NCBI GenBank assembly: GCA_003232185.1
Contig: QIMC01000373.1
Coordinates: forward strand, 1 to 36,969
Source: Flammeovirgaceae bacterium
GTDB taxonomy: Bacteria > Bacteroidota > Bacteroidia > Cytophagales > Cyclobacteriaceae
Length of the DNA: 36,969 nucleotides
Direction of reading: 5' to 3'
In this document: positions 1 to 36,969 of the stretch, piece after piece
How positions within the stretch are numbered: position 1 is the first letter of the stretch
Layout of the letters: every line of letters begins with the position of its first letter
Program-made: the position numbers and the translations under genes
The notes under the pieces: generated by a model
The model's input: the letters and a program-made list of their open reading frames with translations, nothing else
The model's database searches: none
Told to the model about the DNA's origin: nothing

Positions 1-132
1 GTAGATTAAGTTAAATCACAGTGTTGTGCAAAGATAACCAATGGAAGTTTTTTAGACTAATCCACAGGACAGAGTAACCTAATTTCTACTAATACCTCTT
101 TGATGTACTTTTTCGCAAACATTTAAGAAGGT

Positions 133-2064
133 ATGGCAATAGTGTTTCTGTACCTTATACGAGGACTTGAAGATCCTATTGCAAACCGTATACCATACTC
201 TAAAGTAAATAATTTGCGATATAAAGAGCTAATATCTGAAACTCTGATCAACCCATTTGGACATCCTTATGTAATAATCGATAAGGAAATGACCATTTTT
301 GGTATCAATGGGAGCCTTGAAGCTCCGGTTTTTACCAGCCCCTCTGAGATTGGAAACGATTTGAATCAGATTCTTCATCCCTATATTAAAGCCCCGTGTG
401 CCAAACTTTTAATGCAGGCCATAAATGGAGTGTGCCAGGCGACTGGATTTATACAGTTGACCGGTGGGTATATCTGTCGGATACAGATACATGAGTCACC
501 CTTTTCAGAAAACAGCCATACTTATATTTGTTTCTTCGAAACTCATCAGAACCAAGCTTTATTTGGTGCAAGTACCTCATTGCCATTTTCTAGTGAAGGC
601 TGGTCAAATGAGCATCCCAAGGGGGACAATATTTACCAAAAAGCATTTCACCATGCACCGATGCCATTAGCAATATTCAGGTTGAAAGATTGCTTGATAT
701 TGGAAGTAAACGACGCCCTTTTAAATTTGGGAGGATACAAACGGAGTGAAATATTAGCATCTAATGTGATGAAATTGGGTTTTTGGATCGATGATCAGGA
801 CCCTATCCGAATTGGGCGTTTATTGAAGAAAAATTCTTTTGTGCACAACCTGGAAGTCCGATTCAGAATCAAAAATGGAAGGGTAATTGAGACTATTTTA
901 AATCTTGATCAGGTGGAAGTGAATGGTGAACAGTGTATAGTAGCAGTAGCACAAGACATCACCGGTATTAAACGCACTGAAGCCAAATTAAAAGAAAATG
1001 AGCAACTGCTGTTATCTATTAACGAAAATCTTAATGAAGGGATTTATCGAAGTACTCCTAAAAATGGGTTCATATATGTAAATACAGCATTTTCCAGAAT
1101 GTTTGGACTCTCTGTCGAAGAAGCAATAAATATAAGCCCTGAAAAGCTTTATGCCAATACATGTGATCGTGACCGGGTAACCAAAGCATTGGCCACTAAT
1201 GGTTTCTTAAAAAACGAACAAGTTGAATTCCTAAAACAAGATGGAACTACTTTTTGGGGGTTATTAAGCAGTATTCTTACTAATGATTCCGATGGTCAAC
1301 CCATATTTGACGGGGCCATTGTTGACATCTCGGACCTGAAACTTTCCAAATTGTTATTGCATGAAAAAAATGATGAGCTGAAAAAAATCAATGCGGAGCT
1401 GGACAGGTTTGTTTATAGCGCCTCTCATGATTTAAGAGCTCCCTTATCCTCCTTGTTAGGACTTGTGAACGTGACTATGCTGGAAAACGACAATTCCAAT
1501 CTAAACAGGTATCTCGAACTTATGAGAGGCAGTGTAAATAAATTGGATGATCTAATTTCTGACATCATCCATTTTTCCCGTAACGCCCGGTTAGATGTTA
1601 CTCCTGAGCCAGTACATTTTGAAACACTGGCACAGGATACTTTTGACAACCTTATGTATTTACCCAATGCAGGGTCCATTGAAACCATAATTAAAATTGA
1701 ACCTTATACCGACTTTTTTTCAGATCCCAAAAGGCTGAGGATTTTAATTAATAATTTGATTTCAAATGCCTTTAGGTATCACGATCTCTCCAAGGATACA
1801 CCTTTTATTAAAATCAATGTTGGCTTTGATCGATATCACGCAGTGATCAAGGTATCAGATAACGGCAAAGGCATCTATCCGGAACATTTGGGTAGTATTT
1901 TTGAAATGTTTTACCGGGCAGCAGATGATTCTCAGGGATCAGGGCTTGGTCTTTACATTGTTAAAGAAACTGTTGAGAAACTACAGGGTGATATCCATGT
2001 TCACTCGAAACCACGAGAAGGCACTACCTTTACCATTAGAATACCAAACATGGAAAGTGATTAA
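133..2064 (+). CDS. PAS-domain sensor histidine kinase (orphan, no adjacent response regulator)
   Basis: Two PAS-like regions, then H-box 'FVYSASHDLRAPLSSLLG', N-box 'NLISNAFRYHD', G boxes 'VSDNGKGI' and 'GSGLGLYIVKETVEKLQG'. The true start may be downstream of 133. Confidence 0.93.
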   Translation: MAIVFLYLIRGLEDPIANRIPYSKVNNLRYKELISETLINPFGHPYVIIDKEMTIFGINGSLEAPVFTSPSEIGNDLNQILHPYIKAPCAKLLMQAINGVCQATGFIQLTGGYICRIQIHESPFSENSHTYICFFETHQNQALFGASTSLPFSSEGWSNEHPKGDNIYQKAFHHAPMPLAIFRLKDCLILEVNDALLNLGGYKRSEILASNVMKLGFWIDDQDPIRIGRLLKKNSFVHNLEVRFRIKNGRVIETILNLDQVEVNGEQCIVAVAQDITGIKRTEAKLKENEQLLLSINENLNEGIYRSTPKNGFIYVNTAFSRMFGLSVEEAINISPEKLYANTCDRDRVTKALATNGFLKNEQVEFLKQDGTTFWGLLSSILTNDSDGQPIFDGAIVDISDLKLSKLLLHEKNDELKKINAELDRFVYSASHDLRAPLSSLLGLVNVTMLENDNSNLNRYLELMRGSVNKLDDLISDIIHFSRNARLDVTPEPVHFETLAQDTFDNLMYLPNAGSIETIIKIEPYTDFFSDPKRLRILINNLISNAFRYHDLSKDTPFIKINVGFDRYHAVIKVSDNGKGIYPEHLGSIFEMFYRAADDSQGSGLGLYIVKETVEKLQGDIHVHSKPREGTTFTIRIPNMESD

Positions 2065-2495
2065 ACGCCAAATGCGCTAAGTATTAATCTTCGTGACCCA
2101 CCATTATCCCGGTGTTCACACAGGTATATTCCTTGCCAGGTTCCCAGATTTAGGCTTCCCCTGGTAATTGGAATCAACACTTGAGCGCCTAGTAGAGTTG
2201 CTTTAATATGTGCTGGCATATCGTCAGGACCCTCATAATCGTGTTTATAGTAGGGCATATTTTCCGGAACCATTTCATTAAAATGGCGCTCAAGGTCCTG
2301 TCTTACGGTGGGATCCGCATTTTCGTTCAAGCATAAACTCGCAGAAGTATGAGCAATAAATACTTGCAAAAATCCTGCTTCCAAATTTTGGATGTCTTTA
2401 AATTCATCCATTATATTTGATGTTATCAAGTGGAACCCCCGAGTGAATGAGGGCAAAAAAAGCTCTTTCTGGAAGAATTTCATATGAGTAGCCAT
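2061..2495 (-). CDS. YjbQ/UPF0047 family protein (secondary thiamine-phosphate synthase-like)
   Basis: 'VFIAHTSASLCLNENADPTVRQDLERHFNEMVP' and 'GSLNLGTWQGIYLCEHRDNGGSRRLILS' are characteristic of this family. Confidence 0.92.
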   Translation of the reverse strand: MATHMKFFQKELFLPSFTRGFHLITSNIMDEFKDIQNLEAGFLQVFIAHTSASLCLNENADPTVRQDLERHFNEMVPENMPYYKHDYEGPDDMPAHIKATLLGAQVLIPITRGSLNLGTWQGIYLCEHRDNGGSRRLILSAFGV

Positions 2496-2659
2496 GGATG
2501 ATACCTAAGTAATATATCCATTTTCATCCTGCGGTACACAATTTCAAGCTGCTTTCGTAGCTTGCAGGTAAATGATACAGTTGCTGGTCACTTCTACCAG
2601 GTTAGAAGTCTAAAAAGCATCCTCGATTTATTGTCTTCTACCCAATACGCTCTAATCAG

Positions 2660-3334
2660 ATGTTCTCTAGAGTCACAAATTATCTCAGGTATCGATATGG
2701 TCTGGCGGCAATCCGAAAAGCCGGTATTTGGTATGTGGACATACCACGAACATCTTCCAGTAGTATTCGAACTGAGCTTGCCAGGAATTTTGGGTCGGTA
2801 TACGGAAAGTCAGATTTACTGGAATCCGTGTTTAATGTTGACCAGCAAATAATCTCCAGCCACCTAACGGCAATGGAGATGCGTCAGCGGATAGGTCATC
2901 GGTCATGGCAAAATCTTTTTACTTTTTCATTTGTAAGGAATCCCTGGGATAGAATGCTTTCCATTTTTCAGTATCGCCAATCTGTTGGAGAAATTAGCCC
3001 AAAAACCTTATATAGTGCGTATTTGAAGCTTTTCTTTATTAACCCTGACAACCCAGACTCTCCCTACCACTATCATGGATACTACTATCAGGCCATGGAT
3101 TACCTGGTTGATGAAAGTGGGGAAATTCTAGTGGACTATGTAGGGCGTTTCGAAGACAGGGAAAAGGATCTTGAATTTATACGAGAAAAGTGTGGTTGCC
3201 ATGACCTGGGATTTCTTCATACACAGGGTTCTTCTACGAACCAAGGCTATCGGTCTGGCTATAATCAGGAAACCCAAGATATGGTTGAGGCGATATGTAG
3301 AAAAGACATTGAAGCATTCGGATATCAGTTCTGA
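2660..3334 (+). CDS. Sulfotransferase family protein
   Basis: N-terminal PAPS loop-like 'WYVDIPRTSSSSIRTEL' and 3'-phosphate-binding-like 'FVRNPWDRMLSIFQYR'. Confidence 0.85.
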   Translation: MFSRVTNYLRYRYGLAAIRKAGIWYVDIPRTSSSSIRTELARNFGSVYGKSDLLESVFNVDQQIISSHLTAMEMRQRIGHRSWQNLFTFSFVRNPWDRMLSIFQYRQSVGEISPKTLYSAYLKLFFINPDNPDSPYHYHGYYYQAMDYLVDESGEILVDYVGRFEDREKDLEFIREKCGCHDLGFLHTQGSSTNQGYRSGYNQETQDMVEAICRKDIEAFGYQF

Positions 3335-3337
3335 TTC

Positions 3338-4729
3338 CTACTCAATTCGTTCGTAAGCGCCAATATCAGGCTGTGCATCCCTGGGGTTCCCCAAAAGATC
3401 CGTGAGAATAGGCAAAGGTGTTCCTTGATTTTGAGCAGGGCTCAGGCTATCTAATTGATAGTCAAACGCTCTGGGATCAACAAATTTAGGAAAGTCCGGA
3501 TCTATGGCAAGTATATTATCATTGACCTCAAAATCGCTATTCTGGCTACGTATAAGGCAGTTTTCCATGAAAACCTGGAAATCAGGGCCCTCTGAGGAAC
3601 TGAAGATCAGCTCTTCTCGATCCTGATAATCTCCCCAGATAATATTGTTTTGAAGTATGGTGTATACATCACCTTGGAGCAGGCTTCCATCCGCAAGTTC
3701 CAGGTTATCAGAGAATATCAGCGCTGGTGACTCATTAAATAGCCCAATGGAATAGTTGGCGAACGTACAGTGTTGATACACATAGTTTCCACCGGCAAAG
3801 TGAGCCCCTGTATAGCTAACACAGTTGTTTACCACCAGATTATAAGCCCACAGGTCGGATGTAAAAGCCAATATCCCAAAGCGGGACATATTCTCAATGA
3901 TCGAATTACTTATGATGAGATCAGGTATCGTGTCACTGTCAGGAGTGCCTAGACGAACACCAAATTCTGCATTTCTGATAACTGCATGGTCGATCCTATT
4001 TTCACTGCTGCCCTCAAGGAATACCAAGCCCACCCATTGACCGGGGGCATTCTCTATATCCAATCTTATATTCCTGAATAATACTGGTTGTTCCTTGGTT
4101 CCTGTAACATCCAATGACCCGCCAACAAATATAGTGGCATCTTTGTTCATGTATATCTCAGCACCTGCTTCAATGGTCAATTGACATAGGCTGTCCACTA
4201 AAATAGAGCCATATAAAACATACGGCTTGTCAGCCCGCCAAAATGTATTGCAGGCAATGATACTGTCCTTTCTAAAAAAATGAGCATCCTGACCCCAGGC
4301 TACCAGATTGACATTTTGAATATTCGAATTGGTCACGAACTCAATGGAGTCCTCCACAAGAAAAGGGGTGTTTTCGTCCCGAGAGTTGATAGTTACTTCA
4401 ACCAGTATCAGTAGGCTGTCTTTACCAAGAATAGTCTGGTTTTGAAATTGTCTGTTTTTTATTCCGTTGATGTATAAATTGTAAAATGAGTTTTCACCGG
4501 AAGCCAATGAAATACTGCTCAATTTAACTGCATTATCCTGGGGGTTGTAAACCCTGAACCTACCAGTAAAACTTATGGTATCGGTGAAAAGAGTATCAAA
4601 AAATAGGGTGTCGGTGGAAAAAGTCAGTTTTGCTTCAGGATCAAATGTAATAATCTCCTCCTCCGGAGTACAATGGACCAGGGTCAGGATCCATCCTGCA
4701 ATTATCAAAAGGCAGAGTTGGGACTTCAC
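3338..4729 (-). CDS. Lipoprotein with right-handed parallel beta-helix-like repeats
   Basis: Lipobox-like N-terminus 'LILTLVHC'-type, beta-helix-like repeats ('NRIDHAVIRNAEFGVRLG', 'ISNSIIENMSRFGILAF'), C-terminal 'DLLGNPRDAQPDIGAYER' typical of choice-of-anchor-Q/beta-helix proteins. Confidence 0.8.
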   Translation of the reverse strand: MKSQLCLLIIAGWILTLVHCTPEEEIITFDPEAKLTFSTDTLFFDTLFTDTISFTGRFRVYNPQDNAVKLSSISLASGENSFYNLYINGIKNRQFQNQTILGKDSLLILVEVTINSRDENTPFLVEDSIEFVTNSNIQNVNLVAWGQDAHFFRKDSIIACNTFWRADKPYVLYGSILVDSLCQLTIEAGAEIYMNKDATIFVGGSLDVTGTKEQPVLFRNIRLDIENAPGQWVGLVFLEGSSENRIDHAVIRNAEFGVRLGTPDSDTIPDLIISNSIIENMSRFGILAFTSDLWAYNLVVNNCVSYTGAHFAGGNYVYQHCTFANYSIGLFNESPALIFSDNLELADGSLLQGDVYTILQNNIIWGDYQDREELIFSSSEGPDFQVFMENCLIRSQNSDFEVNDNILAIDPDFPKFVDPRAFDYQLDSLSPAQNQGTPLPILTDLLGNPRDAQPDIGAYERIE

Positions 4730-4733
4730 AGCT

Positions 4734-5804
4734 TTAATCCATCCCTTGTTTTAGGTTTTCTGCATTCTCAGCGATTTGAAGTTGTTCAATAAAATCGGTT
4801 ATTCCCCCATCCATAACGGTGGGTAGATTTTGGACCGAATAACCGATCCGGTGATCCGTTACCCTACCTTGTGGATAGTTATAGGTACGTATTTTATCTG
4901 ATCGGTCACCACTACCGACCATGGATCTTCGTTGGGCTCCAACTTCATCCTGATGCTTCTGTAGCTCAATTTCGTAAAGCCGAGAACGCAAAACTTTCAA
5001 AGCCTTATCCAGGTTTTTCAGCTGTGATTTCTCATCCTGGCAGGAAACCACCAGCCCGGAAGGTAGGTGGGTTAGGCGAACTGCAGAATAAGTGGTATTT
5101 ACGCTCTGACCTCCTGGTCCCGAAGAGCAAAAAGTATCTTTACGAATGTCATTCATATTGATTTCAACCTCTACCTCCTCCATTTCCGGAAGCACAGCCA
5201 CACTAGCTGCTGAGGTATGAACCCTGCCCTGTGTTTCTGTCGCCGGTACACGCTGCACCCGATGAACACCTGATTCGTACTTCAGTTTACCATAAACGTC
5301 ATTGCCTGTTACCATACTAATGATCTCTTTGTAACCTCCACTTGTCCCTTCGGTCAGATCCAAAACCTCTAAACGCCACTTGGATTTCTCAGCAAAGCGT
5401 TGATACATACGGAATAAATCACCGGCGAAAATAGCCGCTTCGTCTCCTCCGGTACCTGCTCTTATCTCTAAAATTGCATTTTTGCCATCATTTGGATCCT
5501 TAGGAATCAACATGGTTTTCAATTCGCTCTCCAGTTTGTGCTTGCGAGGCTGCAACTCCTCCAACTCCGCTTTTGCCATTTCTCTGAAGTCCGGATCTTT
5601 TTCGGAAGACAGCAGGCTTTTAGCGCTTTCAATATGATCCAGGACGTTTTGGAACTGGTGGAATTTATCGACGATCTTTTGCAGGTCTTTATACTCCTTA
5701 GATAGTTGTGAGTATTTTTTTATATCTGCAGTAGCATCGGGTTGTACGATAAGTTGACCAACTTCTTCAAATCGATCTTCTATGGCTTTTAGTTTATCCA
5801 GCAT
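4734..5804 (-). CDS. prfA: Peptide chain release factor 1
   Basis: GGQ motif 'CSSGPGGQSVNTTYSAVRLTHLPSGLVVSCQDEKSQ', 'EIRAGTGGDEAAIFAGDL', full length 356 aa. Confidence 0.98.
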   Translation of the reverse strand: MLDKLKAIEDRFEEVGQLIVQPDATADIKKYSQLSKEYKDLQKIVDKFHQFQNVLDHIESAKSLLSSEKDPDFREMAKAELEELQPRKHKLESELKTMLIPKDPNDGKNAILEIRAGTGGDEAAIFAGDLFRMYQRFAEKSKWRLEVLDLTEGTSGGYKEIISMVTGNDVYGKLKYESGVHRVQRVPATETQGRVHTSAASVAVLPEMEEVEVEINMNDIRKDTFCSSGPGGQSVNTTYSAVRLTHLPSGLVVSCQDEKSQLKNLDKALKVLRSRLYEIELQKHQDEVGAQRRSMVGSGDRSDKIRTYNYPQGRVTDHRIGYSVQNLPTVMDGGITDFIEQLQIAENAENLKQGMD

Positions 5805-5912
5805 CTTTTCTTGTAATGTCCAAAATTAATGAATGTTTTTCAAAGCTGGTTTTTGAAGGATATATATTTAACGGTTCTTTTGTCAGAACAGACATTTAAC
5901 TAGTTTTAGGGC

Positions 5913-6419
5913 ATGACAAGGTTTAATCTCTTTATACCTTTCTTCTTAATTTTCTTACTTTCTTGTGGGGATGTTGCTGAAAAACAGGCGATTCGTAATA
6001 AAACCAAAGATGGTTTAAGAGATCACCGCATAGTAAGAATAACTGAAGATCAGATCATCAATGAAGCCTTTATCCAGGGTGACAATATAATTAGGCAACT
6101 GGAACAACAATCAAAGGACTTTGAATACTGGCAAACTGTAGATGGGCAATCCGTTTTAGACTCAATAAATCGATCAATAGGACATCTTGGGTTTTTTGTA
6201 ATATCTGTAGCTGAGTCTCCTGAAAAGCTCAGTAAAGAGGAAACTGCTCTTTTGGAAGCATATCAGTACAGCAGTGAAAACGGACAGGATATACATGAAA
6301 ACCTCCAAAGTATTGAAGGAGACTATCTATTATTTACCCTCCCAATTAGTCGTGAGGGTGTATTTGTCGGCATGTGGAGCTTGCGCTTGTCTAAAAAGAA
6401 CTTAATTAGAAATTTTTAG
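5913..6419 (+). CDS. Hypothetical lipoprotein
   Basis: Signal peptide with lipobox 'LIFLLSCGD'; no confident family assignment. Confidence 0.65.
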   Translation: MTRFNLFIPFFLIFLLSCGDVAEKQAIRNKTKDGLRDHRIVRITEDQIINEAFIQGDNIIRQLEQQSKDFEYWQTVDGQSVLDSINRSIGHLGFFVISVAESPEKLSKEETALLEAYQYSSENGQDIHENLQSIEGDYLLFTLPISREGVFVGMWSLRLSKKNLIRNF

Positions 6420-6985
6420 TGCCCAAGCTCCCGGTATCGAAAGCAGTCGGTAGTGTGATCGTTTACCAAACCCACGGCCTGCATATAAGCATAAATGATG
6501 GTGCTGCCCACAAACTTAAAACCTCTTTTCTTTAAGTCCTTGCTAATTATATCTGATTGTTCCGTTTTAGTTGGCATGTCCAATAAATTGGCATAGTGGT
6601 TGACTATTGGCTTTCCTGCTACAAAAGCCCATAGGTAGTTGTCAAAACTTTGGTATTGATTCTGAACCTGAATAAAATTTTGGGCATTAGTTACAGTTGA
6701 TCTTATTTTCAGTTGATTTCGAATAATGCCCGGGTTCAACATCAATTGTTGAATCTTCTCTTCACCATAGCCAGCTATTTTTTCAACTTCCCAATTGGAA
6801 AATGCTTCACAGTACCCATCTCTCTTTTTGAGTATAGTGCTCCAACTTAAACCAGCCTGTGCTCCTTCCAAGGTTAAGAACTCAAAAAGGACTTTATCGT
6901 TGTATACTGGAACACCCCATTCTTCATCGTGATACTTGATGTATTCATCAAATGTTCCTTCTGCCCACTGACATCTTTTTTTCAT
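6416..6985 (-). CDS. tag: DNA-3-methyladenine glycosylase I
   Basis: 'CQWAEGTFDEYIKYHDEEWGVPVYNDKVLFEFLTLEGAQAGLSWSTILKKRDGY' and C-terminal 'FKFVGSTIIYAYMQAVGLVNDHTTDCFRY'. Confidence 0.97.
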   Translation of the reverse strand: MKKRCQWAEGTFDEYIKYHDEEWGVPVYNDKVLFEFLTLEGAQAGLSWSTILKKRDGYCEAFSNWEVEKIAGYGEEKIQQLMLNPGIIRNQLKIRSTVTNAQNFIQVQNQYQSFDNYLWAFVAGKPIVNHYANLLDMPTKTEQSDIISKDLKKRGFKFVGSTIIYAYMQAVGLVNDHTTDCFRYRELGH

Positions 6986-7086
6986 AATTTTATATTTCTA
7001 CAGGATGCTTTTCAATGATAAGAAACATCGTGATTACTATATGATATTTCCTGAAATGAAGTAATCAAATAATTGCTGGATCTGGA

Positions 7087-8187
7087 TCAATCTGGAAAAA
7101 TACTTGCATCCAAGTTCGGTATTACTCTGAGGGCATTCTTATAGTATATCTTTTTTAAAACCTCATCAGGAAGATCCAACCCGTACATTTTCCAATAAGC
7201 GTGGTACTTTTTATAATAGGGGAAATACTCATCAGAAGTTTCCAATACTCGAAAGTAGGTATGGTATTCTACAGGTTTCCAGGAATCTTTCCCAAACATG
7301 ATTCGATCCTGATATTTAATGAAAAACACACGCGCTTGTCGGGGTTGTCTTCCCAGTTCAGCTATTACTGCTCCAAACTCAATCATCATATTTGGATATT
7401 GATCCAATAATGTACCCAATTGTGGTAAATCATTAGCATACCAACCAAAATGAGCATTGATGAATATCGTTTCGGGGTGCTTCTTAAATACATTGTGTTG
7501 CTCCTTTATTATTTGCTCCCATGGCGCTGGATCGTCAGCTGATCTTTTCCTATTAGGCCTAAGCTTAAGTTCCAACCATCGTTCGTTATCATCATCATGA
7601 TCTTGCCAAAAAGGTGCAGGGTCAGCTGAATGTATCAGCACCGGAATACCCAAAGCCCCACATTTTGCCCATATTGGATCGATTCTCGGATCATCTACAG
7701 CAATTCTTTTCCCGTTGCCATCTTTATTTCGAAGCCCCAAGCTTTTGTATATCTTTAATCCTCGGGCACCCTTATGCACATCCTGCTCTAGTTGTGTTAC
7801 GGCATTTTTCCCCCAATCAGGTTGGTCAATATCTGCAAAACTTATATTGGTGAATAAAACTAATCTCGATTCCAGATCTGACCGTTTGATATTACTTAAG
7901 GCACCGTCAAAATGGGTAGTTTCTCCTCTGCCACGGCCACTAAGGTTGACCATAATTCCCATGTTGATGCTATCCATATCCGTAACCAAGATATTAAGGT
8001 CCTGGTTGGGCATACCAAACTGATGATTGTGAACATCAATAAAAGGATATTTAGAGCGTTTTAAAGGATGTTCTGGAACAACCAGGGTAGAGGGCGGATT
8101 ATACTCTTCAAAAGTAAGCTCATTGCCATTTTGAGCCATTAACAACACATTGCAGACAGTCAGGATACTGGATACTATTATTTTCAT
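7087..8187 (-). CDS. Amidohydrolase family protein (metal-dependent hydrolase), probably exported
   Basis: 'FIDVHNHQFG' metal-binding start, 'IPVLIHSADPAPFW', 'FINAHFGW', 'DRIMFGKDSW'; N-terminal hydrophobic signal-like segment. Confidence 0.88.
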   Translation of the reverse strand: MKIIVSSILTVCNVLLMAQNGNELTFEEYNPPSTLVVPEHPLKRSKYPFIDVHNHQFGMPNQDLNILVTDMDSINMGIMVNLSGRGRGETTHFDGALSNIKRSDLESRLVLFTNISFADIDQPDWGKNAVTQLEQDVHKGARGLKIYKSLGLRNKDGNGKRIAVDDPRIDPIWAKCGALGIPVLIHSADPAPFWQDHDDDNERWLELKLRPNRKRSADDPAPWEQIIKEQHNVFKKHPETIFINAHFGWYANDLPQLGTLLDQYPNMMIEFGAVIAELGRQPRQARVFFIKYQDRIMFGKDSWKPVEYHTYFRVLETSDEYFPYYKKYHAYWKMYGLDLPDEVLKKIYYKNALRVIPNLDASIFPD

Positions 8188-8190
8188 CTA

Positions 8191-8217
8191 GTTACGTTTA
8201 TAACCGTTAAACGTAAC
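8191..8217. repeat. Inverted repeat GTTACGTTT-N9-AAACGTAAC just upstream of the amidohydrolase start
   Basis: Perfect 9-bp arms at 8191-8199 and 8209-8217, 4 bp upstream of the start codon (8187) on the - strand. Confidence 0.8.
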
Positions 8218-8314
8218 ACTTATAAATTTGTTGGACAAGATTCCCTGCGATTTGAGTGCAGAGTGCCTAAAATAACCATTAGACTCGATTTTAGTGATAA
8301 CAGAACCCTCAGAC

Positions 8315-8953
8315 TCAATTTAGCTGAAGGTAACTCGGATTTGCCATAACTTCTTCAATTTGCTGTATGTGCCGTTCCAGATGTCCTGACATAAACATCA
8401 ATATCTGGTAACCATCTAGGTCACCCAATGGGCCGAATGGAATAAAGTGGTGTCGTAACTCATCCTCCGTGGTTTGCGCATACTGTAAGGTCTTTTCTCT
8501 CAGTAGGTTGAAATTCCTAAGAAACTGCTGGGGCGAATCATAATATCCAGTAGGTTCCAAATTAGGGGTCGTCTTTATCTTATGATCTCTGGAAGTGACA
8601 GCCTCCAATACTGACTTGGTTGTATTTCTTACTTCGCTTGCCTTTCCCGGATCTGGAGGAGAATGAGTAAGCTGGTCGCTAACTAAGCTAAACAATTCAT
8701 TTTCCGATTTTTCCAAATGCTCTGATATTTCGGCTATAGACCATATCGAATCAGCCGTTTTATAGTTCCACTTTTCTTTGGTAAGGTTTTCGATTAAGTG
8801 CTCAAGGTGTTCCCAGCTATTCTCTAAGTAGGCAGATATCTCCAACTTTTCTTCAGTAGTTAACTGGCCGGTTTCTTGTCCCCAAACAGTAATAGGGGTG
8901 AGAAGAAGCATTGCGATTATCACTCGTTTCATGTCGTCTTTAATTGGATTCAA
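8315..8953 (-). CDS. DinB family protein with N-terminal signal peptide
   Basis: 'SIWSIAEISEHLEKSENELF' and 'LMFMSGHLERHIQQIEEVMAN' fit the DinB_2 metal-binding helical bundle with spaced His residues. Confidence 0.82.
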   Translation of the reverse strand: MNPIKDDMKRVIIAMLLLTPITVWGQETGQLTTEEKLEISAYLENSWEHLEHLIENLTKEKWNYKTADSIWSIAEISEHLEKSENELFSLVSDQLTHSPPDPGKASEVRNTTKSVLEAVTSRDHKIKTTPNLEPTGYYDSPQQFLRNFNLLREKTLQYAQTTEDELRHHFIPFGPLGDLDGYQILMFMSGHLERHIQQIEEVMANPSYLQLN

Positions 8954-9229
8954 AAGCTATAATTACTGATTTATCTGCCCATTACTTTAGCAACGGTCGG
9001 TTTTCAATAATACTAAGCGGTACCTCATAGTAAGGCATTTTTATAGTTGTACGGGCATGAGAAAAACGCGACATCCCCTACTAACTCTATTGTCAAGGCT
9101 AAACCTACGGATAATCCAGGGTATATTTTGTGACATCTCCGCCTTACCCGTCATTTAACCTTTGACTTGACACCAGCTGATCTAATATATAACTTATTTG
9201 AGTGTTCGATATGGACATTCTTCTCAAAT

Positions 9230-9523
9230 TTATTTTTCACTCAAGTTTTGGTAAGCACAAATAGCCAATGATGCCCAATCATGATTGAAATCACCGGGGA
9301 CTATCAGCCATCCTTTCATAGGCTTTTTATATTTGAAAGGTTGAAGAAACCTTGCTCCCACATATTGATCCAGGTAGAGTTTAAACACCATCTCATTCTG
9401 ATGAAAGAAGGCAAAGACTTTTGACCGGTAGGTAATTGCCGGCGAACGCATCATCTTGCCAGCAGCCACACCTGGATAGGCGGCTTCCATTTCATTCTGT
9501 ATTGCCTCAAAATAGTCAAGCAT
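9230..9523 (-). CDS. Small conserved hypothetical protein, possibly TfoX N-terminal/MmcQ-like fold
   Basis: 97 aa with 'GKMMRSPAITYRSKVFAFFHQNEMVFKL', resembling the TfoX_N pattern; assignment tentative. Confidence 0.55.
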   Translation of the reverse strand: MLDYFEAIQNEMEAAYPGVAAGKMMRSPAITYRSKVFAFFHQNEMVFKLYLDQYVGARFLQPFKYKKPMKGWLIVPGDFNHDWASLAICAYQNLSEK

Positions 9524-9555
9524 CAGGTTAATGCAACTTTACCCGTAGGAATAGA

Positions 9556-9590
9556 AGTATCTCCCGGATTAATGATATCCGGGAGATACT
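9556..9590 (-). terminator. Strong hairpin (13-bp perfect stem, 9-nt loop) downstream of the VOC gene; terminator or processing element
   Basis: AGTATCTCCCGGA (9556-9568) / TCCGGGAGATACT (9578-9590), between two - strand genes; no clear U-tract on the - strand. Confidence 0.5.
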
Positions 9591-9601
9591 AAATATAAAT
9601 A

Positions 9602-9970
9602 CTATTGTGGTGAATGGAAAGCGATTTTGTTTCCTTCAGTATCGTTTATAATGGCAATGTAGCCAATCTCATCGGAGACTTTGGTTTTTGGAAGCACTAT
9701 GGTACCACCAGCATCCTCTACTTTTCCCAAAGGCCCTGAAAGATCAGCTCCACCATTTAGATAGACCAACGGTCCTGTTTGAGATGGTTCATAACCGTCA
9801 CCCTCTACCAGGGCTCCTCCTACCTCTTGTTTTCCATGGGGTAAGAATCCCATTTTTAATCCTAGTATTTCTTCCCTGTGAATATCGCCACCCAAAACCG
9901 AACTATAAAAGCTACAAGCACGATTAAGATCTTTAGCTGGTATTTCAAACCAGTTTATTGCGTTTGCCAT
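9602..9970 (-). CDS. VOC (glyoxalase/bleomycin-resistance) family protein
   Basis: 'INWFEIPAKDLNRACSFYSSVLG' and 'IGYIAIINDTEGNKIAFHSPQ'. Confidence 0.93.
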   Translation of the reverse strand: MANAINWFEIPAKDLNRACSFYSSVLGGDIHREEILGLKMGFLPHGKQEVGGALVEGDGYEPSQTGPLVYLNGGADLSGPLGKVEDAGGTIVLPKTKVSDEIGYIAIINDTEGNKIAFHSPQ

Positions 9971-10112
9971 AATTTTAATTTGTTAGTGAAACAATAGTTT
10001 TGCTTTTGTATTGAATTATACGGCCTTTCTCTTTGAAGTTTTTGTTAAAATATCCAATATCGTAAGTTTCTAAAATGATATATATGGTCATTAATCACTA
10101 TATTCGACTATA

Positions 10113-11591
10113 ATGAAGCCTGATTCATTAATTTCTAAAGGGAAAACTGATTCTTTGTTTTTATTGATCAAGTCCCTGACCAAAAGTGAAAAGCGATATT
10201 TTAAGTTGTTTACCAAGTTTCAGGGAAGGGATCAAAATTACCTGATCCTGTTTGAAACCATGGACCAAATGGAAGACTATCATGACCGGGTGATAATGGC
10301 CAAGTATTCTGATGAAACATTCATCAAACAGCTCCATGTAACCAAAAATTACCTAAACGGATTGATCATGAAAAGCTTAAGAGCCTATCACATGAATGAT
10401 TCGTTCAGCGCCAGATTAAAGTCACATCTGCAGGATATTGAAATATTGTTTAAGAGAGACATGCTGAAGCTGTGTTACAAGTCAATTATCAAAGCTGAAA
10501 AACTGGCCCATCGTGTTAGTGATCACCTGGCATTTCTTGAGCTTTTAAATTGGAAACGCAAAGTGCTTCTTACTATGAAAGGGGTGGGTGATAGCAGACA
10601 ACTACTTAACAAAATTATAGCGAATGAACAAAAAACGCTCAAATTCCTGGCTTATGAGAACCAATACTGGTCATTAACAATCAATCTGGGGGGCATCAAT
10701 GGTAACGAGCCAATTGAGCTAACAAAACATCCATACTTGAAAGACTCCTCTCACGCTCAAACCCACAGAGCCAAAATCTTGTACTTCCATTTATTGTATG
10801 TTACCCATACCATAGATGTCAATCTCAAGAAAGCGGAAGAAGCTATTGATGGGTTGGTTGAATATTTAGAGAGTGATCTTCTCCAACTTCGCAATGACCC
10901 CGGTTCCTATATCACTGCTATAAACAATAAAATTGGGCTTTATCTAAATGAGAAGAAGCTAGATCAGATTCCTCCTTTGTTGGACAAGATCAGAACTATC
11001 CCAAAAAAACTTAAGCTAAAGAGTAGCAGCCCAATTTCCTTGAAATTATTGATCCAAAGTTATAATGTGGAGCTTGAAACTTACCGGGACTCAGGTCTGG
11101 TCCATGAAGGAATAGCTCTAATTCCGATCATTCGATCATTTCTAGAGCAGAATAAAGGTCTTGTTCCCAAAGATTATCGGATTCTATTTCATTATCAGTT
11201 CGCCTATTTCTATTTCATGAATGGCAGCTTCAGTAAAGCATTGCATGATGTAAATGTCGTGCTTAGCCATCGAAACAGCGCAGATAGAAGCGATATCGTA
11301 GGATATGCGCAATTTTTGAATCTGATAATACACTATGAATTGGGCAATACCACTGTTTTAAAATATTCTGTTGCCGCCAGTAGAAGGTTTCTGAAGAAGA
11401 GAGGAAACATTATGGAATTTGAAAAGGTACTGTTGAAACTGTTTTCCAATATTAGCACCAGACCTGAAAGCCTTCACCGTTCACTTTTTAATCGAGTTAA
11501 TAACAAGTTATTTGGAAATCCCGCACTCATCTCTGAAGCTCAGTTGGACTATTTAGATTTTTCCTATTGGCTAAACTCAAAAATTAAATAG
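10113..11591 (+). CDS. Conserved hypothetical alpha-helical protein (TPR-like appearance)
   Basis: Long ORF, 492 aa, helix-rich; 'LIKSLTKSEKRYFKLF' N-terminus resembles a Bacteroidetes-conserved hypothetical family. Confidence 0.75.
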   Translation: MKPDSLISKGKTDSLFLLIKSLTKSEKRYFKLFTKFQGRDQNYLILFETMDQMEDYHDRVIMAKYSDETFIKQLHVTKNYLNGLIMKSLRAYHMNDSFSARLKSHLQDIEILFKRDMLKLCYKSIIKAEKLAHRVSDHLAFLELLNWKRKVLLTMKGVGDSRQLLNKIIANEQKTLKFLAYENQYWSLTINLGGINGNEPIELTKHPYLKDSSHAQTHRAKILYFHLLYVTHTIDVNLKKAEEAIDGLVEYLESDLLQLRNDPGSYITAINNKIGLYLNEKKLDQIPPLLDKIRTIPKKLKLKSSSPISLKLLIQSYNVELETYRDSGLVHEGIALIPIIRSFLEQNKGLVPKDYRILFHYQFAYFYFMNGSFSKALHDVNVVLSHRNSADRSDIVGYAQFLNLIIHYELGNTTVLKYSVAASRRFLKKRGNIMEFEKVLLKLFSNISTRPESLHRSLFNRVNNKLFGNPALISEAQLDYLDFSYWLNSKIK

Positions 11592-11722
11592 TCAGGCCTT
11601 AGCCGGTTTTAGGAATACTGGCCTAAAATGTTTTTTCATTATTTCTTTATGAAAAAATTCTACTATTGTAACCATTGGTTGGGTAATTTCGTAAAACACT
11701 TACACTCAATACTAAACCTTCT

Positions 11723-12250
11723 ATGAAAAAGATTCATTATTTATTAATTACCGGCTTACTTATGGCCGTATTTGTTTCAAATGGTTTCGCTCAAGATGAC
11801 AAATCCAAACGGCCTAGTCCTCCATTAACAGCAAGTGGAGCAATTGGAGACTTAAAAATTGTAGTTGACTATGGGGCTCCGTCAGTAAAAGGAAGAACTA
11901 TTTTTGGTGGACTTGAAGCCTATGGAAAGGTTTGGAGAACAGGAGCCAATGAGGCCACTACTTTCAGTGTAAATCAAGATGTGAGCATAAACGGGAAACC
12001 TTTGCCAGCAGGAAAATATGCGCTGTTCACCATTCCTAATGAAGGCGAATGGACGGTAATATTTAATAAAAAAGCAGACCAATGGGGCGCCTATGACTAT
12101 GACAAGGCCGATGACGCATTGAGGATCCTGGTAAAATCAAAAAAACTAGACCAGGTCCAAGAACAACTTAAGTTTGAAGTGGGCAAGCAGGGAAATGTTC
12201 AATTTAAATGGGAATATCAATCTTTTGATTTTTCAGTTAGTGCCCAATAG
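11723..12250 (+). CDS. DUF2911 domain-containing protein, exported
   Basis: Signal peptide plus 'VVDYGAPSVKGRTIFGGLEAYGKVWRTGANEATTFSVNQDVSINGKPLPAGKYALFTIPNEGEWTVIFNK'. Confidence 0.93.
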   Translation: MKKIHYLLITGLLMAVFVSNGFAQDDKSKRPSPPLTASGAIGDLKIVVDYGAPSVKGRTIFGGLEAYGKVWRTGANEATTFSVNQDVSINGKPLPAGKYALFTIPNEGEWTVIFNKKADQWGAYDYDKADDALRILVKSKKLDQVQEQLKFEVGKQGNVQFKWEYQSFDFSVSAQ

Positions 12251-12273
12251 TCAGGTATAAAGCAGACAACAAC

Positions 12274-12304
12274 AGTCTTCAGGTAAATACTGGAGACTTT
12301 TTTT
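12274..12304 (+). terminator. Rho-independent terminator of the DUF2911 gene
   Basis: AGTCTTCAG-GTAAATA-CTGGAGACT stem (one G-T wobble) followed by TTTTTT. Confidence 0.75.
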
Positions 12305-12406
12305 GTGCCAAAATAACTTTCTTTAAATTTCCTTTTGGAATGACCTGTAAATTCAATTTATTTGGGCAGGAATTGTGGTATCAATTGAGCATACTCATAG
12401 TCCATA

Positions 12407-12661
12407 ATGGAGGGACAACCAAAAGGAATTCAAGTACACAAGTTTTACCTCTCTTATAAAATTGCCGGAGATGTGCATACCGGTTGGTTTTATGGAGTAC
12501 ATATTAGATTTGCGAAAGATCAACTACTCTTTCAACACCCTGAAGCAACCGACATCATGGACTGGACTTACGAAAAGTCAAAAGATCTACGTAGTTATCT
12601 AATGAAACATAATGCTTTAAAATTGTCCATAATGCTACGCCTTAAAGAACAATCCAGTTAG
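12407..12661 (+). CDS. Small hypothetical protein
   Basis: 84-aa ORF in an otherwise unassigned interval; plausible composition, no family recognised. Confidence 0.4.
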   Translation: MEGQPKGIQVHKFYLSYKIAGDVHTGWFYGVHIRFAKDQLLFQHPEATDIMDWTYEKSKDLRSYLMKHNALKLSIMLRLKEQSS

Positions 12662-12747
12662 TCTTCAACTTTTCTATATCTTTTTCCCCTTTTAATACGT
12701 CTTGGCATTATGGTAAAAGGTGCCCCATTTCTCAGGTATATTCTTGT

Positions 12748-12755
12748 TATATTTG
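12748..12755 (+). promoter_or_regulatory. Bacteroidetes-type -7 element TAnnTTTG (TATATTTG)
   Basis: Exact TAnnTTTG match upstream of the transglutaminase-like gene; no clear -33 TTG element. Confidence 0.35.
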
Positions 12756-12783
12756 ACTAATAGTGAAGGAATATCAATTTGAA

Positions 12784-13725
12784 ATGTTTAAAAAGCTATA
12801 CAGTAGAATTAAGGCGAGGAATTTTTCATATCTAATTAACATTCTGCTTTATCTGGTAGCGGTTGTGGTAGCCCTTCCGTTATTTTTTTTAATGAGTCCT
12901 CACTTGCCCAGTATTCACATTCCGTTGGGGGCTGGTATTCAACTTGAATATTTGCTTTTTTCTGTATTGGTGGTTGGACTATCAATATACGTCATAGTAC
13001 GGTTAAAACACCTGATATTAATTGCTCTGGGGGTAGGATTGATGTCTATCATTATCAGCAGTTCAAGAGGCAAGTATAGTTTTCAGGATGCATTTCAGGA
13101 TTACGTAGTTTCGCTATATAATTTACAGAATAACCCTGTAGCAATACCGCTGATGGCGGAGGATTTTGAACCATTTCAGGATGCCTATAAGGTTGCAGAG
13201 GCGGTTAATAACCAAGATGCTACAGTCCGGAACTTTGCAGTTAAGATTGGGACCAAACATTTTGGCAAATTTGCCAATAAAAGTAATCGGGCTTTAATTC
13301 AGGGGCTCTCTGTGTTTAAAGAGATTAATAATAACTGGGTATACGTTTCTGATCCGGTAGGAGAAGAGTACTTTGCCTCAGCTGGAGAAACCATAAACCA
13401 GCAAAAATACGATGGTAAATTTAATGGAGATTGTGATGATCATGCAATCTTAATGGCCGCTTGTCTGAAGTATGTGGGTTCGGAGATTCGATTGGTACGA
13501 ACCACCCGTCATATTTATCCCGAATTACGAATAGGATCAAAAGATCAATTGGATAAAGCCACCTTCTTAATTAGACATAAGTTGTTTGTGAAAGAATCCA
13601 AAGGCAAGAGCATTTATTATCACGTAGATCCAAATGGCGTGATCTGGTTGAACTTTGACTACACCAGCCGGGCACCAGGAGGAAAATTTCTACAGGAAGA
13701 TATCGTAGGAATACTGGAGTTTTAA
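12784..13725 (+). CDS. Transglutaminase-like domain protein with N-terminal transmembrane segments
   Basis: Hydrophobic N-terminus, then 'NGDCDDHAILMAACLKYVGSEIRLVRTTRHIYPEL' with a Cys/His/Asp triad-like arrangement. The ORF track starts at GTG 12763; ATG 12784 fits better with the upstream TAnnTTTG element. Confidence 0.8.
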   Translation: MFKKLYSRIKARNFSYLINILLYLVAVVVALPLFFLMSPHLPSIHIPLGAGIQLEYLLFSVLVVGLSIYVIVRLKHLILIALGVGLMSIIISSSRGKYSFQDAFQDYVVSLYNLQNNPVAIPLMAEDFEPFQDAYKVAEAVNNQDATVRNFAVKIGTKHFGKFANKSNRALIQGLSVFKEINNNWVYVSDPVGEEYFASAGETINQQKYDGKFNGDCDDHAILMAACLKYVGSEIRLVRTTRHIYPELRIGSKDQLDKATFLIRHKLFVKESKGKSIYYHVDPNGVIWLNFDYTSRAPGGKFLQEDIVGILEF

Positions 13726-13846
13726 TTAGTTATTTGAATAGTTCCAGATGCTATAACAGTACCATCATCTCATTGAATAATTGCAGCTAGTGTCAAGTCA
13801 AAGTGATAATTTTAATTACCGTGCCCATCAGTAGTATTAGATTTTC

Positions 13847-14131
13847 ATGAAGAAGAAACTGTTGTTTCTTAATTCCTATTTCGATTTTGATTCCATATTC
13901 CCGATGGAGTATTTTGAAATGTCGTTCCGTGAAACTGCGAAGGGCTATTGGCTGGTATATTATGCAAATGATCAGGGAGAAACTTCATATGGCCCTTTTC
14001 ACGAAGTAGAGCTATTAAGTAAGCTGGCTATGGCTCCATTTTTTTTTGAAGAAATTGTTTTTATCTATCACCTGTTGGAAAATGGAGACCAGAACCTCAG
14101 GGAACTTGGTGTAAGATTGCTAAAAAATTAA
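13847..14131 (+). CDS. Small hypothetical protein
   Basis: 94-aa ORF, aromatic-rich, no family recognised. Confidence 0.45.
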   Translation: MKKKLLFLNSYFDFDSIFPMEYFEMSFRETAKGYWLVYYANDQGETSYGPFHEVELLSKLAMAPFFFEEIVFIYHLLENGDQNLRELGVRLLKN

Positions 14132-14170
14132 TTCTAGAACGTCCATTTTTGTGCACAACACTGTTCGATT

Positions 14171-14488
14171 TTGAACATTTCGTATTTCTTAATTAAACCT
14201 TTACCCTATTCAACGGTCATAAGAGCAGTTTCTAATTTTTGGCATGACCTTGGCATAAGATCTACCATGAATAAGCAAATCGTGAGCATGTTAAATAAAA
14301 ATAAAACCATCACCCTTTGGATTGGTATACTAACTGCTCTGCTTTTGATTATTGGATATTTTTTTCATTCAGTTGACACGCTTGCTTCAAATAATCTGAT
14401 CGGATGGTTCATAAGCAATGTATCGGTCGAGCATGTGGTTGCTATTTCATCTACATTTATTAAATCCCTACATTCCTTGGGTATGTGA
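14171..14488 (+). CDS. Possible small membrane protein (uncertain; real start may be 14270)
   Basis: One clear hydrophobic segment 'TLWIGILTALLLIIGYFFHS'. Confidence 0.3.
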   Translation: MNISYFLIKPLPYSTVIRAVSNFWHDLGIRSTMNKQIVSMLNKNKTITLWIGILTALLLIIGYFFHSVDTLASNNLIGWFISNVSVEHVVAISSTFIKSLHSLGM

Positions 14489-14524
14489 TTTTACCACAGA
14501 AACAGGGTACTCTGAAAAATCCTG

Positions 14525-15154
14525 TTAGAACGTGTACAGGAAAAAGAAAAAGAGCAGCAACCAAAGGGCTCCGAGAAAATGCCAATAAATCGTCAATAAT
14601 TCTAACCGAAGTCGGTCGAATGGGTTGGTAACCATTATTAGTGCCTTCACCGGATTATGTCGTACGCTATAGGATTTGATAAGAGCCAAAACCAAGAATA
14701 ACATACCTCCCGCCAAATGCATTAAGTGAAGGCCGCTGATCACATATAGGAAAGTGCCCGAGGATCTGTCAGCTAGAAAAACTCCATGTTCCTTTAAGTC
14801 AAGCCAACCCAGAAACTGGCATCCGGTGAAAATCACCGCCATTAGCAGCACCAGGAAAATCATGAAATTCAGTTGTCTCATGTTGTCCTCATGGAATGCC
14901 TTTGTTGCCAAATTCAAAGCTAAACTTGACCCCAATAGTATTATTGTCCCCATTGTAAAAATCTTTGGTAGTCGGACCTCTGATATCGGAGCTGAATCAG
15001 CAATACTAACAGAATAGGCAATAACCAGAAATAAAAAGATCATCGCTATGCCCACCATGCCAAGAACCAACAGCATAGTATAAGGATGCATCTTTTCAAT
15101 ATGCTGAAAACTGCTTTCACGGTGCTTTGCCTGAATGTTCTTTCTTTGTTGCAT
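14525..15154 (-). CDS. Cytochrome c oxidase subunit III-like (heme-copper oxidase subunit III)
   Basis: 'LYVISGLHLMHLAGGMLFLVLALI' and C-terminal 'LELLTIYWHFLGALWLLLFFFFLYTF'. Confidence 0.88.
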   Translation of the reverse strand: MQQRKNIQAKHRESSFQHIEKMHPYTMLLVLGMVGIAMIFLFLVIAYSVSIADSAPISEVRLPKIFTMGTIILLGSSLALNLATKAFHEDNMRQLNFMIFLVLLMAVIFTGCQFLGWLDLKEHGVFLADRSSGTFLYVISGLHLMHLAGGMLFLVLALIKSYSVRHNPVKALIMVTNPFDRLRLELLTIYWHFLGALWLLLFFFFLYTF

Positions 15155-15308
15155 TGATGCCTGATACTAGTAATTAAAAACACCGGTATACTTCATAAAT
15201 GGTATCTTTTTCATAAAGTATTCGGGTATTTTACCCAGCGGTAATCATAAATATAAACAAAACAAAGTAAATATAGTGTCATTTACACTACAGGATTTTT
15301 AAATTTTT

Positions 15309-15316
15309 TACCTTTG
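15309..15316 (+). promoter_or_regulatory. Bacteroidetes-type -7 element TAnnTTTG (TACCTTTG) upstream of mfd
   Basis: Exact TAnnTTTG match 21 bp before the mfd start; -33 element not clear. Confidence 0.4.
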
Positions 15317-15336
15317 TTGCTTGAAAATCTAACCGC

Positions 15337-18300
15337 TTGAAAATTTCAACTTTCTTAGAGAACTACCTTCAAGATAGCTTGGTTCAGACCCTGGCAACCA
15401 TACTGAATACCTCACGGGTTCCAACCATAGTACTCAAGGGGCTAAAAGGAAGTATGGATGCAATAATTGGAACAACCATCTCTAAGTTGGTTGAAGCTTC
15501 CCACCTATACATTTTGTCTGATAAGGAGCAGGCAGCTTACTTTCAAAACGATCTTCAGAATATTTCCAAAGCCGAGGTTCTTTTATATCCGACATCTTAT
15601 AAACGGCCTTATCAACATGAAGAGGTCGAAAATGCCAATGTTCTGATGCGTGCTGAAATATTGAACAAGATTATACAGTCTGACGGCAGGCCGGTACATC
15701 TGGTTACTTATCCGGAAGCTTTGGCTGAAAAAGTAATTAATAAACAATCACTGGTCTCTCACACCCTTAAATTAGAACTAGATGCAAGTTGGGAGCTTGG
15801 ATCTTTAGATGCACAGTTACAGGACTACGGTTTTGAAAAGACGGAATTTGTGTACGAAGCTGGTCAGTTCTCCATACGTGGGGGAATTGTCGACATCTAC
15901 TCTTATGCGAATGAATTGCCCTATAGAATAGAACTTTTTGGGTCTGTAATCGAAAGTATTCGAACGTTTGATCCAGTTGGTCAACTATCTGTTGATCAAC
16001 TACAGAAAATAAGCATTATTCCCAATGTAGAGACTACCCTAAAAACTGAATCCCGTCAATCATTTTTTGATTTCCTTTTGCCAAATACCAAAATTTGGGT
16101 GAAAGACCAGGGTCAGCTTTTGGAAATCTGCCAGGACATTTTTCAAAAAGCCAAAAAGGTTTACAAAGAGAAATTGACCATCAGTGATGGTACAGGAATT
16201 ATTTCTGAACCCTCTTTGCTGTTTGAAACAGATACTTCCATCAAACAACAACTTAGCTCCTTCTCAATCATTCAGTTTGGAAATCGTTTTTATGGCAAGA
16301 GTGATCATGAATTAGTCTTTGAAGCACAGTCACAACCCTCTTTTCACAAGAATTTTGACCTGATGGTCGAGGAACTCAAGAGCTATCACAACAAACATTA
16401 TCGCTGTATATTGGTAGCCGATGCTCCTGCACAGTTAGATCGCTTAAAATCAATTTTCATTGAGCTGGACCCAAGCCTAAAGTTAGATGAGCTGTCTATT
16501 AGTTTGAGGGGAGGGTTTATTGATCATTTATCGCAATTGGTTTGTTTTACCGACCATCAATTATTTGATCGGTTTCATAAATACACCATACGCAAACAAT
16601 ATTCTAAGTCAAAAGCACTCACTCTTAAAGAACTGAGAACACTTAGCATTGGTGATTTTGTGGTTCATATTGACTATGGTATTGGCCGTTTTGCCGGTAT
16701 GGAGAAAGTCCAGGTAGGAGAAAAACAACAGGAGGCAATGCGTTTGGTATACAAAGATGACGATCTGCTTTATTTAAGTGTACATTCGTTACACAAGATC
16801 TCCAAATATAGTAGTAAGGAAGGTATGGTTCCCCTGGTAAACAAACTGGGTAGCCAGGAATGGGAGCAGAAGAAAAAGAAGGCAAAAAGCAAGGTAAAGG
16901 AAATTGCCCGGGACCTTATCGAGCTATACGCTAAACGAAAATCTTCTTCGGGTTTTGCCTTTGATGAAGACGGGTTTCTCCAGGCTGAATTAGAGTCATC
17001 TTTTATTTATGAAGATACTCCGGATCAGGCCACTGCCACGGCAGATGTAAAAAAAGACATGATGCTCCCACATCCGATGGATCGGTTGATTTGTGGTGAT
17101 GTGGGTTTTGGTAAAACAGAAATAGCCATTAGGGCAGCGTTCAAATGTGTCGTCAACGGGAAACAAGCAGCTGTTCTAGTTCCTACAACTATTCTAGCCA
17201 TGCAGCATTACCGGACTTTTACTGAGCGTCTGGCTGAATTCCCGGTAACAATTGAATACATCAATCGGTTTAAGACATCAAAAGAAATAAAAGCAACCCT
17301 TCAACGAGCAGCCACTGGGGAAACAAACATTTTAATAGGGACCCATCGAATGGCTAGCAAAGACGTAAAATTTAAAGACCTCGGATTGTTGGTAGTTGAT
17401 GAAGAGCAAAAGTTTGGGGTTTCAGTTAAGGAACGTCTTAAAGAATTAAAAGTGAATGTGGACACCTTAACACTCACCGCTACACCCATACCCAGGACCT
17501 TGCATTTTTCATTGATGGGAGCGCGTGACCTCAGTATAATCGCAACTCCTCCTCCAAACAGGCAACCGGTTACTACAGAAATTCATACTTTCAATGCTGC
17601 AAAGATCAGAGATGCCATCAGTTTTGAACTAAAAAGAGGTGGGCAGGTTTTCTTCGTGCACAATCGGGTAGCAAATATTGAGGAAATTTCAAACATCGTC
17701 CACCGCCTGGTACCCGATGCACGGTTGGCCATCGCCCACGGACAGATGGACGGAGTCAAACTTGAAAAAGTCATGGTACAGTTCATTGATGGTATGTTTG
17801 ATGTATTGGTATCCACCAACATCATCGAGTCCGGGCTGGACATACCCAATGCCAATACCATTATTATTAACCACGCTCATATGTTTGGTCTCTCTGATTT
17901 ACATCAGATGCGCGGTAGGGTAGGTCGATCCAATCGAAAAGCATTTTGCTATTTGTTAACCCCTTCGCCCTCGCAACTCAGTTCAGATGCCCGAAAGAGG
18001 CTTAGCACATTAGAAGAGTTCTCTGAATTGGGAGGAGGGATAAAAGTAGCGCTGAAGGATCTTGATATTAGGGGAGCAGGAAATTTATTGGGTAAGGAGC
18101 AAAGCGGATTTATTTCCGATCTTGGTTTTGAAATGTATCACAAGATCCTGGATGAAGCCGTAAGTGAGCTAAAAGAAAGTGAATTTAAGGATCTCTTTAA
18201 ATCCAAACTTCCCAAGTTAGAAATAGTCAAAGCCAGAGATTGCAATATCGAAACCGATCTAGAGTTGCTAATTCCTGATAATTATATCAGCAGTGTCTCT

Positions 18301-18711
18301 GAACGGTTGCAGCTTTATAGTCGTTTGGATAACCTCTCTGATGAAGCTGAAATTAGTGAATTTTGCAAAGCCATGGCCGATCGTTTTGGACCATTGCCAA
18401 TCGAAGTACTTGATCTTATTGAAACGGTAAGACTACGATGGCTAGCTCAGGATCTTGGATGTCAAAAATTGGTAATTAAAAACGAGACGGTAAAATGTTA
18501 TTTATTAGCCTCTGATAATGAAACCTATTATAAATCAGAAGTGTTTGGTAAGATATTGGCTTTTGTTTCCAGTCATTCACATAGGTGTAGACTTAAAGAG
18601 ACCAGAAAGCGACTACTTTTAGTGATTTCAGAGGTCGAGGGAATACGAAAAACCAGAGAAATTTTAGCCCAAATAATTAGACAGGAAATAAAAAGACCAA
18701 AAGCACAATAA
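15337..18711 (+). CDS. mfd: Transcription-repair coupling factor
   Basis: UvrB-like N-terminus, RNAP-interaction domain 'GDFVVHIDYGIGRFAGMEKVQVG', helicase motifs 'MDRLICGDVGFGKTEIAIRAAF', 'DEEQKFGV', 'TATPIPRTL', 'IIESGLDIPNANTIII', 'QMRGRVGRS'. Start codon appears to be TTG. Confidence 0.98.
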   Translation: MKISTFLENYLQDSLVQTLATILNTSRVPTIVLKGLKGSMDAIIGTTISKLVEASHLYILSDKEQAAYFQNDLQNISKAEVLLYPTSYKRPYQHEEVENANVLMRAEILNKIIQSDGRPVHLVTYPEALAEKVINKQSLVSHTLKLELDASWELGSLDAQLQDYGFEKTEFVYEAGQFSIRGGIVDIYSYANELPYRIELFGSVIESIRTFDPVGQLSVDQLQKISIIPNVETTLKTESRQSFFDFLLPNTKIWVKDQGQLLEICQDIFQKAKKVYKEKLTISDGTGIISEPSLLFETDTSIKQQLSSFSIIQFGNRFYGKSDHELVFEAQSQPSFHKNFDLMVEELKSYHNKHYRCILVADAPAQLDRLKSIFIELDPSLKLDELSISLRGGFIDHLSQLVCFTDHQLFDRFHKYTIRKQYSKSKALTLKELRTLSIGDFVVHIDYGIGRFAGMEKVQVGEKQQEAMRLVYKDDDLLYLSVHSLHKISKYSSKEGMVPLVNKLGSQEWEQKKKKAKSKVKEIARDLIELYAKRKSSSGFAFDEDGFLQAELESSFIYEDTPDQATATADVKKDMMLPHPMDRLICGDVGFGKTEIAIRAAFKCVVNGKQAAVLVPTTILAMQHYRTFTERLAEFPVTIEYINRFKTSKEIKATLQRAATGETNILIGTHRMASKDVKFKDLGLLVVDEEQKFGVSVKERLKELKVNVDTLTLTATPIPRTLHFSLMGARDLSIIATPPPNRQPVTTEIHTFNAAKIRDAISFELKRGGQVFFVHNRVANIEEISNIVHRLVPDARLAIAHGQMDGVKLEKVMVQFIDGMFDVLVSTNIIESGLDIPNANTIIINHAHMFGLSDLHQMRGRVGRSNRKAFCYLLTPSPSQLSSDARKRLSTLEEFSELGGGIKVALKDLDIRGAGNLLGKEQSGFISDLGFEMYHKILDEAVSELKESEFKDLFKSKLPKLEIVKARDCNIETDLELLIPDNYISSVSERLQLYSRLDNLSDEAEISEFCKAMADRFGPLPIEVLDLIETVRLRWLAQDLGCQKLVIKNETVKCYLLASDNETYYKSEVFGKILAFVSSHSHRCRLKETRKRLLLVISEVEGIRKTREILAQIIRQEIKRPKAQ

Positions 18712-18897
18712 AAAAAGAGTTTTGTAATTATTATTATTGCAAGGTGTTATGCAGTTTGCATTTTGGAGAAATACCTTACATCCATGGAATTTCAGGATGT
18801 ATTTGATTTAATATTACTTGGTAATAGTCCAAATTGCATGCGTTATAAATATGAATTGAATAGTTTTTTACAATTAAGGTAAATTTAAAGACAGGTT

Positions 18898-20100
18898 ATG
18901 AAGATGGCAAGCAGATTGCGTGGGTCAATAGTTCTATTACTCAGCATGATTTTATTTACTTCCTGTAACAAATTCTTTCAGAAGCGACCGACTTCTGAGA
19001 ACCCAGGAGATGCAAGTACCGCAACCGGGCTTGCTTATAATGAAGATGGGGGATTCCCTGTAAACGACTTCAGCGGTCAACCTGATGGTCCTAATCTGGT
19101 ATTTATTGAGGGAGGCCGAATGACCCTTGGTTCATTCGAAGAAGATCTCCTATCCACCAGAGACAATCTGGAAAGAACCGTTACTGTGGCTTCTTTCTAT
19201 ATGGACGAAACTGAGGTTGCAAACATACATTGGCTGGAATATCTCTATTATGTGAAATTAGATTCTACCAGAGAATTCTATGAGTCAGCTTTACCGGATA
19301 CTACGGTGTGGAAGGGGCAACTGGCATTTAATGATAGTTATGTCGATCATTACTTGAGGTATCCAGGTTTCCGTTTCTATCCTGTGGTTGGTGTTAGTTG
19401 GTTACAAGCCAATGATTATTGTAAATGGAGAACCTCCATGGTTAATTTGAAACTAGCCCAAGAATCGGGTTTAGAAGACCTTCCCGCAGAACAAGGGGGC
19501 CGGATTCCTTTAGAGTCAGGGGTAGTACTTCCTGATTACAGGTTACCAACGGAAGCTGAGTGGGAATATGCTGCGCAGGCACTGGTAGGTACTCAATGGC
19601 TGGATGAGAATCAAACGCATCAAAGAATTTATCCGTGGGATGGACATGCTCTTCGAAATCCTTATGGTAAAGAAATGGGGTTTTTCCTGGGTAACTTTAA
19701 GCGAGGTCGCGGTGACTATGCTGGTATCGCTGGAAAACTGAACGATGGAGCGATGATTACTTCAGGTATATACGAATACCCTCCCAACGACTTCGGGCTT
19801 TATAATATGGCCGGTAATGTAAATGAGTGGGTACAAGATATTTATAGACCGCTTTCTTTTCAAGATGTAGATGATCTAAATCCTATCCGTAGAGATGGTC
19901 TGCTGGATCCCTCAAGTTATTATGATAGCGAAGGTGGAGAATCTTTGATTACTGATAATGTAAGAGTTTTCAAAGGAGGTTCATGGAAAGACGTGGCTTA
20001 TTGGCTATCACCTGGAACCAGAAGGTTTCTAGACGAAGATTCTGCTACCGCCACCATAGGTTTCAGATGTGCTATGATTCGAGCTGGAAGTAACTATTAA
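18898..20100 (+). CDS. gldJ: Gliding motility lipoprotein GldJ-like (SUMF1/formylglycine-generating-enzyme fold)
   Basis: Lipobox 'LFTSCNK', 'TGLAYNEDGGFPVN', 'VFIEGGRMTLGSFEED', 'SFYMDETEVANIHWLEYLYYV', 'RLPTEAEWEYAA', 'NMAGNVNEWVQDIYRP', 'KGGSWKD'. Confidence 0.85.
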   Translation: MKMASRLRGSIVLLLSMILFTSCNKFFQKRPTSENPGDASTATGLAYNEDGGFPVNDFSGQPDGPNLVFIEGGRMTLGSFEEDLLSTRDNLERTVTVASFYMDETEVANIHWLEYLYYVKLDSTREFYESALPDTTVWKGQLAFNDSYVDHYLRYPGFRFYPVVGVSWLQANDYCKWRTSMVNLKLAQESGLEDLPAEQGGRIPLESGVVLPDYRLPTEAEWEYAAQALVGTQWLDENQTHQRIYPWDGHALRNPYGKEMGFFLGNFKRGRGDYAGIAGKLNDGAMITSGIYEYPPNDFGLYNMAGNVNEWVQDIYRPLSFQDVDDLNPIRRDGLLDPSSYYDSEGGESLITDNVRVFKGGSWKDVAYWLSPGTRRFLDEDSATATIGFRCAMIRAGSNY

Positions 20101-20128
20101 AAAATCAGGTTTAATTTACCTCATAATG

Positions 20129-20157
20129 CCCTGTGGTATATGCCACAGGGTTTTTTT
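20129..20157 (+). terminator. Rho-independent terminator (gldJ)
   Basis: CCCTGTGG-TATATG-CCACAGGG followed by TTTTTTT, between the convergent gldJ and comF-family genes. Confidence 0.9.
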
Positions 20158-20821
20158 ATGCCTTTTGAGCAAGGCCAATGGCGGCAACTATAATTCTGCT
20201 CGCTCCGTTCGCAATTAGAGGTGATGCTGAACCTGACATAGTTGCGCCAGTGGTAATTATATCATCAATCAATAAAATCGATTTGCCTCTTATTTCGTCA
20301 GGTTTAGCAATACAAAATTCATTCGAGGTATTCTCAAATCGGTCCCACCTACTCAAATGTGTCTGCGTTTCGGATTTGTGTATCCGTTCTAATGCTTCCA
20401 CAACCGGGTGTCCCGTCACGTGTGATACTCCAGTGGCAATTTCAAAACTTTGGTTGTAACCTCTGGTGTATAATTTATCCGGATGAAGAGGAACCGGAAC
20501 TATGGTATCGAACTTATCCTGATGAAGAAACAGTACCTCTGAGGTAAACCAAACACCCAATTGAAATGCCAGTTTTGGTTGGCGATTGTATTTAAGCTTA
20601 TGGATCAGTTTTTGAACCTGTCCCTTTTTAGAAAATCTTAGATATGAATAGGCTTCAGAAAAAGGAAACATTCCCCTCAATCGTGTACAAGTATCATTCT
20701 CTATGCCACGGTAATTTCGTTCTCTGGGAAGTTGTATCAGACAAGGGCTACAGAGGAAGCTTTCAAATGGTGTTATGGCCTTACCACATAATCCACAAAC
20801 TGTGGGAAATAACATGGTCAT
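20156..20821 (-). CDS. ComF family protein (phosphoribosyltransferase-like)
   Basis: 'CGLCGKAITPFESFLCSPC' zinc ribbon, 'VPVPLHPDKLYTRGYNQSFEIA', PRPP loop 'ILLIDDIITTGATMSGSA'. Start trimmed from the ORF-track 21097 to Met at 20821. Confidence 0.92.
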   Translation of the reverse strand: MTMLFPTVCGLCGKAITPFESFLCSPCLIQLPRERNYRGIENDTCTRLRGMFPFSEAYSYLRFSKKGQVQKLIHKLKYNRQPKLAFQLGVWFTSEVLFLHQDKFDTIVPVPLHPDKLYTRGYNQSFEIATGVSHVTGHPVVEALERIHKSETQTHLSRWDRFENTSNEFCIAKPDEIRGKSILLIDDIITTGATMSGSASPLIANGASRIIVAAIGLAQKA

Positions 20822-20906
20822 GAAATCCAGGGCCAATCGTTTAAGGGTAATTTCCACTATATTTGAACTTGTTTGAATGCAAAGATCCTTTATCAGAGAC
20901 TCAATT

Positions 20907-21284
20907 ATGTACAAAAAGGACCTCGAATTGGAGCGGCAGTGGTACTCGTTATTAGAACAGCTTACAAGCACTTTTGGAAAAAAACCAGACAGCCTCGAAG
21001 CAATACTGTTCTTGATTGGGGTAAATGAGCTGGGACAAGGAGCCAGAACATTCACCAAAGAAGACAAGCAAGATCTAATGCATATTGCTATTTGCAAACT
21101 ACTCAGCCTGTCTGGATTCTATAAGTTAGATGGATTGGATAAATGGGGGTGGCCTCATTGGATATCAGTAAAGAAACTTCCTAATTTTGATTTACTAGAA
21201 CAAGAAAAGATGCTAAAGATGCATATCCTGGAATATTTTGACACGGAGCTTGCCAGATCAGAACAAGAAACACCCGATGAATAG
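20907..21284 (+). CDS. Conserved hypothetical protein
   Basis: 'LEAILFLIGVNELGQGARTFTKEDKQDLMHIAICKLLSLSGFYKLDGLDKWGWPHW' looks like a conserved Bacteroidetes family; start taken at internal Met (ORF track starts at 20877). Confidence 0.75.
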   Translation: MYKKDLELERQWYSLLEQLTSTFGKKPDSLEAILFLIGVNELGQGARTFTKEDKQDLMHIAICKLLSLSGFYKLDGLDKWGWPHWISVKKLPNFDLLEQEKMLKMHILEYFDTELARSEQETPDE

Positions 21285-21367
21285 CCAGTACCTACCAAAT
21301 TGAAAGAAATTAAACAAGGAACAGTGGCAGATTGTAACAGAACTAAAGACTGTATCGTTATTAAGCT

Positions 21368-24300
21368 ATGACACCTTGGTTGGGATATAGCGAATTGATA
21401 GGCAAATTACAGGCGTATAAGCGTAAGTACTATCTAAACAAACTGATCAAAGGAGGCTTGCTTGCGCTTGGAATTCTGCTATCAAGCTATATTCTAATTA
21501 ATTCACTTGAATATACGGTTAGATTTAGTTCTCCGGTACGGGCATTTTTGCTTTTCGGTTTTCTAGCCCTTGTAACCTGGGCTATCTATCATTGGATCAT
21601 TATCCCGGTCTGGAAACTTTTTACCATCTCTCATCAAATAAGCAACGAAGAAGCTGCCGATCAGATTGGACATTACTTCCCAAATGTTAAAGATAAATTA
21701 TTAAATACCATACAACTGTATCAATTAAGTGATGACGAAAATACCTTAATTCAAGCCAGTATCTTACAAAAAACCAGTGAGATTTCAACTGTTCCCTTTA
21801 TTGATGCCGTCAACTTTAAAGAAAATAGAAGATACCTCAAGTACTTGTTATTCCCCATGGCTATAATATTGATGGTACTTCTGGCTGCCCCTCAATTGTT
21901 CACCGAAAGTACTCCTCGGATTTTAAATTTCAATAAATCTTATGCTCCGGTAGCGCCATTTCAGTTTAAAGTGTTAAACGAAGAACTTAGTGCTTTTAAA
22001 AATGAAGATTTTAAATTGAAACTCAGTTTTATTGGCAGCGTGGTTCCAAACACGGTTTATCTAAAAACCAAAGACCGAAGAATCAAAATGCTTCAAGAAG
22101 AAGACGGCAGTTTTGAGTTTACCTTTACCAAAATACAATTTGGATTTAATTTTGATTTTGAAGCAGCAGGCTTCAAATCCAACTCCTATTTTTTGGAAGT
22201 ACTTATTCGTCCAAATTTGAAAAGCTTTGATATTGATTTGAAATATCCGAAATATTTACAAAAACGAAATGAGTCTTTGCGAAATACCGGTAATCTTCAA
22301 ATACCGGAAGGTACTACGGTAAAATGGTCTTTCCAGACTTTGGACACTGATCGCATTTCTTTGACATTTCTGAAAGAAAACGATCGAGTTGAATTGTATC
22401 AATCAGATAATCAATTATATACCTTTCAGAAGCAAATAATGTATTCCGACCAATACAGATTAGATTTAGAAAATAAATTTGGTCAGAATAAGGAAGATAT
22501 TCAATATCAAATAAGCATTATTAGGGACATGTATCCTGAAATTACCATTAATCAATATAGAGACACTACTATGTTCAGCTATATGGTTTTTGGGGGAAGC
22601 ATATCTGACGATTATGGTCTTTCAAAACTTCTTTTGTATTACAAAGTAAAAAGAAAGGCTCAAAGCCAAGGTAAGAAGTTTAAGCAGATTTCTATTCCCA
22701 TTAAAACCAACAATCAGAATTACTACTTTCAATGGAATGTGGATTCTTTAAACATGGCGCATGGAGATCAGGTTGAATATTTTTTAAAGGTGTGGGACAA
22801 TGATGGGATAAACGGACCAAAGGCAACTAAAACTTTAAATTATTCATTCAAGGTGCCTTCTCGTCAGCAAATCAACGAAGCATTGGATAGAAGCTCAAAG
22901 AAAACTGAGGATCAAATCGACAAAAGCCTACAAGAGGCTAAGGAGTTGAATCAAAAGATTGAAGAAGTAGAGAACCGCTTAAAAAGCAAGAAATCTTTAG
23001 ACTGGCAGGATAAAAAGTTGCTTGAAGAAATTCTAGAGAAGAAAGATGCTCTTAGTAAGGAAATTAATCGACTCAAAGAGCTCAACCAAAATACCAATAT
23101 TCAAAAGCAACGATTTAATGCATACGACGAAAGTATTAAGACAAAAATCGATCAACTCCAGAAATTAATGGATGAGTTGCTTGATGAAGAAACCAGGAAA
23201 CTTTATGAAGAGTTACGAAAACTGCTTGATGAACAGCAAAACACAGATTCCTTTCAAGACCTTTTGGAGCAACTAAATTATAAAGAGCAAAATTTGGAAC
23301 AAGAATTGGAACGTACCCTTGAGTTGTTCAAGAGAATGCAATTTGAGCAAAACCTGGAAGAAACTATTAATGATATCAAAGAAATACAAGAGGATCAGAA
23401 ACAGCTCATGGATGAAACCGAAGATAAGTCCAATGAAACGGATAAGTTGTCTGAAGACCAATCGAACTTGATTGAAGACTTCGATAAACTACAAGAATCC
23501 ATTGATGATCTCCGCGAAAAGAATCAAGAGCTGGAACATTCACAAATGTTTGAGGATACTTCTGAGCAAGAACAAAATATTGATAATAGTATGAAGGAAA
23601 GCCTGGAGCAGCTTGAAAATAACAAACGAAAGCCTGCTAAAAAGGCCCAGCAACAATCCCTTGACAACATGAAGCAGTTAAGTCAAAAATTACAACAAAT
23701 GCAAAGTGGTATGGAAATGGAGATGATGCAGGAAAACCTAGACAACCTAAGAGATATTGAGGACAATCTTATCAAATTGTCTTTCGATCAAGAGCGTTTG
23801 ATGAAAGAATTCCAAAGTCTGAATCAAAGCGATCCAAGGTTTATTCAGCTGTCTCAGGAACAATTAAAGCTTAAAGACGATGCCAAAATTATTGAGGACA
23901 GCCTACTATCATTGGCCAACCGAGTTTTTCAAATAAAATCATTCGTTACCAGAGAAGTAAAAGAAATGAATGAGCACATGGATCAGAGCCTGCAGGGATT
24001 AAAGAAACGAAATAAATCACAATCTATTAGTAATCAACAGCTTACGATGACATCCGTCAATAATCTTGCACTTCTTTTAGGAGATGTGCTCCAGCAAATG
24101 CAGCAACAAATGGCCATGGCTAAAGGGGGCAAGCCCAAGAAAGGGCAAAAAAATGCGCCTGGTATGAGTCAGCTACAGCAGCAATTGAATCAACAAATTG
24201 AAAATTTGAAAAAAAGCGGAAAGAGCGGGAGAGCTTTAAGCGAGGAATTAGCTAAACTTGCAGCACAGCAAGAGATGATTCGCCGGGCACTACAAGAAGC

Positions 24301-24661
24301 TGAACATGGATTTAAGCAGCTTGGAGAAGATGGGAAGAAGGGCAACCAGGATATTATTGAAAAAATGGAGCAAACGGAAATGGATTTAGTAAACAAACAG
24401 ATTACTAATGAAACTCTAAAACGCCAACGAGAAATACTAACCAGATTGCTTGAAGCGGAAAAGTCAATCAGAGAGCGGGAGCTTGATAAAGCCCGTGAAG
24501 CACAGCAGGCTCGAAAGAAGGAAACAAAGATACCTCCAGAATTCATTGAGTACTTAAAAGCTAAAGAAAAGGAAATTGAATTATTGAGAACAGTTCCTCC
24601 CAAACTTAATCCTTATTATAAACAAGAGGTAAACGATTACTTTAAACGATTAAACAATTAA
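21368..24661 (+). CDS. DUF4175 family protein: N-terminal membrane segments and long Gln/Glu/Lys-rich coiled coil
   Basis: 1097 aa, hydrophobic N-terminal segments, long coiled-coil from about residue 500 ('EEVENRLKSKKSLDWQDKKLLEEILEKKDALSKEINRLKELNQ'). Confidence 0.82.
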   Translation: MTPWLGYSELIGKLQAYKRKYYLNKLIKGGLLALGILLSSYILINSLEYTVRFSSPVRAFLLFGFLALVTWAIYHWIIIPVWKLFTISHQISNEEAADQIGHYFPNVKDKLLNTIQLYQLSDDENTLIQASILQKTSEISTVPFIDAVNFKENRRYLKYLLFPMAIILMVLLAAPQLFTESTPRILNFNKSYAPVAPFQFKVLNEELSAFKNEDFKLKLSFIGSVVPNTVYLKTKDRRIKMLQEEDGSFEFTFTKIQFGFNFDFEAAGFKSNSYFLEVLIRPNLKSFDIDLKYPKYLQKRNESLRNTGNLQIPEGTTVKWSFQTLDTDRISLTFLKENDRVELYQSDNQLYTFQKQIMYSDQYRLDLENKFGQNKEDIQYQISIIRDMYPEITINQYRDTTMFSYMVFGGSISDDYGLSKLLLYYKVKRKAQSQGKKFKQISIPIKTNNQNYYFQWNVDSLNMAHGDQVEYFLKVWDNDGINGPKATKTLNYSFKVPSRQQINEALDRSSKKTEDQIDKSLQEAKELNQKIEEVENRLKSKKSLDWQDKKLLEEILEKKDALSKEINRLKELNQNTNIQKQRFNAYDESIKTKIDQLQKLMDELLDEETRKLYEELRKLLDEQQNTDSFQDLLEQLNYKEQNLEQELERTLELFKRMQFEQNLEETINDIKEIQEDQKQLMDETEDKSNETDKLSEDQSNLIEDFDKLQESIDDLREKNQELEHSQMFEDTSEQEQNIDNSMKESLEQLENNKRKPAKKAQQQSLDNMKQLSQKLQQMQSGMEMEMMQENLDNLRDIEDNLIKLSFDQERLMKEFQSLNQSDPRFIQLSQEQLKLKDDAKIIEDSLLSLANRVFQIKSFVTREVKEMNEHMDQSLQGLKKRNKSQSISNQQLTMTSVNNLALLLGDVLQQMQQQMAMAKGGKPKKGQKNAPGMSQLQQQLNQQIENLKKSGKSGRALSEELAKLAAQQEMIRRALQEAEHGFKQLGEDGKKGNQDIIEKMEQTEMDLVNKQITNETLKRQREILTRLLEAEKSIRERELDKAREAQQARKKETKIPPEFIEYLKAKEKEIELLRTVPPKLNPYYKQEVNDYFKRLNN

Positions 24662-24673
24662 AGCGGCCCATAA

Positions 24674-25078
24674 ATGAACTCCATCAAACTTGAAATTCCA
24701 TCACTCACGGAGAATATTAGAATAATTGAGAGTTTCATTGATAACGCAAAAGACAAGTACAATATCAATGACGATATTTATGGAAATATTATGATCGCGG
24801 TAACGGAATCAGTTAATAACGCCATCAAGCATGGCAATGCACTTCAAAACAATAAAAATGTAACCATTAGTCTGAACCTGGAACAAGACATTATCACTTT
24901 TACCGTTCAAGATCAGGGGCCCGGCTTTGACTTTCAGAATCTTCCTGATCCAACGGCTCCGGAAAATATTGATAAACCTGGAGGAAGGGGCATTTTTTTA
25001 ATGAAACATTTAGCTGATGAGGTAAAATTCCGAGATCACGGCCGATTAGTTGAATTGCGCTTCTACGTAAACAAGTAA
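24674..25078 (+). CDS. Anti-sigma-factor-like ATP-binding protein (RsbW/SpoIIAB-type HATPase)
   Basis: 'IMIAVTESVNNAIKHGN' N-box and 'VQDQGPGFDFQNLPDP...GGRGIFLMKHLADEV' G-boxes. Confidence 0.92.
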   Translation: MNSIKLEIPSLTENIRIIESFIDNAKDKYNINDDIYGNIMIAVTESVNNAIKHGNALQNNKNVTISLNLEQDIITFTVQDQGPGFDFQNLPDPTAPENIDKPGGRGIFLMKHLADEVKFRDHGRLVELRFYVNK

Positions 25079-25080
25079 GT

Positions 25081-25491
25081 GTGATTGAATTTTTTAGTGA
25101 AGACATTGAATACGCTCCCCAAACGACCAATGAACTAGTAAATTGGATAACAACAGTTGTAGAAAACGAACGTCATATTGTTGGCGACATTAATTTTATC
25201 TATTGCTCCAACTCTTATCTGTTAAACATAAATCAAACCTACTTAGGCCGCCATACCTATACAGACATCATTACTTTTGATCAAAGCACTAGGACAAATG
25301 TTATTGCCGGTGATATTTATATAAGCATCGACCAGATAAGAAGCAATGCTAGCAAGTACCAGGAATCTTTCGATAAGGAACTTAAAAGAGTAATGGTCCA
25401 TGGGATATTGCATCTATTAGGGTATAATGACAAGTCTGTAGAAGAACAACAGGAAATGAGCAAAAAAGAAGAAGCTTACTTATCTTTGTAA
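25081..25491 (+). CDS. ybeY: Endoribonuclease YbeY (rRNA maturation)
   Basis: 'GDINFIYCSNSYLLNINQTYLGRHTYTDIITFD' and zinc motif 'HGILHLLGYND'. Confidence 0.96.
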   Translation: MIEFFSEDIEYAPQTTNELVNWITTVVENERHIVGDINFIYCSNSYLLNINQTYLGRHTYTDIITFDQSTRTNVIAGDIYISIDQIRSNASKYQESFDKELKRVMVHGILHLLGYNDKSVEEQQEMSKKEEAYLSL

Positions 25492-25497
25492 TTCTAA

Positions 25498-25513
25498 TAT
25501 TCCACGTGAAACA
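25498..25513. promoter_or_regulatory. parS-like site 1 (TATTCCACGTGAAACA)
   Basis: 15/16 to the bacterial parS form TGTTnCACGTGAAACA, in the ybeY-mnmG gap. Confidence 0.8.
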
Positions 25514-25528
25514 TTCCAAAGAATAAAG

Positions 25529-25544
25529 TGTTCCACGTGGAACA
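25529..25544. promoter_or_regulatory. parS-like site 2, perfect 16-bp palindrome TGTTCCACGTGGAACA
   Basis: Exact self-reverse-complementary 16-mer matching ParB-binding consensus; 15 bp after site 1. Confidence 0.88.
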
Positions 25545-25550
25545 TACTAA

Positions 25551-27422
25551 ATGAACGTTATGTTTCCCGAATACGATATTATAGTTGTAGGTGCCGGACA
25601 CGCCGGTTGTGAAGCTGCTGCTGCTGCTAGTCAAATGGGTTCAAAAGTATTATTGGTCACAATGAACATGAATACCATTGCTCAAATGTCATGTAATCCA
25701 GCCATGGGTGGAGTAGCAAAGGGACAAATCATACGAGAAATTGATGCTCTGGGAGGGCAATCAGGAATAGTAGCAGATCATTCAATGATTCAATTCAGAA
25801 TGTTGAATAAATCAAAAGGACCGGCAATGTGGAGTCCCAGAACTCAAAATGATCGTCAAATGTTTGCTCAAAAATGGAGACAAGTACTTGAAGAAATACC
25901 CAACATAGATTTCTGGCAAGAAATGATTACCGGAATCATCACTAAAGAAGATCGCATACTGGGTGTAAAAACGGGTATGGGTCTTGAAATTTTAGCAAAA
26001 TCAGTAATTCTAACCAATGGCACATTTCTAAATGGAGTTATCCACATCGGAGAAAAGCAATTTGGCGGTGGAAGAACCGGTGAAAAAGCCTCCACAGGTA
26101 TTACAGAGCAATTGCAGCAACTAGGATTTGAATCCGGTAGAATGAAAACCGGAACTCCACCAAGAATAGATGGCCGATCATTAAATTATTCATTAATGCA
26201 AAAACAACCTGGAGATAAAAATCCAGGTAAATTTTCTTATTTGGACAACCCCATAATTTCCGAACAAAGAAGCTGCTATATAACCTATACCAACCCTGAA
26301 GTACACAGACTATTAGAAACCGGATTTTCAAGATCCCCTATGTTTAATGGGCGAATAAAAGGTATTGGCCCTAGATACTGTCCATCAATAGAAGATAAAA
26401 TCAATAGATTTGCTGAAAGAAACCGCCACCAAATTTTTGTGGAACCAGAAGGATGGAATACCGTTGAAATTTATGTTAATGGATTCTCTACTTCATTACC
26501 TGAAGAAGTTCAGTATCAAGCTCTTAGGAAAATACCGGGATTCGAAAATGTAAAAATGTTCAGGCCTGGTTACGCAATTGAATACGACTTCTTCCCTCCT
26601 ACTCAACTAAAAACCACCTTGGAAACCAAACTTATCCACAATCTTTACTTTGCTGGCCAAATAAACGGTACAACTGGATATGAAGAAGCTGCTGCTCAAG
26701 GACTTATAGCTGGTATAAATGCTCATAGAAAACTTCAGCAAGAAGAACCATTAATACTAACACGATCACAAGCCTATATAGGTGTTCTTATTGATGATTT
26801 GATAAATAAAGGGACAGAAGAACCTTATCGTATGTTTACCTCAAGAGCAGAATTTCGAATCTTACTAAGACAAGACAATGCAGACCTACGTCTAACACCA
26901 ATAGGGTACAAACTTGGATTAGCTTCAGAATTGCGTTTAAATAATGTAACCAATAAAGAAAAAGCAGTAAATAAATTAATGCAGGACTTTAAGCAATATA
27001 AATTTCAACCAAATGAAATTAATCCAAAATTAGAAGTGCTACATACTTCACCCATTAAAGAAAAAACCTCTGTATATCAACTACTTAAAAGGCCTGAACT
27101 ATCTGTTAATCATTTAGTTAATATGAATAAAGGTTTATCCTTACCTTGGACTGGTTACTCTACGGAAACCACAGAGCAAGCAGAAATATTAATAAAATAT
27201 GAAACCTATATTGAAAAGGAGAAAAAACTAGCAGAAAAAATTCAAAGCCTGGAATCTTATAAAATCAAATCCTCCTTAGACTACCAGAAAATCTCTGCAC
27301 TGTCATCGGAATCCAGGGAAAAGCTTAGAAAAATTAAACCCTCAACTATTGGACAAGCCTCTAGAATTAGTGGGGTATCACCTGCCGACATTTCAGTCCT
27401 AATGGTATTTCTAGGAAAATAA
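25551..27422 (+). CDS. mnmG: tRNA uridine-5-carboxymethylaminomethyl modification enzyme MnmG (GidA)
   Basis: '[23 protein letters not shown]', '[24 protein letters not shown]', '[10 protein letters not shown]', '[25 protein letters not shown]', '[22 protein letters not shown]'. Confidence 0.98.
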
Positions 27423-27424
27423 AT

Positions 27425-28300
27425 ATGTGTATAAAAATTGAAGCTTGTCCCTTATGTAAAACCACAACCTATACACACTTATATCAAATTAAAGACTATT
27501 CCGTTTCTAACGAAACATTCTCTCTAGTTACTTGTAACAACTGTTCAATGGTCTATACCAATCCCAGACCATCCAAACAAAACTTGCAGCAATATTATGA
27601 ATCAAGTAATTATATTTCCCATGCTGAAAAAAGTCAAAACCTAACTGATCGAATATACTATTTGGCCAGGTATTTTATGTTACGACAAAAATTAAGATGG
27701 ATAAAAAAAATACTTAATTCAAAAGGTCGTGTTTTAGACTATGGGTGTGGAACTGGATCATTCATATCCCTGCTACTAAAAAGAAAGTGGGATGCCTGGG
27801 GCATAGAACCAAATGCTCAAGCCAGAAATACAGCTAATCATCATGCCTCAAAACATATTTTTGACAGTTTGGAGCACTTACCTCAAAATCAATTTAATGT
27901 AATCACTTTGTGGCATGTCCTCGAACATGTTTTTGACCTTGAATCTGTAATGAATGAACTACTAAAGCGTCTTACAAGTTCTGGATATATTGTAATTGCT
28001 GTTCCGAATTGTTCCTCTTATGATGCAAAATATTATAAAGAACAATGGGCCGCATATGATGTTCCTCGTCATCTTTTTCATTTTACCCCTGAGACAATGA
28101 AACTTTTAGTAAAGAAATATAAATTGCACCTGACTAAAATTATTCCTTTGAAACTAGATGCCTTCTATATAAGTATCCAAAGTGAAAAATACCGTAATGG
28201 ATCCTTTTTTAAAGGATTGTATCATGGTGCAAAATCAAATATCCTTGCACACAAAAACCCCTCGACCTATTCAAGTTTGGTATATGTATTAAGAAAATGA
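27425..28300 (+). CDS. Class I SAM-dependent methyltransferase with N-terminal zinc ribbon
   Basis: 'CPLCKTTTY...TCNNCSMVYTNPRP', 'RVLDYGCGTGSFISLL', 'VITLWHVLEHV'. Confidence 0.92.
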   Translation: MCIKIEACPLCKTTTYTHLYQIKDYSVSNETFSLVTCNNCSMVYTNPRPSKQNLQQYYESSNYISHAEKSQNLTDRIYYLARYFMLRQKLRWIKKILNSKGRVLDYGCGTGSFISLLLKRKWDAWGIEPNAQARNTANHHASKHIFDSLEHLPQNQFNVITLWHVLEHVFDLESVMNELLKRLTSSGYIVIAVPNCSSYDAKYYKEQWAAYDVPRHLFHFTPETMKLLVKKYKLHLTKIIPLKLDAFYISIQSEKYRNGSFFKGLYHGAKSNILAHKNPSTYSSLVYVLRK

Positions 28301-29934
28301 AACAATCCTGGTTACTTATTTTTCTTATTACAGCCTGTTCTAATCCCATCCCTCCTACCGGTGGTCCAAAAGATTTAGATCCCCCGATTTTAATTAATAC
28401 TGTACCTGAAAATAAAACCCTGAATTTTACTGGTTCCGAAATCTCAATGGAATTTGATGAGTATATCAAAGAAGAGAATATTTTAACTCAATTAATGATC
28501 ACTCCAAATCTGAAGGACGTGTATAGCTATAAGATAAATAGGAATACATTTATTTTAACCTTCGAAAGTCCTCTTGATAGCGCCACAACCTATACGTTAA
28601 ACTTTCGAGAAGGACTAAAAGATATTACGGAAGGGAATGTACCCCCTAATCTAACATTTGTATTTAGTACCGGAACATTTCTAGACTCCGCTTCAATACG
28701 AGGTGTAGTGCGTTCATTGATGACTAATAAGATTTTAGAAGATATAACTATATCTCTTTACAATGATCCCGATACAATAACCATATTTAATGGCCCTCCA
28801 CGTTATAGTACACTTTCTGATAAAGAAGGTCACTATACCATTGAAAATATTAAAAATGGAAACTATACTTTATACGCGCTGAATGATGAAAACAGTAATT
28901 TAAAGCTAGAATCCAGATCTGAAGGATATGGCTATATTAAAAACCCCTTGGTCCTTAACGATTCAATGCCTTCACAAGATCTATTTATCTATAAACTCGA
29001 CACACGTCCTATCGTGTTGCAAAATAGTCGTCCATCAGGCAAAAATTTCGATTTAAAATTCAATAAACCTCTTGCACGATATCATCTATTAACCGATGAT
29101 CAATCAATAATTTCAAATCTGATCGATGATAACAAATCATTAAGAATTTATTTTAATGAAACAATAACCGATAGCCTTGGATTAAAATTTATTGTAGAAG
29201 ATAGTTTACTACAAACCCTGGATTCTCTTGTTTATATAAAATTTGAAAAATCCACTAAAAAACCAGATAAGTTTAATTTTAAATTTCGCCTTAATAACGG
29301 AGCGGTTGATAAATTATGGTCTACCAGCATTAAATTTAACAAACCCATTGCGTATATAAATTATGACAGTATATACTTCAAATTTGATAGTCTACTTCAT
29401 CTTCCTGTCAATGATTCATTAGTTACTTTTAATTCAAATAAAGATGAAATTTTAATTTCAATAGACTTTGATCAAGTATTCAAAAATGATTCAATTCTTA
29501 GTAAATGGAAAGAACCATTTAATTTTAATATTTCCAAAGGAAGCATTATTAGTGTAGAAAATGACACATTGAGCGCTATAGATAAAGACTATACCTTTAA
29601 AAACCCCAAAGATTTTGCTACCATTCGAGGAAACATAACCACTGCATCAACTTCCTATTTTATACAACTAGTTAATCCAAAATTCAAAATAGTTGAAGAA
29701 ATTAAAATTAATTCTTCAACTGAATCCACTTTTGAATTTATCCATATAGCTCCTGGCTCCTATAGTATTCGTGTATTAGTTGACGAAAATAATAATGGCA
29801 TTTGGGATCCAGGAAATATTCTAATAAAAGAAATGCCTGAAAAAGTTTTTATATTTTTTCATGCAAATGTTAATAGTCAAGAAATAAAACTGCGAGCAAA
29901 CTGGGAACAAACAGGACTAGATATAACTTTTTAG
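28297..29934 (+). CDS. Ig-like (Big_5/SbsA-type) domain lipoprotein
   Basis: Lipobox 'LITACSNPIPPTGGPKDLDPP', 'ISMEFDEYIKEENILTQLMITPNLKD', 'YTLNFREGLKDITEGN'; 4-bp overlap with the preceding methyltransferase gene. Confidence 0.88.
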   Translation: MKQSWLLIFLITACSNPIPPTGGPKDLDPPILINTVPENKTLNFTGSEISMEFDEYIKEENILTQLMITPNLKDVYSYKINRNTFILTFESPLDSATTYTLNFREGLKDITEGNVPPNLTFVFSTGTFLDSASIRGVVRSLMTNKILEDITISLYNDPDTITIFNGPPRYSTLSDKEGHYTIENIKNGNYTLYALNDENSNLKLESRSEGYGYIKNPLVLNDSMPSQDLFIYKLDTRPIVLQNSRPSGKNFDLKFNKPLARYHLLTDDQSIISNLIDDNKSLRIYFNETITDSLGLKFIVEDSLLQTLDSLVYIKFEKSTKKPDKFNFKFRLNNGAVDKLWSTSIKFNKPIAYINYDSIYFKFDSLLHLPVNDSLVTFNSNKDEILISIDFDQVFKNDSILSKWKEPFNFNISKGSIISVENDTLSAIDKDYTFKNPKDFATIRGNITTASTSYFIQLVNPKFKIVEEIKINSSTESTFEFIHIAPGSYSIRVLVDENNNGIWDPGNILIKEMPEKVFIFFHANVNSQEIKLRANWEQTGLDITF

Positions 29935-30309
29935 GTTGTAATAATCACGTGGATAAACTGTGGCATATTCATTAATTTTTTGTGGATAACTAACAAACTT
30001 TTCAAAAATAAATTATCCTGCTTCCCCAACGTTGATAAAAAGAACTTTGTTATATGTTATCAACAAACTAATAAACCTAAAATTTTTGAAACAATCTTAT
30101 CAACAAATAAATAATAATTATAATCAATCTCTTAATTGTTTATTAATCAATCTCTTACATGTTCATAATATGTTAATACCTATTGAGTTTATCCATAATA
30201 AGTGCACAATAGAGAATTACAAGAATTATTTATGATTATTATCCACTGTTTCCACAACATAGTAATTAATAATAATTAATTTACTTAAAGGTATACTATT
30301 AAACAGCGT
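29935..30309. other. Candidate chromosomal replication origin (oriC): DnaA-box cluster plus AT-rich unwinding element
   Basis: DnaA-box-like 9-mers: 29948-29956 (CGTGGATAA), 29981-29989 (TGTGGATAA, perfect), 30030-30038 (CGTTGATAA), 30057-30065 and 30097-30105 (TTATCAACA), 30189-30197 (TTATCCATA), 30239-30247 (TTATCCACT), 30309-30317 (TATGGATAA). Very AT-rich core, no convincing CDS, G/C skew switch. Confidence 0.8.
30121..30157. repeat. 14-bp direct repeat TAATCAATCTCTTA (30121-30134 and 30144-30157) inside the candidate oriC
   Basis: Two exact copies with a 23-bp period in the AT-rich segment. Confidence 0.9.
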
Positions 30310-32163
30310 ATGGATAACCTGCAAAAAGGTCTACTTGTTCTATTAATTTGCCTTTCTGGTATATTGGCGACTCAAGCACAGGATGTACAAAAAATTGAGC
30401 TTGCAAACGCCTACTATAAACAAGGTGAAATAGAGAAAGCCCGGGTACTACTGGAGGATCTTTCCAAAAAACCAAAGAATATTCCTCAAATTCACTCCCG
30501 TTATTTACAGGTGTTAGCCCAATCAGGGGCATTCGATGAAGGTGAAAAATATCTAACACGACTTGTAAAACAGTATCCGGAAATAATACAATATCAACTA
30601 GATCTGGGTATACTGTACCGTAAGGCTGGAAATGATGCTTTAGCTATTCAATACATTAAACAAACTTTGCGTAGAATCAGACATCATAAATATCAAATTC
30701 TTTCAGCAAGTCAGTATTTGTACAATAAATATGAAGTAGAACTAGCATTATACGGTTATCAGATAAGTCGTGAACAGGAACGAGAACCTTTGATGTATGC
30801 CTTAGAAATGGCAGAGATATATCGTAGGCTTAACAGAAAAGAAGAGATGGTACTTGAATATCTGAATTTTGCAAGTAGTAATCCCAGTAACATCAACTAT
30901 GTAAAAAATGTATTACAAAACTTACTGACAGAGGAGGAAGACCTGGTTAATCTGGAAGACCTATTGTATCAAAAGATCCAAAAGCACCCAAATGTCAACT
31001 TATACTCTACCTTACTGATTTGGGTCAATTTGCAGCAAAAAAATTTCTATGGCGCATTTGTTCAAGCCAGGGCTTTAGATAAAAAGGAAAAAGGTGCCGG
31101 TCAAAGAGTGTTGGAAATTGGAAAGATAGCCTTGGAAAATAAGGACTATAAGAATGCCATCTACATATTCAAATTTTTAATAAAGCAATATCATCAGGGC
31201 ATCAACTATGAACTAGCCAAACGGTACCTGATTAATTCCAGAGAAGAGCTGGTAAAATCTACTTTTCCGGTTGACATAGCAGAAATTGGTCATTTGATTG
31301 AGGATTACCAGGGTATGATAGAAGAAATAGGCATAAATCAGCGCACTCTTGAGGCACTTAGAAGTCAGGCATTGTTGTACGCCTTTTATATGAATAGAAA
31401 AGATTCTGCTATTAATATTCTTGCTAGAATAATAAAAACTCCTGGCGTAGGTATAACCTTAAAATCTCAGGCTAAGCTTGATCTAGGAGATATTTACCTT
31501 TTAAACGGGGAGCCATGGGAATCGACATTACTATATTCTCAGGTTGAAAAACTACAAAAAGATCAATCACTTGGATACGAAGCGAAACTGCGAAACGCCA
31601 AGCTTTCTTACTACAAGGGTGATTTTGAATTAGCTCAGGGTCATTTAAATGTGTTGAAACTGGCTACTTCCCGGGAAATTGCTAATAATGCCATGGCCCT
31701 AAGTCTATTAATTCAAGACAATACGATATTGGATAGTACAGATCAAGCCATGCAGGCTTATGCTCAAGTTGAATTGGATTTATTCCAAAACAAGTATGAA
31801 CTGGCATTGAAGCAACTTGATATTTTGATAGAGCTATACCCTGGTCATAGCTTGACTGATGAGATTCTGTGGTTAAAGGCAAACATATTTCTTGAATTAG
31901 GGTCATTTCTAGAGGCAATAGACCATCTATCCCGAATAGTTCAGGGTTTTGAATATGATATTCTTAGTGACGACGCCTACTTTTTGATGGGTAGTATTTA
32001 TGAAGATCATCTCGAAGACAACAACCAGGCCATGCGGATTTATCAAGATTTTCTAATTCGTTTTCCAGGGAGTATATATAGTGCCGAAGCGCGTAAAAGA
32101 TACAGGGCTCTGAGAGGCGATTTCAAAGTAGTACCAAATGCCATAGATGGTACCGTCAATTAG
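30310..32163 (+). CDS. Tetratricopeptide repeat (TPR) protein, exported
   Basis: Signal peptide 'GLLVLLICLSGILATQAQ', TPR-like helices ('ANAYYKQGEIEKARVLLEDLSKK', 'ALKQLDILIELYPGHSLTDEILWLKANIFLELGSFLEAIDHLSRIV'). Confidence 0.88.
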   Translation: MDNLQKGLLVLLICLSGILATQAQDVQKIELANAYYKQGEIEKARVLLEDLSKKPKNIPQIHSRYLQVLAQSGAFDEGEKYLTRLVKQYPEIIQYQLDLGILYRKAGNDALAIQYIKQTLRRIRHHKYQILSASQYLYNKYEVELALYGYQISREQEREPLMYALEMAEIYRRLNRKEEMVLEYLNFASSNPSNINYVKNVLQNLLTEEEDLVNLEDLLYQKIQKHPNVNLYSTLLIWVNLQQKNFYGAFVQARALDKKEKGAGQRVLEIGKIALENKDYKNAIYIFKFLIKQYHQGINYELAKRYLINSREELVKSTFPVDIAEIGHLIEDYQGMIEEIGINQRTLEALRSQALLYAFYMNRKDSAINILARIIKTPGVGITLKSQAKLDLGDIYLLNGEPWESTLLYSQVEKLQKDQSLGYEAKLRNAKLSYYKGDFELAQGHLNVLKLATSREIANNAMALSLLIQDNTILDSTDQAMQAYAQVELDLFQNKYELALKQLDILIELYPGHSLTDEILWLKANIFLELGSFLEAIDHLSRIVQGFEYDILSDDAYFLMGSIYEDHLEDNNQAMRIYQDFLIRFPGSIYSAEARKRYRALRGDFKVVPNAIDGTVN

Positions 32164-32201
32164 AACAATTGACATGATCTGATCCCCTGACTATATAGAA
32201 G

Positions 32202-32210
32202 TTATCCACA
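32202..32210 (+). promoter_or_regulatory. Perfect DnaA box TTATCCACA in an intergenic region
   Basis: Exact consensus 9-mer between the TPR gene and the UDP-sugar dehydrogenase. Confidence 0.65.
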
Positions 32211-32299
32211 TCTACCGCCTAATGGGGGAATTAAGGGGATTTGCTTGCCTTATTTGTAATAAATCAATATTTTATTTAAATATTTCAATATATTTTTCA

Positions 32300-32307
32300 T
32301 ACTTTTG
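32300..32307 (+). promoter_or_regulatory. Bacteroidetes-type -7 element TAnnTTTG (TACTTTTG)
   Basis: Exact TAnnTTTG match 33 bp before the dehydrogenase start, in AT-rich sequence. Confidence 0.5.
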
Positions 32308-32339
32308 CATTCAGTCATTTTTTAGATAAACACATTTCA

Positions 32340-33743
32340 ATGTCAAGAGTAACGATTTTTGGTGCAGGCTATGTTGGTGTTCCAACCGGAGCACATTTTT
32401 CTAGGACGCACAAAGTGACCATATATGACCCGGATACAGAGAAGATCAACACCATACGGAAAGTAATTGAAAATCAATCCGATGAACTGCATATTCACGA
32501 AAAGGATCTGATCGAGTTACTAAGGGAGAATCATGAAAATATCTTTTTGACCGATAATATAGAAGAGGCTTTAAAAAATCCAGAGTTCATATTTATAGCA
32601 GTGGGTACTCCTCCAAATGAAAAAGGGAGGGCAAACTTAAAATATATATACTCGGCTGCTGAGCAAATTGCAGCAAATCTTTCCAACGATTGTATCATCT
32701 TGAACAAAAGCACTGTACCTCCGGGCACAGCATATTTGGTGGAGGATATTATTGCCAAAGGATTAAAAAACAAGGTAAATTTTGCCGTGGGATCTTGTCC
32801 GGAATTTTTAGCGGAAGGGACTGCAGTAGAAGATTTAAGGACACCTGATAGAATCGTTTATGGTTGTGATGACCGGGAGGCTTTAGATAAGATCACACAC
32901 TTTTTCACCTTTTTACAGAGTAGTGATTCACTGTGCCCAATGACCACATTAAGCTCAGAACTAACCAAATACGCAGCAAATGCCATGTTGGCAACCAAAG
33001 TATCTTTTATGAATTCACTGGCTATTTTGTGTGATACCATCGGAGCTAATGTGCGGGAGGTACAGGAAGGTATAGGCAAAGATCAACGGATAGGAAGTAA
33101 GTTTTTGAATGCAAGTATGGGTTATGGAGGTAGTTGCTTCCCAAAAGATACCCAGGCAATAGCGGAATATGCAATATTACAAGATTCACCTCTTTCCATC
33201 ATTGAGTCTACGATCAAGATAAATGATGCTACCACAGAGTATTTTTACAATAAAATTGTCGAAGATTTTAAGGATAATCTAAGTGGTATCAATTTTGTAA
33301 TTTGGGGAATTGGCTTCAAAGCCCGCACAGATGATCTTAGAGAAAGCAAACCAGTAGAAATTGCTAAAAAACTAATGGACAATGGTGCTCATGTTCATAT
33401 ATATGACACCGTTCCAGGGGCATTGGTAAATTTTGAAAGAGAAAACTCAAAGTATTCTGGAAGCTTCACATTGCATCACGATCAATATGAAATGTTCTCA
33501 AATGAGATTGACGGGCTTATTATTGGAAACGAGCATGAAAAATTCAGAAATCCAGATATAGATAAATTGACCACTATGAAGCACAAGTACATCTATGATG
33601 GTAAGAACATTCTGAACAATTATCTGATCCGGTATTTGACAAAACTGCAATTCCAATACAAAAGTGTAGGTAAGGATTCAGTGGTAAACGGCCGGGACAG
33701 GACAAAATTGGTTAGCTTCCTGCAAGATAAGTATATGGACTAA
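32340..33743 (+). CDS. UDP-glucose/GDP-mannose dehydrogenase family protein (nucleotide-sugar dehydrogenase)
   Basis: 'VTIFGAGYVGVPTGAHF', 'IFIAVGTPPNEKG', 'STVPPGTA', 'CPEFLAEGTAVEDL', 'KYAANAMLATKVSFMNSLAILCD', active-site 'GYGGSCFPKDTQA'. Confidence 0.95.
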   Translation: MSRVTIFGAGYVGVPTGAHFSRTHKVTIYDPDTEKINTIRKVIENQSDELHIHEKDLIELLRENHENIFLTDNIEEALKNPEFIFIAVGTPPNEKGRANLKYIYSAAEQIAANLSNDCIILNKSTVPPGTAYLVEDIIAKGLKNKVNFAVGSCPEFLAEGTAVEDLRTPDRIVYGCDDREALDKITHFFTFLQSSDSLCPMTTLSSELTKYAANAMLATKVSFMNSLAILCDTIGANVREVQEGIGKDQRIGSKFLNASMGYGGSCFPKDTQAIAEYAILQDSPLSIIESTIKINDATTEYFYNKIVEDFKDNLSGINFVIWGIGFKARTDDLRESKPVEIAKKLMDNGAHVHIYDTVPGALVNFERENSKYSGSFTLHHDQYEMFSNEIDGLIIGNEHEKFRNPDIDKLTTMKHKYIYDGKNILNNYLIRYLTKLQFQYKSVGKDSVVNGRDRTKLVSFLQDKYMD

Positions 33744-33889
33744 TACTCCCTGTTATTCACCAAGACATATAGCCAATGGCCATTGTTCAAGGCTATTTTG
33801 AGCTTCCAAACCCCGGTTCTTTGGTCTCTTATTAGGCATCCAGGCCCATCAGATTGTTCCAAGACCAGCTATTTCCCTTCAAAAGGCAT

Positions 33890-33898
33890 TGTGGATAA
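33890..33898 (-). promoter_or_regulatory. Perfect DnaA box (TGTGGATAA on +) in an intergenic region
   Basis: Exact reverse complement of TTATCCACA between the dehydrogenase and the surface-protein gene. Confidence 0.6.
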
Positions 33899-34093
33899 CT
33901 TATTGTTAACGAGTTCCACTGATTGCTAGCTGGTATCGATTTTGCGTTATTTTAATTGAAATCTTACACTGCTGGTTTCTGGCAGTTACTTCCCAAAGTA
34001 TATATAGTTATACCCTATAATTTTACCCTTGTTCAAATCCCGCATATTCGTCGGGAGTGACTTGCAGGTATTCATAAAATTATAGTACGTTCA

Positions 34094-36969
34094 ATGAAGT
34101 GGATCAATGATCGTAAATTATGGGCGCTAGCCCTAATAGCATCTACAGTAAGCTTTTCCTCCAATGGACAAAGCTTTACCGAAGTTGGCGCATTGCGAAA
34201 TGCACAAATTGGATCCGGATCAAAAGATGGTGGCCAAGCCTGGGCCGATTTCAATCAGGACGGATTCCTAGACCTGCTCGTAAACACCAACAATAATACA
34301 GGACGTTCTCGGCTGCTATATTGGAATAGTGGCACCAATCAGTATGACGATGTTACAGCAACTAATGCACCGGAGCTCTTGCTCAATACCTGTGAACGCT
34401 CAGCATTGGCAGGGGATTTCGATAACGATGGTGACATTGACTTCATGAGGAGTGCTGCAGGCCGGTTGGAGATATATGAAAACCTTGGTTCGGGCTCCGT
34501 TCCTGCTTATAGCTTTGTTATTAAGCAAGTATTCGTTCCAGCTACATTTACTATACCTGGTACCCAGACTGGAATGAACAATGAAGGTTTGGCCTGGATG
34601 GATTTCGATGGTGATGGAGATTTGGATGTGTATATGGAAGATCATCAATATGGCCAGGATATCTTAGAGAACGATGGAACTGGGTTTTTCACACATTATA
34701 CACCGGATAGTAACCCTCAGGGATTTCCTACTACCGGAACTTCGGGAGACTACTCAGTAACCGCTGACCTGGACAACAACGGGGATGTGGACATAGTAGC
34801 CCGCCGGCAAGGAACAACCGCAGCATTGAATCAAGTGGATATATTTATCAATAATAGCGATGGTACCTTTAGCCCAAATTCTACATTAAACCTGGATACC
34901 AGAAATAGCTTCAAAGGTGGGGTAGCTGTAGCAGATTTTGACAATGACGGTGATTTTGACTATTTCTGGACTAATAATGGAACTTCCCCTGCTAATGTTA
35001 CACATGTTATTGCCGAACAAACGGGATTGAACAGTGGAGTATTTGCCTTAGCTACCGTTACTATCACTCCGGCACCGTCCTGGACAGGTCAGCAAATTGA
35101 AGGGATAGCCATGGGAGATGTGAACAATGACGGAAAGGTAGATATCTTCCTGGCATCTGACGCTGCTCCCAACTACCTGTTAATAAATACTACTACTGGG
35201 GGCAATTTTAGCTTTATCCATCAAAATTCAGGAATTAACCTTGCAGGTGATGGTGAAGGTTGTGCATTTGGAGACTATGATAATGATGGTGATCTGGATC
35301 TATATGTTAACATCAGAAATGGGAATAACCAACTTTGGGAAAACGATCTGGGTGGGAATACGGACTATATAAAAGTTGAACCGTTGATTGATCTGGGTGG
35401 TGGTTTAACCCGTTCAGCAATTGGCGCCACCGTTGTGGTGGATCAACTGGGATGTACTGCTTTGCGTTTTATTCAGGAAGTTAGTGGGGGTGTAGGTCAT
35501 GGCTCACAAAATGATACCAGACTGCATTTCGGCTTGCCCGAAGGTCCAAATTTAAGATACAAGGTAACCGTAAGTTACGTGCGGCCAAATGGTGGGGCAC
35601 GGGTTGTTGTTGATAAGTACGTGATTCCTTCTGCACTTTCTGGACAAACCTTGCAAGTGTTGGATACCGATATTAGCGATCCTAATGCCAACCCGGTTGC
35701 TTCGGATGATAATTTCACTGTGGCCATGAACTCCACCAATAATGCATTGGATGTTCTTGCCAACGATACAGACCCTAATTCGGAAGATTTAACAATATCA
35801 CTATCAACTGGTGTTACACCCAATGGAGGAACCATATTTGTGAACGATAATGGAACCCCTGCTGATCCAACTGATGATTTTGTAGACTATACGCCGGCTA
35901 TTGGTTTTACTGGTGTGGATAACTTTGATTATGACATAACCAATCAATCAAGCTTTTGTTCATCCGCATCAGTCACCATAACTGTAAATACCCCTCCGAC
36001 AGGAGACGATAATACGGTATCAACACAAGAAGATGTAACCCATGTATTTACTGTTGCAGATTTTACAGTCAACTACAATGATGCCAACGGAGATCCGTTT
36101 ACTGGAATCCGTGTCACTGGTTTGGAGTCAGTGGGAAGTTTATTGTATAACGGTACGCCGGTAACCTTAAACCAGTTGATCAGTACTGCAGACATTGGCA
36201 GCGGGTTATTATCATTTGTGCCGGTGGCAGACCAAAACGGCAGCCCCTATGACAGTTTTGATTTTGAAGTAGGAGATGGGCTTAACTATAGTACCAGTAA
36301 TTACACCCTAACTGTCAATGTAACTTCAGTCAATGACCTTCCTTCAGGAGATAACAATACCGTATCAACTCCAGAAGACATCACTTATGTATTTGCCACA
36401 GCGGACTTTACTGTCAACTACAGCGATCCTGAGAGCGACCCATTCGCACAGATCCGGGTGACCAGTTTGGAGTCGGTGGGAAGTTTGGAGCTGAGCGGAG
36501 TGCCTGTAATTCTAAATCAGGTAATCAGTGCTGCAGACATTGGTATTGGGTTATTAACATTTGTACCAATTGCCAACCAGAGCAGCAGTCCTTACGATAG
36601 TTTTGATTTTGAAGTAGGGGATGGCAGTGATTTCAGTGCTGCTGACTATACGCTAACCATCAATGTTACCCCGGTCAATGATCCACCTACAGGAGATAAC
36701 AATACCGTATCAACCCCAGAAGACATCACTTATACATTTGAAGCTGCCGACTTTACGGTAGGCTATAGCGATCCCGAAGGAGATGCCTTTGCACAGATCA
36801 GAGTAACCAGTTTAGAGTCGGTGGGTAACCTGCTTTATATCGGCGCTCCGGTAACTCTAAATCAGGTAATCACCGCCAGTGACATAGGCAGTGGATTACT
36901 AACATTTGTACCGGTAGCTGGTCAGAGTGGCAGTCCTTATGATGGTTTTGACTTTGAGGTAGGGGATGG
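34094..36969 (+). CDS. Large secreted protein with FG-GAP/VCBS repeats, ASPIC/UnbV-like domain and tandem cadherin-like domains (3' end beyond window)
   Basis: ATG at 34094, signal-like 'LWALALIASTVSFSSNGQ', repeats 'ADFNQDGFLDLLV', 'GDFDNDGDIDF', 'MDFDGDGDLDVYM', 'GDYDNDGDLDLYV'; ASPIC-like 'IGATVVV...VSGGVGHGSQNDTRLHFGL'; then 115-aa repeats. Absent from the ORF track only because it has no stop in the window. Confidence 0.92.
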   Translation, partial: MKWINDRKLWALALIASTVSFSSNGQSFTEVGALRNAQIGSGSKDGGQAWADFNQDGFLDLLVNTNNNTGRSRLLYWNSGTNQYDDVTATNAPELLLNTCERSALAGDFDNDGDIDFMRSAAGRLEIYENLGSGSVPAYSFVIKQVFVPATFTIPGTQTGMNNEGLAWMDFDGDGDLDVYMEDHQYGQDILENDGTGFFTHYTPDSNPQGFPTTGTSGDYSVTADLDNNGDVDIVARRQGTTAALNQVDIFINNSDGTFSPNSTLNLDTRNSFKGGVAVADFDNDGDFDYFWTNNGTSPANVTHVIAEQTGLNSGVFALATVTITPAPSWTGQQIEGIAMGDVNNDGKVDIFLASDAAPNYLLINTTTGGNFSFIHQNSGINLAGDGEGCAFGDYDNDGDLDLYVNIRNGNNQLWENDLGGNTDYIKVEPLIDLGGGLTRSAIGATVVVDQLGCTALRFIQEVSGGVGHGSQNDTRLHFGLPEGPNLRYKVTVSYVRPNGGARVVVDKYVIPSALSGQTLQVLDTDISDPNANPVASDDNFTVAMNSTNNALDVLANDTDPNSEDLTISLSTGVTPNGGTIFVNDNGTPADPTDDFVDYTPAIGFTGVDNFDYDITNQSSFCSSASVTITVNTPPTGDDNTVSTQEDVTHVFTVADFTVNYNDANGDPFTGIRVTGLESVGSLLYNGTPVTLNQLISTADIGSGLLSFVPVADQNGSPYDSFDFEVGDGLNYSTSNYTLTVNVTSVNDLPSGDNNTVSTPEDITYVFATADFTVNYSDPESDPFAQIRVTSLESVGSLELSGVPVILNQVISAADIGIGLLTFVPIANQSSSPYDSFDFEVGDGSDFSAADYTLTINVTPVNDPPTGDNNTVSTPEDITYTFEAADFTVGYSDPEGDAFAQIRVTSLESVGNLLYIGAPVTLNQVITASDIGSGLLTFVPVAGQSGSPYDGFDFEVGD
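36002..36969 (+). repeat. 345-bp (115-aa) tandem coding repeat, 2 complete copies plus one truncated by the window edge
   Basis: Copies begin at 36002, 36347 and 36692 with 'GDDNTVSTQEDVTHVF', 'GDNNTVSTPEDITYVF', 'GDNNTVSTPEDITYTF'; each contains 'RVT(G/S)LESVG..L', 'LNQ(L/V)I', 'YDSFDFEVGDG' or a close variant. Confidence 0.95.

Follow-up and report, generated by a model that had tools for sequence, protein, structure and literature searches.

A predicted two-site parS centromere beside mnmG in a Flammeovirgaceae bacterium and its relatives

Two parS sites, one intergenic gap

The window, that is, the whole 36,969-nucleotide stretch of DNA analysed, carries ybeY and mnmG (gidA) in the same orientation, separated by a short gap. 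The ybeY stop codon occupies 25489-25491 and the first mnmG ATG lies at 25551, leaving 59 bp between the genes. MnmG may in truth start at the next ATG, 25560, as the proteins of relatives align from MFPEYD. Two 16-bp sites stand 15 bp apart in this gap. The features that matter here are as follows (distal and proximal are relative to mnmG):

25081..25491, + strand: ybeY, endoribonuclease YbeY (Pfam PF02130, 7e-27)
25481..25488, + strand: candidate -7 promoter box TATCTTTG for mnmG, within the last ybeY codons (L-S-L)
25498..25513, no strand assigned: parS1 (distal), TATTCCACGTGAAACA, differing at one position from the family consensus TGTTYCACGTGRAACA
25529..25544, no strand assigned: parS2 (proximal), the perfect palindrome TGTTCCACGTGGAACA, sole exact copy in the assembly
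25551..27422, + strand: mnmG/gidA (Pfam GIDA, 4e-167)
29935..30309, no strand assigned: candidate oriC, an AT-rich gap with DnaA-box-like 9-mers at 29981, 30057 and 30097

Both 16-mers are close to TGTTTCACGTGAAACA, the general bacterial parS consensus used in PMC10197239. When the window is scanned with up to three mismatches allowed, two matches are found against 0.13 expected by chance, and none of the shuffles yielded two. Applied to the full assembly, which is 87.7% complete and comprises 3.34 Mb in 488 contigs, the same scan returns nine places, and the CACGTG core is intact in parS1 and parS2 only; the other seven have a broken core and equal in number the control matches (seven). The uniqueness of the locus thus holds for the assembled ~88% of the genome.

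The cognate proteins are encoded elsewhere. A parA-parB operon adjacent to yidC lies on contig C64 (L070 5364-7038), with no parS near it in the whole-assembly scan. ParB (326 aa) has ParB_N, HTH_ParB and ParB_C domains and a GERR motif, and its closest solved chains are Spo0J/ParB; the 256-aa ORF next to it is ParA, with the Walker motif KGGVGKTT and an AAA_31 match at 2e-68. The initial annotation had given the sequences, positions and spacing of the two sites exactly, had read them as parS and had remarked that parAB is missing from the window. That reading is borne out by the single core-intact locus and by the ParA-ParB pair, and the operon absent from the window is the one on C64. The genome-wide search that it proposed finds the parS sites gathered at one origin-linked locus.

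The candidate origin, placed by the same annotation 4.4 kb from the sites, gains support from relatives. G033, G063, G044 and G047 all have DnaA-box clusters at the corresponding Big5-TPR junction, and in two large single-contig relatives parS lies near a sign change of the sampled GC skew. In G063 negative skew gives way to positive within 0.84-0.95 Mb, at a resolution of ~100 kb, with parS at 0.843 Mb; in G033 a broad switch at ~5.3-6.4 Mb, resolved to several hundred kb, spans parS at 5.79 Mb.

A stable address for parS and a mobile parAB operon

We took mnmG as the starting point for a family-level count covering the genomes with its upstream region at hand. All 59, our own included, have at least one parS within 300 bp upstream of mnmG, and 53 have at least two. 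The proximal site lies a median of 32 bp before mnmG, mostly 22-37 bp from its start, and the median spacing of the pair is 44 bp. No clear helical period emerges from the spacing of site pairs in these comparisons, which shows weak, non-specific clustering at 35-48 bp. Further out, a parS within 700 bp upstream of mnmG is present in 16 of 22 genomes from other families of the order, 27 of 30 from the class and 9 of 33 from other classes of the phylum. A separate sample took 59 genomes from the genus, family and order levels; 47 of them carry at least one site with no more than one mismatch, against two with a control match. With a single exception, the relatives' loci examined fall in the ybeY-mnmG gap or adjacent to mnmG; the odd one out, in G004, is a broken-core match in a genome where the mnmG start is unreadable.

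The sites themselves hardly change. Across 116 aligned sites, appreciable variation is confined to positions 1, 5, 12 and 16, the rest being essentially invariant, whereas YbeY identity among relatives is just ~40-50%. Five genomes that look like exceptions (G043, G044, G047, G053 and G216) do encode ParB, and their sites near mnmG are slightly diverged. Both sites of G053 (L233), CGTTCCACGTGGAAAC and GTTTCCACGTGGAACA, have a changed outer arm, which may point to an altered preference of its ParB. The tightest spacing seen is that of G003 (L224), where the starts of the two sites are 14 bp apart, so that they overlap by 2 bp and stand almost head-to-tail.

Twelve genomes, most of those scanned from other classes that have no upstream site (G110, G138, G149, G156, G183, G191, G195, G090, G092, G114, G168 and G219), carry parS beyond the 3' end of mnmG, 1.9-2.4 kb from the start of the gene. 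In G041, where mnmG sits on a different contig, parS is 7.6 kb from the DnaA box belonging to the Big5-TPR block. In G050 and G148 mnmG has moved away, and parS adjoins ybeY or lies 7.5-10 kb from it, respectively. That parS stays behind near oriC or ybeY where mnmG has moved tells a centromere role apart from a role as mnmG operator.

The parAB operon shows no such constancy. We measured 21 relatives whose chromosome is assembled almost entirely as a single contig. In all 21, parB and mnmG are unlinked, at a distance of 0.08-0.47 of the chromosome (a few genome lengths being rounded) and a mean of 0.295, where random placement would give 0.25. The same figure gives the separation of parB from parS in those genomes that have parS next to mnmG. 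In our own genome, parAB and parS are on different contigs of a fragmented assembly. ScpB was found in 28 of 29 relatives, our genome included.

Sites and protein also disappear together. Two members of the order, G037 and G056, have neither ParB nor a parS beside mnmG, and a third, G051, has only a sub-threshold ParB match in a 646-aa frame and likewise no parS beside mnmG; two of the three are from one family, and the system appears to have been lost in them. G174 (L258, L279) encodes a good ParB, and a recognisable parS is missing from its whole genome.

The mnmG promoter and competing readings

A TAnnTTTG box ends 9 bp before parS1 in the window. In 27 of 59 family genomes, against 1.4 expected, such a box lies no more than 60 bp ahead of the distal site, mostly 15-33 bp from it and mostly inside ybeY. 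The codons beneath it are unusually fixed. At the L-S-L residues Ser is TCT in 20 of 21 cases and the last Leu is TTG in 20 of 21, whereas all six Leu codons are used at a control residue, the conserved Leu of the HLxGY motif; the full TTA-TCT-TTG occurs in 17 of 22 L-S-L stretches, with ~1% expected from codon usage. From this contrast it appears that DNA, and not the peptide alone, is conserved here. In promoters of the class to which such a box belongs, transcription starts several nucleotides past the box, so mnmG transcription would be expected to start at or just before parS1, and the mnmG promoter probably adjoins this site. The box in the window conforms to TAnnTTTG, the -7 element of sigma-ABfr (PMC7366714). 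Promoter boxes of this type, together with gene content, point to Bacteroidota as the source phylum. No TTTG is found near -33, nor is TTG enriched upstream of the box; in F. johnsoniae the -33 motif was likewise not identified (PMC7366714).

With the predicted start so placed, the initial annotation's side idea that ParB loading could affect mnmG transcription is plausible and gains indirect support. Precedents point both ways: ParB of P. aeruginosa represses genes adjoining the intergenic parS3 and parS4 (PMC7022226), in B. subtilis genes beside parS are unchanged on loss of Spo0J (PMC7022226), and no regulation by ParA or ParB was seen in E. coli at the gidA promoter of P. aeruginosa (PMC3909081). 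One could go further and suppose that much of the phylum has its centromere integrated into the promoter of mnmG, such that ParB at parS1 blocks initiation while transcription through the pair shapes ParB spreading towards oriC, ParB loading and mnmG transcription (and with it tRNA wobble modification) influencing each other. We regard this broader proposal as rather unlikely.

A stronger form of the idea would make the pair mainly a transcriptional operator, with ParB at the mnmG transcript start repressing the gene and thereby tying tRNA modification to the copy number or the segregation of origins. The recurrence of the box ahead of the distal parS in many genomes of the family, the codon conservation beneath it, the short distance from the proximal site to mnmG and the repression beside parS3/parS4 would all fit. 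The same layout is, however, not kept across the phylum: other classes carry the site 3' of mnmG, and G041, G050 and G148 retain parS in the origin region without mnmG. Regulation of mnmG is thus unlikely as the main function, and the B. subtilis and gidA results also speak against it; we consider an operator of this kind very improbable.

The palindromes could also be imagined to act as RNA, each being able to fold into a 6-bp stem capped by an ACGU loop just downstream of the promoter box, as an attenuator or stability element in the mnmG 5' UTR. We have rejected this reading and give it almost no weight: the would-be loop, ACGT, is invariant in 116 sites, which is a need of ParB and not of a hairpin, sites are also found outside any mnmG 5' UTR, and there is no Rfam match. 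Equally hard to credit is an operator for an unrelated transcription factor. CACGTG is indeed a common palindromic core, but the full 16-mer corresponds to the general bacterial parS consensus (PMC10197239) and is missing from genomes without a standard ParB, and this candidate was rejected as well.

A compact centromere and its known counterparts

The pair is, very probably, a compact two-site chromosomal centromere of a ParABS system, any effect on mnmG being a by-product. By analogy with characterised ParABS systems, ParB made from the distant parAB operon would bind each 16-bp palindrome and load as a CTP-dependent sliding clamp across the surrounding kilobases, ParA would pull freshly copied origin regions apart, and SMC-ScpAB would probably be recruited at the pair too. 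A ParB effect on mnmG would then possibly follow from parS1 abutting the promoter, without being its purpose. As predicted from sequence, the pair is an oriC-linked ParB loading site and not primarily an mnmG operator: a standard loading site with a strikingly stable address.

In the literature covered, to which the parS survey of Livny et al. 2007 did not belong, we found no prior description of the address beside mnmG, the separation from parAB or the promoter overlap. The address offers a sequence-only marker of centromere and origin in a large and less-studied phylum: look beside mnmG. A minimal one-locus centromere stays put while its own parAB genes wander, which argues that selection holds the position of parS and not that of parAB. 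The overlap with the apparent mnmG promoter makes an effect of ParB loading on an origin-proximal housekeeping gene directly testable.

The arrangement resembles P. aeruginosa parS3 and parS4, upstream of PA0011 and PA0013 (PMC7022226), in that an intergenic parS precedes an oriC-proximal gene; repression by ParB was measured there, whereas here it is suggested by layout. Another counterpart is known from two Bacteroidetes, Bacteroides caecimuris and Muribaculum intestinale, in which parS sites also cluster at the origin, as placed by GC skew (PMC10197239). The passages of that source covered here describe no mnmG position and report no condensin for these two species, whereas the relatives studied here have ScpB.

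The general design is that of the chromosomal systems Soj-Spo0J-parS of B. subtilis, ParAB-parS of C. crescentus and parS1-4 of P. aeruginosa: a 16-bp palindrome with sites near oriC, a ParB with N-terminal, HTH and dimerisation domains, an adjacent parA, and ScpB. In the classical model systems parAB is linked to the origin. Here, in contrast, the operon lies 0.08-0.47 of the chromosome away from mnmG and parS in the 21 relatives, and the centromere usually consists of just two sites in one intergenic gap.

Follow-up and report, generated by a model that had tools for sequence, protein, structure and literature searches.

The origin of replication of E. coli lies near mnmG and not beside dnaA, and it directly abuts gidA (gidA/mioC). 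The oriC of Cytophaga hutchinsonii was reportedly cloned on plasmids by Xu and co-workers in 2012 and used there as a replicative origin (cited in PMC5891637). Among Bacteroidetes, oriC is commonly found far from dnaA, and the origin predicted for Prevotella intermedia is likewise located away from it (PMC4755523). In the flavobacterium Mariniflexile litorale, oriC has been predicted beside mnmG, in agreement with the skew according to the text of that study, the figure legend of which carries the two labels swapped relative to the text (PMC11278836). A basal unwinding system (BUS) is known from B. subtilis, and a wide occurrence among bacteria has been proposed for it; it is recognized by a DnaA box with at most 2 mismatches, a spacer of at most 16 bp and, after the spacer, three or more NAN triplets (PMC8287927).

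The window analyzed here is a stretch of 36,969 nucleotides from a Flammeovirgaceae bacterium, and it contains an intergenic region that we take, with a probability of about 0.93, to be the chromosomal oriC of this Cytophagales-type bacterium. The reading is based on DnaA boxes, base composition, a conserved position, the strand skew of two relatives (G016 and G033) and a directional module of boxes and triplets. The region and its neighbors are as follows.

25551–27422, plus strand: mnmG (gidA), origin neighbor (TIGR00136, 853 bits)
27425–28300, plus strand: class I SAM methyltransferase gene, conserved neighbor
28297–29934, plus strand: Ig-like (Big_5) lipoprotein gene, left border of oriC; a relative is present in 113 of the 119 genomes searched in the class
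29935–30309, no strand: predicted oriC, AT-rich and intergenic, with the DnaA boxes, flanked by the Ig-like lipoprotein and TPR genes
30310–32163, plus strand: gene of a TPR-repeat protein with a signal peptide recognized by eye, right border of oriC

In the ORF list of the window, the Ig-like reading frame ends at 29934 and the TPR frame starts at 30310, and a check of the gap between them returned no ORF beyond short unsupported ones. The GC content of 29935–30317 is 23.5%, against 38.5% across the window, and the coordinates and the AT-rich, non-coding character given in a preliminary description of this DNA were thus right. A box at 30309–30317 extends over the TPR start codon, which leaves 30309 as the last non-coding position. 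An Rfam scan of 25000–33000 gave no match. The mnmG/gidA neighbor, absent from the preliminary description, was identified here; the genes upstream of the gap encode a DUF4175 protein, a histidine-kinase-like ATPase, YbeY, MnmG and the methyltransferase. All six genes to the left of the origin (21368–29934), mnmG included, are transcribed toward it and would therefore meet the leftward fork head-on, and the mnmG-methyltransferase-Ig portion of this layout is kept in relatives. At the far end of the window (35990–36969), imperfect DNA repeats about 330–350 bp apart, with motifs like ggagataacaataccgtatcaac, were seen by eye to run past the window end; they probably fall within a repeat-rich surface protein.

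DnaA boxes were scored against the consensus TTATCCACA and counted at no more than 1 and no more than 2 mismatches. Seven boxes with at most one mismatch start at 29948, 29981 and 30309 on the minus strand and at 30057, 30097, 30189 and 30239 on the plus strand, and allowing two mismatches adds 30030 and 30160 (minus) and 30248 (plus), 10 in all. The eight boxes reported earlier fall between these two counts, while the single perfect box among them was confirmed. The gap (29935–30317) holds the densest DnaA-box cluster of the window, with the following elements.

29948–29956, minus strand: DnaA box TTATCCACG, 1 mismatch
29981–29989, minus strand: DnaA box TTATCCACA, perfect
30057–30065, plus strand: DnaA box TTATCAACA, within a 21-bp direct repeat (30054–30074 / 30094–30114)
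30097–30105, plus strand: DnaA box TTATCAACA, in the other copy of that 21-bp repeat, at a distance of 40 bp
30121–30166, plus strand: two tandem 23-bp AT-rich repeats, TAATCAATCTCTTAATTGTTTAT / TAATCAATCTCTTACATGTTCAT
30189–30197, plus strand: DnaA box TTATCCATA
30239–30256, plus strand: tandem DnaA boxes TTATCCACT-GTTTCCACA with 9-bp spacing, the box half of a candidate basal unwinding module
30260–30276, plus strand: DnaA-trio-like repeats TAGTAATTAATAATAAT (TAG/TAA), predicted first strand-opening site
30309–30317, minus strand: DnaA box TTATCCATA, over the TPR start codon

The 23-bp repeats at 30121–30166 are a possible accessory unwinding element; as the unwinding element itself they were rejected, none having been seen by eye in the regions of congeners. 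Further perfect or TTATCAACA boxes flank the origin on both sides (26038, 26632, 32202, 33890, 35608 and 35914), and 10 of the 139 exact TTATCMACA sites of the genome sit on this 37-kb contig. A halo of extra boxes around the origin was unseen in G016 (7 against a mean of 6.1) and in G033 (4 against a mean of 7.5), and the idea was dropped.

The genome of the window is split into 488 contigs, and whole-chromosome skew was read in two single-contig relatives. Within the window itself the local skew is noisy, the cumulative raw skew being deepest near 11 kb with a local minimum near 30.5 kb. G016, a 5.49-Mb genome of the same family, was sampled in sixty 20-kb blocks over 0–3.96 Mb. The first 27 sampled blocks, the last of which holds the gap (1.74–1.76 Mb), all have negative raw GC skew; of the 33 that follow, 32 have positive skew and one is close to zero. 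The gene-corrected cumulative minimum over these 60 blocks is the block with the Ig/TPR gap, and the gap has 7 boxes in 500 bp, compared with at most 3 per block elsewhere in the sample. G033, with 3.33 Mb, is from a different family of the same order and was sampled in 80 blocks. Its raw GC skew was noisy and dominated by gene orientation, with a cumulative minimum at 2.13 Mb; being uninformative, it was replaced by third-position skew corrected for gene direction, with 60 block-sign randomisations as the null. With this correction the fit puts the origin at 1.64–1.80 Mb and the terminus close to 0.03 Mb, with a score of 0.0317 where the null reached at most 0.018; the Ig gene and gap, at 1.746 Mb, are no more than about 0.1 Mb from that origin. 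The G033 gap has fewer near-perfect boxes than other gaps and is outside the densest clusters of that genome.

The gene dnaA lies at 4.83 Mb in G016 and at 0.983 Mb in G033, 0.76–3.1 Mb from the gap. An origin adjacent to dnaA was considered and rejected, the dnaA loci having only 0–2 scattered boxes and no cluster. The earlier statement that the window has no dnaA also holds, as the contig is without a dnaA domain and the sole Bac_DnaA match of the genome is on another contig (C101); the surprise implied by calling the origin "not adjacent to dnaA" does not, because such distance is common in Bacteroidetes (PMC4755523). In G016, three weak matches to the Bac_DnaA domain with identical scores occur in 243-aa frames (G016:C1:2591131, 3013256 and 4580529), and they are perhaps IstB-like transposon ATPases.

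Near the right border of the gap, the tandem boxes and the triplets form the candidate unwinding module, which occurs once in the window, at 30239. Three bases beyond the tandem boxes (30239–30256) comes TAGTAATTAATAATAATTAA. The box TTATCCACT at 30239, with a 16-bp spacer and four NAN triplets (AAT TAA TAA TAA), fits the BUS description, and an AT-rich predicted unwinding element stands beside the boxes (23.5% GC, triplets after the tandem pair). Members of the same genus share the element (TTATCCACCGTATCCACA-A-TATAATAATGAATAATAAG at locus L085, for instance), and their origin regions are overall only about 56–59% identical to that of the window. The pattern was searched in 61 regions, with the duplicates L082 and L083 out and G016 and G033 in. 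As the triplets contain a one-base slip, the first patterns proved too strict, and a looser one was picked after the sequences were seen, so that the resulting count is descriptive: tandem boxes followed by TA triplets occur in 24 of the 61 regions, all directed toward the TPR gene and 0 in the opposite direction, against a mean of 0.02 in shuffles. Shuffles and the opposite strand gave nearly no matches to the looser pattern, and 37 of the 61 regions, G016 and G033 among them, do not fit this pattern, which is still strict.

These data bear on the possibility that the cluster only titrates DnaA, like E. coli datA or the DnaA-box clusters of B. subtilis, and is not a start site. Dense boxes are by themselves no proof of initiation, and the extra TTATCMACA boxes in the flanks of the window would suit titration; however, the site falls at the skew switch of G016 and near the fitted origin of G033, the box-plus-triplet module is present at it, and neither the sampled parts of G016 nor the dnaA loci hold a competing cluster, so we consider this reading improbable.

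The position of the cluster is conserved. A scan for MnmG recovered 80 loci, mainly from Cytophagales-type Bacteroidota and some from Saprospiraceae, and the Ig-like protein was present in 38 of 39 relatives. The order mnmG, methyltransferase, Ig-like lipoprotein, boxes and TPR gene recurs in about 60 Cytophagales-type loci, and at loci with both an Ig and a TPR gene, boxes are almost without exception densest in the gap that separates the two. Single-sequence searches did not find the arrangement at the mnmG loci of Saprospiraceae. Two loci from records titled Heimdallarchaeota (L006) and Bifidobacterium breve (L066) show the Cytophagales-type mnmG-methyltransferase-Ig neighborhood, and these are probably mislabelled or contaminated MAGs. 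Across 61 syntenic regions, a set in which the window counts along with its copy L082, and the identical L002 and L083 both count, box density is higher in the gap than in the flanks in every region (means of 13.5 and 0.48 per kb). The 61 gaps contain 351 boxes, compared with a mean of 10.4 (maximum 59) for scrambled 9-mers, and at least 3 boxes are found in 54 of them. This enrichment in syntenic gaps, the G016 skew switch and the origin fitted for G033 support the oriC assignment of the preliminary description.

Under another reading, the region would be a promoter of the TPR gene that DnaA regulates and that takes no part in initiation. This would account for the box over the TPR start codon, but a promoter does not need about 370 bp and boxes in both orientations, congeners retain the cluster although the sequence around it has diverged to about 58% identity, and the skew of G016 and G033 also speaks against it; we regard this reading as very improbable. 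First-order Markov sequences of matched composition (n = 5000) had a mean of 0.19 boxes (maximum 4) at 1 mismatch and of 2.24 (maximum 9) at 2 mismatches, so the cluster exceeds chance, as is characteristic of a bacterial oriC (7 against 0.19 expected). Low GC makes AT-rich 9-mers commoner, but none of the 5000 sequences reached the observed counts of 7 and 10 and the cluster recurs in about 60 loci, so a chance cluster in AT-rich DNA is a negligible prospect, already refuted by conservation.

With oriC as the preferred reading, DnaA would be expected to bind the region, to open it at the triplets and to start replication there in this particular species. DnaA, encoded elsewhere, would bind at least 7 boxes over about 370 bp, and a filament of ATP-DnaA would grow rightward from the tandem pair at 30239–30256 onto the TAG/TAA triplets at 30260–30276. 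The AT-rich duplex would then open beside the TPR gene, the replicative helicase would be loaded, and two forks would depart in opposite directions. It is possible, though we would not assume it, that in Cytophagales-type bacteria the origin has one common, fixed address (mnmG-methyltransferase-Ig-like lipoprotein-oriC-TPR) and a directional tandem-box/TAA-TAG module that always faces TPR, an order-wide architecture that may be undescribed. The site serves as a dependable marker of the origin in fragmented Cytophagales-type genomes; such a marker is required for estimating growth rate (peak-to-trough) and for constructing oriC plasmids where genetic tools are few, and the roughly 60 origins form a natural set on which the box-plus-triplet opening model can be tested beyond Firmicutes.

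Compared with E. coli, the locus is similar in that mnmG is near the origin and dnaA does not adjoin it, but here two genes lie between mnmG and the origin and mnmG is transcribed toward it. The oriC of Cytophaga hutchinsonii comes from the same order. As in the B. subtilis-type BUS, tandem boxes, a short spacer and NAN triplets (TAG/TAA) of the candidate module follow one fixed direction; unlike it, the boxes are 8–9 bp apart (9 in the genus of the window), and the trio run of the window is broken by a one-base slip. In contrast to predicted Bacteroidota origins, the gap lies between Ig-like and TPR genes about 2.5 kb from mnmG, in an uncultured species whose genome is not closed. The Prevotella oriC, of the DoriC/Ori-Finder type, is a box cluster at a skew transition far from dnaA (PMC4755523), as is the counterpart of the gap in G016, and the window shares the mnmG neighbor with the Mariniflexile oriC, which agrees with the skew (PMC11278836). 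Since dnaA-distant and mnmG-adjacent origins have been published, the site is therefore a well-supported but ordinary new example.
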